Shown one piece after another: positions 1-64,000 of a DNA stretch of 64,000 bases (the first letter of the stretch is position 1; each line of letters opens with the position of its first letter). The DNA comes from Cephaloticoccus sp. (GTDB taxonomy: Bacteria > Verrucomicrobiota > Verrucomicrobiia > Opitutales > Opitutaceae): assembly GCA_030833445.1 (NCBI GenBank), contig JAURHD010000005.1, positions 62,001 to 126,000 of the forward strand, given 5' to 3'. A program made the position numbers and the translations under genes. The notes under the pieces were generated by a model that made no database searches, was not told where the DNA came from, and worked only from the letters and a program-made list of their open reading frames with translations.

Positions 1-264
1 CTTACCCCGTTGGGCCAACCGCGCCTGTTCATACGGCAGACTACGGGGCTCCCCGACATAAATGGTCGGATAATTCGTGAGGAACTGTGGCAGTTGATTT
101 TCCGCCGCGGCATCCAGCACCACCACCGCGGAAAATCCCGGACGGGATCCACCCATGAAACTCTGGGGATTCAACCGCACCACCGACCGCCCGTCAGGAA
201 TCTGCTTTTCCCACGCCGCAGCCAAGTCGTCATCGGCGGTGGCTAGAATCAGGAGGCTTGGCAT
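1..264 (-). CDS. Receiver-like response regulator, N-terminal fragment (runs off window)
   Basis: Only the first 88 codons are inside the window; the gene continues beyond position 1. The start codon at 264 lies inside the end of the upstream kinase gene (16-base overlap), so the two are co-translated. The N-terminus MPSLLILATADDDL has the beta-strand plus acidic cluster of a receiver domain, and a hydrophobic strand ending VVVLDAAAE places an Asp where the phospho-acceptor would be. The usual MP-x-x-DG motif after that Asp is missing, so this may be a degenerate or pseudo-receiver. By position after a histidine kinase, an NtrC-type or other output regulator is the likely full protein, but no output domain is visible. 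Confidence 0.6.
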   Translation of the reverse strand, partial: MPSLLILATADDDLAAAWEKQIPDGRSVVRLNPQSFMGGSRPGFSAVVVLDAAAENQLPQFLTNYPTIYVGEPRSLPYEQARLAQRGK

Positions 265-2249
265 GGAAAGGTTATACGAAAGGTGGCTCCGCGATTTGCC
301 ACCGGTGGATCGACGGCAATGGTCGCTTTAAGCCCATTGAGAATATCGCTGCAGATCGCCAATCCAAGCCCAAAGCCTGTCGATTTGCTTGATTGGAAGG
401 GTTGGAATAGTCGCGGCAGCATCTCGGCTGAGATCCCCGGACCGTTATCCTCAATCACCAGCAGGATGCTGTCCACTTGGCGACTGGTCGTCAGTTTGAT
501 CCAGCGATCTCCATCTTGTGTTTCCACCGCTTGAATTGCATTGAAGCACAGATTGAGCAGAACCTGGCGCACGGCGGATGGGTCCGTGTAAACCTGATCA
601 GGGGTCGCCTGAAAATCCTTGATCATCCGAATCCGTCGATCCTCGGCCTTGGCCGAAGCCAATTCCACCGCGGTATGGATCACCGGGTGTAATTCAATCA
701 TCCGCGGGGCATAAGCCCGGGGGGTAGCCAAATCGAGCAGTTGCTCGGTCAGCCGGTCTATGCGGGACACCTCATCCCCGATCAGGCGGAAGAATTTCTC
801 CCGGAAAGCAGGATCATCATAGTGCTTCGGCAACAACTGCACAAAAGTCTTGATCGTAACGAGTGGATTACGGATTTCGTGAGCCAGACTCGCCCCCAAC
901 AAACCCACTGTCGCCAACTGCTCGGCATGCTGGGCTTTCACGGAGAATTGCGCGCGTTCCATCGCGCTCTCAATAATTGAGGCGAGTTCCAACAACTGAG
1001 CCACCTGCGGATAAGTGAAAGGACGGCGCGTCACGGGCACGCTCACCGCCAACACTAGACTCAAGCTGTGACCACCGGAAGCGACCATGACCCCTAAGCC
1101 CGCCTTTTCCATGAATTGCTGCAAAGCCAGACCGTGTCCCTCTAGCCGTTGCCGCGCCAAACGTTCCGGAGTCGCCCATCGCAATTCAGTGAGGGCCATT
1201 GCGACCGGACCATTAACCGGCAATTCCATTTTGCTCCCCCTCAACTGACCATTCATGTGAGTCAGCACATATGCATGGTCGGCGCTGGACCAACTTTTCA
1301 GGAGTTGCACAAAGGCTGGCTCCAGCTGTTCGGGACGCGATCCGCTACGGGCCGCTTCAAACGCCGCCCGGCGGGCATCCTCACCCCGTAAATTCAGATC
1401 AAAAACCAATTGAAACCAAGGGCCCGCGGAAGCCGCAAACCAGAGGCCCAATCCTACGGCCAATATAAACGCCAGGGAGGCCGGCATGAGCATCGCCAGC
1501 AACTCATTCGCCACCCAGACAAAGAGCGAGACCGCCAAAACCAAGAACAGCTTTTGCAGTCCGATAAAAAGCATGTGCCGGGCATCGAACACCCGGGAAG
1601 TCAGCATGGCCCAAGCCGTCCCGCCGTAGAAAGTCAGCACGACGATCGGCTGTAACTTGATGTAAACTGAATCGTGTGAGATGGCATTCAGCACCATCAG
1701 ACTGATCACGGCAAAGCAGGCGGCGCAGCCGCCCAGCAGGAGCACCTGCAATTCCAGTTTCTTGACGCCAACGGTCGATCGCGCCTGCAACATGGTCTGC
1801 ACGCACAAAATCAAATAGAGCCCGATGACCCCAATCATGTAGGCGTAGTAGCCCAAACCACGCAGACGATTATCGGGCGTCGAATGGCTTGGGATGAACC
1901 AGTCAGAAAAACAAATCCACGCCAGAATGATTCCGATCAAGCCGGCAAACCACCAATTGCGGAAATGCAGGAAACCGCGTTGACTGCGCACACTTTCTTT
2001 AACGATCCACAAATGCGCCGGCAAAAAGGCTCCTACCGCGGTCGCCATGCGCAACCAGTATAGTCCGTCCTGGCCAAAGAGGGCCATTTCCAAACAGAGC
2101 AGCCACAAGGCCACATGCAAGGAACCCGAAAAGAACAGCCGATTGATGACTCGCGCTGGGTTTGCCCACAACGCAAAGGTGCCCATCATGGCCGCGGCAA
2201 AGGCTGCGAGCACGGCCGGGTTGAATATTATTTGCTCAAAACCAAGCAT
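249..2249 (-). CDS. Multi-TM sensor histidine kinase with GAF-like region
   Basis: About 666 residues. The first ~310 residues are strongly hydrophobic with seven or eight likely membrane spans, followed by a region resembling a GAF module, then HisKA and HATPase domains. Visible motifs are the H-box SLAHEIRNPL (His near residue 460), the N-box LNLCFNAIQA, G1 IEDNGPGI and G2 GFGLGLAIC. The ATG at 2249 was chosen because a longer reading would run deep into the ketosynthase gene, and the membrane region begins directly after it. It overlaps the ketosynthase stop by 22 bases and the downstream receiver-like gene by 16. The architecture resembles PrsK-type kinases of PEP-CTERM/exosortase systems, but that is only a resemblance. 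The signal sensed is unknown. Confidence 0.85.
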   Translation of the reverse strand: MLGFEQIIFNPAVLAAFAAAMMGTFALWANPARVINRLFFSGSLHVALWLLCLEMALFGQDGLYWLRMATAVGAFLPAHLWIVKESVRSQRGFLHFRNWWFAGLIGIILAWICFSDWFIPSHSTPDNRLRGLGYYAYMIGVIGLYLILCVQTMLQARSTVGVKKLELQVLLLGGCAACFAVISLMVLNAISHDSVYIKLQPIVVLTFYGGTAWAMLTSRVFDARHMLFIGLQKLFLVLAVSLFVWVANELLAMLMPASLAFILAVGLGLWFAASAGPWFQLVFDLNLRGEDARRAAFEAARSGSRPEQLEPAFVQLLKSWSSADHAYVLTHMNGQLRGSKMELPVNGPVAMALTELRWATPERLARQRLEGHGLALQQFMEKAGLGVMVASGGHSLSLVLAVSVPVTRRPFTYPQVAQLLELASIIESAMERAQFSVKAQHAEQLATVGLLGASLAHEIRNPLVTIKTFVQLLPKHYDDPAFREKFFRLIGDEVSRIDRLTEQLLDLATPRAYAPRMIELHPVIHTAVELASAKAEDRRIRMIKDFQATPDQVYTDPSAVRQVLLNLCFNAIQAVETQDGDRWIKLTTSRQVDSILLVIEDNGPGISAEMLPRLFQPFQSSKSTGFGLGLAICSDILNGLKATIAVDPPVANRGATFRITFPCQAS

Positions 2250-3430
2250 GCGTTTGTGCCGGATAATCCATGCGAATTTACCAAGGCAACCTGATGGTCG
2301 ATTGCACGGAATTGGGAAGACAAATTCAAGGGGCAGTCCGGGTCGGGATACTGCCAATTCACCGTCGGTGGAATCATGCCATCGGCCAGTCCCAATGCCG
2401 CCGCTCCCACCTGCATCGCACCGGCGGCACCCAAAGGATTCCCCACCGCCCCCTTGATCGAGGCAACCGGAATGCCCTTCAGACTTTCGCCAAAGACTTC
2501 ATGGAGAACCTGCGCTTCGGCCCGATCGACCAATTTATGTCCGGGACCCCACGCATTGATGCAGTCGATTTCACTTCTCCGGCGACTGGCATTCGCCAGC
2601 GCCAGGCGAATGGCCTCAACCAATCCTCCGACCGGCTTTTCCGCTGGATCTGTCGCATACGCATAACCGTCGACATACGCGCGGGCCGGCCGGGGGCTGT
2701 CGTCCGATTCCAACAAAAAGAGGCAAGCTCCTTCGCCAATGACACCGGTCGTTCGCCACAGATCAAAAGGCCGGCACATCCGTTCCGGCCATTCCGCACT
2801 CACGGGAGCCAGGCCGGCCATTCTCAACTCAAGCATCGGGTGATGATAGAGCGGCGCCTCCGTGCCTCCACATACCGCAATATCTATTTCACCTGATGCA
2901 ATGCGCTGGGCAGCATGACCGATGGCATCGAGACCGGAACAACAAGCACTTTGCAAAGCCATGGTCTGAGTAGCCCCACCAATGCATTCGGCAATCGCCC
3001 CGGAAATTGCGCTGACGGACGCACAGAATACTGCACTTGGTAAACCCGTATCGGGCCCCTTCCGCACAATGCGGTCCATGATGCGGTTCATCACCCCGAA
3101 ATCCATGAGCGATGCCCCGGCAATCACCAGCGGATTGAGTTCACGCAGTTCCCCCAAGGAAACCCCGGCATCGCGTGCCGCCAGTTCTGCCCCGACGACC
3201 GCAAACTGGGTATGACGCGGTTGTTTGCCGAGTTTCATTTCAGCCACCATCGCGTCAAAAAGCGGGTCGGCCACCTCAGCGGCGACAAAATCCCCACTGC
3301 CATACTTGGCCAAAGACTTGAGTTCGCGCACGCGTGAAACTGGCTCCAATATTCCGCGCCAAAATGCATCGCGCCCCACCCCGGCAGGGGTCACGGGTCC
3401 GATGCCGGTAATCTTCACCCGGCGTTTCAT
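2228..3430 (-). CDS. FabF-like beta-ketoacyl synthase with altered catalytic triad
   Basis: 400 residues with the thiolase fold of KAS I/II enzymes, close to the usual FabF length. The nucleophile is kept (SACCSG, Cys163), as is the Lys of SIKG (326). Both positions normally occupied by catalytic His are changed: NAHGT reads NAWGPGH (Trp294) and GH-x-x-GAAGA reads GNPLGAAGA (Asn331). Standard decarboxylative condensation is therefore doubtful; an acyl carrier, acyltransferase or sensory role is possible. A strong Shine-Dalgarno GGAGGT precedes the ATG. It lies 40 bases downstream of a receiver-kinase hybrid and overlaps a membrane kinase, with no acyl carrier protein or other fatty-acid gene nearby. 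Confidence 0.82.
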   Translation of the reverse strand: MKRRVKITGIGPVTPAGVGRDAFWRGILEPVSRVRELKSLAKYGSGDFVAAEVADPLFDAMVAEMKLGKQPRHTQFAVVGAELAARDAGVSLGELRELNPLVIAGASLMDFGVMNRIMDRIVRKGPDTGLPSAVFCASVSAISGAIAECIGGATQTMALQSACCSGLDAIGHAAQRIASGEIDIAVCGGTEAPLYHHPMLELRMAGLAPVSAEWPERMCRPFDLWRTTGVIGEGACLFLLESDDSPRPARAYVDGYAYATDPAEKPVGGLVEAIRLALANASRRRSEIDCINAWGPGHKLVDRAEAQVLHEVFGESLKGIPVASIKGAVGNPLGAAGAMQVGAAALGLADGMIPPTVNWQYPDPDCPLNLSSQFRAIDHQVALVNSHGLSGTNACLVLSK

Positions 3431-3470
3431 GATGCACCTCCGGAACGTATTCTATGCGCTCGTGATTTTT

Positions 3471-4613
3471 TCACGATTTGACGGCGGGAAATGCCATCCT
3501 GACGGTGGTTCCTTCGTCACGCTTCGATTCAAGGATGAGGGTGGCCCCGTGTGCACCCACCAAATGGCGGCAGATGCTCAAACCCAGACCCGTGCCACTC
3601 GCCTTGCTGGTGAACCCACCCTTGAGTGCCTTATTAAGCGCCTCGGGAGTCATGCCAGATCCATTATCCTTGATCACCACTTCATATTTATCCGCAACTT
3701 GGGCAACCGACAATTCCAAGGTGGTAGCCCCGGCCTCGAGCGCATTCTTAAAGAGATTTTGAAAGATCCGCATCAGCTCGAACTTGGATCCACGAATCCG
3801 GGCCGAGGATAGGCCGGCAAACGTAATCGACGCGCTTTCAAAAAAGATCACTTGGCGCACTTCCTTGGCCACTGAAACCAAATCCAACGGAGTATAGTCG
3901 ACTTGATTGCGTGAGGTCAATCGCCAGTTTTCCGACAGGTGGTGACAGTATTCGGCCGCCTTCTCCACCACCATCGCATAGTCTTGAAGCTTCTTGCTGT
4001 CCGCCTCTTGCGAGGTGGCCATGGAGCGAGCCTCTTCCACCAGTAAAGCGGCATAGCCAATTACCACCGTCAACGGATTGTTTAAATCGTGCACCAGTTC
4101 CACTGAGGCGCGTGATTGCCAGATATGAGGCTCGGCTTCTTCAATTTCTCGTTTGAGCGCCACGTTCATCTCCTCGGTCTGGCGAACCATGCCAGCCTGA
4201 TGCCGGCGCAGTTTGGTGGCGGCTGTCTGTTTACGGACCGCCTCGATCAGCTCGTTAATATCAGGCGGTTTCCTTAAATACTGATTCGCTCCACCCACCA
4301 TTGCCTGCTGGGCGGTGTGGAGGGTGCCATAACCAGTCAGCATGATCACCGAGACATTCGGATCGATTTTCCGCAGTTCCTCCAGCGCCTTGATCCCATC
4401 CATCTCCGGCATGCGAATATCGAGCACAACGGCCGCGTATTCCCGTTCGCGCAATTTGGACAATGCCTCCATCGCCCGAGCCGCGGTTTCAACGGAAAAT
4501 TCCGATGAAAGGGTAAAGGCGATGGATTCGCGCGGGCCGTATTCGTCATCAACCACTAGCACGAGTGGCTTGTCTCCGGGGCCTGCAGAGACTGGGATAG
4601 TATCTGTCACCAT
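3471..4613 (-). CDS. Hybrid receiver-histidine kinase
   Basis: About 380 residues, cytoplasmic, with no membrane segment. The N-terminal receiver has the acidic pair VVDDE, phospho-acceptor Asp65 in LDIRMPEMDG, Thr93 in MLTGYG and Lys115 in LRKPP. A short helical linker leads to HisKA with His175 in VHDLNNPL, then an ATPase domain with N-box LFKNALEAG, G1 KDNGSGM and G2 GTGLGLSI. A TTG at 4643 would add ten residues, but a TATAAT box lies inside that extension, so the ATG at 4613 is preferred. It is the first gene of the leftward signalling operon; its kinase output could feed the receiver-like protein at the window edge. Confidence 0.85.
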   Translation of the reverse strand: MVTDTIPVSAGPGDKPLVLVVDDEYGPRESIAFTLSSEFSVETAARAMEALSKLREREYAAVVLDIRMPEMDGIKALEELRKIDPNVSVIMLTGYGTLHTAQQAMVGGANQYLRKPPDINELIEAVRKQTAATKLRRHQAGMVRQTEEMNVALKREIEEAEPHIWQSRASVELVHDLNNPLTVVIGYAALLVEEARSMATSQEADSKKLQDYAMVVEKAAEYCHHLSENWRLTSRNQVDYTPLDLVSVAKEVRQVIFFESASITFAGLSSARIRGSKFELMRIFQNLFKNALEAGATTLELSVAQVADKYEVVIKDNGSGMTPEALNKALKGGFTSKASGTGLGLSICRHLVGAHGATLILESKRDEGTTVRMAFPAVKS

Positions 4614-4634
4614 GAAATTGCTGGAACCTTGTTT

Positions 4635-4665
4635 ATTATACAAAAGGCATCATCCTGAACGTCAG
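4635..4665 (-). promoter_or_regulatory. Candidate sigma-70 promoter of the signalling operon
   Basis: Reading leftward there is a perfect TATAAT (4640-4635) 21 bases before the ATG at 4613. The -35 is weak: GACGTT at 17-base spacing or CTGACG at 19. It sits in the divergent space before rmuC and is the only strong -10 match there. Inferred from consensus only. Confidence 0.4.
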
Positions 4666-4746
4666 CGTGTTTGCAGTTCACGCAGGCTTGTGTCAAGGAA
4701 CGCATCCGGCATTGATTTGCAGTAAACCCTCATTGCTTAGCTTTAC

Positions 4747-6069
4747 GTGATTTTTACTTCATTAACCATCCTGTTTTCTGCGTTTCTCGCGAGCCTCCTC
4801 ACTTGGTTGATTCTGCGTCAGCAACCGACGGCCTTGCGCGAGAGACTTAACGCCCGGGATGCTGAAAATGATCGTCTTACAGTTGCCCAACGTGAACTCG
4901 AAAACAGTCGCAATGAGCTGGCGGGGAAGTTTGCCACCGCCACCAGTGAACTTGCCGCTGAACGAGCCGCCGGGGTCGAACGTCTGCAAGCCGCCGAAGC
5001 CCGCATCAAAGAACGCGAAGCCCTCGCCGCCCGCTACCTCGCTGACGTTGAAAAGCTCAAGGCCACCCTCCAAACCGAATTCCAAGCCATCGCTTCCAAA
5101 TTGCTCGAAGAGAAATCCGCGAAATTTACCGATCATAACAAAACCCAAGTCGAGGCCTTGCTGCATCCGCTGCGCCAGCAACTCACCGATTTTCGCCAGC
5201 GAGTGGATACAGTCTACAAGACGGAAAGTGACGATCGGGCCGCCCTCAAGGCGCAGATCGAGCAACTTCGCCAACTCAACTCCACCATCACTGAGGAAGC
5301 CCACGCTCTTACCTCCGCCCTTAAAGGCCAGTCCCAAGCCCGCGGGGCTTGGGGTGAACTCATTCTCGAACGCTTGCTGGACTCCGCCGGTTTGATCAAG
5401 GGCGAGAATTATCTGACCCAAGAATCGCTCACCACCGAAGACGGACGCCGCTTGCGGCCTGACGTCATCCTTCGACTGCCGGACGATCGCCATCTCGTAA
5501 TTGATTCAAAAGTCTCACTCATCGCTTACGAACGCGCCGTGAACTCCGCCGACGATGATTCGAAGACTTCACACATTGCGGAACACGTCCGGGCCGTGCG
5601 CACCCACGTCGAACAGTTGAGCAGCAAACAATACGAGGATACGGGCAAACTCGTAACCCCGGACTACGTATTCATGTTTGTGCCATTGGACCACGCTTTT
5701 GCCCTGGCCATTCAAAACGATTCCGCACTCTACGAATGGGCGTTTGATCGCCGTATCATCCTGGTCACCGCCCCCAGTCTGCTGGTCACGCTGAAAACCG
5801 TCGGCATGCTCTGGAAGCAGGATCGTCAGTCCAAGAACGTGCAGGCCATCGCGAATCGCGGCGGTCTGCTCTACGACAAATTTGCGGGTCTGATTGAAGA
5901 TTTGGAAGGAATCGGGAACTCACTCGCCAAAACCCGCCAGACTTACGATGACGCGATGGGGAAACTCAAAACCGGCCGCGGAAATCTCCTCAGTCAGGTT
6001 GAAGATCTCAAGCTCCTCGGGGCGAAAGCCAAGAAGTCCCTGCCTAATCTCGAATCTGAAGAGTCATGA
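4747..6069 (+). CDS. rmuC: RmuC family DNA recombination protein
   Basis: 440 residues starting at GTG. An N-terminal membrane anchor (residues 2-22) is followed by a long charged coiled coil (about 30-190) and the RmuC domain with GAWGE, RLRPDVILRLPD, the D-S-K core of HLVIDSKVSL and a conserved FVPLDHAF segment. RmuC proteins are linked to limiting inversions and rearrangements at short inverted repeats; the fold is nuclease-like. The stop overlaps the start of the next gene (ATGA), so at least three small downstream genes are probably co-transcribed. Confidence 0.93.
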   Translation: MIFTSLTILFSAFLASLLTWLILRQQPTALRERLNARDAENDRLTVAQRELENSRNELAGKFATATSELAAERAAGVERLQAAEARIKEREALAARYLADVEKLKATLQTEFQAIASKLLEEKSAKFTDHNKTQVEALLHPLRQQLTDFRQRVDTVYKTESDDRAALKAQIEQLRQLNSTITEEAHALTSALKGQSQARGAWGELILERLLDSAGLIKGENYLTQESLTTEDGRRLRPDVILRLPDDRHLVIDSKVSLIAYERAVNSADDDSKTSHIAEHVRAVRTHVEQLSSKQYEDTGKLVTPDYVFMFVPLDHAFALAIQNDSALYEWAFDRRIILVTAPSLLVTLKTVGMLWKQDRQSKNVQAIANRGGLLYDKFAGLIEDLEGIGNSLAKTRQTYDDAMGKLKTGRGNLLSQVEDLKLLGAKAKKSLPNLESEES

Positions 6070-6452
6070 GTGATAATGAACTCACGGGCACCTGGCAGGT
6101 GGTGTCGGCTGAACTTGGTGGACAGCCCATGCCGGCCGATGCCGCCGCCAAAGTGGAATTGGAATTCACCGCCACCCATTACACCGTCAATTTTGGCGGA
6201 GAGGCTACCGATCACGGCACCTTCGAGTTGAAAACAAACTCGGAGCTAAACGAAATTGCGATGACCGGAATCACCGGGGTCAACGAAGGCCGCACAATCC
6301 CGGGCATTCTGCAATTGCACGGCAACCGCCTGCGGATCTGTTTCGCGCTGGAAGGATCTGCGATTCCCCGAGAATTTCGCGCCCCGGCCGGCACACTGCG
6401 TTACCTCGCCACCTATCGTCGCAAGGATACCCCGAAATCCCATGCCCCTTGA
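6066..6452 (+). CDS. TIGR03067-like small beta-rich protein
   Basis: 128 residues with no signal peptide. It opens LTGTWQVVSAELGGQPMP and contains IPGILQLHGNRLRICFAL and a C-terminal LATYRRK, the pattern of the TIGR03067 family that is abundant in Planctomycetes and Verrucomicrobia. The function is unknown; the fold is probably lipocalin-like. It overlaps rmuC by four bases and the next small membrane gene by eleven. Confidence 0.75.
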   Translation: MSDNELTGTWQVVSAELGGQPMPADAAAKVELEFTATHYTVNFGGEATDHGTFELKTNSELNEIAMTGITGVNEGRTIPGILQLHGNRLRICFALEGSAIPREFRAPAGTLRYLATYRRKDTPKSHAP

Positions 6453-6699
6453 CGAATCAGACTCCAGTTCTTTCTGGAAATTAATCTGTCACTTCATCGA
6501 CGAACTCAGTTGGCGCATGCTGGGCGCACTGGGTTTGGTGACATTTTTCTTTTTTTATGGGGCCACCAATGCCGCAATCAAATTCACCGGTCGCAATCTA
6601 TCCTCATTTGAAACACCACCCGGTCCGGCCGTAGGACTGATATGTGCCGGTTTTGTGGTGGCAGCCACTGCCCTGATCAAACTGAGACCTCGCAAATAA
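6442..6699 (+). CDS. Small two-TM membrane protein, unknown
   Basis: 85 residues with two hydrophobic segments (about 24-46 and 62-79), a short aromatic run FFFFYG and a basic C-terminus LRPRK. I do not recognise the family. Its start lies inside the preceding gene and only six bases separate it from the MOSC gene, which supports a translated operon member. Confidence 0.65.
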   Translation: MPLDESDSSSFWKLICHFIDELSWRMLGALGLVTFFFFYGATNAAIKFTGRNLSSFETPPGPAVGLICAGFVVAATALIKLRPRK

Positions 6700-6705
6700 A
6701 TCACC

Positions 6706-7515
6706 ATGCAACTGACCGGCATCAATATTTACCCCGTAAAGTCTCTCCGTGGTTTCTCCGTCACATCAGCTGAGGTCGATGAACTGGGACTTATCGGTGA
6801 CCGACGATTCCTCGTGGTGGATGATAATGGCCAATTTCTGACCCAAAGGGCACTGCCGCGTATGGCGCAAATCGCGACCGAACTCGGGTCCGAAACTTTA
6901 ATACTGCGCAATCCCGATCACGGTTCAGCCACGGTGGGCTTATACGAGCACGGCCCAATTACGCCGGTGAAGATCTGGAACGATCAAGTGCAGGCCTTGG
7001 ACTGCGGCGTGGAAATCGCGGTGTGGCTCTCGGATTTTCTGCGGCATCCCTGCCGGTTGGTGCACGTCGGATCAGCCTATTCGCGTCCAGTCAACAAACC
7101 CGGTGCCTTGGCAGATGATCAAGTCACGTTTGCGGATACCGCTCCCCTGCTGGTGATCAGTGAGGCTTCACTCTCCAACCTCAATGACCGGATCATCGAG
7201 AATCAAAGCGAACCGGTGCCCATGGCCCGTTTTCGCACCAATCTCGTGGTCAGCGGCTGTGAACCCTTTGCGGAGGACACTTGGACCCGACTGAAGATCG
7301 GTGAGGTCACCTTTCGGGCGGCCGGACTGTGCGCACGCTGCATAATGACGACCACAGATCAAAGTAGCGGGGATCGAGGCAAGGAGCCTCTGCACACCAT
7401 GGCCACATTCCGCCGGGATCAGACTGAACCCAGCAAAATCAATTTCGGGCTTAATCTGATCAATGAGAACAAAACCGGCACCATCCGTGTAGGGGATGCC
7501 GTGGAGTTACTGTAA
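6706..7515 (+). CDS. MOSC domain protein (YcbX/mARC-like)
   Basis: 269 residues. The N-terminal beta-barrel domain opens ITGINIYPVKSLRGFSV and has GDRRFLVVDDNGQFLTQR, the standard MOSC N-terminal signature. The C-terminal MOSC domain includes RFRTNLVVSG and AGLCARCIMTTTDQ, with the conserved Cys of the molybdenum-cofactor sulfuration and transfer family. No 2Fe-2S ferredoxin tail is present, so it is shorter than E. coli YcbX. The likely role is binding sulfurated Mo-cofactor and reducing N-hydroxylated compounds, by family only. A MoaB/Mog-like protein is encoded about 10 kb away. Confidence 0.88.
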   Translation: MQLTGINIYPVKSLRGFSVTSAEVDELGLIGDRRFLVVDDNGQFLTQRALPRMAQIATELGSETLILRNPDHGSATVGLYEHGPITPVKIWNDQVQALDCGVEIAVWLSDFLRHPCRLVHVGSAYSRPVNKPGALADDQVTFADTAPLLVISEASLSNLNDRIIENQSEPVPMARFRTNLVVSGCEPFAEDTWTRLKIGEVTFRAAGLCARCIMTTTDQSSGDRGKEPLHTMATFRRDQTEPSKINFGLNLINENKTGTIRVGDAVELL

Positions 7516-7519
7516 TTGA

Positions 7520-7915
7520 TCAGTCGTGGTCGCGCACCCGGCCGCGATGGGCCTTGTGGCGGGACCGATGCTTCTTGGCGTCCACCATCCTGGCTTTCTG
7601 GCGGGGGCTTTTTTGCCGGGTGCGGCGGCGCTCAGTCTCTTTCTCCTGTTTGACCGCCAATTTGGCATCCCGCCGAATCGCCTCCAATTTGTCGCAAAGT
7701 TCACCCCAAGCCTGCTCGCGGTTGGCCGCCTGTGACCGGCCGGCCTGGCAACGCACTTCCACCCCGCTAGGCCGATGGCGGAGCCAGACAGTCGATGATG
7801 TTTTGTTGATTTTCTGCCCCCCGGCACCCGTTCCTTTGACAAACCGCTCATCCACATCCTCGACCCGCAAGCCCAAGGTAATCATCCGTCGGTCGATTTG
7901 AGTTGGAAATTGCAT
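7520..7915 (-). CDS. Release-factor-like GGQ protein (ArfB-type)
   Basis: 131 residues from the ATG at 7915; a longer reading would overlap the divergent MoxR start. The catalytic loop KGTGAGGQKINKTSS carries the GGQ used by class I release factors to hydrolyse peptidyl-tRNA. Codon-recognition domains are absent. The C-terminus is a strongly basic tail (KSPRQKAR...KKHRSRHKAHRGRVR), as in ArfB/YaeJ, which uses such a tail to enter the empty mRNA channel of stalled ribosomes. Ribosome rescue is therefore the most likely role. It is convergent with the MOSC gene. Confidence 0.8.
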   Translation of the reverse strand: MQFPTQIDRRMITLGLRVEDVDERFVKGTGAGGQKINKTSSTVWLRHRPSGVEVRCQAGRSQAANREQAWGELCDKLEAIRRDAKLAVKQEKETERRRTRQKSPRQKARMVDAKKHRSRHKAHRGRVRDHD

Positions 7916-7997
7916 GCGCGGGACGTTTTTCTGAAGAAACCATTTTTGATCCTTCGAGTCAAACTCACCAAACCCGCTCAACCCTCTTTCGCATAAT

Positions 7998-8960
7998 ATG
8001 ATATCAGGTCCCGATTGGTCACAAAAACTCAGCACAGAAATCGGCAAAGCCGTCATCGGTCAGGACGCCGTGGTGGAGCGGCTCCTGGTTGCCCTTCTGG
8101 CCAATGGTCACGTGCTATTGGAAGGCATGCCCGGTCTCGCCAAGACCTTGCTCGTCAAATCGCTGGGCTCGGCCCTTGGCGTCCAATTTGAGCGGATCCA
8201 ATTCACGCCAGACTTACTGCCCAGCGACGTGGTCGGCACCATGATCTTCCAACCCAAGAACGGGGAATTCTCGGTTCACCACGGGCCGATCTTTGCCAAT
8301 CTCGTGCTGGCCGACGAAATCAACCGCGCTCCGGCCAAAGTGCAAAGCGCGTTGCTCGAGGCCATGCAGGAACGTCAGGTCACCATCGGCGGCAATACGC
8401 ATCCTCTACCCCGCCCATTCTTCGTGATGGCGACGCAAAATCCGGTCGAACAGGAAGGCACCTATCCGTTGCCGGAAGCCCAGACTGATCGGTTTCTCTT
8501 CAAGCTCATCGTGGATTATCCCACCGCGGAAGAGGAATCTTCAATGATGCAGCGCTGGGGTCAGGTCACCAAGCAACCCGCCCTGCTGGCCGTTTCCAAT
8601 GGCGAGGAGCTGCTCGCCCTTCGCCCGCAGGTCGACGCCGTGCACGTCGCACCGGCCGTTCAAGGTTATATTCTCGCCTTGGTCCGGGCGACCCGCGCCT
8701 TGGCTGAAGCCGAAGGCAGCGCCAAGCGTTACCTGACTTTCGGTGCGTCCCCACGCGCCTCCCTTGCGCTTTACCAAGCCGGCAAAGCCCTCGCATGGCT
8801 CCGCGGTCAAGATTTCCTCACCCCAGCCCTCGTGCAGGAAATAGCCACGGATGTGCTCCGTCACCGGATCGGTCTGACTTATGAGGCCGAAGCGGAGGAA
8901 ATCACCGCCGACAAAATCATCGCGCAAGTTATCGAGCGCACCCCCGTCCCGGCCACTTGA
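7998..8960 (+). CDS. MoxR-family AAA+ ATPase
   Basis: 320 residues. Walker A is GMPGLAKT, Walker B is LVLADEINRA, and sensor 1 is MATQNPVEQEGTYPLPEAQTD, all typical of MoxR ATPases. The lid domain carries GASPRASLAL. It heads an operon with DUF58 and VWA proteins and overlaps the next gene by four bases. MoxR proteins of this type are chaperone-like ATPases acting with VWA partners. The start lies 82 bases from the divergent release-factor-like gene. Confidence 0.95.
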   Translation: MISGPDWSQKLSTEIGKAVIGQDAVVERLLVALLANGHVLLEGMPGLAKTLLVKSLGSALGVQFERIQFTPDLLPSDVVGTMIFQPKNGEFSVHHGPIFANLVLADEINRAPAKVQSALLEAMQERQVTIGGNTHPLPRPFFVMATQNPVEQEGTYPLPEAQTDRFLFKLIVDYPTAEEESSMMQRWGQVTKQPALLAVSNGEELLALRPQVDAVHVAPAVQGYILALVRATRALAEAEGSAKRYLTFGASPRASLALYQAGKALAWLRGQDFLTPALVQEIATDVLRHRIGLTYEAEAEEITADKIIAQVIERTPVPAT

Positions 8961-9859
8961 ACGTGCCGCAGGAAGTCACCAGTTCAGCAAATCCCCTTGC
9001 CCTCCTGCGCCAGCTGGAGTGGCGCGTTCGCCATGCGGTGGAGAACATGCTCAGCGGCGAATACCGTTCGGCCTTTCGCGGCCGCGGCATGGAGTTCGAT
9101 CAAGTGGTGCGTTATGAATTTGGCGACGATGTCCGTGATATCGATTGGAATGTGACGGCCCGGCTCGGTGAGCCCTATCGCAAGAAATTCGTCGAGGAGC
9201 GCGAAGTCACCCTGCTGATCGTATTCGAGGATACCCCCAGCCTGAACTTTGGTTCTGGAGCGCAGACCAAACGCGAAGCCCTGCTCGAGTTGGCGGGTCT
9301 CGTCATGCTGCTCGGCGCGGTCAATCGCGACCGGGTCGGGTTTATTCGGGCCGCACCGGGCGGACATTTGTTTCGTGAGCCCGTGCGTGGCCGCGGAGCG
9401 ATTCTGCACTCCGCCGCCACCTTATTGGCGCAACCGGCTCCGGATCCCACGGCGGGTGCGCCCGAGATTCCCTGGCGTTTGCTCTCCCGGGCTGCCCCCA
9501 AGCACAGCGTAATGATCTGGTTGGGTGACTTCGCACCCCGGAATCAACCCGAAGGCTGGCTTGTAATGCAGCGCCGCTACCAGACGATGGGGTTTCGGGT
9601 CGAGGATCCGTGGGAACGTGAACTCCCCCACGATGGATTGTTTGCCGCCTACGATCCGACGGCGGGCCGCTTGGTGACCTTGGAAGGATCCGCCGCGGAA
9701 AGGGCGGCGCATGCGACTTGGCGGCGGGAACGCGATGAATCCTGGCAGACACTTTTCCCTGACCCGCTAAGCCGACTTGTGGTGGGCGCAGATGAAAACC
9801 GGTTGGATGCGTTGGTAAAATTCTTTCACGCCCAGATGCGGTCCGGAGCGGTGCGCTGA
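8957..9859 (+). CDS. DUF58 domain protein of the Bat operon
   Basis: 300 residues. The start is TTG (8957) or GTG (8963, two codons later); both overlap or abut the MoxR stop. It contains YRSAFRGRGMEFDQVVRYEFGD and VRDIDWNVTAR, the DUF58 signature, followed by a VWA-like fold (LLIVFEDTP). No membrane anchor is seen, unlike many DUF58 proteins. It sits between the MoxR ATPase and BatA, the standard order in aerotolerance-type operons. Confidence 0.9.
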   Translation: MNVPQEVTSSANPLALLRQLEWRVRHAVENMLSGEYRSAFRGRGMEFDQVVRYEFGDDVRDIDWNVTARLGEPYRKKFVEEREVTLLIVFEDTPSLNFGSGAQTKREALLELAGLVMLLGAVNRDRVGFIRAAPGGHLFREPVRGRGAILHSAATLLAQPAPDPTAGAPEIPWRLLSRAAPKHSVMIWLGDFAPRNQPEGWLVMQRRYQTMGFRVEDPWERELPHDGLFAAYDPTAGRLVTLEGSAAERAAHATWRRERDESWQTLFPDPLSRLVVGADENRLDALVKFFHAQMRSGAVR

Positions 9860-9861
9860 CC

Positions 9862-10881
9862 ATGGGAGAATTCATTTTCAAAAACCCCCTCTGGTTCGCC
9901 GGGCTATTGCTCATTCCCTATTTGATCTGGTTGCGCGGCCGTCGCAGGGTTCCCGTATTGCTGGTGCCCTTTGCCGCCGCATGGCATCGCCCGTCACTGA
10001 CCGCAGCGTCTCGTTGGCCCGTCATCACCGCCTCGATCGGCCTCGTATTGGTCATCACTGCACTGGCCCGGCCCCAGAAAGTTGAGGACCGGCACGAGGT
10101 GAATACCAAGGGTTATGATATCATGCTAGCGATCGATCTTTCCGGTTCAATGTTGGCCGAAGATTACGAAGACCGGGGCGAACGCATCAACCGCCTGCAA
10201 GCGATCAAGCCGGTGATCCAAGCCTTCATCAAGGATCGGCCCACGGACCGCATCGGTATCGTGGTGTTTTCCGGACGCGCCTACACCATGGCTCCGTTGA
10301 CATTCGATCACGACTGGCTCGAAAAACAAACCGACCGATTAAAGATCGGTCTGATCGAAGACGGCACGGCCATTGGTGACGGACTTGGCGTCGCCCTAAC
10401 CCGGCTCGAACAAGCCAAGCGCCAGGAAAACGGGCTGCGTCAGGGGGCGTTTGTCGTCCTCCTTACCGACGGCGCCAATAATCGCGGATCATTAAATCCA
10501 GCCCAAGCGGCGGAGATCGCCAAGTCACGCGGCATTCCCGTTTACACCATTGGCGCGGGGCAAAATGGCATCGTGCCCATGCCGGTCATCGACGACAAAG
10601 GTAACAAGGTCGGCTATCGTCGCATGGTGTCTGATCTCGATGAAGATTCATTGCGCAATATCGCTGAGTCGACCGGTGGACGCTATTACCGCGCAGCTGA
10701 CAGTGACACGGTAAACGAAGCCTTCGAGGCGATCAACAAGGCCAAGAAAATCGAATTTCAGTCGAAGAGTTATCTGCTCACCACCGAATTGTTTTATTGG
10801 CCGGCCGCACCTGGGTTGCTGGCTCTACTTCTGGGTGCGCTATTGGCACGCCAACCATGGCGGCGGGAGGCAAGTGCATGA
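9862..10881 (+). CDS. batA: VWA-domain membrane protein BatA
   Basis: 339 residues with two N-terminal hydrophobic segments, a periplasmic or cytoplasmic VWA domain (about 85-280) and a C-terminal membrane span. The MIDAS metal site is intact: DLSGS (D-x-S-x-S), the downstream Thr of TMAPLT and the Asp of LLTDGANN. BatA proteins were named for aerotolerance in Bacteroides; the biochemical role is unsettled. It begins two bases after the DUF58 stop and overlaps the next VWA gene by four bases. Confidence 0.93.
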   Translation: MGEFIFKNPLWFAGLLLIPYLIWLRGRRRVPVLLVPFAAAWHRPSLTAASRWPVITASIGLVLVITALARPQKVEDRHEVNTKGYDIMLAIDLSGSMLAEDYEDRGERINRLQAIKPVIQAFIKDRPTDRIGIVVFSGRAYTMAPLTFDHDWLEKQTDRLKIGLIEDGTAIGDGLGVALTRLEQAKRQENGLRQGAFVVLLTDGANNRGSLNPAQAAEIAKSRGIPVYTIGAGQNGIVPMPVIDDKGNKVGYRRMVSDLDEDSLRNIAESTGGRYYRAADSDTVNEAFEAINKAKKIEFQSKSYLLTTELFYWPAAPGLLALLLGALLARQPWRREASA

Positions 10882-12683
10882 GCTTCGCCTGGCCACATCT
10901 CTTGGGTTTGCTGGTGCTGCCGCTGGGGTTGCTCATCTGGGAACTGCGTCGCCGGCAGCGCCTGCGCACCACCTTCCATCCCAAGATCATCCAAGCCGAA
11001 GCCGGCAGCAACCAACTGAAACTTCAAGGACACGGTGCCACCCGACTGCATACGGCCCGGGTCTGGTTATATCTGGGTTTGGGTTTCGCAATCGTCGCCC
11101 TCGCACGTCCCCAATGGGGTCGGATAGAAGAACCGGTATTTGATCAATCGCGGGAAATCCTCATCGCGATCGATTTGTCGCGTTCAATGTTGGCGACCGA
11201 TATCAAACCTTCGCGACTTGAGCGCGCGAAACTGCTGGTCAGCAGTCTGCTGGAAAAACTCGAAGGGGAACGCGTTGGGCTGGTTGTATTCTCCGGGACC
11301 GCATTTTTACAGAGTCCGCTTAGTGCCGATTATGAAATCTTGCGCGAATTTCTCCCGGCCCTCGGTCCCGATTACCTGCCGGAAGGAGGCACCAATTACC
11401 GCGCGCTACTCGAAACCACCATCCAAGCCTATAGCGCCACCGCATCGGCCGACCGGTTCCTGATCACCTTGAGTGATGGGGAAACCACTGACGATACTTG
11501 GCGGGAGATGTTGGACAAATTACAGGCGAAACACATCCGGGCCATCAGTCTGGGCATCGGCACGCCAGCGGGGGCCATGATCCCGGATGGCAACGGTGCC
11601 TTTGTGAAGGATGAGCGTGGAGCCGTGGTTCTGTCGAAATTGGAAACGAACACCCTGCAGGAATTGGCGCAAAAAACCGACGGTGTTTACCGCGACGCCA
11701 GCACCTGGATCGATCTGGCTACGCTGATCAAAGCGACCGTGGAACAAGGCCGCAAAGGTGAGTTTGTGGAGAAAAATTCCGTGCGCTTGGTCGAACGTTA
11801 TCAGTGGGCCCTCGCCCCTGCCCTGCTCTGTCTCCTGATCAGTTTTTGGCGGGAGTTCCCAGTGCGACCGAGACCTCGCGCGCTTAAACTGACCGCCAAC
11901 ACCGCCGCGCTACTATTCGTGCTCGGTTTGATCCAACCAAATCCATTACGCTCGCAGGAGCCATCCGCGAAGCCGGAATTGTCTCCCTTGGGCAAGATCG
12001 TCGGTCGCATATCCGCACAATCCGAGAACACCGGTCGCGACTGGGCCGAGTTGGCTCGAGAGACGGTGACATGGGGTCAGAAGCTGCAGACCGAAAAACA
12101 CCCAGTCACGGAAGGACCGGTCCGAGACGCATTGGTCGCGGTCAACCAAGGATCCAAACTGGATCCCACCACGGCGGACTGGGATACACTGCGCAAAGAG
12201 CTGGAAGCACTCCTGATCAAGCCTGAGGACGAAACACCCCCGCCCCAACAAGACCAGCAAAAGCAGGATCAGGACAAAAAGGATCAATCGAAGGACGACT
12301 CTCCCCAGAACCAAGAACAAAAGTCTGATCAATCCAAATCACCGGAGCAAAAATCATCCGATGATAACTCCAAGGAATCACAAGATTCCCCGCCTGAACA
12401 AAAGTCGCAGGATGCGGAGCAGAATCAAAAGCAAGACGGGCAATCCGCCTTCGGCGATATGAAGGAACGGGCTCAACCTCCGCCACCACCGCCGGATAAA
12501 ATGCAACAGGTGGGTGGCGCGCCGGAGAAGAAGGATCAACCGCCGGGCGATACCGATCCCGCCCTAGCCATGCCATTGCAGAAACTGCAGAAGATTCGTG
12601 AGCAAGATTCACCGGCACAGCTGTTTCAACTAATGGAGGACAAACCTCAAAAATCACCGGAAACCAAGGGCAAGACCTGGTAA
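10878..12683 (+). CDS. batB: BatB-BatC fusion: VWA domain plus low-complexity tail
   Basis: About 601 residues from the ATG at 10878, which overlaps the batA stop as ATGA; the upstream in-frame extension lies inside batA and is rejected. The first 330 residues are a BatB-type protein: two membrane spans, a VWA domain with DLSRS and LSDGETTD, and another span. After a further hydrophobic segment (about residues 345-365) the protein continues as a BatC-like helical region and a long Gln/Lys/Asp/Ser-rich stretch (about 445-565), ending with PLQKLQKIREQDSP and GKTW. In many bacteria BatB and BatC are separate genes. Confidence 0.88.
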   Translation: MSFAWPHLLGLLVLPLGLLIWELRRRQRLRTTFHPKIIQAEAGSNQLKLQGHGATRLHTARVWLYLGLGFAIVALARPQWGRIEEPVFDQSREILIAIDLSRSMLATDIKPSRLERAKLLVSSLLEKLEGERVGLVVFSGTAFLQSPLSADYEILREFLPALGPDYLPEGGTNYRALLETTIQAYSATASADRFLITLSDGETTDDTWREMLDKLQAKHIRAISLGIGTPAGAMIPDGNGAFVKDERGAVVLSKLETNTLQELAQKTDGVYRDASTWIDLATLIKATVEQGRKGEFVEKNSVRLVERYQWALAPALLCLLISFWREFPVRPRPRALKLTANTAALLFVLGLIQPNPLRSQEPSAKPELSPLGKIVGRISAQSENTGRDWAELARETVTWGQKLQTEKHPVTEGPVRDALVAVNQGSKLDPTTADWDTLRKELEALLIKPEDETPPPQQDQQKQDQDKKDQSKDDSPQNQEQKSDQSKSPEQKSSDDNSKESQDSPPEQKSQDAEQNQKQDGQSAFGDMKERAQPPPPPPDKMQQVGGAPEKKDQPPGDTDPALAMPLQKLQKIREQDSPAQLFQLMEDKPQKSPETKGKTW

Positions 12684-12688
12684 CATTC

Positions 12689-15136
12689 ATGCAATTTTTC
12701 CGCTACTTCATTTGTATGTCCGTGCTGCTAGCCACCGCCATGGCGCAGAACGTCCAATGGACGGACGCCGGGACGGGTGACCCCGCCGATCTGCAGCTCG
12801 TATTTGAGAAATGCTCGCCTGAGGGCACCCCTCTACTACCGGATATTTCCGGAGTAAAATTCAGCTATCGTGGCCAATCCGATCAGTTATCGATCATCAA
12901 TTTCTCCAGTTCCCGGTCGGTGATTCTATCTTACCGCCTGCAGATCAGCACGCCCGGTCAGGTGCAGATACCCTCGTTCAAGGTAAAGACCGACAAAGGC
13001 GATTTGACCGTCCCCGCGTATGCCACCGGCTCGCTCAAACCCGGGCCGGAAACAGATATCCAATCCCACCTGCGTCCCGGTCGCACGACCGTGTGGGCCG
13101 GTGAGGTTTTCCCCATGGTCTATAACTTGGATGTCGCACGTAGGAACTTTAGCAATTTCGGCGGCGGCATCGAATGGGACCCTTCACCGCTACTGGTTGA
13201 AGACTGGGCCAAGCCTGAAATTGCCGAAACCACCCGCAGTGGCGAATCACGCCTTAATGTGACTTTTCGCACCCGTGGTTACCTGAAGACCCCCGGATCT
13301 ATACGGATCAAGCCCATCAGCCAATTGATCAACCTCGCAGTAGGAACCTCCGGGTTTGGGTTGTTCCAACAACAACGCATCGACCAAGTTTCCATCAGCA
13401 CCGATCAACCCAGCATCAGTGTCCGTCCGCTGCCACAACCCTCACCCAATGGTTTCACTGGGGCCGTGGGACAATTTAAGCTGAACTCCAAAGTGGTCCC
13501 GGCCACGGCAGCCGTCGGCGAACCGATCACCTGGACACTGGAACTCAGTGGCAGTGGCAACTGGCCGGACATTGCCGGCCTGCCATCACGTTCCGTCTCG
13601 CAGGATTTTCAAGTGATACAACCCCAGGCCAAGCGCACCGTTGCGGAGGGTAAACTTTTTGACGCCACTCTCTCCGAAGACGTGGTGCTCGTGCCGACCA
13701 AACCCGGCACCTACACTTTGGGCGCGGTGGAGTTCAGTTACTTCGACCCGCAGACCGGTTCTTATCAGACGGGACGCACGCCCGCGACCACCGTGACTGT
13801 CACCGCCGCCGCGGTCCCTCGTTTCAATATTACCCCGGATGCATCTGCCCAGACCCCAGCGCAACCAACGGCATCGATTACGGCCCCGACTCCACCCTCT
13901 GATCCCGCCGGCATTCCCCGTGATCCATTATCGGGCTCTGAGCCGGTTAGCACTCCCTTCCAATCCTGGTGGCAAATGATTTTATGGGCCGGTGTGCCCT
14001 TGGTTGCATTGGGTCTGCTTTGGCTCGTGCTGGGCTATCGTCGTGCCCGGCAAACCGATCCTCTGAGAGGCCGACGGCTAGCCCGACTGCGCCTGCTGAA
14101 TACCGTGCATCAGCTGAGTGAGGCAAACCGTGAGAACCAAGCCAAGTTGCTGCTCAATTGGCAACATGACATGGCCCTTCTCTGCAATGTGCATCATGCA
14201 GCGCCAGCTGCGGCGGCCATCAAAAGCCAATCACTGACGATATTGTGGACAGAAGCCGACCGGGCACTCTACGGCGAGAAGCAGGAATTGACTTCGGATT
14301 GGATCGCACGGGCAGAAGCCGAACTCTCCTCGATAAAAATCTCCGGCACCGCATGGTGGCGCACCTTCTTACCGCAAAATCTTTTCCCTTTCTTCGTCGT
14401 TCTGCTCTGCCTGACCAGTTTGCCTGCGCTGCATGGCGCACCTAGTGCAGCAGCTGCCTATCAATCCGGTGACTATGTCGCCGCTGAAAATGCGTGGCGA
14501 GACGCCGTGGAAAAAACGCCCACGGATTGGATCGCGCGCCACAACCTATCACTGGCCCTTGCCCAACAAGAAAACTGGGGTGAGGCGGCCGCTCAGGCCA
14601 CCGCCGCCTTTGTGCAGAATCCCCAAATGGATGCCACTCGTTGGAACCTCCAACTTGCATATAGCAAGGCCGGTTATACCCCCACAGCAATCGGTCCGTT
14701 ATTGGACTCCAGCCCGCGCGCGGATCTGGCTCGTCTCGCCTCTCCGGCAGATTGGGAGAGGCTATTTGTCATCGCTTGTGCCGGACTGACTCTCGCCTTG
14801 GCGGTCCTACTGTTATTGGGGTATGGTATCGTACCACGTTGGAGCAAATGGCCAGCCCTGCTCGTTATCGTGGCCGCATTACTGGTCATCAGTGGTTCCT
14901 CGGTCAGTCGTTCGGCTTACGGTTTGGCCGCGAGTCCCGACGCCGTCATCGTGTGGCGCAGCGGCACCCTCTACTCCATTCCCACTGAAGCCGACACCAC
15001 CCAGCAAACCGCCTCACTGTCCGCCGGCAGTATGGGCACCGTGGACAAGACCTTCCTGGGCTGGGTCCGGTTGTATTTTACCAATGGTCAAACCGGCTGG
15101 GTGCGCAAATCAGAGATCATCGCAATTTGGAAATAG
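12689..15136 (+). CDS. batD: BatD-BatE fusion with C-terminal SH3-like domain
   Basis: 815 residues. A signal peptide (cleavage near AMA-Q20) leads to tandem BatD beta domains (about 20-370), a Pro/Thr-rich linker, a membrane span near 430 and a helical region. A second membrane span precedes a TPR-like block (about 585-660, ALAQQENWGEAAAQATAAF) typical of BatE. Two more spans follow, and the last ~70 residues form an SH3-like domain (FLGWVRLYFTNGQTGWV). BatD and BatE are usually separate proteins. Start codon is five bases after batB. It is the last gene of the operon and converges on the NUDIX gene. Confidence 0.88.
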   Translation: MQFFRYFICMSVLLATAMAQNVQWTDAGTGDPADLQLVFEKCSPEGTPLLPDISGVKFSYRGQSDQLSIINFSSSRSVILSYRLQISTPGQVQIPSFKVKTDKGDLTVPAYATGSLKPGPETDIQSHLRPGRTTVWAGEVFPMVYNLDVARRNFSNFGGGIEWDPSPLLVEDWAKPEIAETTRSGESRLNVTFRTRGYLKTPGSIRIKPISQLINLAVGTSGFGLFQQQRIDQVSISTDQPSISVRPLPQPSPNGFTGAVGQFKLNSKVVPATAAVGEPITWTLELSGSGNWPDIAGLPSRSVSQDFQVIQPQAKRTVAEGKLFDATLSEDVVLVPTKPGTYTLGAVEFSYFDPQTGSYQTGRTPATTVTVTAAAVPRFNITPDASAQTPAQPTASITAPTPPSDPAGIPRDPLSGSEPVSTPFQSWWQMILWAGVPLVALGLLWLVLGYRRARQTDPLRGRRLARLRLLNTVHQLSEANRENQAKLLLNWQHDMALLCNVHHAAPAAAAIKSQSLTILWTEADRALYGEKQELTSDWIARAEAELSSIKISGTAWWRTFLPQNLFPFFVVLLCLTSLPALHGAPSAAAAYQSGDYVAAENAWRDAVEKTPTDWIARHNLSLALAQQENWGEAAAQATAAFVQNPQMDATRWNLQLAYSKAGYTPTAIGPLLDSSPRADLARLASPADWERLFVIACAGLTLALAVLLLLGYGIVPRWSKWPALLVIVAALLVISGSSVSRSAYGLAASPDAVIVWRSGTLYSIPTEADTTQQTASLSAGSMGTVDKTFLGWVRLYFTNGQTGWVRKSEIIAIWK

Positions 15137-15149
15137 CCGGCACCAGCAC

Positions 15150-15695
15150 TCAGCCAGCCATCGTTTTCCGCACCATCCGCGCCATCGATTCCTCGGGATT
15201 GAGCGAGGTTACATCCGCAACATTCACCCAAGCCAAATCTTTTGATTCGTTGGTGACCACCAATGGTTCGGCCGGGTCCGCCTCGATCATGAATCGCAGA
15301 TCAAAGTGCCAGTGCGCCGGTTCGGACTTGCGTTCGGGAATCCAATGTCGGTCTACATCGAAGAGTTCATGGCTCACCGGTAATAGTTGTGTGATACCGC
15401 CTTCTTCCTGCGCTTCACGCAGGGCCACGGCCAGCAGATCGGGATCGCCATCAGCGTGACCACCGAGTTGCAACCACTTGTCCAACTTCCGGTGATGGGT
15501 CAGCAAAGTCTGGTTTCGGGTCCGGTCCACCACCCAGGCCGAACCGGTCAGATGGCCGCTTAATTGGCTGCGTAACAGGCAATCTTCATGAGTCTCGACG
15601 AACTCGATGGTCGCAAGCGTCATTGCGGCCTCATGGTGATCCAGATCCCGCCCGGCGTGAGCTTGCAATAGTTTCAATACAGCAGCGCGGTGCAT
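15150..15695 (-). CDS. NUDIX hydrolase
   Basis: 181 residues. The Nudix box runs from LGGHADGDPD through ALREAQEEGGI, with the REAQEE metal-binding core intact. The N-terminal ~45 residues are helical. NUDIX enzymes hydrolyse nucleoside diphosphates linked to other groups; the substrate cannot be read from sequence. It starts nine bases after the LOG-family gene on the same strand, and the pairing suggests nucleotide salvage or clean-up. Confidence 0.88.
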   Translation of the reverse strand: MHRAAVLKLLQAHAGRDLDHHEAAMTLATIEFVETHEDCLLRSQLSGHLTGSAWVVDRTRNQTLLTHHRKLDKWLQLGGHADGDPDLLAVALREAQEEGGITQLLPVSHELFDVDRHWIPERKSEPAHWHFDLRFMIEADPAEPLVVTNESKDLAWVNVADVTSLNPEESMARMVRKTMAG

Positions 15696-15704
15696 TGGAA
15701 CAGA

Positions 15705-16286
15705 TCAACGGGTCTCAAACCACTTCGACTCGGGGGCCGCATCCTGGCACGCGGCAATCTGGGTGAAAATGTCCGGCACCGAGGATGCCATCCGGAAGAG
15801 TTCCATGTTGGAAGGTTTGAAGAACTTTTCTGCCAACATGCGCTCGAATAGTCGCAACAGATCATCGTAAAACCCGTCTTGGTTCAAAAACACGCAGGGC
15901 TTTTTCACGACATCGAGCTGTCGCAAGGTGAGAATCTCCATGATCTCCTCCAAGGTGCCAAATCCTCCCGGCAAGGTCACAAACGCATCAGCCCGGGCTT
16001 CCATTAACAGCTTGCGTTCACGCATTGTGACCACGGTCACGAGCTCGTCAGCTTCATCGAAGGCCAATTCGCGCAGTTTCATGAACTCCGGTATCACGCC
16101 GACCACCCGGCCACCCGCCGCCTTGGTGCCCCGGGCGACTGCGCCCATCAGACCGGTCTTACCGCCCCCGTAAACCAACCCCCAACCACGGGCCACGAGT
16201 TCAGTGCCCAATGCCTCAGCTGCACGGAAATACTTGGGGTCGATCCGGTCGCTGGACGAGCAATAGACACAGAGGAGTTTGGACAT
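15705..16286 (-). CDS. LOG family nucleotide phosphoribohydrolase
   Basis: 193 residues from the ATG at 16286. The Rossmann-like lysine decarboxylase-like fold is shown by VYCSSSDRID, GLVYGGGKTGLMGAVA and the diagnostic PGGFGTLEEIME. Despite old annotations as lysine decarboxylase, this family cleaves nucleoside 5'-monophosphates to free base and ribose 5-phosphate. An in-frame ATG six codons upstream (16304) is possible, but the family usually starts at MSKLLCVYCS. A short repeated element lies 22 bases upstream of the start. Confidence 0.9.
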   Translation of the reverse strand: MSKLLCVYCSSSDRIDPKYFRAAEALGTELVARGWGLVYGGGKTGLMGAVARGTKAAGGRVVGVIPEFMKLRELAFDEADELVTVVTMRERKLLMEARADAFVTLPGGFGTLEEIMEILTLRQLDVVKKPCVFLNQDGFYDDLLRLFERMLAEKFFKPSNMELFRMASSVPDIFTQIAACQDAAPESKWFETR

Positions 16287-16308
16287 AGAAACTAGAATCA
16301 CCAAAGGT

Positions 16309-16325
16309 CACGAATTGACACGAAT
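16309..16325 (-). repeat. ATTCGTG tandem element, copy 1
   Basis: Reading leftward the sequence is ATTCGTGTCAATTCGTG, two near-identical ten-base units. It ends 22 bases before the LOG gene start at 16286. Copy 2 is at 25758-25774 with one mismatch, in the same orientation relative to its gene. Confidence 0.6.
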
Positions 16326-16358
16326 AAAGGAGAAACTGCTGGTGCCTGTTAACCAGAT

Positions 16359-17216
16359 ATGTGTTCACTTATAACTTCCGTGGTTGAACAAAATTCCAGC
16401 TACATCGGTCGCCTCGCCCCTTCGCCGACAGGGTATCTGCATCTGGGTCATGCCCGCACATTCTACAAGGCGGCGGCACGTGCCCATCAGGCCAAGGGCA
16501 AATTGCTGTTACGGGTGGACGATCTGGATCGTGATCGTTGCCGGCCCGAATACACGGAGGCCGCCTTGGAGGATTTGGCTTGGTTGGGACTGCGGTGGGA
16601 GGAACCCATCTTAATCCAAAGTCACCGGTTGGCCATCTACCGCCAAGTCTTGGAAACGTTGCACCGGGCTGGATTGATATTCCCCTGCATCCACTCTCGT
16701 CGGGATGTGCAGGAAGCCGCGGGAGCCCCGCATGCGGATGATGATGAACCGATCTACCCTCGCGATTTTCGTCCTCCGACTAATTCGGAGTTACTGCCCC
16801 TTGAAACCGTGATCTCAGTGAATTGGCGTTTCCGCGTGCCCAACAACGAACTGATAACCTTTCAAGATGGATTGCAGGGTGAACAAACGGCCATGGCTGG
16901 CCAGGATTTCGGTGACTTCTTGGTGTGGCGTAAAGACAACACCCCCAGCTACCAACTTGCGACGGTGGCCGACGACATCGCCACAGGGGTCACTGAGGTC
17001 GTGCGGGGGGCAGATCTTATACGCTCCACCTTCCGTCAACTTCTCCTGTTTCGGGCATTGCAGCAAAACCCACCAGCCTTTTCTCACTGCCCGCTGATGC
17101 GCGATGAAAGCGGTCAGCGCTTGGCGAAACGGCATGATTCGTTGAGTCTAAGTGCTCTGCGTGCTGCGGGCGTGACACCCGAAGAAATTATCCACAAGTT
17201 CACCCACACTGCATGA
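16359..17216 (+). CDS. gluQ: Glutamyl-Q tRNA(Asp) synthetase
   Basis: 285 residues, a GluRS catalytic core without the anticodon-binding domain. The class I signature is RLAPSPTGYLHLGHA and the KMSKS-like loop is RLAKRHDSLSL. GluQ-RS attaches glutamate to the queuosine base of tRNA-Asp. The zinc region is weak: only one Cys (PCIHSRRDV) is seen where E. coli has a Cys cluster, and YPRDFR replaces the usual Cys-containing YPGTCR. The start at 16359 is an ATG; the conserved domain begins about 15 residues later. It overlaps moaB by four bases. Confidence 0.9.
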   Translation: MCSLITSVVEQNSSYIGRLAPSPTGYLHLGHARTFYKAAARAHQAKGKLLLRVDDLDRDRCRPEYTEAALEDLAWLGLRWEEPILIQSHRLAIYRQVLETLHRAGLIFPCIHSRRDVQEAAGAPHADDDEPIYPRDFRPPTNSELLPLETVISVNWRFRVPNNELITFQDGLQGEQTAMAGQDFGDFLVWRKDNTPSYQLATVADDIATGVTEVVRGADLIRSTFRQLLLFRALQQNPPAFSHCPLMRDESGQRLAKRHDSLSLSALRAAGVTPEEIIHKFTHTA

Positions 17217-17743
17217 CTGCCAAGATTGGAGTAATCAATGTATCCGACCGCGCCAGTGCCGGAGTTTACGAAGACACCCCTGGACAGGCCTGTGTCAGCC
17301 TATTGAAAGAATGGCTCAGCACCCCATTCGAGGTGGATTACAAGGTGGTGCCGGACGATCAGACTCAAATCGAAGCCGAACTACGCCGCATGGCAGATGA
17401 CTCAGGGTGCTGCCTGATCGTTACCACGGGTGGAACCGGACCGGCCGCCCGCGACGTGACTCCTGAAGCCACGGTAGCAGTGTGTGAAAAAATTCTCCCC
17501 GGGTTCGGCGAATTGATGCGGACCACTTCGCTGCAATATGTGCCGACCGCCATCTTGTCCCGACAGACAGCCGGCGTGCGCGGCCGTTGTGTGATCATAA
17601 ATTTGCCGGGACGTCCCAAGGCCATCCGTGAGAACCTCGAAGCGGTTTTCCCCGCCATCCCTTACTGCATCGATTTGATCGGCGGCCCGCGGTTGGAATC
17701 ACACGAATCGGCAATCCAAGTGTTTCGACCCAAGGGCGCCTAG
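17213..17743 (+). CDS. Molybdopterin adenylyltransferase-like (MoaB/Mog)
   Basis: 176 residues of the MoaB/Mog family: GVINVSDRASAGVYEDTPG at the N-terminus, TTGGTGPAARDVTPEAT for nucleotide and molybdopterin binding, and LPGRPKAIRENLEAV near the end. The reaction is activation of molybdopterin with ATP to adenylyl-molybdopterin, before metal insertion. The ATGA overlap with gluQ implies co-transcription. Together with the MOSC protein at 6.7 kb it suggests the cell makes molybdenum cofactor, although no other moa or moe genes are in the window. Confidence 0.9.
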   Translation: MTAKIGVINVSDRASAGVYEDTPGQACVSLLKEWLSTPFEVDYKVVPDDQTQIEAELRRMADDSGCCLIVTTGGTGPAARDVTPEATVAVCEKILPGFGELMRTTSLQYVPTAILSRQTAGVRGRCVIINLPGRPKAIRENLEAVFPAIPYCIDLIGGPRLESHESAIQVFRPKGA

Positions 17744-17783
17744 TCCATTGGCCATGTAGGCGGTCTGGGCGAAACCAACCGTA

Positions 17784-18137
17784 TCATCCATGATTGCGCC
17801 ATGCCAACGGCAGGATCGATTGCGGACCGATGATATACACCTGATAATAGAGCCAAAATATCACTACGCCGAGCACGACCAGAAACAAGGCTTCGCCAAT
17901 CTCTCCCGCCGATTGGCGACTGCCACGATGCAGCATTGAAATCATCCAGCTCAAACCTGGAGCCACTACAAATGCCATCAGCGATCCACCAAACAAGACC
18001 ACTCCCATGATCACGGCCGTGGCCACCAAGGGCTCGGCAAAGCCCTTCACTTTGTATTGGGCCACCTCCACGCCCAAATTGAGCACAAGGAGACAGCAGG
18101 GTAAAACGTAGTAGTCGCGAACAACTGCTTTTTTCAT
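17784..18137 (-). CDS. Small membrane protein, unknown
   Basis: 117 residues from the ATG at 18137, preceded by GAGG. Three likely membrane spans (about 9-26, 38-60 and 86-106). I do not recognise a family and see no catalytic motif. Another leftward frame (17740-18222) overlaps it but lacks the membrane pattern and is judged a shadow. It is divergent from the tautomerase gene. Confidence 0.6.
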   Translation of the reverse strand: MKKAVVRDYYVLPCCLLVLNLGVEVAQYKVKGFAEPLVATAVIMGVVLFGGSLMAFVVAPGLSWMISMLHRGSRQSAGEIGEALFLVVLGVVIFWLYYQVYIIGPQSILPLAWRNHG

Positions 18138-18201
18138 GGAAATTTGCCTCACGGGGAAACCAGTAGTTACTTGGTGCTGTCGAACAAATAACCGCAATCC
18201 C

Positions 18202-18546
18202 ATGCCCTAATTCAAAATTCAAACCAACGCGTCACCGACGAAGAAGGTCGGCCGCACTCTGCTCAAGGAGGCCTCTGCACTCGTCGCCCACGAACTGGAA
18301 AAGCCGGAGAATTTCGTGATGGTTGCCCTCCAGCCCAAGACCGAAATGCTCTTTTCCGGCACTGACGCTCCCGTCGCGTTTCTGGAACTCAAAAGCATCG
18401 GGTTGCCGGGTAAAAAGACCAAGGCGCTCAGCCAAGTCCTGTGCACCCTGGTCGAGGAACATCTCAAGATCAGCAAAGAGCGGATCTATGTAAAATTCAT
18501 AGACGTGAACCGCGGGATGTGGGGTTGGAAAGGCGATACTTTTTAA
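18202..18546 (+). pseudogene. MIF-like tautomerase with TAA at codon 3
   Basis: The frame from ATG 18202 reads Met-Pro-stop-Phe-Lys-Ile-Gln-Thr-Asn and then stays open for 111 codons. The protein matches the macrophage migration inhibitory factor family throughout: the N-terminal P-x-x-KIQTN strand, KPENFVMVAL, FLELKSIGLPGKKTKALS and a C-terminal MWGWKGDTF. Normal length is about 115 residues, and so is this frame. The catalytic N-terminal Pro (CCC) is present, but codon 3 (18208-18210), usually Tyr (TAT/TAC), is TAA. One base change explains it. A recent nonsense mutation or a sequencing error is most likely; restart downstream would lose the catalytic Pro. Confidence 0.8.
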
Positions 18547-18610
18547 AGGGAGTCACTCCCTTCACTGGCGAATAGTGAAACCCACTTCTTCATTGCACGG
18601 CCCAGCACCC

Positions 18611-18640
18611 ACGCGGAGACATCAGCCTCCACGTCTTTTT
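18611..18640 (+). terminator. Candidate intrinsic terminator after tautomerase
   Basis: ACGCGGAG pairs with CTCCACGT across an eight-base loop with one C-A mismatch, followed by TCTTTTT. It lies about 65 bases after the tautomerase stop. It also abuts the 3' end of the convergent MazG-like gene. Free energy was not computed. Confidence 0.45.
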
Positions 18641-19016
18641 AAAGCTCGGTATATTTAACCGAACGTCCGCGAGCCTTGGCCACGGGATACTTTTTGGCAT
18701 TGGCCGTCATCTTACGTTCGATAGCCGCAGCCACATCAATCCCGGTCACATTGGCAAACTCCAAGGCATAGATGACTACATCAGCCAATTCGTCGGCAAT
18801 GGCGCCGCGCTTTTTCTTATCCGTCCCTAATTGACGCGATGCCTCCGGCGTAGCCCAGAGGAAATGCTCCATCAATTCACCCGCTTCGGCCGCCAGTGCC
18901 ATGCTGATATTTTTCGGCGCATGGAACTGTTCCCAGTCGCGGGCCCGGGCAAAATCGAGCACCCGGGTTTTCAATTCTGCCAGAGTAGCGGTGGCATCAG
19001 TCAGCTTTCGTTTCAT
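18639..19016 (-). CDS. MazG-like nucleotide pyrophosphohydrolase
   Basis: 125 residues of the all-alpha NTP pyrophosphatase superfamily, nearest to RS21-C6/dCTPase-like proteins. The metal-binding pattern is E-x-x-E (AAEAGELMEHFLW) followed by DELADVVIYALEFA (E-x-x-D). The N-terminus has FARARDWEQFHAPKNISMAL, typical of the group. The likely role is hydrolysis of non-canonical dNTPs to monophosphates. It lies 34 bases downstream of the BASS transporter on the same strand. Confidence 0.88.
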   Translation of the reverse strand: MKRKLTDATATLAELKTRVLDFARARDWEQFHAPKNISMALAAEAGELMEHFLWATPEASRQLGTDKKKRGAIADELADVVIYALEFANVTGIDVAAAIERKMTANAKKYPVAKARGRSVKYTEL

Positions 19017-19050
19017 CGCCTGAGCCTAGGGGCCAATGCTCCGGCGACAA

Positions 19051-19977
19051 TCACTTCCGGTCGCGCAACCGCCACCAGCCGGCCAAAACACTGCCGATCA
19101 CGGAATGGAAGACACTGGAGATGGCACAGGGCACTGCCGTCAACGGATCGGCAAAATGCTTGCGGGCCAAGACTACGCCCAAACCGGAATTCTGCATCCC
19201 CACTTCGATGGAAACCGTTCGGGCGATCAGTTTGTCGTAGCCAAATAGTCGGGCCGAAAGGTAGCCGAGGGCAAAACCGCCCACATGCAACAGACCCACG
19301 GCGAGGAGCAGTGAACCGGCACACGATTTAACTGCCTCAGAACTCTGGCCAATGATACTGGCGCAAATCATTGTAATCGTCACAACCGAAAGCAGCGGGG
19401 CCGCCGGCAAGGTCCACGCCACCACCCGGGGAGCCAATCGGTTAAGTCCCACGCCGATGAGCACCGGGGCCACCACCACCTTGAATGTGCTGAAGAACAA
19501 TCCCCAGGCATCCACTTGCACAATGGCACCGGCATAAAACTGCGTCAGTAACGGGGTCAGAAAAACGGCTCCAAAGGTAGAGCACATGGTCATCACCACC
19601 GAGAGGGCGACATTCGCCCGAGCCAGGTAAGCCACGACATTGGAGGCGGTGCCCCCCGGACAACATGAAACCAAGATTAAACCGACGGCGTAGGGCGTAT
19701 CCAAATTGAGCAGACGCCCAATCGCCCAGCCCAGTAAAGGCATGAACAGGAATTGTGCGCCGAAACCAAGCGCAACCGGCCTGGGCATTACCAGCACCCG
19801 TTTAAAATCATCGATCGTCAGCGTCACCCCCATCCCGAGCATGATCACCGCCAGTCCCCACACGATCCATGGGCCATTGAACCACGTAAATACTTCCGGT
19901 TGAAACAACGCCCAGACGCCACCGATCACAACCCAAACGGGAAATGCATTGGTTAAATAGCCGAGGTAACGAGTCAT
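19051..19977 (-). CDS. Bile acid:sodium symporter family (BASS) transporter
   Basis: 308 residues from the ATG at 19977; the upstream extension is hydrophilic and unlike the family. Nine or ten hydrophobic helices are evident. Family hallmarks include LGMGVTLTIDDFKRV, VGLILVSCCPGGTASNVVAYLA (Na+-binding crossover helix) and SIEVGMQNSGLGVVLA (second crossover). BASS proteins carry organic anions, bile acids or keto acids with Na+; the substrate here is unknown. Confidence 0.92.
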   Translation of the reverse strand: MTRYLGYLTNAFPVWVVIGGVWALFQPEVFTWFNGPWIVWGLAVIMLGMGVTLTIDDFKRVLVMPRPVALGFGAQFLFMPLLGWAIGRLLNLDTPYAVGLILVSCCPGGTASNVVAYLARANVALSVVMTMCSTFGAVFLTPLLTQFYAGAIVQVDAWGLFFSTFKVVVAPVLIGVGLNRLAPRVVAWTLPAAPLLSVVTITMICASIIGQSSEAVKSCAGSLLLAVGLLHVGGFALGYLSARLFGYDKLIARTVSIEVGMQNSGLGVVLARKHFADPLTAVPCAISSVFHSVIGSVLAGWWRLRDRK

Positions 19978-20238
19978 GGGGCAACGGGGCTGAACTGGGA
20001 GTGCATTGGGGAAACTGACCTCTGCACCATGAACCCACGGCTCCAACCCTCCAGAAAAATCGCGACATACGACCGATGAAAACTGCCGGGAATATGATGA
20101 CGTAATAAAAACTTGGCCTTCTAACTGCTTTGTGCGATGGTCTCCACGTTCCAATGACCGACAATTGTCAATCTCACCGCAGCCCGGCCGGCACTTCGAT
20201 TACGAAGGCCGTCGCCATGCTTTGCCGCGGTCAGATGT
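19978..20238. other. Intergenic stretch, no gene seen
   Basis: This is the first part of the 400-base gap between the BASS start and the Hsp20 gene. No coding pattern stands out. The leftward promoter of the BASS/MazG pair should be here, but I see no convincing consensus boxes. The remainder of the gap holds the hairpin and tandem motif listed separately. Confidence 0.5.
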
Positions 20239-20272
20239 GTCTGGTCTCCATTTATTGGAATAAACACCAGAC
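20239..20272. repeat. Nested inverted repeat upstream of Hsp20
   Basis: Outer arms GTCTGGT and ACCAGAC (7 bp) enclose inner arms TTTATT and AATAAA (6 bp) around GG. The DNA or RNA would form a two-part hairpin. No T-tract follows on either strand, so it is not a classic terminator. The 12-base right part AAACACCAGACC recurs at 20867-20878 before a small gene. Confidence 0.55.
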
Positions 20273-20300
20273 CGGCGCGGGCTCTCAGGCCTAAACAACC

Positions 20301-20320
20301 GTATAACGGTATAACGTTTA
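20301..20320 (+). promoter_or_regulatory. GTATAACG tandem motif before Hsp20
   Basis: GTATAACG occurs twice in tandem (20301-20316) and runs into TAACGTTTA (20312-20320), about 60 bases before the Hsp20 start. TAACGTTTA recurs at 20785-20793 just after the gene. An operator or promoter is possible; no regulator can be named. CIRCE is not present. Confidence 0.35.
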
Positions 20321-20379
20321 GAAAATCCTGAAGCCCGGTGCCACAAGCCCCGAGGATCCCATCCTATTTTTCATTTCCC

Positions 20380-20769
20380 ATGCACACCATAATCCATCCC
20401 ACCAGTTCCAGCCGGCCGGTCCAAAATTCCGTTTCCTCGGAATTTTGCCAGCCGAACTATGACTGCCGGGAACGCCCCGATGCCGTGAAACTCACCGTTT
20501 ACACGCCCGGGGTGAATCCCGCCAGCATCGAGATCGAGATCGCCGGACCTGATCTCATTGTCACCGCGCGGAAACCTCATGTCGTGCGGGTAAATTGGCA
20601 GGCCCTGAATCTCGAAGGCGCTCAGCGTGACTACCGTTTGCGCCTGCGGCTGGGTCGCGGACTGGATTACTCTGCCCTGCACGCGGAGTTCCATGCCGGT
20701 GTGCTCAGCCTGACCCTGCCCAAGCGCCTGCCGGCAGCTCCGGCCGCCCATATGCTCAATGTCGCCTAG
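20380..20769 (+). CDS. Hsp20/alpha-crystallin-like small heat shock protein
   Basis: 129 residues from the ATG at 20380 (a GTG at 20338 would add an unlikely leader). The alpha-crystallin beta-sandwich is visible: VKLTVYTPGVNPASIEIEI, DLIVTARK, YRLRLRLGRGLD and the C-terminal FHAGVLSLTLPKRLP matching the A-x-x-x-x-GVL-x-L-x-x-PK signature. The usual I-x-I C-terminal anchor is not obvious (AAPAAHMLNVA), so oligomer assembly may differ. Likely an ATP-independent holdase. Conserved motifs flank the gene on both sides. Confidence 0.8.
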   Translation: MHTIIHPTSSSRPVQNSVSSEFCQPNYDCRERPDAVKLTVYTPGVNPASIEIEIAGPDLIVTARKPHVVRVNWQALNLEGAQRDYRLRLRLGRGLDYSALHAEFHAGVLSLTLPKRLPAAPAAHMLNVA

Positions 20770-20802
20770 GAAATTTGGCCATTGTAACGTTTAAGTGACA
20801 TA

Positions 20803-20824
20803 GCCCGGGAACATTTGCCCGGGC
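20803..20824 (+). other. GC-rich hairpin after Hsp20
   Basis: GCCCGGG and CCCGGGC flank an eight-base A/T-rich loop 33 bases after the Hsp20 stop. No U-tract follows, so it would be at most a weak or factor-dependent terminator or an mRNA-stabilising stem. Confidence 0.4.
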
Positions 20825-20880
20825 CGAAACTCCTACATTCTGTGCTCTGACCAAGCGCAAACCCTAAAACACCAGACCAA

Positions 20881-21084
20881 ATGCCTGCCTACCGTAACTC
20901 CAAACACCCCAAACCCACCTCTCCACCGCTCATTCCCGTCAAACAGGCATGGACGCAGGATATGATCTGGGGCCGTCCCGTTTTCAAGGCACCGAACCTG
21001 CCTAATCCCCGGACGATTTTCGATCCGTTGCCGTTTACAGCCGCTCGCGTGACGCACCGTCAGACCGCATCCGCCGAGGCCTGA
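20881..21084 (+). CDS. Small protein of unknown function
   Basis: 67 residues, Pro-rich and basic (KHPKPTSPPLIPVKQAW, NLPNPRTIFDPLPFTAARV). Third-position base choice resembles neighbouring genes and the frame fills the space between Hsp20 and rlmJ. No Shine-Dalgarno is visible; an AAACACCAGACC motif sits directly before the ATG. A leftward frame over the same bases (20833-21144) looks less protein-like. I do not recognise it. Confidence 0.4.
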   Translation: MPAYRNSKHPKPTSPPLIPVKQAWTQDMIWGRPVFKAPNLPNPRTIFDPLPFTAARVTHRQTASAEA

Positions 21085-21088
21085 AACC

Positions 21089-21958
21089 TTACCGCTCGGG
21101 CACCAGCCACCAATAACGACCGCTGGCGCCGGATTCTTGGGCAAGTAATTGCCCCAGCACTTTCATAGCCGGTTCGGCTTCGGTTTCAAACCGCCACGGC
21201 GGATTGATCAAAACCATGCCACAGCCCTGCATTTTGAGCGTGGATTCCTCCCCAGCTACCATGAGCTCGGCCACGGCCGTTGGGGGTAATTTCAGCCTGC
21301 ATAGTTGATCGGCAAACGCATCAACCCGGGCGCGTTTGGTCATGGGATACCAAATAGCAATGACCGCATCTGGCGACCGCGCCAGTCCCTCCTGCACGGC
21401 GCGGACAATATCAGCAAATTCGTGTTCTGCTTCGAAGGGCGGATCGATCAGCACGAGCGCCCTTCTCTCCAAGGCAGGGAGCATAGCCCGCAAAGCGACA
21501 TAGCCGTCCATGACTTGCACGGAACAACGATCCAAACGACCGACGGCAATTTGGAGGGCAGCCGCTTCGTCGGGGTGTCGCTCACACAAGACCATTCGAT
21601 CCTGAGGACGCATGACCTCACCGGCCAACAAGGGAGAACCCGGATAAAACCGCGGCTCGGTGGTCAGATTACCCTGCCGCTGATCATAAGTCCGGACCGC
21701 CGAGACGTAGTCGGCCAACAATTCCGGCAGATCTGATTCAGACCAAAGTCGGCCAATGCCTTGAGGCCACTCGGGCTTTCGCACCAAGGTATCTCCTTGA
21801 TCAGCCAGAGACAGGTCATAGCTGCCCCGCCCGGCATGGGTATCCAGATAGAGGAAACCCTTGGGTTTGCGCTGCATTGCGGCCACTAAACGCAACAGCA
21901 GGGCATGCTTGATCACATCGGCAAAATTACCCGCGTGAAAATGATGCCGGTAGTTCAT
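21089..21958 (-). CDS. rlmJ: 23S rRNA (adenine(2030)-N6)-methyltransferase
   Basis: 289 residues. The start MNYRHHFHAGNFADVIKHA is the diagnostic RlmJ N-terminus. Further motifs are YLDTHAGRGSYDL for AdoMet binding and LIDPPFE, the DPPY/F catalytic motif of N6-adenine methyltransferases. The enzyme methylates A2030 (E. coli numbering) of 23S rRNA. Length fits the family. The gene is eight bases downstream of the YhcH-type gene on the same strand. Confidence 0.95.
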   Translation of the reverse strand: MNYRHHFHAGNFADVIKHALLLRLVAAMQRKPKGFLYLDTHAGRGSYDLSLADQGDTLVRKPEWPQGIGRLWSESDLPELLADYVSAVRTYDQRQGNLTTEPRFYPGSPLLAGEVMRPQDRMVLCERHPDEAAALQIAVGRLDRCSVQVMDGYVALRAMLPALERRALVLIDPPFEAEHEFADIVRAVQEGLARSPDAVIAIWYPMTKRARVDAFADQLCRLKLPPTAVAELMVAGEESTLKMQGCGMVLINPPWRFETEAEPAMKVLGQLLAQESGASGRYWWLVPER

Positions 21959-21966
21959 TCCCTAAC

Positions 21967-22464
21967 TCAGGACGAAACGGGCACTTTGACGACCACCTTG
22001 CGCACCAGGGTTGGATCCGAGCCTACCCGCAGATTGGGCATATGGCCATCCTCGGGGTGAAATACCGCCGCGTCACCAGCAGTCAGCCGAAGCACACTGG
22101 TCGAAGTATGATTACCATAGATGATCACATCCCGATTTGAGTCGAAAGGTTGGACGACAGGAAGTTGGGCAATATCGGCTACTTCGATCAACTCCTGGCC
22201 AGTTACAATCACCTGGATATCGATATATTTCCGGTGTGATTCAAATGCATCGTAGCGGGCTTTGCTGTCATAGGCCTGCTCCATGGCATACAGCCCTTCG
22301 CTCAATTCCACTCGTTTGACCTCACCGGCTGCCATGTTGCAAATTCGTTTGTTCGCCACGGAGCCCTCACTCAGCACTTCGTCCAAATAGCTGAAAGCCT
22401 GGTCAAATCCCACCCGGCCTTTGGTTTGGTCACGCACTACATTGATTGTTCCGAATATTGCCAT
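21967..22464 (-). CDS. YhcH/YjgK/YiaL family sugar protein
   Basis: 165 residues from MAIFG at 22464; an ATG at 22518 would add 18 residues. Family marks are the central HRKYIDIQVIVTGQE and AVFHPEDGHMPNL with conserved His and Glu of the cupin-like metal site. Members (DUF386) are linked to sialic acid and other sugar use, for example as anomerases. No sugar operon is nearby, so the substrate is open. Confidence 0.88.
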   Translation of the reverse strand: MAIFGTINVVRDQTKGRVGFDQAFSYLDEVLSEGSVANKRICNMAAGEVKRVELSEGLYAMEQAYDSKARYDAFESHRKYIDIQVIVTGQELIEVADIAQLPVVQPFDSNRDVIIYGNHTSTSVLRLTAGDAAVFHPEDGHMPNLRVGSDPTLVRKVVVKVPVSS

Positions 22465-22554
22465 ATTCAGGCCAACACAGTCATTGGGCTGATAGGTGGC
22501 AAGTTCTGAAACCCGCACTTGCTTGCAAAGTCCCTTTCGGTTGGATGCTGAAGC

Positions 22555-23238
22555 ATGAAAACTACTTTCAAATTGGCCCTGTTATCGGCTGCGCTCCTCA
22601 TGCCGGGATGGTTGCAGGCAAAAACATTCGAAGGCACCGTCAAAATGGAGATCAGCAGTGGTCGCAATGAAACCCACGCCCTGACCTACAGCATCAAGGA
22701 GTCCCGCCTGCGCACTGACATCCAAACCGACAATGGCATGTCAGTCTCCGCCATCATGGATCTGAACAAAGATGAAATGATCATGCTCATGCCGGCCCAG
22801 TCCATGTATATGACCATGTCCCTCAAGGCGACCGTGGCGAAGGCCACGGGTCAGAAAGGAGAAAAGACGGAACTGGTGAACACCGGTATTACGGATAAAA
22901 TTCTCGGTTACAGCTGCACCAAATACCTTGCCAAAACCAAGGATGGTGACGTCGAGATCTGGGCCACCAATGAACTCGGGACCTTCATGGGGCTGGGTAA
23001 TTTCATGGGTGGCGGTAAGGCCAAGTCAGGCTGGGAAACCGCCGTGGTCGGCAAGGACTTCTTCCCCCTGCGGGTCCGCAGTGCGGCGGGCAGCCGGAAT
23101 GAATTTGCCCTGGAAGCAAAGTCGGTGGTCCCGAAATCGCTCCCCGATTCCCTCTTCTCTCCGCCAGCTGGTTTCCATAAATTCGACATGGGCGGGATGA
23201 TGCAAGGTATGGGCGGCGCCAATCCGTTCGGCAATTAA
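22555..23238 (+). CDS. DUF4412 exported protein
   Basis: 227 residues. A signal peptide (residues 1-22, cleavage near LQA-K) is followed by a beta-rich domain with a Met-rich stretch (MLMPAQSMYMTMS), ILGYSCTKYLAKTKDG and a C-terminal SLPDSLFSPPAGFHKFDMGGMM. These match DUF4412, periplasmic proteins of unknown function common in Verrucomicrobia and Bacteroidetes. The many Met residues could suggest metal contact, which is only a guess. It is convergent with the next gene. Confidence 0.82.
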   Translation: MKTTFKLALLSAALLMPGWLQAKTFEGTVKMEISSGRNETHALTYSIKESRLRTDIQTDNGMSVSAIMDLNKDEMIMLMPAQSMYMTMSLKATVAKATGQKGEKTELVNTGITDKILGYSCTKYLAKTKDGDVEIWATNELGTFMGLGNFMGGGKAKSGWETAVVGKDFFPLRVRSAAGSRNEFALEAKSVVPKSLPDSLFSPPAGFHKFDMGGMMQGMGGANPFGN

Positions 23239-23271
23239 GCCAACTTCACCACAGATAAATCTGCTCTGAAG

Positions 23272-24009
23272 TCAGGGCTTCAGCGCCACTTCCGGCATGG
23301 TAAAAATACCCGCCGGCACGGGCACATTGGGGTCAACTTTTTGGAGCACGGTTTCGTGCAGCGGTTTTCCATCGGCCAACACCTTGATGCGGTGCGGCAT
23401 GATTATCCCGCCCACGGGACGGAAATCCTCATACCACGTTTCAATCTTCACCTCGCGACCATAACCCATGTCCCGCACCGCCTCCTTGCCGGCAATGAAG
23501 TAAGTCTCCGCATCGAGTAACAAATGATAGGCGACGGTATTCCGTCGTGTGATCAGCAACCGAAACAGGCGACGGCCTCCCGATGTGACCGTGCCGGCAT
23601 AATCCACCGTGTAGCCTTTGGATGCGTAATCCACCAAAGGATCATCGAATTCGGCGTCGGCAGAAAATTCCAGCGCTTCCTTCCCTGCAATGATCCGGGG
23701 GGCCAGGGGCTCGGCATTTGGATCCATTTGCCAAGGAGGATTCACCCCGTCGGTCGCCTGCACGATAGTATGCTCGCTGGTGCGTGTTTCCATTCGGATA
23801 CGGTTCGGACGCTGAGCCAAGAGCGTGAATTCCAGATAACGCCCGTCGATCATCACATTCCCATTCACCCGCAGAGAGCGGAGCAGATTAAGCCGCATCT
23901 TACCGCCGATAGCCTCCACATGGATGCGGGCCAGGTTATCCGCATCTTCCGCATGAAGCAGACCGGAACCCATCAGGCATAGGAGTAATATCAACCCACG
24001 AAACCGCAT
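23272..24009 (-). CDS. Exported LolA-like protein
   Basis: 245 residues. A signal peptide (LILLLCLMGSGLLHA, cleavage before EDAD) leads to a domain starting with ARIHVEAIGGKMRLNLLRSLRVNG, then alternating beta strands and WYEDFRPVGGIIMPHRI near the C-terminus. This is the pattern of outer-membrane lipoprotein-sorting (LolA/LolB-like) domains often annotated in Verrucomicrobia. No Lol partners are adjacent, so it is probably a relative rather than LolA itself. Confidence 0.65.
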   Translation of the reverse strand: MRFRGLILLLCLMGSGLLHAEDADNLARIHVEAIGGKMRLNLLRSLRVNGNVMIDGRYLEFTLLAQRPNRIRMETRTSEHTIVQATDGVNPPWQMDPNAEPLAPRIIAGKEALEFSADAEFDDPLVDYASKGYTVDYAGTVTSGGRRLFRLLITRRNTVAYHLLLDAETYFIAGKEAVRDMGYGREVKIETWYEDFRPVGGIIMPHRIKVLADGKPLHETVLQKVDPNVPVPAGIFTMPEVALKP

Positions 24010-24095
24010 GACGTCAGTTTCTCATCCCCAAGCCGACCCGCAAGCTTTGAGCTAATGCTTGCGCTGTATTTGCCACCTGTTCTCGTCCAATCGTC

Positions 24096-24944
24096 GTGTC
24101 TACCGCCCAAGTCCGCATCATCTCCGACCTGCACTACGGTGACCGGGTCAGCGCCGTTACGGAATTCGGACAATTGGCCCCCCTGTTGGCAGATACCCAA
24201 ACTCTGATCTTAAACGGCGACACCACGGATACCCGCCCCGGTCCGGATCCGGATTTTAAAACCCGGGTCCTGTCAGAATTGGCTGCGTTTATTCGGCAAA
24301 CACCAACCGAGATTACTTTGCTCACCGGCAACCACGACCCAGATATCTCATCAAATCATCTGCAAGAATTGGCCGATGGTCAGGTGCTGGTGACACACGG
24401 CGATGTTCTATTCGATAATATCGTCCCATGGGGCCGCGACGCAGTATTGGCCTCGGAATTGGTCAACCAAGCCAGGCATGAAACTGAAATTGACTCCGAC
24501 CCACTCGAGCGTCTCATGCAGGCCCATCGTCTCGCGGCGGCCGCAATTCCCCAACGCCATCAATCCGAGCGAAATGGACTGCGTTACTTTACGAGTTTTC
24601 TGACCGATACCATCTGGCCGCCAACGCGGGTGTTTCATATTCTCAACTCATGGCGCACGTTTCCAGCCCGGGCGGAAGCACTGGTATCCACTCATCGGGC
24701 CAGCGCACGTTTCCTGATCTGCGGCCATACTCACTGGCCGGGCATCTGGCGGCGGCGCGATGGATTAATCGTGATCAATACGGGCTCCTACTGTCCGCCC
24801 TGCGGTCGTTTGGTGGTCGACCTCGATGAGGACCAATTGAAGGTCCGACGCATTGCCAAACGCAGGGGTGATTTCATGCCTGGAGCGATAGTCGCACAAT
24901 TTGCACTGACTCGGAGTAACTCACCCCCCATTCAAGTGCCATGA
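24096..24944 (+). CDS. Calcineurin-like metallophosphoesterase
   Basis: 282 residues starting at GTG. All five metallophosphoesterase blocks are present: ISDLHYGD, LNGDTTD, TGNHDPD, VTHGD and CGHTHWPG. The order and size resemble UDP-2,3-diacylglucosamine hydrolase (LpxH/LpxI-like) and related phosphatases, but the C-terminal region is not close enough to name it. The stop overlaps the following small gene by four bases. It lies divergent from the exported LolA-like gene across an 86-base gap. Confidence 0.85.
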   Translation: MSTAQVRIISDLHYGDRVSAVTEFGQLAPLLADTQTLILNGDTTDTRPGPDPDFKTRVLSELAAFIRQTPTEITLLTGNHDPDISSNHLQELADGQVLVTHGDVLFDNIVPWGRDAVLASELVNQARHETEIDSDPLERLMQAHRLAAAAIPQRHQSERNGLRYFTSFLTDTIWPPTRVFHILNSWRTFPARAEALVSTHRASARFLICGHTHWPGIWRRRDGLIVINTGSYCPPCGRLVVDLDEDQLKVRRIAKRRGDFMPGAIVAQFALTRSNSPPIQVP

Positions 24945-25246
24945 GTATCATGTTTGGTTGGTGGAACAAGGATCCCGAACAAGGGAAATATGAAGTCCAT
25001 GCCGTCGTGCACGGTGGCAATATCGAGTGGACGCGCCACCAGGGTCACCACACTTCTTGGGAACCCCACATTCCCGATGATGATGACCGAGCCCGCCTGA
25101 TATATGAGGCAGAAAAACGCGTTCCACGTCGATTGATCACCAAAAAGCAATTCGACGAGATCAAACGGCTGAGTGCCAATGACGGCGCGGGAGGCTTATC
25201 CGGCGGGCGTTCCAGCCGTCCCGGGCCTCACCGCGAGGGACGGTGA
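24941..25246 (+). CDS. Hypothetical protein, acidic/aromatic
   Basis: 101 residues. The N-terminal half is rich in aromatic and His residues (MFGWWNKDPEQGKYEVHAVVHGG, continuing to a second Trp/His cluster); the C-terminal half is helical, then Gly/Ser/Arg-rich. I recognise no family. It is co-translated with the phosphoesterase (ATGA). Its last 51 bases overlap the 3' end of the convergent NUDIX gene. Confidence 0.6.
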   Translation: MSIMFGWWNKDPEQGKYEVHAVVHGGNIEWTRHQGHHTSWEPHIPDDDDRARLIYEAEKRVPRRLITKKQFDEIKRLSANDGAGGLSGGRSSRPGPHREGR

Positions 25247-25759
25247 TACGCGCGTCCAGATCAGGGTGAAAGCGGGACAGTATTGCTCCGGGGATTCCGC
25301 CAGTAAGCGGGTCACTTCGGTCGGCGTATACCATTCTCCCCGGTCAATTTCCACCGGGTGAAGCACAAAAGGACCTCCGTTTTTGAGTCGATAAACCCAG
25401 CAAAACTCCCAGCCCGTCTGCTCACAGGCATCAATTCGCAGCCATCGGCGCGGCGGAACCTCCAGACTGATTCCTAATTCTTCATCCAATTCACGCTGAG
25501 CCGATTGATCGTAAGTCTCCCCGGCATCGACGTGACCGGAACAAGAGGAATCCCATAAGCCCGGCGACATGTCTTTGCACATGGAGCGCTTTTGCAGAAA
25601 TACCTGTCCAACGTCATTAAAGACCAGAATATGCACCGCCCGATGCCATAAACCTGTGGCATGCACCACCGCCCGACGTTCCCGACCAATCACTTCGTCA
25701 CGGTCATTTACGACGTCAAACCACTCATCATCCGCCCCGGCCTTTACATTCCCGTTCAT
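25196..25759 (-). CDS. NUDIX hydrolase, YfcD / IPP-isomerase-like
   Basis: 187 residues from the ATG at 25759. It has EWFDVVNDRDEVIG, HRAVHILVFNDVGQVFLQKRS and a Nudix box GHVDAGETYDQSAQRELDEELG. This layout is that of YfcD-type NUDIX enzymes, related to type I isopentenyl-diphosphate isomerase. The isomerase Cys/Trp-Glu context is only partly kept (SSCSGHV), so isomerase activity is not claimed. The start codon touches the ATTCGTG element; the 3' end overlaps the convergent hypothetical gene. Confidence 0.82.
   Translation of the reverse strand: MNGNVKAGADDEWFDVVNDRDEVIGRERRAVVHATGLWHRAVHILVFNDVGQVFLQKRSMCKDMSPGLWDSSCSGHVDAGETYDQSAQRELDEELGISLEVPPRRWLRIDACEQTGWEFCWVYRLKNGGPFVLHPVEIDRGEWYTPTEVTRLLAESPEQYCPAFTLIWTRVSPSLAVRPGTAGTPAG
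25216..25243. other. Hairpin in overlapping 3' ends
   Basis: CCGTCCC and GGGACGG (7 bp) lie inside the region where the two convergent genes overlap, immediately before the rightward stop. It may act as a shared stem for both mRNAs. There is no T-tract on either side. Confidence 0.4.
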
Positions 25760-25774
25760 TCGTGTCCATTCGTG
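25758..25774 (+). repeat. ATTCGTG tandem element, copy 2
   Basis: ATTCGTGTCCATTCGTG, one mismatch from copy 1 at 16309-16325. It ends 21 bases before the ATG at 25796. The right unit extends into an inverted repeat TGTCCA-TTCG-TGGACA (25763-25778). Confidence 0.6.
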
Positions 25775-25795
25775 GACACCAAAGACCAAAAGACC

Positions 25796-26281
25796 ATGCC
25801 GAAAATTGATGTAAACAAAGTCGCCGAAATTCTGAAGAAGAACCAGATCGACCCCGCACTCATGCGCAAGCTGATCGAAGAGATGAACATCGCGGTGCAA
25901 CCCGATCCGGGCGAAGAAGAAAAACCACCCCCAGTCAAAAAGCAGTTCGTTATCCTCATCTCAGACCCGGAGGACAAACTTCCGAAGGATGATCTGGTCG
26001 GCTGGGTGCTGCAGATTCCGGAAAGCGAAAGTCCCGCCAGCACTCCCGAGCGGATCCACCGTGCCGCCTACGAATTTAATGCGACCAAAAAGGGCTCGAT
26101 GCTACCGGCCAAGACCGTGGGCGACACTCTCGAAAATGTGCCGGCCAAACATTTCAAGGCAGTCGACACTTGGGTGAAAACCAAGACCCCGGTCTTGATG
26201 CTTAAGACCAATAACGAAATTCCGACCGACGACTTGAAGGTGGAAAAGGGCCGACGCCTCGACGAAGAAGACGAATTCTAA
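25796..26281 (+). CDS. Hypothetical charged cytoplasmic protein
   Basis: 161 residues from MPKIDVNKVAEIL. An N-terminal helix pair (KKNQIDPALMRKLIEEMNIAV) is followed by a Pro/Glu linker, a beta strand KKQFVILISDPED and a mixed alpha/beta domain ending KGRRLDEEDEF. No signal peptide, membrane span or known motif. It stands alone between divergent and convergent neighbours. Family unknown. Confidence 0.65.
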   Translation: MPKIDVNKVAEILKKNQIDPALMRKLIEEMNIAVQPDPGEEEKPPPVKKQFVILISDPEDKLPKDDLVGWVLQIPESESPASTPERIHRAAYEFNATKKGSMLPAKTVGDTLENVPAKHFKAVDTWVKTKTPVLMLKTNNEIPTDDLKVEKGRRLDEEDEF

Positions 26282-26284
26282 GCC

Positions 26285-26818
26285 TTATTCCAAGCCGAAC
26301 TGCCGGGCCGCAAAATCGCGTTCCTTGAGCGCAGCCACCACGGCCTTCAGATCAAGCTTGGCCCCGGGCCGCACATTGTTGGCCTTGAACCAGCCCTGAT
26401 TCATCTCGAGGGCAAATTGCAGCTGGTTACTGCGTGAACTCACCTTGGTCTCATCAAATGGATGCATTTGGTAGATTTCACGTAGTTCGCCTTCGGGACT
26501 GAAAAATCCGATATCGAGCGGCAGCGGGGTATTGCGCATCCAGAAGCTCATGAGTTGCGGTCGAAGGTAAACGAACAACATCCCGTCATCGCGACCCAGT
26601 TCGCGTCGTTCCATCAGGCCATACTCCATTTCGGTGCGCATGACCGCGAGCTGCATGCGCACAGATTGCCCGTCGACCTTGATGGTGAACCAGTCCGCCG
26701 CCGTTTTTGGTGCCGGCGGCACAACGGGCTCACTCTGCCCGCAACCGCCCAATAAGAACGTCAAAAGCAGGACTGAAATCCAACGACCATACCGCGAAAC
26801 CGGATTTGCGTTTTTCAC
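26285..26818 (-). CDS. DUF192 lipoprotein
   Basis: 177 residues. A lipobox LLGGCGQ ends the signal peptide (Cys near residue 26), so the protein is probably a lipoprotein. The DUF192 domain is clear: MRTEMEYGLMERRELGRDDGMLFVY, FWMRNTPLPLDIGFFSPEGEL and a C-terminal ALEMNQGWFKANNVRPG. The function of DUF192 is not established. It is convergent with the small hypothetical gene and divergent from the M24 peptidase. Confidence 0.9.
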   Translation of the reverse strand: MKNANPVSRYGRWISVLLLTFLLGGCGQSEPVVPPAPKTAADWFTIKVDGQSVRMQLAVMRTEMEYGLMERRELGRDDGMLFVYLRPQLMSFWMRNTPLPLDIGFFSPEGELREIYQMHPFDETKVSSRSNQLQFALEMNQGWFKANNVRPGAKLDLKAVVAALKERDFAARQFGLE

Positions 26819-26835
26819 AGACTCATTGGCTAATC

Positions 26836-28002
26836 ATGTTACACAGACAATCAATCCTACACATTGTGACCAAGTCGATCCTCCCTCCCCTACTCTACGC
26901 CGATACCGGCAGTAATACCGATCAACTCTATTTCAGCCGGGTGCAGGTGCACGACCCTTTCATTGCCTTTGGCACCGGCAAAAAGCGGATTACCGTCCAG
27001 AGCGCCTTGGAATTTGGCCGCATAGCGAAGGCCCGCAGCTTCGATCAGGTCCTGCCGTTGGAAAAATGGGCTGACCGTGCGCGCAAGGCCTACCCCGATC
27101 GCAAAATCGGACCGGCCGAAGTTATCGCCGAGCTCGCCCAAGCCTATCGGGTGCCCGGTTTTCGGGTCGCCGATGATTTCCCGGCCACGCTGTTTGTGAA
27201 ACTTCGTGAACTGGGGGTGAAGATCGAACTTGCCGGCGGACCGCTATTTCCTGAACGAGAGATCAAATCGCCGAAGGAAGCCGCGGCGATCCGCGAAGGC
27301 AATCGGCTGAGTTCAATCGGATTTTCAGTGGTCGAGGACATCCTGCACCGGACACGCATTCGCAAACGCGAACTAATGCTGGACGGCAAGCCCCTCACTT
27401 CGGAACGAGTGTTGACCGCGATTGAAATCGCGATCCTTTCGGCCGGGGGCCGGGCTGATAATACCATCGTGGCCGGGGGCAACCAAGGATGCGACCCGCA
27501 CGAACGCGGCCACGGCCCACTGCGACCCAACGAGATGATCATCGTGGATATTTTTCCGCAGGTCACCAAGACGGGCTACTTTGGAGACATGACCCGCACC
27601 TATCTCAAGGGCCGGGCTTCCGAAGCTCAGCGCAAACTATACCATACTGTTCACACCGCCCAGCAGGCCGCGATCAAAGCCGTCCGCACAGGGGTCGACG
27701 GTCGTGATGTGCATCAGCAGGTGCTCAACGTTTTCGCCGCGACGGGCTATGAAACCAAACGCAGCAAAACTGGTTCGGTCGGTTTCTTTCATGGCACTGG
27801 CCATGGTCTCGGGGTCGCGATTCACGAACCCCCACGGGTTTCCGCCGTAGCCCATATCCTGCAAAAGGGCACCGTTGTGACCATAGAGCCCGGGCTCTAT
27901 TATCCGGGTCTCGGTGGGTGCCGGATCGAGGATGTGGTGCAAGTGACTGATCGAGGCGCGAAACTGCTTTCATCGCACCATTACGAATGGGAAATCAAAT
28001 GA
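26836..28002 (+). CDS. M24 family Xaa-Pro aminopeptidase-like protein
   Basis: About 388 residues from the ATG at 26836; a GTG at 26866 is an alternative. The N-terminal creatinase-like domain opens ILPPLLYADTGSNTDQLYF. The pita-bread domain carries the dinuclear metal ligands: Asp in IIVDIFPQ, Asp in GYFGDMTRTY, His in HGTGHGLGVAIHE, Glu in TIEPGLYYPG and Glu in CRIEDVV. It removes N-terminal residues before Pro, by family. The stop overlaps the heptose kinase start. Confidence 0.9.
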   Translation: MLHRQSILHIVTKSILPPLLYADTGSNTDQLYFSRVQVHDPFIAFGTGKKRITVQSALEFGRIAKARSFDQVLPLEKWADRARKAYPDRKIGPAEVIAELAQAYRVPGFRVADDFPATLFVKLRELGVKIELAGGPLFPEREIKSPKEAAAIREGNRLSSIGFSVVEDILHRTRIRKRELMLDGKPLTSERVLTAIEIAILSAGGRADNTIVAGGNQGCDPHERGHGPLRPNEMIIVDIFPQVTKTGYFGDMTRTYLKGRASEAQRKLYHTVHTAQQAAIKAVRTGVDGRDVHQQVLNVFAATGYETKRSKTGSVGFFHGTGHGLGVAIHEPPRVSAVAHILQKGTVVTIEPGLYYPGLGGCRIEDVVQVTDRGAKLLSSHHYEWEIK

Positions 28003-28976
28003 AGAGTTTCGCTCCGCTGCTGAAAAAAATCGCCCAGCTGCGCATCCTCGTCATCGGCGATGTGATGTTGGATCACTATATCTGGGGCAACGCCCACCGT
28101 ATCTCTCCCGAAGCGCCTGTGCCGGTCGTTGATATCAGCCGGGACACATGGACTGCCGGTGGTGCTGCAAATGTTGCCCTCAACATCGCGTCATTGGGCG
28201 CTCGTTGCACGGTGGCTGGCTTTATTGCCGATGACGAAGCAGGCCGGAAATTGAGCGCCATATTACGGGAGAATCAAATCGATACCCTACCGACGCCTGG
28301 CACTGGCGACACCATTTTAAAAACCCGGGTCCTCGTTCAACACCAGCAGCTCTGCCGTCTGGATCGGGAATCGCCGCCATCAGCCTATGCGTTTTCCGCC
28401 GCCCAAGCACGCTCCCTGCTCAGTGACGTCGTCAAAGCATCGGATGCCATAGTATTCTCGGATTACGCCAAGGGCATTTTGACCGACGAGCTGATAACCA
28501 GTATCACCCAGATTGCGCGCAAGGCCGGGAAATTTGTGGCGCTCGATCCAAAGCCAAAACGTAAGCTCAAGTTTCGTGATTTGGATCTGATCACCCCAAA
28601 TAAACGTGAGTCCTTTGAGCTGGCCGGCATTGAAGCTGATACCCACTCGCCCTATCCCGCGAAGGAGATCTGCGCCCAACTACACAAGCTCCACCGCACC
28701 CGCAATGTCGTGATCACCCTGGGTGAAGACGGCATGTTGCTGAGCGCTGACGGCCAGGTAACCAAAACCATTCCCACCGCGGCACGGGAAGTCTTTGATG
28801 TCTCCGGTGCGGGGGACACTGCTCTGGCGAGTTTGGTTCTTGCCTTGGCTACCGGCGCAAAACTCGAGCAGGCCGCGCACTTCGCCAACGCTGCATCCGG
28901 TGTCGTGGTGGGCAAGCTTGGCACCGCTACCGTGACCCCCAAGGAATTACTGGATTATATCGCGCATCAGTCATGA
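27999..28976 (+). CDS. hldA: D-glycero-beta-D-manno-heptose-7-phosphate kinase
   Basis: 325 residues of the PfkB (ribokinase) family matching the RfaE/HldE N-terminal domain: VIGDVMLDHYIWGNAHRISPEAPVPVV, AGGAANVALNIASLGA and the anion hole with catalytic Asp in DVSGAGDTALASL. It phosphorylates heptose 7-phosphate at C1 for the LPS core heptose. The adenylyltransferase half of HldE is absent, so this is the split HldA form. It overlaps gmhB by four bases, giving two consecutive pathway steps in one operon. Confidence 0.92.
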   Translation: MKSFAPLLKKIAQLRILVIGDVMLDHYIWGNAHRISPEAPVPVVDISRDTWTAGGAANVALNIASLGARCTVAGFIADDEAGRKLSAILRENQIDTLPTPGTGDTILKTRVLVQHQQLCRLDRESPPSAYAFSAAQARSLLSDVVKASDAIVFSDYAKGILTDELITSITQIARKAGKFVALDPKPKRKLKFRDLDLITPNKRESFELAGIEADTHSPYPAKEICAQLHKLHRTRNVVITLGEDGMLLSADGQVTKTIPTAAREVFDVSGAGDTALASLVLALATGAKLEQAAHFANAASGVVVGKLGTATVTPKELLDYIAHQS

Positions 28977-29506
28977 ACAAGGCGCTGTTCCTCGATCGCG
29001 ACGGCACCCTTATCATCGACAAGGATTATCTCGCCGATCCCGCCGGGGTGGAATTGATACCCGGCGCGACGGAATCACTGCGGCGGGCACGCGAACTGGG
29101 CTACCTGCTTTTTTTGTTTACCAACCAATCCGGGATTGGACGCGGCTATCATACGCTGGCCGATGCTGAAGCCTGCAATCGCCGTATGTTGGAACTGATC
29201 GGCCTGGGCGATGATCTGTTCAAAGCTGTCTGCATCGCGCCCGAGTCACCCGATCAACCCTCCAACTATCGCAAGCCCTCGCCCCGCTTCATTTCTGAAA
29301 TGATCACCCAGCATTCCTTAGATCCCGCGCATTGCTGGATGATTGGTGATCGTGAAAGCGATATCCAAGCCGGTTTGAATGCAGGCATCCACGCGGTCGC
29401 CGTCAGCACAGGAAAGTATGACCAAGATGCATGGCGAAAACGAGAACTGCCCGGCATGTGTCTATTTGCGGATTTGAATAGCTTTACGGCAACTCTTGCC
29501 AGCTAG
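28973..29506 (+). CDS. gmhB: D-glycero-beta-D-manno-heptose 1,7-bisphosphate 7-phosphatase
   Basis: 177 residues of the HAD superfamily. Motif I is FLDRDGTL, motif II FTNQSGIGRG, and the C-terminal motifs are YRKPSPRF and MIGDRESDIQAGLNAG. The Cys residues of the GmhB zinc loop are only partly present (VCIAPESPD), so the zinc site may be weak or missing. It removes the C7 phosphate after HldA action. It converges on corA with six bases between the stops. Confidence 0.9.
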   Translation: MNKALFLDRDGTLIIDKDYLADPAGVELIPGATESLRRARELGYLLFLFTNQSGIGRGYHTLADAEACNRRMLELIGLGDDLFKAVCIAPESPDQPSNYRKPSPRFISEMITQHSLDPAHCWMIGDRESDIQAGLNAGIHAVAVSTGKYDQDAWRKRELPGMCLFADLNSFTATLAS

Positions 29507-29512
29507 GGCAGA

Positions 29513-30712
29513 TTACTTCCCGCCCAACCAGCCTTTGCGTCGGAAAAAGATCAGTAGTCCGGTTATGACGGCAATGCATACGATCCAAAAACTGGGATAG
29601 CCGTATTTCCATCCCAGCTCGGGGATATGCTCAAAATTCATCCCGTAAACCCCTGCTACAAAAGTGATCGGAATAAAGAAGGATGCCATGATCGTGAGCA
29701 CCTTCATGATCTCGTTCATGCGATTAGATACCGCCGACATATAGAGATCATTTAGTCCACCGGCCTGTTCACGGTAAGTTTCAATGATTTCCATGACCTG
29801 CACGGCATGGTCGTAGACATCACGCATGAAGGTCCTCACTTCGGCTGGTATTTCCTCCATGTCTTCCCGGTGCAGCTCATTAACCACTTCGCGCAGGGGC
29901 CAGAGCACGCGGCGCAACGCCACCAATTCACGTTTTATGCGATGAATCCGCCGCTGGATATCCGGATTAGGGTCATCGATCACCGCGGACTCCAATTCCT
30001 CCAGCAGTTCCCCGTAGGTTTCCAAAATGGGGAAGGTGTGGTCGACCACCGCATCGAGTAAGGCGTAGAGCAAATAAGACGGCCCCATGAAACGAAGCCG
30101 CGAGTTGTTTTTTTGCAATCGCTGCCGAATGGGATCCCACACATCGCCGATCGATTTCTGAAACGTGATCAGCGTATCCTTGAATAGAAAAATGCTGACC
30201 TGTTCCTGACGGAGCACCCCTTCGTGCATGGTCAACATGCGCACCACAATAAACAAATGGTTTTCAAATGCCTCCAACTTGGGTCGTTGCGAGGTTCGCA
30301 ATACATCCTCCGCGGCCAAAGTATGAATCCCGTAGGACTGGCGGAGGCGATTGACGACATAAGGGTGGAGGCCATCGACATTAATCCAGCGCACCGAAGA
30401 TCCTTCAGGGCGCTTGGCATTGCACAGTTTTTCCAGATCGCCGGATTCCTCAAAGACCACCGACCCAGGACCGTAATCATGCCATTGGATTCTGACCACC
30501 TCGGGTGCCGGTGGTTGATCAATACTCTCAAAAGACTCAATGCCGGGACGGGTGCCGGGAGCGGCAGCCTTACTGGTATGCTTGCGATCATGCTTACCGG
30601 GTAAATGCAACCCCGCGGCCAGCCACTTGCCCAATTTGTCAGTCATGCGGTCCTTGTGTCCATGGTCAGACTCCACTTCCCCATTGCCCGCATGATCGGC
30701 TTTTTGGCTCAT
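29513..30712 (-). CDS. corA: Magnesium/cobalt transporter CorA
   Basis: 399 residues. A long charged N-terminal extension (about 65 residues) precedes the CorA cytosolic domain with SYGIHTLAAEDVL. Two C-terminal membrane spans follow, with the pore signature YGMNFEHIPEL (GMN motif) between them and a basic tail FRRKGWLGGK. CorA forms pentameric Mg2+/Co2+ channels in the inner membrane. The N-terminus is His- and Lys-rich (HGHKD, HDRKH), which is not typical. Confidence 0.95.
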   Translation of the reverse strand: MSQKADHAGNGEVESDHGHKDRMTDKLGKWLAAGLHLPGKHDRKHTSKAAAPGTRPGIESFESIDQPPAPEVVRIQWHDYGPGSVVFEESGDLEKLCNAKRPEGSSVRWINVDGLHPYVVNRLRQSYGIHTLAAEDVLRTSQRPKLEAFENHLFIVVRMLTMHEGVLRQEQVSIFLFKDTLITFQKSIGDVWDPIRQRLQKNNSRLRFMGPSYLLYALLDAVVDHTFPILETYGELLEELESAVIDDPNPDIQRRIHRIKRELVALRRVLWPLREVVNELHREDMEEIPAEVRTFMRDVYDHAVQVMEIIETYREQAGGLNDLYMSAVSNRMNEIMKVLTIMASFFIPITFVAGVYGMNFEHIPELGWKYGYPSFWIVCIAVITGLLIFFRRKGWLGGK

Positions 30713-30816
30713 TGATCGAAGCTGACTAAAACTTCGGGCGGTGCCGATGCAAAATATCGCGCATCAAAATCATCATCCTTGAGGTTAAAATCCACGCCCG
30801 TTGAATGCACCCAGCC

Positions 30817-31641
30817 ATGCCTGAACTTGCCGAAGTCGAATTTTTCCGGAAACGCTGGCACCAAGCCGCCCAGGGCAAACAGATTGTTCAGGTGCTCACG
30901 CATGACAGGAAGAAACTTTTCCGGTCTGCCCCTGCATCCGAGCTCAAAAACGGACTCAAAGGAACGACCTTACGTTCATCGATGACCGCCGCGAAACAAA
31001 TGCTCTTTCGCTTCGGGTCGGATAAATGGCTCGGCATTCATTTGGGCATGACTGGTGAACTCCGGGTAGAAACGGCTACTTACTCTCCACTGAAACATGA
31101 TCACTTCGTTCTAGTGACCAAACGGCATAGCTTGGTTTTCAGTGATCCACGCATGTTTGGGAAAATCGAATTTCACCAAGGCAAGTCGACTCCGGTTTGG
31201 TGGAGTCGGATAGCTCCCGCCATACTTTCCGAGCAATTTACCCCCGATGTGGTCGCTAAATTTCTCGCTCGTCGGGCCCGGGCCCCAATCAAGGCCGTGC
31301 TATTAATGCAGGAACGTTTCCCGGGCATCGGCAACTGGATGGCTGATGAGATCCTGTGGCGCGCTCAAATTCATCCCCGGCGATTGGCCGGGAGTCTAAG
31401 TCACACGGAATCCCGCACGCTTTGGCGTGAATGCCGCACCGTTTGTCGCAATGCCCTACGAACCATTGCCGGGGCCGGCAACTACCTGCCACCGGACTTG
31501 AATACCCACATCCCCGACACATGGTTGTTCAACCATCGTTGGTGTGATGGAGGAATCTGCCCCAAAACCAGCGGAACGCTCATCCGCGAGGAAATTGGCG
31601 GGCGCACGACCTGTTGGTCGCCTAAGCGGCAAAAATTATGA
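30817..31641 (+). CDS. Fpg/Nei-family DNA glycosylase, zinc finger lost
   Basis: 274 residues; the ATG at 30817 gives the required mature N-terminus Pro-Glu (PELAEVEFF). Catalytic Pro2/Glu3 and a beta-sandwich Lys (AAKQMLFRF) are present, as is the helix-two-turn-helix GIGNWMADEILW. In the C-terminal finger the standard C-x-x-C...C-x-x-C is broken: the region reads CPKTSGT and later TCWSPKRQ, so most zinc ligands are replaced. The finger Arg (GGRTT) that enters DNA is kept. It probably removes oxidised purines or pyrimidines using a zincless finger. Confidence 0.85.
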   Translation: MPELAEVEFFRKRWHQAAQGKQIVQVLTHDRKKLFRSAPASELKNGLKGTTLRSSMTAAKQMLFRFGSDKWLGIHLGMTGELRVETATYSPLKHDHFVLVTKRHSLVFSDPRMFGKIEFHQGKSTPVWWSRIAPAILSEQFTPDVVAKFLARRARAPIKAVLLMQERFPGIGNWMADEILWRAQIHPRRLAGSLSHTESRTLWRECRTVCRNALRTIAGAGNYLPPDLNTHIPDTWLFNHRWCDGGICPKTSGTLIREEIGGRTTCWSPKRQKL

Positions 31642-32565
31642 TCCGGCACCAACCGGTGATGACGACACGTATTTCTGACGGTAATCTTTAGGTCCAATTC
31701 CCATGTGCCGACGAAACAAACGGCTGAAATGTGCGGCATCCGCATAACCCAGCTCCATGGCCACGCGGGTCGCCGTATTTTCCCGAGCCAGCAACAAAGA
31801 GCATGCCCTTTGAATACGTCGGCGCTGGTAATATTCTTGAGGGGACAATCCAGTGGTCTGCCGAAACAACCGACTGCCATAGTCCGGGCTTATGGGCCAA
31901 CGTCGAAAAAGGACATGCAGATCAAACATCCGGCCATAATCCACACACAATTCTATGTCTTGCAGCGCCGCCCAGACCATTTCCGGAAATTCCTCCGCTC
32001 CGGATGCACTGGCTCGGGACAAACGCACCAGCACCTTGAGAAGGGCCGCCTTTAGAAATAGCAATGATGGTTCAGTTCGTTTCAATTCATCGCGAATCTC
32101 ACCCAATTCCGTTTCCACCGCACGGGCTTCCACCGCACTTAATTGCAACACAGCTGGTTTGGGCTTTGCCTCACGTTGAAACAGGGTCTGCGCCAGGAAC
32201 AGCGGCACCAAGCCACGTTCATGCCACTGTTCCCGCCAGCCTGCCGCAATCCATTCGGCCAGATAGTAAAGATTGATTACTTCAGTTTGCTCGACTTGGG
32301 AAAAGGCATGCACCCCACCCGGGGCTATTACGATCACCGAGCCGGGGGAAATCCGCTGAGTCCCGTCAACCGTGTGGTGCAACGCCTTTCCCGCCACCAC
32401 GAAACTAATTTCGTAGTAATCGTGATCATGCGGTTTGATTTCACCCCCCACCGGGATTCGTTCAACATCCAACGGATGCGTTGAACTCAATCTCACCACC
32501 TCGTGATTGATTGTATAGGTAGCCTTGATAACGGAATCGTTCAAATGTGTGACAGAGACATTCAA
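31636..32565 (-). CDS. AraC family transcriptional regulator
   Basis: 309 residues. The N-terminal cupin-type sensor domain has PHDHDYYEISFVVAGKALHH. The C-terminal pair of HTH motifs includes LSPQEYYQRRRIQRACSLL and AMELGYADAAHFSRLFRRH followed by MGIGPKDYR, the AraC signature. It is divergent from the PhyH-like gene with only 33 bases between starts, so it very probably regulates that gene and the SGNH gene. The ligand is likely a sugar or sugar-derived compound, by family only. Its end overlaps the Fpg gene by six bases. Confidence 0.9.
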   Translation of the reverse strand: MNVSVTHLNDSVIKATYTINHEVVRLSSTHPLDVERIPVGGEIKPHDHDYYEISFVVAGKALHHTVDGTQRISPGSVIVIAPGGVHAFSQVEQTEVINLYYLAEWIAAGWREQWHERGLVPLFLAQTLFQREAKPKPAVLQLSAVEARAVETELGEIRDELKRTEPSLLFLKAALLKVLVRLSRASASGAEEFPEMVWAALQDIELCVDYGRMFDLHVLFRRWPISPDYGSRLFRQTTGLSPQEYYQRRRIQRACSLLLARENTATRVAMELGYADAAHFSRLFRRHMGIGPKDYRQKYVSSSPVGAGS

Positions 32566-32598
32566 GCCTGAAACCCGAAATTAGACTAAATTATCGGC

Positions 32599-33378
32599 GT
32601 GAACGACGAATACCCCCTTACCCCGGAGCAAATTTCGAATTACCGCCGCGACGGTTTCATTCAATTGAATGATGTGATCACCGGCCAGGATCTGGCCGCC
32701 ATGCGTGAGGCCATAACCCGGGCCGTGCAGGAAGAATCAGCCACGGACAATCCCCAACGGGTAAAATCCAGCTACGAGCAGATCTTTATTCAGAAGGTCA
32801 ATCTCTGGACCCGCCATGCCACGGTGCGACCGTTTGTGCTAAACCATCGTTTCGCGAGCCTAGCCCAACGTTTGTCAGGGGCGCCGGTGCGCATCTGGCA
32901 TGATCAAGCCTTGTTCAAGGAACCACATACCGGTGCCAAAACGCCCTGGCATCAGGATACGCTCTACTGGCCCCATGAACCCAAGCGGGAACAAACCACC
33001 ATCTGGATCGCCCTGCAGGATACGACCATTCACAACGGCTGTATGTCATTCATTCCGGGCACGCATAAACTGGAAGGCATTGAGCCGGTCAACTTGAGCG
33101 ATCCACAGGAACTTTACGAAATTGCGCCCCAAACCAAGGGTATCAAACCGGTGACCTGCGAACTCAAAGCAGGCTCCTGCACCTTTCACAATGGCATGAC
33201 TTTTCACTATGCTGGCCCCAATCGCTCAGACGGCATGCGCGAGGCAATGGCGATAATCTACATGCCGGAGACCACAATCTATAATGGCGTCAGCCATGTC
33301 GTCACCGATCCGATCAAGGAAGAATTGGTCGTTGGGGCTAAGTTCGACCACAAATTGTTCCCGATGGTCGCCAACTGA
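32599..33378 (+). CDS. Phytanoyl-CoA dioxygenase family protein
   Basis: 259 residues starting at GTG. The Fe(II)/2-oxoglutarate jelly-roll has the H-x-D pair in PWHQDTLYW, the distal His in FHYAGPNRSD and the 2-oxoglutarate Arg in MREA. FIPGTHKLEG is a further family mark. Expected reaction is O2-dependent hydroxylation of a small organic substrate. Adjacent to a divergent AraC regulator and followed by an SGNH hydrolase 84 bases downstream. Confidence 0.9.
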   Translation: MNDEYPLTPEQISNYRRDGFIQLNDVITGQDLAAMREAITRAVQEESATDNPQRVKSSYEQIFIQKVNLWTRHATVRPFVLNHRFASLAQRLSGAPVRIWHDQALFKEPHTGAKTPWHQDTLYWPHEPKREQTTIWIALQDTTIHNGCMSFIPGTHKLEGIEPVNLSDPQELYEIAPQTKGIKPVTCELKAGSCTFHNGMTFHYAGPNRSDGMREAMAIIYMPETTIYNGVSHVVTDPIKEELVVGAKFDHKLFPMVAN

Positions 33379-33462
33379 TCAGAATACAGCCACCATGCGC
33401 AATTTGCGCTGCTGGCCACGAACTGCTGGTCAAACTACCGGCGGTTGCTACGCTGGTGGCGC

Positions 33463-34110
33463 ATGAAAATCGCACCCCACAGTAAACTGCTCCTCATCGG
33501 TGATTCGATCACTGACTGCGAACGCGCCCGTCCCATCGGCGAGGGTCTCTTTGGAGCGGTGGGCAAGAGTTATGTTCAACTGCTGGAGGGTCTTCTATAC
33601 GCCAAATTCCCCGCGCATGCGGTTCGCGTGGTCAATATGGGCACCTCGGGCAATACCGTGCTTGATCTAAAGGCCCGTTGGAAAACCGATGTGCTCGATC
33701 TGAAACCCGATTGGTTGTCCATTATGATCGGGGTCAATGACGTTTGGCGCCAATTTGATCTGCCGCGGCAGAAGGAAATTCACGTCCTCCCGAAAGTATA
33801 TGAAAGGACACTCCAGGAACTGGTGCACCAGACAAGACCCAAGCTAAAGGGTCTGATTATGCTGGCTCCATTTTATATCGAACCCAACAAATCGGATGCG
33901 ATGCGGGCCCGCATGGATGAATACGGCGCCATCGTCAAAAAGGTCGCAGCCAAAAACAAAGCCATCTTCATCGACACTCAGGCGGCCTTTGATGAGGTGC
34001 TGCCGCATATGCACGCCAATGCCATCGCCTGGGATCGCGTGCACCCCAACATCATAGGCCATACCATCATCGCCCGGGCCATCCTGAACGCCATTGACGT
34101 GCCAGTCTAA
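33463..34110 (+). CDS. SGNH/GDSL hydrolase
   Basis: 215 residues from the ATG at 33463. Block I is LIGDSITD (nucleophile Ser), the Gly block is NMGTSGNT, block III is IGVNDVW, and block V is DRVHPN with catalytic Asp and His. No signal peptide is present, so it is cytoplasmic. Such enzymes remove acetyl or acyl groups, often from sugars. Probably co-transcribed with the dioxygenase; only three bases separate it from tlyA. Confidence 0.9.
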   Translation: MKIAPHSKLLLIGDSITDCERARPIGEGLFGAVGKSYVQLLEGLLYAKFPAHAVRVVNMGTSGNTVLDLKARWKTDVLDLKPDWLSIMIGVNDVWRQFDLPRQKEIHVLPKVYERTLQELVHQTRPKLKGLIMLAPFYIEPNKSDAMRARMDEYGAIVKKVAAKNKAIFIDTQAAFDEVLPHMHANAIAWDRVHPNIIGHTIIARAILNAIDVPV

Positions 34111-34113
34111 GTC

Positions 34114-34866
34114 ATGGGTGCAGAAAAAAAACGACTCGACGAACTTCTGGTCGCTCGCGGGCTGGCAGATTCACGCTCCCAGGCCAAGGCCTTGATCATG
34201 AGCGGTCGTGTGCTTCGGGGCACCGAACGCCTGGATAAGCCGGGCAAGGATTTCCCTATCGATACCGATCTGACGGTCGAGCAACCACCCCGATTCGTCA
34301 GCCGTGGCGGAGAAAAATTAGCGGCCGCGGTGGAGAAGTTTCAGCTCAATCTGACCGGAGCGCATGTTTTGGATGTGGGTGCCTCAACCGGTGGGTTTAC
34401 AGATTGCGCTTTGCAAGCCGGTGCAGCCGACGTGGTATGCGTGGATGTGGGCCGGGCCCAATTACACGGCAAATTGCTGGCTGATAATCGCGTGACCAAT
34501 CTGGAAAAGATTAATGCCCGTCACTTGAAACTGGGTGACCTACCTCGCGACGACTTCGATGCACTCGTCATGGATCTTTCCTTTATATCCCTCAAAAGCG
34601 TGTTGCCGGCCGTCTGGCCGTTTTTAATTCCAAACGGCGTCCTGGTAGCCCTCGTTAAACCCCAGTTTGAGGCCGGCAAGACGGTCGTCGATCGAGGCCA
34701 TGGCGTAATTCACGATACAGAGGTGCAGGAGGCCGTGTTGGCGGATGTGCGGGACTTCGCCTTGGCTGAGCTACCCGCCAGTCATTTGATCGGGACGATG
34801 GATTCACCAATCACGGGAACCGATGGTAATCGCGAATTCCTGCTCTGTCTTAAAAAGCGAGAATGA
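34114..34866 (+). CDS. tlyA: TlyA family rRNA 2'-O-methyltransferase
   Basis: 250 residues. An S4 RNA-binding domain ([20 protein letters not shown]) is followed by a FtsJ/RrmJ-type methyltransferase with [29 protein letters not shown] (AdoMet loop), [10 protein letters not shown] and LVKPQFEAG. The K-D-K pattern of 2'-O-methyltransferases is recognisable. TlyA methylates cytidines in 16S and 23S rRNA. Length matches the family. It precedes nadK on the same strand. Confidence 0.93.
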
Positions 34867-34905
34867 ACTGGCGCCAAAGCGGGATCGGAACGACCTTATC
34901 CACGC

Positions 34906-35757
34906 ATGAAACCCATCCGTAAACTTGCCTTCGTCGTAAACGAGGAAAAGTCCGGTGCACCGGAAATTGCCCGGACACTGGTTGCCGCTGCACGCAACGC
35001 CGGGGTCAAACTAAAGCAAACGACACGCTTCCCCATCCCCCGCGGTTATTTGGATGGTTATGACGCTTGCTGCGTCATTGGTGGCGACGGCACTTTATTG
35101 GGAGTAGCCAGAGAATCAGCCCGATCCAAAGTTCCGATTATCGGGGTTAACCGAGGCAGTCTGGGTTTCCTGACGACATTCTCAGCGGAAGAGGCCAGGT
35201 CCGGATTTTCCGAGTTACTCGCCGGACGATTCCACATCGATAATCGGGCCATGCTGGATTGCTCAACGGGTCCAGGGTCGCACGATCTGGCTTTGAACGA
35301 TGTGTTGATCAAAGATCAAATCAACTCACGCATCGTTCGCCTTGAGGTTTATGCCGGCAAGGAACTGGTGACCAACTACACTTGCGACGGTTTGATATTT
35401 TCGACGCCAACGGGTTCCACCGCCTATAATCTGTCGGCCGGTGGTCCCATCATTCACCCGGATGCCGGGGTGATTGCCATGACGCCGATTTGTCCACACA
35501 CCCTGAGCAATCGCTCCATCATTTTCCGCGAAGGAGTGAAATTACGGGTAATCAATCGCACGCCCAGCTCCCGGCTACTCGTGGCCATGGATGGTCAGCG
35601 TAATTTGAAGGTGGGCATGGATTCACCCATCGAGATCACCATTTCAAAACTTCGACTGCCTCTGGCCCAGAAAACGGATTACTCCCACTTCTCAGTCGTG
35701 CGCACAAAATTGAAGTGGAGTGGCGACTTGGTGGATCGTTCTGTTGCGCAAAAATAA
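34906..35757 (+). CDS. nadK: NAD kinase
   Basis: 283 residues. Diagnostic NAD kinase segments: VIGGDGTLLGVARES (GGDGT), IIGVNRGSLGFLT, ALNDVLIKDQ (NE/D motif), STPTGSTAYNLSAGGPIIHP and LSNRSIIF. It phosphorylates NAD+ to NADP+ in the cytoplasm. The stop is three bases before the hairpin that ends the convergent EF-hand transcript. Confidence 0.95.
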   Translation: MKPIRKLAFVVNEEKSGAPEIARTLVAAARNAGVKLKQTTRFPIPRGYLDGYDACCVIGGDGTLLGVARESARSKVPIIGVNRGSLGFLTTFSAEEARSGFSELLAGRFHIDNRAMLDCSTGPGSHDLALNDVLIKDQINSRIVRLEVYAGKELVTNYTCDGLIFSTPTGSTAYNLSAGGPIIHPDAGVIAMTPICPHTLSNRSIIFREGVKLRVINRTPSSRLLVAMDGQRNLKVGMDSPIEITISKLRLPLAQKTDYSHFSVVRTKLKWSGDLVDRSVAQK

Positions 35758-35783
35758 AAAGACTCCGGTCTAAAACCGGAGTC
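35755..35783 (-). terminator. Intrinsic terminator of the EF-hand gene
   Basis: GACTCCGGT and ACCGGAGTC (9 bp, loop CTAAA on the plus strand) at 35761-35783. Leftward, the hairpin is followed directly by TTTTTATTTTT, a clear U-tract. Rightward there is no T-run, so it is mainly for the leftward transcript. Confidence 0.8.
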
Positions 35784-35805
35784 TATAGAAGGCCCTCCAA
35801 GATAT

Positions 35806-36174
35806 TTATTTGGCGTCCTTCGCTGCTTTCATTGCGTCGCGTTCGGCCTTTTCAGCATCACGCTCGGCTTTGCGGGCAGATTTTTCCGCCTTCCGATCAG
35901 CTATAATTTTAGCCCGTTCGTCCTTGTTGATTTTTCCGTCCTTGTTCTCGTCGTATTTTTCGAGTTCCTCGGCCCGTCGTGCCTCACGGGCCTCATTGGC
36001 GGCAGCTTTACCCGCCGCTTTTTCATCATCACTGATGACACCATCATTATTGGTGTCGTATTTCCTTAACATCTCCTTCGAAGGCGCCTTAGCTTCCTCC
36101 GCCCGACCACTAACCACAAATGCCAACGCGAAAAGCGGAAGCATGCAGAATAATATAGGGGTTATTTTTTTCAT
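35806..36174 (-). CDS. Exported EF-hand protein
   Basis: 122 residues. A signal peptide (FCMLPLFALAFVVSGRA, cleavage before EEAK) is followed by two EF-hand loops, DTNNDGVISDDE and DENKDGKINKDE, each with Asp at positions 1, 3 and 5 and Glu at 12. The C-terminal third is a Lys/Ala/Asp/Glu helix with repeated KAERDAE. Calcium binding in the periplasm is likely. It has its own promoter and terminator. The frame is more AT-rich at its 5' edge than neighbours. Confidence 0.85.
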   Translation of the reverse strand: MKKITPILFCMLPLFALAFVVSGRAEEAKAPSKEMLRKYDTNNDGVISDDEKAAGKAAANEAREARRAEELEKYDENKDGKINKDERAKIIADRKAEKSARKAERDAEKAERDAMKAAKDAK

Positions 36175-36183
36175 GACATTTAT

Positions 36184-36212
36184 ATTATCTAATTTTTGAT
36201 AAATCTGAGCAA
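36184..36212 (-). promoter_or_regulatory. Candidate promoter of the EF-hand gene
   Basis: Leftward -35 TTGCTC (36212-36207) and -10 GATAAT (36189-36184) with 17-base spacing, ending ten bases before the ATG. The flank is very AT-rich. The transcript would have almost no leader. Confidence 0.5.
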
Positions 36213-36217
36213 GTATA

Positions 36218-37012
36218 TTAGCCTCCTATATCAAGTAAGGTGATCAACCCATCCCGAACTCGGGACAATCCCTTATAGGCAGCCACCTCTCTGGGCATGG
36301 TGCGCAAGGCACGAATCAGACCTTGAGCGACAATATCATCTTTTCGCAAATCATCCAACCGGTGCAGTGCGATACGAATGGCAAACATCACCCCATTATT
36401 TTTGGGCAAAGAAACCAAGGCCTGATGTTCTACTCTTAGCCACATTCGATCCAAATGGACTGGCAGTCCAGGTGGTGCGATGCGCCGGTTTGGATGCAAG
36501 TTTAGTTCATCGGTCGCCGCGATGCCCCAATTATCACGACGGAAAGCCAACCCTGGCTTCAGGCCAGCCAAGAACTGATCAATCGCCCGGCCTATCGCAG
36601 GATTCAATCCCGGGACGATGCCATGAATCGATTCAAGCGTCAGACCCAATTTTTCTTCGAGTGCCCAGCCCGTCGGAAAACAGAGCGACCCTCCCCTTAA
36701 TCTGAAACGCCCTTCAAAATCTTGAGACAGAAACAAGATATCCGGCTCCCAGCTTCCGGCCAACTCGACCACATCAGTGACATTGGGCAGTCCCCACGTC
36801 TGCCCCATTTCATTCGCTTCGGCCAACAACGACATCCCCTCGGGAGTAAGCGAGGCGTAGACACCTGCATCCTGTTTAAGGCAGCGCACTCTTTCGGCCA
36901 GAATACCACCCGTGGTATCGGCTGACTGAAAGAAATCTATCGGAGCTCCTTTCCACATGGTCATACGAAACCCGTAATCCTGATCGGGAAATAGCTCCCG
37001 GAGTTGGTTCAT
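36218..37012 (-). CDS. DUF3445 / heme-dependent oxidative N-demethylase-like protein
   Basis: 264 residues. Segments LCFPTGWALEEKLGLTLESIHG with VPGLNPAIGRAI, a central DNWGI and LRVEHQALVSLPKNNGVMFAIRI match the DUF3445 family, which includes the heme subunit of an oxidative dimethylamine N-demethylase. No partner subunits (flavin or iron-sulfur) are adjacent, so the substrate and electron source are unknown. It overlaps the end of the M16 peptidase gene by four bases. Confidence 0.78.
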   Translation of the reverse strand: MNQLRELFPDQDYGFRMTMWKGAPIDFFQSADTTGGILAERVRCLKQDAGVYASLTPEGMSLLAEANEMGQTWGLPNVTDVVELAGSWEPDILFLSQDFEGRFRLRGGSLCFPTGWALEEKLGLTLESIHGIVPGLNPAIGRAIDQFLAGLKPGLAFRRDNWGIAATDELNLHPNRRIAPPGLPVHLDRMWLRVEHQALVSLPKNNGVMFAIRIALHRLDDLRKDDIVAQGLIRALRTMPREVAAYKGLSRVRDGLITLLDIGG

Positions 37013-39567
37013 GGCCTGACGGTCAACTGGATGCGATTCTTCCGGATAAAGTAGGAGCGCACAAACCGCACCAGATCCCGTATTTTGACGGCATCGATTC
37101 GTTCATCATAGTTTTTCCAGTCATTCACCGGCAGGCCATACAAGACATTCAGCGCCGCCTGCATGGCCCGGGCGGAATTGGTCTGCATTCCCATCCGATG
37201 AGCAGCTTTCAAACGAATCTGACAGCGCTTGAACTCGGCGAGAGTAACTTTGCCCCCACCCACTCGCGCAATTTCTGCGGCGATTTCCCGGAAAACTGCC
37301 TTCTCACTATCAGGCGCTGTCCCCGCGTAGAAGTAAAACATAGCCGTATCCAGACCGATCAGCCGGGAAGATCGCACATAATAAGCCAGACCCAGTTCAT
37401 CCCGCACTCGTTCGAATAAACGGGAGGACATGCCACTGAATAGCTCATCCATCACTTCACTGATATAGAAATCCGGGGACAAAAGAACGGGGCCCGGATA
37501 GGCTTCAAAGAGCACTGCCTGTTGTCGGGGCAGTTTTTCCACAAATTGACCCGTTTCAGCAGGCTGTTTAAAGGCACCGCCCTTGGGGACCAACTTACCT
37601 GCTTTTAATTTTTTCAGGAATTTTTGGCAGGACTTCTCAATCCTACCCGGCTCGAAATCACCGGTGACAACAAGCACGCTGTTACTGGCACAAATCAATT
37701 GCCGGTGAAGCACCGCAAGATCTCGCGCGGTGATGGCCGCGACTCCCTTTTCATCTCCATTGGCATCGATGCCGAAGGGATGCCCCCCGAAGAATTTTTG
37801 CCGTAACAATTTACCGCCAAAACTGACCACATTATCACGGTCTTCCTTTATGCCGGCCAGTTGGGCATCACGTTCGATGGCCAGAGTGGCCGCGCGAAAT
37901 GCGGGGTGCAACACAGCATCCGCCAGCACCTCAAGCGCCAGATCGAAATCAGTAGGCAGGACTTCCAAGGCCAGACCGAAGGTATTATTGCCTGAAAATG
38001 AACTGAAAGTGCCACCGACATCCTCAATTTTGCGGGCAACTGCCGCCGCGGTGAGATGCTGGGTATCTTTGGTTAACAACGTCGCAAGCAAAGCCGTGAT
38101 TCCACGGCGATCCGACGGCTCGTAGCGTGGACCACCCAGGCAACAGAGTCGCAGATGGATTTTGGGCAAGGACTTATCCGGCTGTAATACCAAGCGGGCG
38201 CCATTGGCCATTTCGATCAGCTGACAATCCTTCAAAGGCGAAACCGTGGCCGCTGCCCTAGCATCTGCAGTTCCACTTGTTTCCGGATTCAACGATACGC
38301 TGGTGCAGTTGCTTTCCTGCAGGTAAAGTTTCAATACACGTTGAATATCGCGGGGGCCCAACGACGTCAGACGCTGAAAATAAGTCTGACTGAAATTTAA
38401 ATCGCCGACCACGACTTCGGCCATACCCAGTCGTGAGGCCATCCCACTGACCGTTTTCCGACTGTTGATTTCCGCCACCATGAGCTGGCGCACCGCCTTG
38501 CGCAAATCAGCTTGGGCAAATCCACAACGGCTCAATCGTTGTAGTTCGCTCCTGATGGCCGCAGCGGCAGCCTCACGCTTATCGCCGTCACTGAGATAAG
38601 AAATATAGAAGAGGCCGGTTGTTCCGGGATTCCAACTAGTCGCATCCACTGAGTGCACTAATCCGGTCCGCTCACGAACCCGTTGCCAAAGCACGGAGCT
38701 ATCGCCCGCGCCTAGTATCATGGCCAGCACATCCAAGGCCGGTGTGTCCGCATGAGTCAGTCCCGGAATTTGCCATGCTAGGCCCGCCCGTGACAGTTCA
38801 ACTTTCTCATAACGATGGAGTTCACGTGCGGCCAATTGAGCCGGTTCATCCGGCACCAATACAGGGGCCAAACCCGCCCTGTTTCCCGCGAAGTGCTTTT
38901 CTACCGCCTGTTGCACGGAGACAACATCCACCGCCCCCACCACGACAACCACGAGATTGTTCGGGACATATCGTGCGCGGTAATAGGCCATCAGTTCCCG
39001 TCTGGTTATAGTGCTGAAGACGTCCCGATATCCTATGATCGGATGAGCGTAGGGATGGGCGCGAAAGGCGGTGGCAAACAGACTCTCCCCCAAGCGCTGA
39101 TCAGGTTCGTCCTGACCCATGGCAATTTCACGCAGGATGACATCCTTCTCCTTTTTAACTTCATCGGCGGGCAAGGTGGAATGCAGCACCATATCTCCAA
39201 GAATATCCAACGCCATGGCTGTATGTTCGGCGGGGATATCGATGTAATATACTGTGCGATCAAAAGTAGTGTAAGCGTTCATCTGCCCACCACAGGCCTG
39301 CACGCTGGTGCTTAACTCGCGACCGGAACGCCGTGAAGTGCCCTTGAAGAGCATGTGTTCAAGATAATGCGAAAGTCCCGCACCCAATTGATCACCCTCA
39401 TGAATACTGCCTGTCTTTACCCAAACCTGCACGGAGGCCAACGCCGTGTGGTAATCCGGTTTTACCAACAGGGTAAGACCACTAGGCAGGATGGTTCTGA
39501 CGGTATCATTAGTCCAAAGCGATTTCAGTAACGATAGGTCCGCAGGGGCGGATTGCACAGTGGGCAT
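37009..39567 (-). CDS. M16 family zinc metallopeptidase, two-unit
   Basis: 852 residues consisting of two M16 halves in one chain. The N-terminal half has the inverted zinc motif in GLSHYLEHMLFKGT (H-x-x-E-H) and the downstream Glu region. The C-terminal half (from about residue 440) lacks the motif and is the inactive clamp half. No clear signal peptide is visible. M16 enzymes degrade short peptides or leader sequences in a closed chamber. It is downstream of the TIGR04138-like gene and overlaps the DUF3445 gene. Confidence 0.92.
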   Translation of the reverse strand: MPTVQSAPADLSLLKSLWTNDTVRTILPSGLTLLVKPDYHTALASVQVWVKTGSIHEGDQLGAGLSHYLEHMLFKGTSRRSGRELSTSVQACGGQMNAYTTFDRTVYYIDIPAEHTAMALDILGDMVLHSTLPADEVKKEKDVILREIAMGQDEPDQRLGESLFATAFRAHPYAHPIIGYRDVFSTITRRELMAYYRARYVPNNLVVVVVGAVDVVSVQQAVEKHFAGNRAGLAPVLVPDEPAQLAARELHRYEKVELSRAGLAWQIPGLTHADTPALDVLAMILGAGDSSVLWQRVRERTGLVHSVDATSWNPGTTGLFYISYLSDGDKREAAAAAIRSELQRLSRCGFAQADLRKAVRQLMVAEINSRKTVSGMASRLGMAEVVVGDLNFSQTYFQRLTSLGPRDIQRVLKLYLQESNCTSVSLNPETSGTADARAAATVSPLKDCQLIEMANGARLVLQPDKSLPKIHLRLCCLGGPRYEPSDRRGITALLATLLTKDTQHLTAAAVARKIEDVGGTFSSFSGNNTFGLALEVLPTDFDLALEVLADAVLHPAFRAATLAIERDAQLAGIKEDRDNVVSFGGKLLRQKFFGGHPFGIDANGDEKGVAAITARDLAVLHRQLICASNSVLVVTGDFEPGRIEKSCQKFLKKLKAGKLVPKGGAFKQPAETGQFVEKLPRQQAVLFEAYPGPVLLSPDFYISEVMDELFSGMSSRLFERVRDELGLAYYVRSSRLIGLDTAMFYFYAGTAPDSEKAVFREIAAEIARVGGGKVTLAEFKRCQIRLKAAHRMGMQTNSARAMQAALNVLYGLPVNDWKNYDERIDAVKIRDLVRFVRSYFIRKNRIQLTVRP

Positions 39568-39597
39568 AGGTAGGGAAAGAAGATACTAGACAGCCAA

Positions 39598-40029
39598 TCA
39601 GGCAACCTTACGGGTCGCTTTGCCCAGTCGGGGCGATAACTTGGGCAAAAAGGGTCGGATAAAGGCCTCTTCAAAGGTGTAGATCTCATTAAAATCCTCC
39701 ACCTTATCGCTATCAGTTTTACTGAAAACGTTATACTCAATCAGGTTGAATACGATGGCCCCGAAGTCACGACAACGGGTGATCCCCCACGCGTTTAAGA
39801 CCGTTTTGGCCATGGGACCAAATTGGTCCAATGCATAGATCCGCATCCCTTCAAGTAGTTCTGCTCCAGTTACATGGAACGACCGCCCCGCGCGTTTGGC
39901 ATCGAGTTTGCGGAGTTCCTTCACTGTATGATCCAAGGCCTGCCGGACAAAATCATAGGCCTTTTTGGCGTAACGAGGGTCCTCTTTGCAGATAAGGTCG
40001 ATGATTTCAGTAAAATCCAGTTCGGGCAT
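39598..40029 (-). CDS. TIGR04138-like Verrucomicrobia/Planctomycetes protein
   Basis: 143 residues from the ATG at 40029. The sequence has ICKEDPRYAKKAYDFVRQAL, HVTGAELLEGMRIYALDQFG, GITRCRDFGAIVFNLIEYNV and FNEIYTFEEAF, which I recognise as the Minf_1886/TIGR04138 family restricted mainly to Planctomycetes and Verrucomicrobia. Function unknown. It supports placement of the window in the PVC group. Divergent from the Fur-like gene. Confidence 0.75.
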   Translation of the reverse strand: MPELDFTEIIDLICKEDPRYAKKAYDFVRQALDHTVKELRKLDAKRAGRSFHVTGAELLEGMRIYALDQFGPMAKTVLNAWGITRCRDFGAIVFNLIEYNVFSKTDSDKVEDFNEIYTFEEAFIRPFLPKLSPRLGKATRKVA

Positions 40030-40086
40030 AGTAATGGGCAAATTGCTACCACAGCCCCAAGTCGCACGCAATCTATGACGTCGGTA

Positions 40087-40096
40087 AGAATATTCT
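40087..40096. promoter_or_regulatory. Palindrome AGAATATTCT between divergent genes
   Basis: A perfect 10-base palindrome in the 153-base divergent region between the TIGR04138-like gene and the Fur-like regulator. It does not match the 19-base Fur box or the PerR box. An autoregulatory operator is possible. Confidence 0.25.
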
Positions 40097-40182
40097 GTGG
40101 CCCTGCCGTCAACATTGGGTAAAATTGCCTAGTAATTTCCCCTCGTCACAAGTGCCATCAATTGGCAGCATTCAGGCAACAA

Positions 40183-40704
40183 ATGATAGCTTCCACCCAA
40201 ACCAATCAACCCCTAGCTCCGATTCAACAACCTGATCATAACGATCAATCACTGGAGCAGGTATTCGTTCAACTACGTAACGCCGGTTTAAGAATCACTC
40301 AACCTAGAGTTGCGATTCTTACGGCCCTGATGAAACGGGATCAACCTACAAGCATAGAGCAAATTCATGGCGACTTGGCGGATGGCTCGTGCGACTTGGT
40401 TACCGTTTATCGCTGCTTGGCCGCGTTTGAGGAAATCGGGCTCGTGCGCCGTTCTTTTTTCCACAATGGCACCAGTCTCTACGAAATCAGTTCGGACGAT
40501 GGAGCCCGTTATCATATCGTAAGCAAAAAGACGCGTGAAGTTAAAACCCTTGATGCGGAATCGACCGAGGAATTACGCGCAGCTGTCGCAAAAATTGAAA
40601 ATAAATTGCGCAGTCTTGGGTATACCGAAGTCGGCCATGTGGTTGAATTCTTCGCGGAATCGGCGTCAGCCTCTAGACTAAGCCAGGAAGCTCGCCCGAT
40701 ATAA
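40183..40704 (+). CDS. Fur-family transcriptional regulator lacking the CxxC site
   Basis: 173 residues from the ATG at 40183 (AGG eight bases upstream; a TTG at 40162 is less likely). The winged-helix part is typical: LRNAGLRITQPRVAILTAL and LVTVYRCLAAFEEIGLV. The metal region differs: where Fur has a His cluster and C-x-x-C, this reads RYHIVSKKTREVKTL, with one His and no Cys pair. No second CxxC is found at the C-terminus. It may therefore lack structural zinc and sense a different cue. It faces the superoxide dismutase gene across a terminator. Confidence 0.88.
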   Translation: MIASTQTNQPLAPIQQPDHNDQSLEQVFVQLRNAGLRITQPRVAILTALMKRDQPTSIEQIHGDLADGSCDLVTVYRCLAAFEEIGLVRRSFFHNGTSLYEISSDDGARYHIVSKKTREVKTLDAESTEELRAAVAKIENKLRSLGYTEVGHVVEFFAESASASRLSQEARPI

Positions 40705-40729
40705 CCCCTGCACAGATTTCAGTATTGCG

Positions 40730-40758
40730 GGTGCGAATCTCCTATTCGCACCTTTTTT
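40730..40758 (+). terminator. Intrinsic terminator after Fur-like gene
   Basis: GGTGCGAAT and ATTCGCACC (9 bp, five-base loop) followed by TTTTTT, 25 bases after the stop. A textbook rho-independent terminator on the plus strand. Confidence 0.9.
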
Positions 40759-40788
40759 GTGTCCGCGTAATTCAGGGCATCTCTGAGT

Positions 40789-41529
40789 TCAAACTGTCTC
40801 CAGAAAATTGATCCCAGCCTGATCCCAATTTACAATATTCCAGAATGCCTGCACGTAGTCGGCCCGACGATTCTGATAATTCAGGTAGTAAGCGTGCTCC
40901 CAGACATCCAGCCCCAATATCGGAGTAGCCCCTTCACTTAGTGGCGAATCTTGATTTTCTGTGGAATGGATTTTCAGCCTGCCATCGACCACCGAAAGCC
41001 ATGCCCAGCCGCTGCCAAATCGATGCATAGCGGCATTGGAAAATTCAGTCACAAAGGACTGAAATGATCCAAATGTGCGATCGATGCTTTGGGCCAATTT
41101 TCCCACTGGCGCCCCCCCACCCTTGGGGCTGATCACCTGCCAAAACAGGCTGTGATTGGCATGTCCGCCAACATTGTTGCGCACAGTGGTGCGTAGCGCC
41201 ACGGGTAAAAACTCAAGATCGGAGAGCAACTGTTGGGCAGTCATACCCTGTAAATCGGGATAATCCACCAAAGCTTTGTTCGCGTTGTTAACATAGCCTT
41301 GGTGATGCTTGTCATGGTGAATTTGCATTGTCCGAGTATCGATATGCGGCTCCAAGGCGGCATAATCATAGGCCAGCGGCGGCAGGACGAACGGCTGTTG
41401 CAACGACAGCCTCACGGTTGGCTCTGCTCTGCCGATTTTCGATGGAACCAAACCCATTCCGGCCAAGGCGGCTCCCGCGCCCAACGTTTTGATCACTTCC
41501 CGACGCGTAAACGTTATTTGTGGCTTCAT
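40789..41529 (-). CDS. sodA: Tat-exported Mn-type superoxide dismutase
   Basis: 246 residues. A twin-arginine signal ([20 protein letters not shown], Arg9-Arg10) precedes a complete Mn/Fe SOD. Metal ligands are His in MQIHHDKHH, His in [10 protein letters not shown], and Asp and His in [17 protein letters not shown] and the GGG of the P-x-GGG-x-P segment favour the Mn type over Fe. Most bacterial SODs of this family are cytoplasmic; Tat export of a folded metalloenzyme would place it in the periplasm. It lies 51 bases downstream of gatB. Confidence 0.9.
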
Positions 41530-41580
41530 GCCTGCAACTTAGCCGGATAACCACAATTCGCAAGCCACTCCTCGGCACAC

Positions 41581-43041
41581 TTACGCCCCGTTCAGGAGTC
41601 GCCGCAGAGTTTCATCGACCAATTTCGGATTCGCCTTGCCCCGCGACGCCTTCATCACGGGCCCCTTAAATGCATTGATGGCACTCTCTTTGCCCGCTTT
41701 GAACTCGGCCAAGGCCTTGGCATTTGCCGCAATGGCATCACGACACCACTGCTCCAGTTCAGTGTTGTCCGTTGGTTCTGCCTTAAGATTCATCCGTTCA
41801 GCGACAATGGCCGGGGATTCACCCGAACTGAACACTGCCACGAATAGTTCCTTGGCTGCATTGGTCAGGACTGTGCCAGCTTCAATCAAGCCAACCAACT
41901 CCGCCACATGGGCAGGCTGTATTTTCGCTTCACGCAGAGTCTGCTTGGCCGCGCCGAGTTCGCGCAACAGGTCGTTCACGATCCAGTTGCCCACGGCCTG
42001 AGCCTTAGACACGCCAGCCAGTTTAACTGCTTCCTCAAAGAAATCTGCCAACGGCCGGTCCCAGACCAACACAGATGTGATGGTATAGGGCAGCTGGTAA
42101 TCCTCAAAAAAACGGCGTTGCTTCGCAAAGGGCAGTTCAGGGCAGGACAAAGCGATGCGCGACTTCCATTCCTCATCTACCTTGACTGGCATGAGATCTG
42201 GATCGGGGAAATAGCGGTAGTCATGTGCCATTTCCTTGCTGCGCAGGGACTGGGATGCGCCGCTCACACCATCATAGTCACGCGTTTCCTGAACGATGAT
42301 ACCCCCGGATTCCAGGACCCCGATCTGTCGTTTGATCTCGTATGCGATGCCATCGCGCACATAGGAAATCGAGTTCAAATTCTTCAGCTCAACCTTAACG
42401 CCGAGTTCCGTTTGCCCGATCGGCCGGATCGAAATATTGGCGTCACAACGGAGCTGGCCTTTCTCCATGTCGCAATCAGAGATGTCGCCCTGAATCATAA
42501 CGGCCCGTAGCGCGGTCAGGTAGGCATAGGCTTCCTCGGCACTTGCGATCGCCGGATCTGAAACAATTTCCATCAACGGTGTGCCGGCTCGATTGTAGTC
42601 CACTAGTGATTCGTGCAACCTGTGGTTTAGTTTGCCAACGTCCTCCTCGAGATGAATGCGGGTCAGTGGAATCACCTTGTGCTCACCCATGAGATTACGG
42701 GCGGCCCCGGGTAATTCGATCTCCACTCCGCCACCGATACAGATCGGCTGGTCGTATTGGGATATCTGATAATTTTTGGGTGAATCAGGGTAGAAATAAT
42801 TTTTTCGATCCCATTTACAAACCGGCGCAATCTCACATCCCAGCATCAGGCCGGCTTTGATGATCGCATCGAGTGCCGCCTTGTTCATGACCGGTAATGT
42901 GCCCGGCAACGCCAGCACCACGGGATCCGTCAGGGTATTTTCTGGATGACCATACCCCGTTGCCACCCGGGTGAATATTTTGGACTCGGTGCGAACCTGC
43001 ACATGCACTTCAAGCCCGATGACTGCTTCATATTTGGACAT
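41581..43041 (-). CDS. gatB: Asp/Glu-tRNA(Asn/Gln) amidotransferase subunit B
   Basis: 486 residues. It opens YEAVIGLEVHVQV, has FYPDSPKNYQISQYDQPIC, the LTRIHLEEDVGKL segment, VDYNRAGTPLMEIVSDP and a C-terminal YqeY-like tail. GatB binds the tRNA and activates the misacylated Glu or Asp. It closes the pheST-gatCAB run, six bases after gatA. Length is normal. Confidence 0.97.
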   Translation of the reverse strand: MSKYEAVIGLEVHVQVRTESKIFTRVATGYGHPENTLTDPVVLALPGTLPVMNKAALDAIIKAGLMLGCEIAPVCKWDRKNYFYPDSPKNYQISQYDQPICIGGGVEIELPGAARNLMGEHKVIPLTRIHLEEDVGKLNHRLHESLVDYNRAGTPLMEIVSDPAIASAEEAYAYLTALRAVMIQGDISDCDMEKGQLRCDANISIRPIGQTELGVKVELKNLNSISYVRDGIAYEIKRQIGVLESGGIIVQETRDYDGVSGASQSLRSKEMAHDYRYFPDPDLMPVKVDEEWKSRIALSCPELPFAKQRRFFEDYQLPYTITSVLVWDRPLADFFEEAVKLAGVSKAQAVGNWIVNDLLRELGAAKQTLREAKIQPAHVAELVGLIEAGTVLTNAAKELFVAVFSSGESPAIVAERMNLKAEPTDNTELEQWCRDAIAANAKALAEFKAGKESAINAFKGPVMKASRGKANPKLVDETLRRLLNGA

Positions 43042-43047
43042 CGCGGT

Positions 43048-44511
43048 TCAGAATTGAGGATGACGTTGATGCCAGTCGTGGGCTTGCTCGTAATCGCGCG
43101 CAATGGCGAGGAGACTGGCTTCCTCAAACGGGCGCCCGATCAATTGCAGGCCCAAGGGCAATCCAGATGATGAAAATCCACAAGGCACACTCACAGCAGG
43201 CAAACCAGCGAGGTTCACCCCGATCGTGTAAATGTCGCAGAGATAGAGTGCGAGCGGATCAGCTTTGGCCCCCAGCTTGAATGCCGGCGTTGGCGTCGTT
43301 GGCGTGATCAACGCATCGACCTCCTGGTAGGCGTTGAGAAAATCCTGACGAATCAAGGTGCGCACCTTCTGGGCCCGCAAATAATACGCATCATAATAGC
43401 CACTGGAGAGGACATAGGTGCCAAGGATGATCCGACGCTTTACCTCCTCACCAAAGCCCTCGGCCCGGGACTGAAAATACAAATCGGTGATATCCTTCGC
43501 CGCCTTGGAACGATGGCCATAACGCACGCCATCATAACGGGCCAAATTCGAGGAAGCCTCCGCGGTCGCGATGACATAATAAGCATCAAGGCAGTAGCGT
43601 GTATGCGGCAGTGACACTTCCTTGATTTCGCAACCTTGGGCCCGGTAGTGCGCAATCGCCCGTTCGACGGCTGCGCCGACTTCGGGGTCGAGCCCCTCGC
43701 CAAAATATTCCTTTGGAATACCCAGTTTCCAAGGTCCCTGGCGTTGTTTCAGCTCATCACGATAATCCGGCAATGCCGTGCGGTAGGATGTCGAATCACA
43801 CTCATCATGTCCGGCAATCGACTGCAACATGATGGCCGCATCTTCCACCGTATGCGTAAAGGGTCCAATTTGATCCAACGAGGATGCAAATGCGATGAGT
43901 CCGTAGCGTGAGATTAAACCGTAGGTCGGTTTTAACCCCACCACGCCACATAATGCCGCAGGCTGCCGAATCGATCCACCGGTATCGGATCCCAAAGTTG
44001 CAATTGCCTGACCGGCAGCCACCGCTGCGGCACTCCCACCCGAGGACCCGCCGGGAACACAGGAAGTATCCCAGGGATTGGCAGTTTGATGTGTCGCGGA
44101 GTTTTCCGTGGAGGAGCCCATCGCAAATTCATCCATATTCAAGCGGCCCCATAAAACTGCCCCTGCCCGTTTCAATTTTTGCGCGACCGTCCCATCATAA
44201 GGAGACACAAAATTGGCCAGCATCTTACTGGATGCGGTGAGTGGTTGATTCTCGACCGCAATCACATCCTTCAGGCCGATTGGTATTCCATCCAATGGAC
44301 CGAGGGATTCACCGGCCGATCGTCGCGCATCGGCGGCGGTGGCCTGAGATAATGCATCCACTTCATTGCGTGAATTGAATGCACGCACCTTGGGTTCGAC
44401 CTGATTCGTTCGGTCGATCACAGCCTGCATCAGCTCAACGGCACTGAGTTCCCGTTTGGCCAGTCGCACGGACAGGTTCGCAATAGTCTGATAATGCAGC
44501 TCGTCAGCCAT
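43048..44511 (-). CDS. gatA: Asp/Glu-tRNA(Asn/Gln) amidotransferase subunit A
   Basis: 487 residues of the amidase signature family. The Ser-cisSer-Lys triad is visible: Lys in [10 protein letters not shown], cis-Ser and Ser in [14 protein letters not shown] and [14 protein letters not shown]. GatA releases ammonia from glutamine for transfer onto Glu-tRNA-Gln or Asp-tRNA-Asn. It starts five bases after gatC. Confidence 0.97.
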
Positions 44512-44516
44512 TTTGG

Positions 44517-44807
44517 TTACTCCACCACCTTGGGCACCACGATCATGTTGTCTCGTTGGGCTGGGGCATTGCGCAAAGCCGCTTCAACCGGCAAACCCGG
44601 TTTGGCCAGATCATCCGCCCAGACATTGAATAAAGGAAATGCATGAGCCGTTGGTTCAACCCCAGTAACATCCACTTGTTCAAGCTGGCGCATATGATGC
44701 AGCACCTCAGCCAATTGGCGGGAGAATTTTTCCTTTTCCTCCGGAGTCAGTGCCAAACGCGCAAGTTGCGCCACCCGGTCGATATCAATGTTGGTCGTGT
44801 CGGCCAT
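44517..44807 (-). CDS. gatC: Asp/Glu-tRNA(Asn/Gln) amidotransferase subunit C
   Basis: 96 residues. [20 protein letters not shown] and the C-terminal [19 protein letters not shown] are diagnostic of GatC, which wraps around GatA and stabilises the complex. It is two bases from pheT and five from gatA, supporting stoichiometric co-translation. Presence of GatCAB means that Gln and/or Asn tRNAs are made indirectly in this organism. Confidence 0.95.
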
Positions 44808-44809
44808 GA

Positions 44810-47266
44810 CTATTTGCGCACGGTGTAACCGGTCGAACTAACCAAGTCGTCTTGAATCTTTTGGAAGACCGCATTCACCTCGTCGTCCTTCAACGTCCGG
44901 TCGGCTGCCCTAAAGGCCAGACTGAAAGCGAGGCTCTTCTGATTTTCGGTCAAACCTTTGCCTTGGTAGACATCAAAAACAGAAATGTCTTCGACGACAA
45001 AGGCATTGCCCACGGCGGCCTGGGCGATCTTGACCAGTTGCTTGCGCACGACCTCGGCGGCCAGATCTGCATCGACGACCACGGCTAGATCCCGCAGCGC
45101 TGCCGGATAGAGACTAAATTCTGAAAACCGGCGACGACTGGAAACTGCGGCCAATTTTTGCGGCATGATGGAAAAGGAAGCGGCATAGACTTTTCCTTCA
45201 ATCCCCCTCGCCTTTACCATGGCGAGATTGAGCATGCCAAAACGAGCGGTCCAACCCTGCTCTACACCACCGGCCGAAGTCGATTGGCCTTCCTGCCAGC
45301 CAAAGTAATCACCAGAGACCGGAGCAAGGGGTTGGCGACTGAAATCTATTCCGGCTGCATTAGCCAAGGCGGATATATGGTGCTTTACGGTGTAAAAATC
45401 CGCGGCTTCGCGCTGCTTCCATGTGGCGTTGGAGTTTTCGGCGATGACGAATGCCACTGAAGCACATTCATAGTTTTGCCCATTGCGCTCAATGAAGACC
45501 CGGCCGGTTTCACACAACCGGGTTACCGCCACACCCCGTGACTGATTCAATTTAAGCGTGTCCAACAAACCCATCACCAAGGTGGGACGCAGGTGGGACT
45601 GATCCGCCACAAAAGGGTTATCCAAGGCCAGTTCCGCGTTGGCGACCTGCGACACCCACGTTTTAATTTCACTGCCGGGCCGCAGGGTGTAATTCGCACA
45701 TTCGTGGAAATCATGGCCGACCAGATAATCGGTAACTTTGCGGTTGAATTGGACGACCGGGGCATCCTCATCGATCAATCCCGGTGTAGCTACGACACTT
45801 GAAGGAATCTTTTCCGTGCCGTAAACCCGCATCACTTCCTCGACCAGATCAATCGGCCGGTCCAAATCCTGCCGCCAACTGGGAATCGCAAGGGTCCAAG
45901 CCGGACCGCGTTTCTCCGTTTCCTCCTCCCGGGTGATGGTCAGTTCCAAGGCAGTGAAGGCGGAACGCATGGCCTCCGCCGGAATATCAAAGCCAACTTT
46001 CTCACAGATGTAATCGTGTGTTACCACAACTTCACGTTGCCAAGGCACATCACCGCCAATTTTATAAATCGGCCCTACTACCTGCCCTCCGGCCGTCTCC
46101 AATATGAGATCAATCGCCCGATAGGCTGCTTCCAGAGAAGTATGTGGATCAACGCCGCGCTCATAACGATAGGAGGAATCAGAGGAAAGCCCCAGTTGCT
46201 TTGATGTGCGACGGATGACCTGCCGTTTGAAAATGGCGCACTCCAACACGACATCGGTGGTCCCATCCGACACACCGGAATCTACCCCGCCCATGATCCC
46301 GGCAATCACCACCGGTTTGACGGCATCCGCAATCAACAGCATGCTTCCATCCAGTAATCGCTCCTTGTCGTCGAGGGTGGTGATTTTCTCACCCTGCTTG
46401 GCGTGACGCACGATTATTTGACCGCCCTCCAACTTCGCCGCGTCAAAGGCGTGCATGGGCTGGCCATACTCGAGCATCACATAATTGCCCACATCGACGA
46501 TATTGTTGATGGGGCGCAAACCCACGGCATTCAATCGTGCCTGCAGCCATGCCGGACTGGGACCCACCTTGATGCCCGTAATAATATGGGCCGTGTAGAG
46601 AGGACAATCGCTGGGAATTTCCACTTTAACCGCATTGAGCAGATCCGACCGCGGCTTCGTTTCGTCAACCGCACCGTGGAATTTCACCTCCGGGTAGACC
46701 AACTCCAACTTAAACCAAGCGGCTAGCTCGCGTGCGATTCCAATGTGCGATTGGCAGTCCGGTCGGTTGGGCGTGATCTCGACATCAAATACGGTATCTC
46801 CCTCGGGCAGAACCTGATTGATCGGCGTGCCCAAGGCCGGCTGGTCGGCCAATAACAGCAAGCCGGCATGATCATTACCCATGCCAAGTTCATCGGCGGC
46901 ACACATCATGCCATCGGATGATTGTCCGCGGATCTTGGATTGCTTGATGACAAAGTCACCCGGCAGGACTGCTCCAGGCAGGGCCACCGCCACTCGGTTG
47001 CCGACATCACAATTCGGTGCTCCGCAAACAATGGTTTTTACCCCGCCAGCCGGACCGACATCAACCGTGCAAACGGACAGTTTGTCCGCGTTAGGATGTT
47101 TGTCCCGCGTGAGTATCTCACCCACCACCACATGCTCCAATTGTGGCGCGCCGGTCTGAATAACTTCCTCGACTTCAAATCCGAGAAAAGTAATCGCCCG
47201 GCTGATCTCATCGTTCGATGCGGTCAGTGAGATGTAATCCTTAAGCCAGTTGAGGGATATTTTCAT
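44810..47266 (-). CDS. pheT: Phenylalanyl-tRNA synthetase beta subunit
   Basis: 818 residues of normal length. Domains in order: N-terminal EMAP/tRNA-binding domain (HPNADKLSVCTVDVG), B3/B4 editing domain (VEITPNRPDCQSHIGIARELAAW), B5 domain, a catalytic-like core, and a C-terminal anticodon-binding FDX-ACB domain ending near KIQDDLVSSTGYTVR. With PheS it forms an (alpha-beta)2 enzyme charging tRNA-Phe. Confidence 0.97.
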   Translation of the reverse strand: MKISLNWLKDYISLTASNDEISRAITFLGFEVEEVIQTGAPQLEHVVVGEILTRDKHPNADKLSVCTVDVGPAGGVKTIVCGAPNCDVGNRVAVALPGAVLPGDFVIKQSKIRGQSSDGMMCAADELGMGNDHAGLLLLADQPALGTPINQVLPEGDTVFDVEITPNRPDCQSHIGIARELAAWFKLELVYPEVKFHGAVDETKPRSDLLNAVKVEIPSDCPLYTAHIITGIKVGPSPAWLQARLNAVGLRPINNIVDVGNYVMLEYGQPMHAFDAAKLEGGQIIVRHAKQGEKITTLDDKERLLDGSMLLIADAVKPVVIAGIMGGVDSGVSDGTTDVVLECAIFKRQVIRRTSKQLGLSSDSSYRYERGVDPHTSLEAAYRAIDLILETAGGQVVGPIYKIGGDVPWQREVVVTHDYICEKVGFDIPAEAMRSAFTALELTITREEETEKRGPAWTLAIPSWRQDLDRPIDLVEEVMRVYGTEKIPSSVVATPGLIDEDAPVVQFNRKVTDYLVGHDFHECANYTLRPGSEIKTWVSQVANAELALDNPFVADQSHLRPTLVMGLLDTLKLNQSRGVAVTRLCETGRVFIERNGQNYECASVAFVIAENSNATWKQREAADFYTVKHHISALANAAGIDFSRQPLAPVSGDYFGWQEGQSTSAGGVEQGWTARFGMLNLAMVKARGIEGKVYAASFSIMPQKLAAVSSRRRFSEFSLYPAALRDLAVVVDADLAAEVVRKQLVKIAQAAVGNAFVVEDISVFDVYQGKGLTENQKSLAFSLAFRAADRTLKDDEVNAVFQKIQDDLVSSTGYTVRK

Positions 47267-47275
47267 GGGAAGGCC

Positions 47276-48319
47276 TTACGCAAACTGCTTCAGGAAGCGC
47301 AGATCGTTCTGATAAAAATAGCGGATGTCATCGATGCCATAGAGCAGCATGGCCAATCGCTCCAAACCCATGCCGAACGCATACCCACTCCATACATCGG
47401 GATCATATCCCACATCGGAGAAAACCACGGGATCCACCATGCCACATCCACCGATCTCGATCCATTCCTTCTTAACTTTCGGCAGATGCTGGGCACTCAA
47501 GTCCACTTCGAAACTGGGTTCGGTATAGCCGAAATAATGCGGGCGAAACCGGGTCTTCGTATCTTTCCCCAACAACGATTCGAAGATGTAGTCGAGCAGC
47601 GCCTTCAGGTCGCGCACGGTGACGTTCTTGTCCACATACAGGCACTCGAGCTGTTGAAAGTTCGCTGAATGGGTCGCGTCCGTCGTATCCCGGCGATATA
47701 CCCGTCCCGGGGAGACAATACGAATTGGCGGCGAGCCCTTTAACATGGTGCGAATCTGCACCGATGAAGTGTGCGTCCGCAGCAGGTAACGCTCCTCCGG
47801 ATTTTTCTTGGAGATATTCCCGAATCGAACCGATTCAGGCAGGTAAAAGGTATCCTGACCGTCACGCGCCGGGTGGTCCGCCGGGGTGTTCAAGGCGTCG
47901 AAACAATAATACTCCGTTTCCACCTCGGGACCATCCGCGACGGTAAATCCCACCTTGCGCAAGATGCGGCACATTTCCTCACGCACCAGTGTAAGTGGAT
48001 GGTAGGTGCCAGGACCGATATCCGGAGAAGGCAAGGTCGGATCAATGGCTGGGCCCAATTGCGCTTGGAGTTCCAGCGCTTCAATCCGGGCCAACGAGGC
48101 ATCAAGCAGCGTTTGCACCCGTCCTTTGGTCTCGTTAATCAATTTACCCATCGCCGGACGTTCCTCTTTCGGCACGGCACCCATTTGTTTCATCTGGGCA
48201 GTCAGTTCGCCATTGGGACCAACGTAACGCGCTTTGGCGGCCTCGAAATCGGGTCGACTGCTGATTCCGGTGAGTTCCGCCTCAGCTTTGGTCACAATGG
48301 CATTTAGAATGTCTTGCAT
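47276..48319 (-). CDS. pheS: Phenylalanyl-tRNA synthetase alpha subunit
   Basis: 347 residues from MQDILNAIV at 48319; a longer frame runs into the upstream terminator. The N-terminal coiled coil (about 1-90) is followed by the class II core: motif 2 region RTHTSSVQIRTM, PGRVYRRDTTDATHSANFQQLE and motif 3 AFGMGLERLAMLLYGIDDIR. It lies nine bases before pheT. Confidence 0.97.
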   Translation of the reverse strand: MQDILNAIVTKAEAELTGISSRPDFEAAKARYVGPNGELTAQMKQMGAVPKEERPAMGKLINETKGRVQTLLDASLARIEALELQAQLGPAIDPTLPSPDIGPGTYHPLTLVREEMCRILRKVGFTVADGPEVETEYYCFDALNTPADHPARDGQDTFYLPESVRFGNISKKNPEERYLLRTHTSSVQIRTMLKGSPPIRIVSPGRVYRRDTTDATHSANFQQLECLYVDKNVTVRDLKALLDYIFESLLGKDTKTRFRPHYFGYTEPSFEVDLSAQHLPKVKKEWIEIGGCGMVDPVVFSDVGYDPDVWSGYAFGMGLERLAMLLYGIDDIRYFYQNDLRFLKQFA

Positions 48320-48357
48320 GGGAAAAGTATGATGAATCGGCGTCGCTTGGCGACACG

Positions 48358-48399
48358 ACAAAATGAAAGAGGACGGCACCCCGGTCGAGGCCCGTCCTC
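48358..48399 (-). terminator. Terminator after rplT
   Basis: Leftward GAGGACGG and CCGTCCTC (8 bp) with a 15-base loop, followed by TTTCATTTTG. It separates rpmI-rplT from pheST-gatCAB, so the latter probably has its own promoter or depends on read-through. Confidence 0.65.
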
Positions 48400-48448
48400 C
48401 GAAATATTCAGATTGGGAGGCGAGCCTGCCCGGCTCGCGTTTGGTGGA

Positions 48449-48832
48449 TCAGGCCTTGCTGGTGGCAGCGGCCTTGGTCTTCAACGCGTCCTGGGCTTGT
48501 TTGACCAGGGCGTTAAAAGCCACCTCGTCCTGAATCGCGATATCCGAGAGGATTTTGCGATCCAACACGATGTTGGCGGCCTTCAGACCTTCAATGAATC
48601 GGCTGTAGCTGATACCGGCACTGCGGCAGGCAGCATTCAGACGCACGATCCAGAGACCACGCATGTCGCCCTTTTTCTTGCGACGGGCGATGTAGGCGTA
48701 TTGCCAAGCATGCGCGACAGCATCCTTCGCATAGCGAAAGAGCTTCGATTTGTTGCCGAAATAGCCTTTGGCGTATTTCAGCGTTTTCTTGTGTCGCTTG
48801 CGGGAAGCGGGGGAGTTGGTTGCACGAGCCAT
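48449..48832 (-). CDS. rplT: 50S ribosomal protein L20
   Basis: 127 residues. Typical L20: RKRHKKTLKYAKGYFG, AYIARRKKKGDMRGLWIVRLN and SYSRFIEGLKAANI. It is essential early in 50S assembly and autoregulates its operon in several bacteria. Shine-Dalgarno AAGGAA lies before the ATG. A strong stem precedes the gene (see 48854-48889). Confidence 0.97.
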   Translation of the reverse strand: MARATNSPASRKRHKKTLKYAKGYFGNKSKLFRYAKDAVAHAWQYAYIARRKKKGDMRGLWIVRLNAACRSAGISYSRFIEGLKAANIVLDRKILSDIAIQDEVAFNALVKQAQDALKTKAAATSKA

Positions 48833-48853
48833 GTTTTATTTCCTTATTTTTGT

Positions 48854-48889
48854 CGCTGCTTGGTCGGCTTAAGTATCACCAAGCGAGCG
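48854..48889 (-). promoter_or_regulatory. Stem-loop in the rpmI-rplT spacer
   Basis: CGCTGCTTGGT pairs with ACCAAGCAGCG-like sequence through an 11-bp stem with one bulged base, and a 13-base loop holding CTTAAG. It lies in the 83-base spacer upstream of rplT. In other bacteria L20 represses its operon through leader RNA; this could be such a site. No homology can be claimed. Confidence 0.5.
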
Positions 48890-48915
48890 AAGTTATTAGA
48901 TTGCGCGTCGTTTTG

Positions 48916-49110
48916 TTACAAACCGTGCGGCAAGCAGCGCCGGAGAGGCGCCGCATGGGTTTCAGACAGAGTTTTGGCTCTGCCTAAACGCCGCTTTTGC
49001 TTGGAGGACTTGGTATTGGCGATATGCCGAGTCCCGGGCGAACGGTGCAACAGCTTACCGGTAGCGGTAAGCTTGAAGCGCTTGGCAACGGACTTTTTGG
49101 TCTTTTGCAT
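48916..49110 (-). CDS. rpmI: 50S ribosomal protein L35
   Basis: 64 residues, standard L35: KTKKSVAKRFKLTATGKLLHR, RHIANTKSSKQKRRL and the short C-terminal helix. infC, often upstream of rpmI, is absent; instead about 240 bases without a gene lie before it and tRNA-Lys starts beyond them. Confidence 0.97.
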   Translation of the reverse strand: MQKTKKSVAKRFKLTATGKLLHRSPGTRHIANTKSSKQKRRLGRAKTLSETHAAPLRRCLPHGL

Positions 49111-49308
49111 GAGTAGAGCGGACCAAAACAGTGATCCGCAGGACGACTGTAAAGGGAAATCTTAGAAGAAATGGCAGCCCCGGTATGATTGTCTCCCACG
49201 GGAATACGCCCGTGCCCACGATTCCCGACATGATCCCGATTTTGCCGGCCTGATTATCGATCAATCCAACGTGATGATCAAAACTGCGCAGAGACCGGCA
49301 AATGGCTG

Positions 49309-49337
49309 TTGACAAGGTTCGAACGATTATGAGTTTT
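49309..49337 (+). promoter_or_regulatory. Candidate promoter of the tRNA cluster
   Basis: Perfect -35 TTGACA at 49309-49314, 37 bases before the tRNA-Lys 5' end. The -10 is weak (TATGAG at 49328 or GAGTTT at 49331). A second GCTGTTGACA occurs at 49849-49857 after tRNA-Gln. Confidence 0.35.
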
Positions 49338-49351
49338 TGACCGTTCATTTT

Positions 49352-49426
<75 letters not shown>

Positions 49427-49494
49427 TTTTCACTGATCGTGCTAATGGCTGTGGCGTTCTTTCTCCCAGCAATATCCAGCGCTGCAACTTTTTA

Positions 49495-49569
49495 GCCGGC
49501 GTAGCTCAACGGTAGAGCACCTGTTTTGTAAACAGGCGGTTGCGGGTTCGATTCCCATCGCCGGCTCCA
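49495..49569 (+). tRNA. tRNA-Thr (TGT)
   Basis: Acceptor GCCGGCG/CGCCGGC, anticodon stem CCTGT/ACAGG, loop TTTGTAA (anticodon TGT), T loop TTCGATT and encoded CCA. Same orientation as tRNA-Lys, 68 bases downstream. Confidence 0.97.
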
Positions 49570-49729
49570 CTTTCACTGCATCCTTCCACCGACCAATTTG
49601 TTTGAAGGGTAAATGGCTCCTGTGGGGTTATACGGGTGAGAACATTCAATCGGAACCCCTCATCTCATATATGTATCCCTCCACCCTACCTGCAACCGGT
49701 GAACTGAAAAGACTTTCACAGCAATCCAC

Positions 49730-49803
49730 TGCCTGGTGGTGTAATGGTAGCACGAACGACTCTGACTCGTTCTGTCTAGGTTCGAATCCTAGCCGGGCAG
49801 CCA
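49730..49803 (+). tRNA. tRNA-Gln (CTG)
   Basis: Acceptor TGCCTGG/CCGGGCA with discriminator G and encoded CCA. Anticodon stem AACGA/TCGTT, loop CTCTGAC (anticodon CTG). The T-A first pair is typical of tRNA-Gln. With GatCAB nearby it could be charged indirectly through Glu-tRNA-Gln. Confidence 0.95.
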
Positions 49804-50112
49804 ATTTCTATCGGAAATTGTGATTTTTGCAGATAGTTTTTATGAACGCTGTTGACAGAGGATATTCAATCACCCCTATTTCGCAATTCCACCCTATTGC
49901 AGTCAGTAAACACAGCCTCATGCTGTTTATTTTTCCTTCAAATCCCACAGGTCTTTCCGGTCATAAAAACCAATGGCGGATGAAGATCGACCCAGTTATA
50001 AACCAATAAGGGCACGGATTTTGCTTTTAGAACCCTCTTTCTAATTTAGTGTCCAAATAAGCCCCTCTCTCTTACTTGCAACCTAGTTTAACTCTAAAAT
50101 CATCATTTCTCT
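49804..50112 (+). other. Intergenic region before the ExbB operon
   Basis: About 310 AT-rich bases without a credible gene. A perfect TTGACA at 49852-49857 has no strong -10 at 17 bases (CCTATT). The promoter of the ExbB/TonB operon must be here or read through from the tRNAs, but I cannot fix it. Confidence 0.5.
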
Positions 50113-50781
50113 ATGATTACTCAAATAATGCCGATTGCCGCTTTCACGTTCATGGACCAAACCATGATGGAGTTGTTTGTCCATGGTGGACCCATTATGT
50201 GGCCCATCATCTTGGTGTCCTTCATCATGATAACCGTGGTGTGCGAGCGTATCATCTTCATCATCCGTGAAAATGGCAGTCGCGAACCTGAGGTGGTGGA
50301 GAAGATGCTGGAGAACGCCGAGAACGGTGATGTCGAAGGCGCCCTACAGATCGGCAAGAAGAGCAAAGATTTCATCGCCCGTATCTTGGTCTATGCACTT
50401 TCTCATAAAGAGCATTCCATCTCAAATGCATTCATGCGCGCTTCCAATCAGGAGCTCAATCGCTTCGGGCAGGGTATGGCGACACTCGACACCGTTATCA
50501 CCGCAGCTCCCCTCCTCGGTTTGCTCGGAACGGTGACCGGTATGATGAAGACGTTTGCCTCACTCGGGTCGGCGGATATTTCTTCCAGCACAGGTGCCAT
50601 CACCGGTGGCGTGGGTGAAGCGTTGATTGCGACGATGTGCGGTCTGGGTATCGCCATCATGGGTCTCCTTCCCTTCAACTATCTGAATGCCCGCACGGAA
50701 GAAGCCAAGCACGAGGTCGCCGATGCCGCCAACGCGCTCGAGCTGATCACCAAGAAGACAGAGAATTCATCCACCCACTGA
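50113..50781 (+). CDS. exbB: MotA/TolQ/ExbB proton channel protein
   Basis: 222 residues with three membrane spans (about 27-47, 128-150 and 170-195). The signature PLLGLLGTVTGMMKTF and the following GGVGEALIATMCGLGIAI place it in the ExbB/TolQ family. It forms the pentameric stator-like channel around ExbD. First gene of a seven-gene operon that includes two ExbD genes and a TonB-like gene. Confidence 0.93.
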   Translation: MITQIMPIAAFTFMDQTMMELFVHGGPIMWPIILVSFIMITVVCERIIFIIRENGSREPEVVEKMLENAENGDVEGALQIGKKSKDFIARILVYALSHKEHSISNAFMRASNQELNRFGQGMATLDTVITAAPLLGLLGTVTGMMKTFASLGSADISSSTGAITGGVGEALIATMCGLGIAIMGLLPFNYLNARTEEAKHEVADAANALELITKKTENSSTH

Positions 50782-50840
50782 TACTTTTACCTAAGAAAGT
50801 ATCCGTTTCAACGTAACGTATTTAACAACCTCGCTCACAC

Positions 50841-51275
50841 ATGGCTGGATCAAGCTCAGGTGGTGGTGGCGGCAAGAAGAAGGCACGTATTGAGATCATC
50901 CCTCTCATCGACGTTATCTTCTTCCTGTTAGCTACATTCATTTTGTTCACGCTTTCGTTGAACAAATCCAACGGCTTGAAGGTAAACCTACCCAAGTCCG
51001 AAACTGGAGAAACCCGAGACCCTGCCGGTGCAGTCACGGTAACCGTAACCCAAGAGGGAACTTTGGCTTGGGATCAGGACCCCGTTACGCTCGACGAATT
51101 CCTCGCCAGGTTGCAGGCTTATAAATCGACAGAAAATAACCCTAAAATTCTGATCAACGGCGACGAAAATTCCTACTTCAGCCAGGCGGTCTACGTCTTC
51201 GACGAAGTGCGCAAGGCGGGCATCCAAAAAGTGTTGATTGAAACCAAAGTGCGGCCGGCGAATAGCAACGGCTAA
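50841..51275 (+). CDS. exbD: ExbD/TolR family protein, copy 1
   Basis: 144 residues. A Gly/Ser and Lys-rich cytoplasmic tip, then one membrane span with the proton-carrying Asp in IPLIDVIFFLLATF, and a periplasmic domain (about 45-140). The N-terminal 40 residues are nearly identical to copy 2, the periplasmic parts are not. Sits 59 bases after exbB. Confidence 0.92.
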   Translation: MAGSSSGGGGGKKKARIEIIPLIDVIFFLLATFILFTLSLNKSNGLKVNLPKSETGETRDPAGAVTVTVTQEGTLAWDQDPVTLDEFLARLQAYKSTENNPKILINGDENSYFSQAVYVFDEVRKAGIQKVLIETKVRPANSNG

Positions 51276-51315
51276 TTCCTCCGGTTACCACCAACAAATT
51301 TAGCATTACCAATCC

Positions 51316-51762
51316 ATGGCTGGCTCCAGTTCAAAACAAGTCGAAGGTAAAAAGAAGGCACGTATTGAGATTATTCCTCTCATTGACGTTATCTTTTTCC
51401 TGCTGGCCACTTTCGTTCTTTTCATTCTCTCACTGGAAAAGATCCAATCCTTGCCGGTAGATCTGCCGGTTGCCCAACCACCTTCGTCCTCGCAGCCGCC
51501 GGAGGATGATACCGTAACCATTCAGGTGTCAGAATTGGGCAATTGCTATTGGACCTACCATAAAAACACCGAGCTTATCGATGTTAAGGAGGTAAAACCA
51601 CGCCTGGAAAACTACGCCGCCAAGACGGCTGAACCCCGCGTGCTAGTGACCACCGACGACAAAGCCAAGTTTGGGGTGGCCATTCGTGTGCTAGACGAAG
51701 TTCGTCTGGCTAAGATCAAAAAGGTCTCGGTGGAAACCCGGGTTCGCCCTACCGGCAGATAA
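51316..51762 (+). CDS. exbD: ExbD/TolR family protein, copy 2
   Basis: 148 residues with the same topology and the same Asp in IPLIDVIFFLLATF. The periplasmic domain diverges from copy 1 and carries a Pro/Ser/Asp-rich linker (PPSSSQPPEDD). Two different ExbD chains may form a heterodimer inside one ExbB ring. It starts 40 bases after copy 1 and is followed by the TonB gene. Confidence 0.92.
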   Translation: MAGSSSKQVEGKKKARIEIIPLIDVIFFLLATFVLFILSLEKIQSLPVDLPVAQPPSSSQPPEDDTVTIQVSELGNCYWTYHKNTELIDVKEVKPRLENYAAKTAEPRVLVTTDDKAKFGVAIRVLDEVRLAKIKKVSVETRVRPTGR

Positions 51763-51786
51763 CCAACACATCATCAATTATTTATC

Positions 51787-52437
51787 ATGCGTAGGGATTT
51801 AATAATCGGCATCATCGCCTCCGCCCTTATTCACGGCGGGTTATTTGGCACATCGTTTCTCCCTGAGAAGCCCCAGCCACCCGCACCGGTCGAGGAAGTG
51901 CCTACGATCGAGTTAATGGAAATGCCAGAATTGGAAATCGAACCAGAGGAAATCGTAGAAACTGACGAACCGGTCGAAATTCCAGAGTTTGCTCCCCCGA
52001 TGCAGACAGATGTGCCGCAACTGGTAACAGTGGATTCATTTGTGCAGCCCATTCAGCCCCCCCCTCCGGAAAATATGAAACCGGTCACCGGGGTGGTCTC
52101 AATCCCCACTGCCCGCCAGACTGGTTTGGGCAAGGGCATTGAGGTTTTCGATATCAATAAGCTGGACCAGCCTCCGGTGCCCAAATTCCGCGCCAAGCCG
52201 CAGTATCCTTTCGAAATGCGACGCGCCGGTATCACCGGTGAAGTCGTGGTCGAGTTTATTGTGGATGCCAATGGTGACGTGCGCAACGCCTTCGCCGTGC
52301 GCTCCACCCAACGCGATTTCGAGCAAGCCGCTGTGCAAGCGGTCAGCAAGTGGAAATTCCGCCCTGGTAAGAAAGGTGGACGCGCCGTTAACACCCGCAT
52401 GCAGGTTCCCATCGTATTCACCCTGAACGACGAATAA
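51787..52437 (+). CDS. TonB family energy transducer
   Basis: 216 residues. An N-terminal membrane anchor (IIGIIASALIHGGLF) with the transmembrane His that TonB proteins use, a Pro/Glu-rich periplasmic spacer (about 30-110) and a C-terminal TonB domain with YPFEMRRAGITGEVVVEFIV and AVSKWKFRPGKKGG. It would transfer the ExbB/ExbD proton-motive energy to an outer-membrane partner. No TonB-dependent receptor is in the window. Confidence 0.92.
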   Translation: MRRDLIIGIIASALIHGGLFGTSFLPEKPQPPAPVEEVPTIELMEMPELEIEPEEIVETDEPVEIPEFAPPMQTDVPQLVTVDSFVQPIQPPPPENMKPVTGVVSIPTARQTGLGKGIEVFDINKLDQPPVPKFRAKPQYPFEMRRAGITGEVVVEFIVDANGDVRNAFAVRSTQRDFEQAAVQAVSKWKFRPGKKGGRAVNTRMQVPIVFTLNDE

Positions 52438-52441
52438 TCCC

Positions 52442-53842
52442 ATGGTGAACCGCTCATTAATCATGTCTTCTTCCTCGATACTAAGCCGCAAATGTTTGCT
52501 TCCGGCATTACTGCTGGGACTCACCCTTGCCTTGGGCACAGCCGCTGTTGCGCAGGATCGAAATGCTGCCCAACCCTCTGAGCGTGCATCGTCAGATCTG
52601 CAAAAGCTCCAACCCTTGGTTGACGCCAAGAACTGGGACGGTGCGGCCAACTTACTGCTGGGGATTCTGCGTTACGCTGCTCCGAACAGCTATGATCAGG
52701 CGATGGCCAGTGATATTCTATCCAAGATCTATCTGCAGAAAGGTGAATACGAGAAGACCATCGCGCCAATGGAGCGCGCTTATTTGCTGGGTGAATCGTT
52801 TAATTATTTTGAGCCAAAATCCCAGTTGGAAAGGCTCTATTTTTTGGCCCAGCTGTATTATCAGGAAGTAACCAATTCCAAGGTTAAATCTGTTCAGCAG
52901 GAATATTTTGGCAAAGCTGCGAAGTATATCGAGCTCTGGCTCAGCCGTCAGGAGAAACCTGATCAAGACGGTCGGATGTTTTATGTATCCCTGCTCTACA
53001 ATCAGGCGATTATTGATCCCCAAAATATCAATAAGGCCCTGTTGAAAAAGACCCAGGAGCAAGTCTACGAAGCCTTATACTCCGAGTTGTTTCCCAAGGA
53101 AGGCTTCTACCTGATCCTCTTGGCCACCCTCCAACAGGAAGGCGATCTCAAGAAAACTGCCGAGATTCTGGAATTACTGGCAAAACAATATCCTTCCAAG
53201 AGCACCTACTGGCAGCAGTTGATGGGAACATATTCAAATATGGCCATCGAGACCAAAAATCCGGATGAAGTTCTGGAAGACAATCTCAGGGCCATCATCA
53301 CGATCGAGCGCGCGCAAGCCCTTGGTTTCATGAATACGCCCAAGGATAACTACAACTTGGTCGGCATCTATTTTAACATTGGTCAATTCGGCAAAGCCAC
53401 GGAACTGATGCTGGCCGGACTTCGTAATGGTTCCATTGAGTCGGATATCAAGAAATGGGAACTGCTCGCCTACTCTTACCTGCAGATCAACAACGAATAC
53501 CAAGCCATCGAAATTCTAAAGGAGGCCATCCGCAGCTATCCTAAATCCGGTCAGCTCGACAACCAGATTGCCCAGATCTATTATTCGTTGAATCAAAGCA
53601 AGGAAGCCTACCGTTATCTGAATTCTGCCTTGGCCAAAGGTGGTCTGGAGAAACCGGGCGGGGTTTATTATTTCAAAGCCTATATCTGCTATGAATTGCA
53701 GAAATTTGAGGAAGCTCTCACTGCAATCGACCAAGCCGCCGAATACCCGGATGCCCAGGATGCCCAGCTCCCTCGCCTGCGTCTCGCCATCGAGGAAGCT
53801 CTCCGGGAACGGGAAAACGCCACCCAAGCAAACGCCAAATAA
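52442..53842 (+). CDS. Exported TPR protein of the ExbB/TonB operon
   Basis: 466 residues (start 52442; an in-frame ATG at 52463 gives a shorter signal peptide). The signal peptide ends near AAVA-QDRN. Several tetratricopeptide-like helical pairs run through the rest, for example near residues 95-130, 215-260 and 340-440 (SYLQINNEYQAIEILKEAI, ALAKGGLEKPGGVYYFKAYI). A periplasmic scaffold is likely. Such TPR proteins accompany ExbBD/TonB in other bacteria, but I cannot name the family. Confidence 0.82.
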   Translation: MVNRSLIMSSSSILSRKCLLPALLLGLTLALGTAAVAQDRNAAQPSERASSDLQKLQPLVDAKNWDGAANLLLGILRYAAPNSYDQAMASDILSKIYLQKGEYEKTIAPMERAYLLGESFNYFEPKSQLERLYFLAQLYYQEVTNSKVKSVQQEYFGKAAKYIELWLSRQEKPDQDGRMFYVSLLYNQAIIDPQNINKALLKKTQEQVYEALYSELFPKEGFYLILLATLQQEGDLKKTAEILELLAKQYPSKSTYWQQLMGTYSNMAIETKNPDEVLEDNLRAIITIERAQALGFMNTPKDNYNLVGIYFNIGQFGKATELMLAGLRNGSIESDIKKWELLAYSYLQINNEYQAIEILKEAIRSYPKSGQLDNQIAQIYYSLNQSKEAYRYLNSALAKGGLEKPGGVYYFKAYICYELQKFEEALTAIDQAAEYPDAQDAQLPRLRLAIEEALRERENATQANAK

Positions 53843-53877
53843 ATTCCCATCAATTTAAGTTAAACTGATCTGATCCT

Positions 53878-54417
53878 ATGAAGAAAGCATACGTAATTTT
53901 CCCAACTCTCGCCATGTTGATCTTCTTTGGCTACTGGTGGAGCTTTAGCTCTGACTACGAAGCCAAACAAGCGGCCATCGCTGAGAAGGCCAAGCAGGAG
54001 AAGATTCAAAAACTCGAGCAGGAAGCTCGCGACCGCGAACAAGCCATTAAGGAAGCCGTTGCAGCTCAAGAGGAACGACGCATTGAACGCGAGGCCAAGG
54101 AAGCCCAGAAGTTGAAAGACCGCGAAGAGCGTCAACTGGCCAAGGAAGCCAGCACCAAAGCTTTCCGCGAAAAGGAAAAACTGACCCTGCAGCTCAAACG
54201 TCTCAACGAAGATGTTCAGAACGAATCTGCCGAGATTGCCAAATTGGAAGCCCGCAAGGAGTTGCATATCCAAGAAGAAGCTTTTCTGCGCCAATATGTA
54301 ACGAAGGCTGAAACCAATCAAAGCGATCTGACTCAAGTTATTCAAAAGATCGCCGCGGCTGATGCTGCTGCGAAGGCCGCGGCTGACGCTGCTGCCGCGG
54401 CTGCCAAGAAATCTTAA
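53878..54417 (+). CDS. Membrane-anchored coiled-coil protein 1, unknown
   Basis: 179 residues. One N-terminal span (AYVIFPTLAMLIFFGYWW) and then almost continuous charged coiled coil (about 30-165) rich in Lys, Glu and Ala, ending in an Ala/Lys tail. Topology is N-in with a long periplasmic rod. It resembles the next gene in length and layout but not closely in sequence, which suggests ancient paralogy. Function unknown; co-operonic with the TonB system. Confidence 0.7.
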   Translation: MKKAYVIFPTLAMLIFFGYWWSFSSDYEAKQAAIAEKAKQEKIQKLEQEARDREQAIKEAVAAQEERRIEREAKEAQKLKDREERQLAKEASTKAFREKEKLTLQLKRLNEDVQNESAEIAKLEARKELHIQEEAFLRQYVTKAETNQSDLTQVIQKIAAADAAAKAAADAAAAAAKKS

Positions 54418-54435
54418 TCCCATTCCCTATCCGAT

Positions 54436-54969
54436 ATGAAAAAGTGGCTCTATTTTATCGTTCCGTTCGCGATGCTCATCGTGTTCACGTTCTTCTATTT
54501 GACGCATGCCAAAGAAGCTGCGGAGAAGGAACGTGTCCGTGAGGAGCGGATCGCATTGGAGAAAAAGCAGGAAGAAGAGCGTAAAGCCGCTATCGAGGAA
54601 CAAGCTCGTCTGGATGCAGCCAAGCGGACCGCAGAGCGTGAAGCCGCCGCCGCTGCCAAAGAGGCCGAGCGGATTGCTCAATGGCAAGCCGAAGGCTTGG
54701 AAATCCAAAAAGCGACCGATGAATACAACGCTGAGGCCGATAAACTGGCCAAGCAGATCTCTGCCTTGGAAGTGCAATTGGACACACTTAATAAAAAGAA
54801 AGAAGCCACCAACGCAGCGGTGCTAGCACTATCTAAGAAAGTTGAGCAGGCTCGTATCGATAAACGAAATGCCGAATTGGAAATCCAACGGAAGACCGAA
54901 TTGATGATTCGTCGGGTCGAAAATAGCAGTCTGACCAAGATGCCGGTGCCGGTAACCACCCGCCGCTGA
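54436..54969 (+). CDS. Membrane-anchored coiled-coil protein 2, unknown
   Basis: 177 residues. The N-terminus MKKWLYFIVPFAMLIVFTFF is a membrane anchor similar to that of the preceding protein, followed by a charged coiled coil (about 28-155) and a short tail KMPVPVTTRR. It is 18 bases after its neighbour and is the last gene before a strong terminator. I do not recognise a family. Confidence 0.7.
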   Translation: MKKWLYFIVPFAMLIVFTFFYLTHAKEAAEKERVREERIALEKKQEEERKAAIEEQARLDAAKRTAEREAAAAAKEAERIAQWQAEGLEIQKATDEYNAEADKLAKQISALEVQLDTLNKKKEATNAAVLALSKKVEQARIDKRNAELEIQRKTELMIRRVENSSLTKMPVPVTTRR

Positions 54970-54990
54970 TCAAGTCGCAAACCAATTTAA

Positions 54991-55022
54991 AAGCCCGGCA
55001 TTTGATCTTGCCGGGCTTTTTT
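54991..55022 (+). terminator. Intrinsic terminator of the ExbB/TonB operon
   Basis: AAGCCCGGC and GCCGGGCTT (9 bp, ten-base loop) followed by a T-run, 22 bases after the last stop. Strong rho-independent pattern. Confidence 0.92.
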
Positions 55023-55129
55023 GTGCCCGGATGCAAGCCGCCCCAGAATGTGATAAATTTAGATTGCGATGAGAATACCGGTCAATTTTGCTGCGCTTTC
55101 CTCCGGATTAATGTTCGGAATGAATGTAT

Positions 55130-55206
<77 letters not shown>

Positions 55207-55222
55207 TTCGAGTTGTCCAAAC

Positions 55223-56068
55223 TTAAGGCAAAAACGGGTTGTAGCGCAATTCGTTGCCTACAGAGGTCAAGGGGCCGTGTCCTGGGGCCAATATCGTATC
55301 AGCAGCACACAAATTTAGAATACGTCTTAAGTTTTTTCGGTGCAGTTGACTGCTAAAGTAGGAACCGCCCACCGATCCGGCAAAAATCAAGTCACCGGCG
55401 ATCAAAAGTGCGGTGGCTCCAGTGGGATTCGCGACCGAAATCCGGTAGCAATTGTGTGCGGAGGCATGTCCAGGTGTGCTAAAGGCCTGCACCTTAATAT
55501 TCGCCCATTTGATCTCAACTGCATCCCCAATCGCTTCGCCACACGGTGGGTGGCAGCCATGGGGCACAAAGGCCGATTTGATACCGAAATAGTCCACCAC
55601 GTCACAAAGACCTCCGGTATGTTCACCTTCGATATGGGTCAGAAAGACCGAATCTATGCCTTTGATGGTGGGCGGCCAGTTTTCCAACAAGGCGGCCAGA
55701 TTGGGACCGGTATCAAACAGAATACCGCGTTCTGCCCCCACAGCAGAGATCACATAAGCATTCACCACCCCCACGCCATGCCGCATACGCAGGGCATGCA
55801 GCACAAACGGCAGCCCGGAGCAGATCGGCAAGGGATAACTGTTCTCTCCTAATGCACAAAGACCGACCTCGTTAAGCTGCAAAACTCGGGCCAGCCGGCC
55901 TAATTCGGCACAGGTAAGCTCGCTGCGATAATCCAAGGCGTCTCTAAGTCGGGACAGGGGGATATCCACCGCTTGGGCTATTTCATCCACGAACCGCCCT
56001 TCCTGACGCATGGCCTTCTCCAAAACGTCCCCCACTTCGTCCTCTATTGGCACTGTGGTAGCAGTCAT
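55223..56068 (-). CDS. HTH-like domain fused to metallo-beta-lactamase-fold hydrolase
   Basis: 281 residues from [11 protein letters not shown] at 56068; a longer frame would overlap pyrE. Residues ~10-70 form a helical Cro/XRE-like unit ([32 protein letters not shown]). Residues ~85-281 are an MBL fold: [40 protein letters not shown] and [11 protein letters not shown]. The first metal motif is H145-x-E147-x-E149-H150 instead of HxHxDH, so the zinc ligand set is altered. Substrate unknown. Confidence 0.82.
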
Positions 56069-56143
56069 CCAGTTACCAAACAGTAAGTATAGGCTGACGT
56101 AAATTGATTTTGTTTTTTTACGGGCAAAGCTCACTTTGAAATC

Positions 56144-56713
56144 ATGAGTGATTCGCAACAAGAGGTTCTCGATATCTTCAAGTCCACGGGCGCCCTCCTC
56201 GAGGGCCATTTTGTGCTCCGTTCCGGTCTGCACAGTGGGCATTTTTTTCAGTGTGCCCGGGTATGCCAACAGATGGATGCAGTAGAACGATTGGCGACGC
56301 TATTGCTGACCAAGTTGACCGGCTTCAATTATGTCACGGTGTTGGCACCCGCCATGGGTGGGTTGGTCATCGGGCAGGAAGTGGCACGCCAAAGCAAATC
56401 ACGCTATGTGTTCGCCGAAAAAGTTAACGATAAACTGGAATTAAGACGTGGCTTCACCTTTCAACCGAATGAACCGGTTTTGATCGTGGAAGACGTCGTC
56501 ACGCGAGGAGGTCGGGCTAACGAAAGCATTCAGATTGTGCGCGCGGCTGGCGCAGTGCCGGTGGCCGTGGCCATGCTGGTGGACCGTAGTGCCCATGAAG
56601 CGCGGTTCGACATACCGGCCATATCGCTACTGGAATTGAGTTTCCCGACCTATGCGGCGGATGAACTGCCAGCCGATCTGGCTGCCATCCCCGTGCAAAA
56701 GCCCGGCAGCTAA
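56144..56713 (+). CDS. pyrE: Orotate phosphoribosyltransferase
   Basis: 189 residues. The PRPP-binding motif VLIVEDVVTRGG and the substrate segment GHFVLRSGLHSGHFF identify PyrE. It joins orotate to PRPP, making OMP in pyrimidine synthesis. It is divergent from the MBL gene across 75 bases and converges on the Deg-type protease. The PRPP synthase gene prs lies two genes on, which fits substrate supply. Confidence 0.95.
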   Translation: MSDSQQEVLDIFKSTGALLEGHFVLRSGLHSGHFFQCARVCQQMDAVERLATLLLTKLTGFNYVTVLAPAMGGLVIGQEVARQSKSRYVFAEKVNDKLELRRGFTFQPNEPVLIVEDVVTRGGRANESIQIVRAAGAVPVAVAMLVDRSAHEARFDIPAISLLELSFPTYAADELPADLAAIPVQKPGS

Positions 56714-56732
56714 TCAGGACTGATCAGCTCCA

Positions 56733-58148
56733 CTAGGGTAGTCTTACCGTCAAGTAGCGGTATTGTCCGCGGTAGTAGACCAGGAGCAAATTGCGGCCTT
56801 CATGGAAAAGGCTCTTGGCACCCGCGAAGTCACTGACCGCCGTGCGGTTGATTTCAACAATGGCAATATTGGGCACCAAATATCCGGCATATGGTGAATC
56901 CTCACTCACATTGGTGATCTCCAGTCCGGTGACCCTCGAATCCATGCCAAGAACCCGACGTCGCTCAGCAGTAATCGGAGCAACATCCACTCCTGCCAGC
57001 AACTCATTGGGTTTCTCATCCAGGCGGCCCAACACCACATCGATCGCCATTTTAGATCCATCACGAATCACGCTGAGGGACACTGTTGAATCTGGTGGGG
57101 ATTGCGCGATTCTAAGACGCAGATCTTCCAATGCCGATACGGCATGACCGTTCACCCCTTCAATGACATCCGTTAAATGCAGCCCTGCTTTGTCGGCGGG
57201 GCCATCGGGAGTAACATTGTTAATCACCACACCCTTGGTGCTCTTGGGTAGATTTAGTGATTCGGCAAATTCTGGCGTCAACGTCTCCGCCCCTACCCCC
57301 AGTGATCCACGCGCTACGGTCCCGGTCTCAATCAAACTATGCATGATGGATGAGGCGAGATTCACCGGGATGGCGAAGCCAATCCCGATGTTGCCCTTGG
57401 TCGTGGATACGATGGCGCTATTGATACCGACCAGTCGACCCTTGGCATCCACGAGGGCGCCACCGGAATTGCCCATATTTATGGCTGCATCGGTCTGAAT
57501 AAAGTCTTCATAGCCGGCTACATTTTCCAGTAGTCCAAGTTTATTACGACCCTTGGCTGAAACAATTCCCATGGTGACCGTTTGCCCCACGCCCAACGGA
57601 TTTCCGACTGCAAACACTACGTCCCCGACCCGTAATTTGTCACTGTCTGCCAGGGTGATGGTCGGTAGATCACCCGCTTCAATTTTGATGACGGCAATGT
57701 CTGTCTTGGGGTCACTGCCGATCAGGACGGCTTGATATTCACGGTCGTCCGGCAAAAGCACACTCAAGGCATCCGCCCCTTCCACCACATGATTGTTGGT
57801 GATGATATAGCCATCGTTGGTCACGATCACCCCCGAGCCCAAACCTTCCTCTTTGCGTTCGCGAGTTTGGTCAGGTGGGGCCCCGAATAGTTGTGCGATG
57901 GGATCGGTCGCAATTTTGGTAGCGACAATCTTGGTGGAATATACGGAGACAACAGCTGGCTGCACCACTTCGATTACATCGGCATAACTGGTTATCGCCA
58001 CACTCGCACCGTCTGAAACAGGTGACTTGTCCACGGTCAAAACCGGCTTGGGCACGTCCGGTCTCTTCTCCTTGGCCAATACCAACAGGGTCGCCCCCCA
58101 ACCAATCAGTGCAACTAGCAACAAGGCGGATATGACCTTTGATCTCAT
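56733..58148 (-). CDS. Deg/HtrA-type serine protease with two PDZ domains
   Basis: 471 residues from the ATG at 58148 (a longer frame overlaps prs). A membrane anchor or signal (VISALLLVALIGWGATLLV) leads to a trypsin-like domain with His in NNHVVEGAD, Asp in TDIAVIKIE and Ser in NMGNSGGALVD. PDZ1 (about 290-375) and PDZ2 (about 385-471) follow. Periplasmic quality control of misfolded envelope proteins is the expected role, fitting nearby bamA and skp. Confidence 0.92.
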   Translation of the reverse strand: MRSKVISALLLVALIGWGATLLVLAKEKRPDVPKPVLTVDKSPVSDGASVAITSYADVIEVVQPAVVSVYSTKIVATKIATDPIAQLFGAPPDQTRERKEEGLGSGVIVTNDGYIITNNHVVEGADALSVLLPDDREYQAVLIGSDPKTDIAVIKIEAGDLPTITLADSDKLRVGDVVFAVGNPLGVGQTVTMGIVSAKGRNKLGLLENVAGYEDFIQTDAAINMGNSGGALVDAKGRLVGINSAIVSTTKGNIGIGFAIPVNLASSIMHSLIETGTVARGSLGVGAETLTPEFAESLNLPKSTKGVVINNVTPDGPADKAGLHLTDVIEGVNGHAVSALEDLRLRIAQSPPDSTVSLSVIRDGSKMAIDVVLGRLDEKPNELLAGVDVAPITAERRRVLGMDSRVTGLEITNVSEDSPYAGYLVPNIAIVEINRTAVSDFAGAKSLFHEGRNLLLVYYRGQYRYLTVRLP

Positions 58149-58209
58149 GACGTAAGTAAGTGGATGTGCAAAAAATTCAGCAAGTTTCAGTGGAGAGAAC
58201 CGGATTGGG

Positions 58210-59160
58210 CTAGAACCCTTTGATTTCAAACAGACTGGTTACACTTTCATTGCTGTTGATGCGCACAATAGCCTTACCCAGCAATGGGGCGATACTCAGC
58301 ACCGTGATTGGCAATCCATGTGTTTCCACCGGGGTCGAATTGGTGGTGATTACCTCATCGAGCAAGCCGCTCTTGAGGCGATCAATGGCCATTTCATTTA
58401 AAATGCAGTGGCTCACGGCCGCTCTTACACTGACGGCACCGTGCTCGCGCAACATCTTTGCCGCTGCCGTGAGGGTGCCGGCGGTCTCGGTAATGTCATC
58501 CACCAAGAGCACGTCACAGCCTTCCACCTCACCCACGATATTCATGGCTTCCACGGAGGTGGCACTCTTGCGCTTTTTGGCCACCATGCCTAAAGCCGCC
58601 CCCATGGTATCGGCGTAGGCTGCCGCCATCTTCATACCGCCCACGTCTGGCGAGCATACCACCAGTGGGCGTTCTCGCTTTTGTTTGGAGAGATAATCAA
58701 AAAATACGGGAGAAGCGTAGAGATGATCCACCGGGATATCGAAAAACCCCTGAATCTGCTGACTGTGCAGATCCATGGTGAGAATTCTGGTAGCCCCGGC
58801 CGCGACAATTAGATTGGCCACCAGTTTGGCGGTAATTGGAACTCTGGGCTGATCTTTGCGATCCTGACGGGCATACCCGTAGAAGGGTAATACCGCCGTA
58901 ATGCGCTGGGCCGATGCCCGGCGTGCTGCATCAATCATGATGAGCAATTCCATCAAATGATGGTTCGTTGGCGGGCAGGTCGACTGGATGATAAAGACAT
59001 CCTTGCCGCGGACATTTTCGTTAATCTTTACGAACGATTCTCCATCGGGGAAACTGGTTACCGTCGCTTCACCCAAGGGTTCCCCTATTGAACGACAAAT
59101 TTCCTCCGCCAGGTTACGGTTGGAGTTGCCGGTCAGGATTTTGAGTCGTGCTTCGCCCAT
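58210..59160 (-). CDS. prs: Ribose-phosphate pyrophosphokinase
   Basis: 316 residues, normal length. LKILTGNSNRNLAEEICRSI at the N-terminus, FVKINENVRGKDVFIIQSTC, YGYARQDRKDQPR for ATP and the PRPP loop VLLVDDITETAGTL. It makes PRPP from ribose 5-phosphate and ATP for nucleotides, His, Trp and NAD. It is flanked by the Deg-type protease and lpxD. Confidence 0.96.
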   Translation of the reverse strand: MGEARLKILTGNSNRNLAEEICRSIGEPLGEATVTSFPDGESFVKINENVRGKDVFIIQSTCPPTNHHLMELLIMIDAARRASAQRITAVLPFYGYARQDRKDQPRVPITAKLVANLIVAAGATRILTMDLHSQQIQGFFDIPVDHLYASPVFFDYLSKQKRERPLVVCSPDVGGMKMAAAYADTMGAALGMVAKKRKSATSVEAMNIVGEVEGCDVLLVDDITETAGTLTAAAKMLREHGAVSVRAAVSHCILNEMAIDRLKSGLLDEVITTNSTPVETHGLPITVLSIAPLLGKAIVRINSNESVTSLFEIKGF

Positions 59161-59202
59161 ACCGTCAACCTTGGTGACCCAACCGATGGGCGAAAGACAA
59201 AT

Positions 59203-60231
59203 CTAGCGTGAGCCTTCAAGCGCGTCGACCCGCTTGAACAACTCAGGTAGGCGACGATGGAGAACATGAAGCCGACGTTCCAGCATGTAAGGCATCGCGG
59301 GATGCCCACTGATGAACTGTCCCGGCTCAATGGTGGTGGTGATACCTGCCTGCCCAGCAGCCTTGACCCCTTTGCCCACTTTGAGGTGACCCGCAACCCC
59401 AACTTGGCCACCCAAGACCACGTAATCCTCAATCACCACACTGCCCGCAATACCCACCTGCGCGCAAAGAATACAGTGTTTACCGACAATCACATTGTGG
59501 GCGATTTGCACCATATTATCGATCTTAGTGCCTTCCCCTATAACCGTCCGGCTGAATCTGGCGCGGTCCAAGGTGCTGTTCGCCCCGATTTCCACGTCAT
59601 CCTCAATAATCACATGGCCGACTTGCGGGACCTTTTCGTGTCGTCCCTCGACAAATTCATAACCAAAGCCATCTGAACCGACCACGACCCCGGCATGTAG
59701 CCTGACCCGGTTCTTGAGAATACATTCGGTGCCGAGGCTCACGCCTGGCATCAGCCAGCAATCCTCCCCCACCACCGCGTTCCGACCCACAAACACTTGG
59801 GCCTGCAAATGGGTCTTTTCTCCCACGACTGCGCCGGATTCGATCACACACAACGGACCAATTGTCGCCGTAGTCGCAATCTTGGCATCCGCAGCCACCA
59901 CCGCACTGGGATGAATTCCCGGCATGGGTTTCGGCCACATTTGTTGTTCGATGCGGGCACATATTCTGGCCAGTCCCACGGAGGGATTCTCCAGGAAGAC
60001 ATACAACTGATCGACTCCCGGTTCTCCTTCATAGTCCCGCGGTAAAAGCAGCACCGATGCTTTCGAAATCGCCACTTGGGCGCGGTATTTGGAATTACCG
60101 AGGAATGACAAGTCTCCTACCCCAGCCGTATCCAAGGCCCCGATGCCGGTAATCTGTTGTGAAGTGACTCCACGGGTGGAGGGGGATCCTACTATCGACA
60201 CCAACTCCTCAGGAGAAAATGTAACCTGCAT
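59203..60231 (-). CDS. lpxD: UDP-3-O-acylglucosamine N-acyltransferase
   Basis: 342 residues. An N-terminal uridine-binding domain ([21 protein letters not shown]) precedes a left-handed parallel beta-helix of hexapeptide repeats (about 100-290) with the catalytic-His segment [11 protein letters not shown], and a C-terminal helical tail. It adds the second acyl chain in lipid A synthesis. It starts shortly after the skp terminator, so it has its own promoter or relies on read-through. Confidence 0.95.
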
Positions 60232-60277
60232 GCGCGGAATCTGACATCTTCAATCGGAGGTGCAATGTCACAAAACA

Positions 60278-60305
60278 AAAACCCCGCCGTTTCGGGCGGG
60301 GTTTA
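60278..60305 (-). terminator. Intrinsic terminator after skp
   Basis: ACCCCGCC and GGCGGGGT (8 bp, extended by A-T pairs, six-base loop). Leftward it is followed by TTTTTGTTTTG. It ends the bamA-skp transcript just before lpxD. Confidence 0.88.
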
Positions 60306-60328
60306 AAAACATAAATCTTTAAGATATA

Positions 60329-60982
60329 TTACTTGCCCATCGGGACGGTAATCTTGGGCGCAACCTCTGACTTGGTCGCAGGAGCCGGGGCCGCTGCCTT
60401 GGCCGCGGGACGTCCCTTGTTGATTTCTGCTTCCACTTCGGACGTGATGTCCATCGAAGGATCGGAGTAGATCACGCTGGAGATACCCAGCAAATTCGGA
60501 CCGGACTTATCGAGCAACAGCTTGGCGCCTTTACGCTTCGCAATCTCGGTGGCGAGTTTGCTGATCTCTTCAAGCATGATGTTCTTAAAGTTCTGGAATC
60601 GTTGTTGGAGCAAATTACGCGTGTTGGCTTCAAAGCTTTGCAGCTCGTTGTCCTTCCGTTGAATTTCCTGATACTTTTGGCCGGCATCGTTGCGGGCCTG
60701 TTCCTTGACCTCAGGCTTGGCCGCGGGGTTGTTGCTCTGATCCATCACTTCCTTGTATTGTTCAATCAAGGTATTGCGGGATTGGATGATCCGGTCGGCT
60801 TCTTCCTTGGCCTTCTCAGCATCAGCCTTGAGCTTTTCTTTTTGCTCTTGGGTTTTGTAGTGCTCATCGAGCAACTTGATCATGTCCACCACATAGATGG
60901 AGGACGCTGATTGCGCTTGCGCGAATAGCCCGGTGACCGAAAAAGCGATCAGGACAAGCAGTAGTTTGGCAGATTTATTCAT
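60329..60982 (-). CDS. skp: Skp/OmpH periplasmic chaperone
   Basis: 217 residues. A signal peptide (LLLVLIAFSVTGLFAQAQ) leads to the Skp body: VVDMIKLLDEHYKTQEQ, a long charged coiled-coil hairpin (about 45-135) and a C-terminal beta/Pro-Ala-Lys tail. Skp trimers hold unfolded outer-membrane proteins. It is encoded directly after bamA, the classical bam-skp order. Confidence 0.9.
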   Translation of the reverse strand: MNKSAKLLLVLIAFSVTGLFAQAQSASSIYVVDMIKLLDEHYKTQEQKEKLKADAEKAKEEADRIIQSRNTLIEQYKEVMDQSNNPAAKPEVKEQARNDAGQKYQEIQRKDNELQSFEANTRNLLQQRFQNFKNIMLEEISKLATEIAKRKGAKLLLDKSGPNLLGISSVIYSDPSMDITSEVEAEINKGRPAAKAAAPAPATKSEVAPKITVPMGK

Positions 60983-61019
60983 GGTGTGGGTATCGATAGA
61001 GTTGGTTAGCTAAGACAAA

Positions 61020-63377
61020 TTAGAAGCGCGTGCCAAAGGAAAAGTTGAATTGACCACCCTTCTTGGCGGCAGGTTCACTCGTGAGAGGAATGGCATAATC
61101 GAGTCGTAACGGCGCACCCGCCACAAAGAGCTGGATACCGAACCCGACATTATCGTGTAAATTCGACGGATTGAAATCGTAGGCATCGGCATTGACAAAG
61201 CCGGCATCGTAGAAGGCAGCCACCCGAATCGGGCTGACCACATCCATGGAGTATTCCAAACTCAACATACCGTAGGATTTACCGCCCAACAAGAATCCTA
61301 GGCTGTCGCGCGGTCCTACATCATTGTATTCAAATCCACGCAGAGTGTAGGGTCCGCCCATGTAATAGCGGTTGTAGTATGGCACGGCCGGACTGTCCCC
61401 AAAATTGTCGATAACACCGGCACGCGCGATCACGGAGACAACCTGGGCCTGCAGATCGAAGACGGGGTAGAATTGAGCTCCGCGGAACTCCAGTTTGTAA
61501 TAGTCCACATCCCCTCCAAACGGTCCACCAGCCACATCTATGTTAAATTCTACCCGGTTACCGGTCGTGGTGCCGATGATCTTGTCACGGGTGTCGCGGA
61601 CCAACTGCAAACCGACCCGCGATACGCTGTTTTGGCCGGCAGCCACAAATGCGACATTGGGATCAACATCAGAGATTTTAACGACTTCGTAGGTATAAGA
61701 TAGGCGGCCATCAACCAGTTCGAACAAGCGCTTCCGGAGAAACACTTCCGCGCCGGTGGATACTTGGGTGTAATACTGGCTGTCGTAGTCCGAAGAGGTC
61801 CGGTAGACGGTGAAACCAACCGCCAATTGACGTTCAAACAACCAGGGCTCTTCAAAATAAACCAACGCTTCACTTGAGACTGAACCCAATTGCAGACGTA
61901 GGCGGAATTTTTGCCCATCCCCCTGGAAGAAGGAACGACGGTTAAAGAGGTCGAAGTTGCCTTGCGATAATTCCGCAAAAACGGTGGCGCGTTCCAATGA
62001 ACTGAAGCCCGCACCGAAAGTCAGATTACCCGTGCGAGCCTCACGCACCGCCACGCGCATATTGCGACGTCCGGGAATGTTGGTCTCCTGCGGTGAAAGC
62101 TGCACGTCGTCAAAGAATCGGGTGTTCTCCAAGCGGAGTTTGCTGATCTTTTCGCGGACGGTATCATAGACGTCACCGGGTCCCAGCACGAGCTCACGCA
62201 GGATTACTATGCTCTTGGTCTTGGTGTTACCCTCGATGCTGATCGATTCTACGTTAAATTTTTCACTCTCCTGAATCTGATATTCGATATCGATGTTACC
62301 CGTTTCGATATTCGGCTTCCGCACCAAACGGGTGCGGGTATCCAAGTAGCCAGACGTCCCGTAGAAGTCGTCCATGCGCTCGACGTCCTTGTCGAGTTTG
62401 GACGGGGCGAAAATCATGCCGGTCCGCTGCCGCAGGACCCGCTTCAAGAGATTGGGATCATAGATCTTCGCCCCGGTAACCTCAACCTGGCCGATTCGAT
62501 ACTGCCGGCCCTCATTGACCTTGATGGTGACAACCAGTTTTGAAGGACTGGGGTAACTGAAATTGATATCATCCTGCAAAATTTCGACGTCCAGGTAGCC
62601 TTCTTCGCGGTAGAAATCGCGGACCTTTTCCAAATCTTCCTCAAACAGGTCGTCTTTGAAACGGCCGGTGCCGGTCAACCATGACAGGAACCACCAGCGC
62701 TTGGTCTCCATCTCTTTGCGCAACCGACGGGTTTTCACGTGCTCATTGCCCAGAAAACGAATGTCGGCAATCTTTGTGCGGGCATTTTCCCGAATGTTAA
62801 AAATTACGGTGCCGAAACCACTGCTGCGATCGCGCTCAATGGTATAATTTACCGAGACCTGATTGTAACCGGTCTTTTGGTAATATTCACGGATCTTCTC
62901 CGAGTCCTCCTTGATCTGTCTTTCGTCCAAAGCCATGTTTGGCCGAGTCTTGATTTCCTTGTCCAGACGCTTGGCCCGCACCTTATTGTTGCCTTCATAG
63001 CGAACGGATAAAACCCGGAATTTCGGGGTCACTTCCACCACCAGATTGAATACTCCCGGTGAGGCAGTCTCCCGCTTTACCTCAATAAATTCGAACAATC
63101 CGGTGCGATAGAGTGCCCGGATGTCGTTATCGATCATGGCATCATCCAGCACCCCACCCTCGCGGATTTGCATGTTGGCCCGGACTATTTCTTCACTGAC
63201 ATTGGCGGTGCCCAGAAATTTGACGGTGATCGTGCCAACTTGGTAGGCATTCTGGCCCTCTTTTGTTTGCGAAGGGACTTGGGCGGACATGCGCAACCCG
63301 CTGCCAATCAGCATGAATAAAAAGACGAAGCAAGAACAGGCGACCCTGTAATAAGGGTTACTGAGTGTAGTTTTCAA
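61020..63377 (-). CDS. bamA: Outer membrane protein assembly factor BamA
   Basis: 785 residues starting at TTG, overlapping the dnaB stop by 20 bases. A signal peptide with FVFLFMLIGSGLRMSA is followed by POTRA domains (about 45-420, for example ALYRTGLFEFIEVKRE and GYNQVSVNYTIERD) and a 16-strand barrel ending NFSFGTRF with the terminal Phe. The barrel surface motif GGPYTLRGFEYNDVGPRD (RGF) is present. It inserts beta-barrel proteins into the outer membrane. Confidence 0.96.
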   Translation of the reverse strand: MKTTLSNPYYRVACSCFVFLFMLIGSGLRMSAQVPSQTKEGQNAYQVGTITVKFLGTANVSEEIVRANMQIREGGVLDDAMIDNDIRALYRTGLFEFIEVKRETASPGVFNLVVEVTPKFRVLSVRYEGNNKVRAKRLDKEIKTRPNMALDERQIKEDSEKIREYYQKTGYNQVSVNYTIERDRSSGFGTVIFNIRENARTKIADIRFLGNEHVKTRRLRKEMETKRWWFLSWLTGTGRFKDDLFEEDLEKVRDFYREEGYLDVEILQDDINFSYPSPSKLVVTIKVNEGRQYRIGQVEVTGAKIYDPNLLKRVLRQRTGMIFAPSKLDKDVERMDDFYGTSGYLDTRTRLVRKPNIETGNIDIEYQIQESEKFNVESISIEGNTKTKSIVILRELVLGPGDVYDTVREKISKLRLENTRFFDDVQLSPQETNIPGRRNMRVAVREARTGNLTFGAGFSSLERATVFAELSQGNFDLFNRRSFFQGDGQKFRLRLQLGSVSSEALVYFEEPWLFERQLAVGFTVYRTSSDYDSQYYTQVSTGAEVFLRKRLFELVDGRLSYTYEVVKISDVDPNVAFVAAGQNSVSRVGLQLVRDTRDKIIGTTTGNRVEFNIDVAGGPFGGDVDYYKLEFRGAQFYPVFDLQAQVVSVIARAGVIDNFGDSPAVPYYNRYYMGGPYTLRGFEYNDVGPRDSLGFLLGGKSYGMLSLEYSMDVVSPIRVAAFYDAGFVNADAYDFNPSNLHDNVGFGIQLFVAGAPLRLDYAIPLTSEPAAKKGGQFNFSFGTRF

Positions 63378-64000
63378 AGCGGGTGATGTCTCTAAGGAAA
63401 GTGAGCTTCAATTCTCCTACCGGGCCGTTTCGCGACTTGGCAACGATTAACTCCGCCGAATCGGCGGCAACCTGGAACTTTTCATCGGCATCTTTGGGTC
63501 GGGCAAGCATGAGGACAACGTCGGCATCCTGCTCGATCGATCCGGATTCGCGCAAATCGGCCAGTTTTGGCGTGCGGTTTTCCTTCTCGGACGAGCGGTT
63601 CAGCTGACTTAATACAAGGACCGGCACATCAAGTTCCTTCGCCAATGCTTTTAATCCACGAGAAGCTTCCGCCACCTGTTGTTCACGTGGAACCTTTGGG
63701 TCCGTCGGACTGAGCAATTGCAGGTAATCGACAATAATGAACCCCAGTTTGGATCGGGCGTGGACCCGCCGGGCCTTGGCCCGCAATTCCATGATCGAAA
63801 GGTGGCTCGAATCATCGATAAAGATGGGTGATTTAGAGAATTCGTCGGCGGCTTCCAACAAGCGTTGCTGTTCATTGCCATTTTTGGACAACAGGCCCTC
63901 CCGCAGGAGCTTCATGTTAATCCGGGCCCGCGAACAAAGCATGCGCAAGGCCAGCTGAGCCGCACTCATTTCGAGCGAGAATACGAGGGTGGCCGCCCGC
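63358..64000 (-). CDS. dnaB: Replicative DNA helicase DnaB, C-terminal part
   Basis: The 5' end lies beyond the window; the frame is open to position 64000 (VFSLEMSAAQLALRML at the edge). Visible RecA-like core motifs: FIIVDYLQLL (Walker B), VPVLVLSQLNRS, LADLRESGSIEQDADVVLML and a C-terminal KSRNGPVGELKLTF. It unwinds DNA at the replication fork. The stop overlaps the bamA start. Confidence 0.95.
   Translation of the reverse strand, partial: RAATLVFSLEMSAAQLALRMLCSRARINMKLLREGLLSKNGNEQQRLLEAADEFSKSPIFIDDSSHLSIMELRAKARRVHARSKLGFIIVDYLQLLSPTDPKVPREQQVAEASRGLKALAKELDVPVLVLSQLNRSSEKENRTPKLADLRESGSIEQDADVVLMLARPKDADEKFQVAADSAELIVAKSRNGPVGELKLTFLRDITRFENYTQ

Follow-up and report, generated by a model that had tools for sequence, protein, structure and literature searches.

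A gene encoding a MIF-like tautomerase (18202–18546, plus strand) is broken by a stop codon at its third codon and is probably a nonsense pseudogene of very recent origin; the genus seems able to do without the gene. We found it in a stretch of 64,000 nucleotides, hereafter called the window, which lies within contig C55 of an Opitutaceae-like draft genome (72 contigs, 2.9 Mb, 97.75% complete). The frame opens with ATG (18202–18204) and CCC (18205–18207), the codon of the catalytic proline. These two codons (18202–18207) are severed from the remainder by an in-frame TAA (18208–18210), after which direct reading of the plus strand gives 111 sense codons and then the terminal TAA (18544–18546). 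Apart from the TAA at codon 3, no further stop and no frameshift were seen when the whole frame was read. The preliminary description had named a TAA at codon 3, placed directly after the catalytic proline, as the sole interruption of a frame with neither frameshift nor other stop, and the reading of the frame bears this out.

We next consider the family to which the frame belongs. With the stop written as X, it matches PF01187 with 89.4 bits (cut-off 22; E 2.6e-25) over profile positions 1–113 of 114, in agreement with the earlier claim that the full family length is kept. The best solved chain by sequence is PDB 2xcz (E 3.2e-22), which we take to be the MIF homologue of Prochlorococcus marinus. 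The window gene shares with this chain and with the MIF family a full-length alignment, containing two one-residue gaps, and the Met-Pro start, but in the window gene a stop codon separates the catalytic proline from everything that follows. The N-terminal proline of MIF proteins is described in PMC4407349 as the tautomerase residue. In the window gene, the mature N-terminal proline that characterizes the family is not joined to the fold: CCC is codon 2 and TAA comes next. Judged from the nucleotide sequence and the standard code, no product of the gene would hold both the N-terminal proline and the fold. We propose that one nonsense event hit codon 3 of a MIF-family tautomerase gene, too recently for other decay to have followed; translation would then end after Met-Pro, and the cell would probably lack the active protein.

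To place the stop in an evolutionary context, we compared the gene with its relatives. The set comprised 45 loci including that of the window, 43 of which extend back to codon 1, while L039 and L048 are cut by contig ends. These two, five remote loci (L013–L017, 30–42% identical) and nine duplicates were dropped, leaving 29 distinct coding sequences including the window's. The relatives begin with the same ATG and proline codon as the window gene, and codon 3 of the other 28 distinct sequences is TAC (20), TAT (7) or TTC (1). Tyr therefore stands at this position in 27 of 28 and Phe in one, as the preliminary description had expected when it called Tyr the usual residue. As would be the case for a recent lesion, a stop at codon 3 occurs in none of the 28 distinct relatives; it is likewise missing from all 42 other loci in which this codon was read, with TAT, TGT, TTC, CTC and ATT in the remote L013–L017. 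Codon 4 encodes Leu in all 28 other sequences versus Phe in the window, and this Leu4Phe exchange is the sole change of the window sequence at the 30 columns that are invariant among the others. Codons 4–114 (333 bases) are free of gaps in all 29 rows.

Nine close-relative loci in genome_contigs, 68–77% identical over 111 residues, come from MAGs of Opitutaceae (3), uncultured Opitutae (4) and Verrucomicrobia (2). The coding sequence of one of them, L018 (Opitutaceae), is identical to that of L006, whose host genome belongs to the same genus as the window. The intact MIF genes of the Opitutaceae MAGs (L006/L018, L019 and L020) are 73–77% identical to the window gene and are also flanked by a GluQ-like gene upstream and a MazG-like gene downstream, but their codon 3 is TAC and their frame is open. 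A broader family search gave a match in 42 of 252 genomes. None of the 43 matches listed contains an internal stop, a result that leaves codon 3 untouched, as the query began at codon 4. Thirteen of these matches yielded no locus, and one of them, G020, was already present as L014, so that codon 3 stayed unread in 12. The stop codon is known from a single assembly of the species, and an exact 26-mer of the gene, used to look for another member of the species, was unmatched in viral_contigs.

Selection on the window's branch was estimated with a GY-type codon model (F3x4), for which the tree and the relative branch lengths were taken from IQ-TREE and the window branch was given its own omega. 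The one-omega likelihood matches IQ-TREE's own value (–5593.07). The best grid value for the window branch was an omega of ∼0.05, compared with 0.054 for the background, and an omega of 1 was worse by 30 lnL units; purifying selection is thus as strong on this lineage as on the others. Constraint is seen on both sides of the first common internal start: an omega of 1 was worse by 8 lnL units for codons 4–38, which precede it, and by 21 for codons 39–114. When the branch was allowed to end in a neutral phase and all other parameters were held constant, this two-phase fit favored a neutral time of 0. On a branch of ∼6 neutral substitutions per codon, lnL had dropped by ∼2 when the neutral phase reached about 0.19. 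These values give the age of the lesion as a bound only, because the topology is weak (bootstraps of 20–40 near the window branch) and synonymous sites are saturated at ∼6 neutral units. The G+C content of the locus, 0.557 versus at least 0.596 in the other 28, sets a further limit on the selection fits. Little or no time without selection is what a very recent pseudogene should show, and an intact gene would score alike.

The same data bear on the idea that the gene is an older pseudogene, which has drifted without selection and looks intact by luck. Leu4Phe at an otherwise invariant column and the length of the window branch, the third longest terminal branch of the 29 in the nucleotide tree, would suit such a history. 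Nevertheless, the cost of neutrality on this branch speaks against it, as does the expectation that neutral point changes would add another stop at a rate of ∼29 per 1000; no such stop is seen in the frame. We regard an older origin as hardly credible, and the nonsense event as probably recent.

We also asked what could still be translated from the frame. The constraint on codons 4–38 would be expected if a useful protein were made despite the stop, be it by read-through of the TAA, by re-initiation at GTG 18316 or by use of a non-AUG start such as the ATT of codon 6, but several observations make this unlikely. The first common in-frame start past the stop is this GTG (codon 39), followed by ATG 18319. 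A product begun there (18316–18546, plus strand) would be a 76-residue fragment without the catalytic proline and without the first third of the protein; internal starts thus forfeit the catalytic residue. All 42 RF00005 tRNA matches of the own genome carry anticodons for sense codons, and a suppressor or other UAA-reading tRNA was looked for and not found among them; this set is incomplete and may have missed a tRNA, because Ile (gat) and Ala (tgc) tRNAs are missing from it. Programmed frameshifting was rejected as a rescue, because the frame is identical before and after the stop. Moreover, the same gene is terminated by TAA, and since codon 3 is a stop in none of the 42 other loci, the arrangement is not conserved. 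Read-through of the TAA is therefore without positive support, and selection alone does not refute it. One special form of it, in which a functional tautomerase is made through the TAA, for instance by low-rate tyrosine insertion, so that the early stop would set the output level of a single-copy and fully selected enzyme, appears very improbable to us. A second copy of the gene as a backup was considered as well and rejected, as MIF gives a single match in the own genome.

The main rival to a recent nonsense pseudogene is that the gene is intact in the organism and the stop stems from an error of assembly or sequencing, or from the allele of a minority strain that entered the consensus. We consider this possible, if rather doubtful. 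The genome is a draft in 72 contigs, and an intact gene in which one base was misread would likewise display undiminished constraint and no second lesion. On the other hand, two adjacent bases differ from the relatives, a pattern that one misread base would be less likely to produce. Moreover, few other genes are interrupted in the 342 kb that were scanned, and sister species are without the gene altogether. The last point makes a real loss plausible, and we infer that the stop is probably present in the cellular DNA. The statement of the preliminary description that inactivation would be very recent, unless read-through or a sequencing error is involved, is thus supported by the constraint on the branch, by Tyr in the relatives and by the lack of the gene in most of the genus.

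The two adjacent bases, 18210 and 18211, yield both the stop and Leu4Phe. They are equal to the bases 7 positions downstream and thereby complete a perfect period-7 repeat (18209–18223, plus strand), which consists of ATTCAAA at 18210–18216 and again at 18217–18223, plus one preceding base. This is the only period-7 run of at least 8 matches in the window. A single template-switch event could lie behind both base changes, which we offer as a suggestion only. By our own reckoning, such a match arises by chance in ∼1 in 6 to 1 in 9 cases and about one such run is expected per window; the statistical weight of the repeat is small.

The background of broken genes was determined by scanning 342 kb, made up of the window and a further 278 kb on three contigs of the draft, in which 315 non-overlapping coding-like segments were accepted. 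Only four of them have no start codon close to where the coding signal sets in. Two were judged false by eye: one is presumably the gene for ribosomal protein S15, in which ATG follows at codon 30, and the other is sigma-factor-like and has a GTG at codon 23. The other two look truly broken: the MIF-like gene and one encoding a phospholipase A1 (PF02253). This low background of interruptions fits rare real lesions or rare errors. The phospholipase A1 gene, located on the minus strand at about 17300–18000 of L072, in contig C55 outside the window, is split over two frames by an apparent frameshift.

A comparable case is aaxB of Chlamydia trachomatis. In PMC2720952, aaxB of C. trachomatis L2 is reported as a recent nonsense pseudogene with a single ochre stop, and the substitution ratios of the gene in C. 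trachomatis show no sign of relaxed selection. The window gene resembles aaxB in its one ochre stop and in the lack of relaxed selection, whereas gene, organism and position of the stop are different and the aaxB case was proven by experiment. As a probable pseudogene, the window gene is nothing new in kind and represents ordinary biology.

The genomic neighborhood gives information about the history of the gene. The MIF-like frame is preceded by a MoaB-like gene with a molybdopterin-binding domain (PF00994; 17213–17743, plus strand), which is a conserved upstream neighbor in many relatives, and followed by a gene for a MazG-like protein (PF12643; 18639–19016, minus strand), a conserved convergent neighbor. 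Next to the MIF gene lies a small divergent frame with the look of a membrane protein (17784–18203, minus strand; start probably at 18137), for which no Pfam match was obtained. It is present in only one of the nine genus genomes, that of the window, yet within the family several further genera carry it next to MIF. Outside the genus, MIF is found between MoaB and MazG in, for example, L007, L010, L011, L041 and L043. Because of this conserved place in Opitutaceae, the gene was probably inherited vertically, and it is probably ancestral.

Within the genus, MIF is present in two of nine genomes, the window's and G008, which carries an intact copy. It was not found in seven of the eight other genus genomes; two of these seven are less than 90% complete (among all eight, G003, G004 and G008 fall below this value). 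The MazG-like neighbor is present in seven of nine, with neither MIF nor MazG matched in G005 and G007. In G001, G002, G003 and G006, the MoaB–MazG interval is present without a recognizable MIF remnant (best match E 0.09 over 22 residues), and in G004 the contig ends inside this interval. The gene is probably dispensable in this genus. A genus tree calculated from MoaB and MazG has bootstraps of 29–84, too weak for counting losses.

If the stop is real, gene loss would have been caught here at its first step, with no MIF gene seen in seven of the eight other genus genomes, four of which lack it at the same syntenic place. It would suggest, without proving it, that loss can begin with a point lesion before deletion. 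About the function of bacterial MIF proteins, little would be learned beyond dispensability in this organism.

A further conserved gene was observed in this region. It carries the motif PDLTQ.PPRS near its start, presumably encodes a DUF5069 protein, and adjoins MazG on the upstream side in G001, G003, G004, G002 and G008 (L052, L053, L054, L056 and L006, respectively). In the window this gene is not located beside MazG, and the gap between MIF and MazG measures 92 bases.
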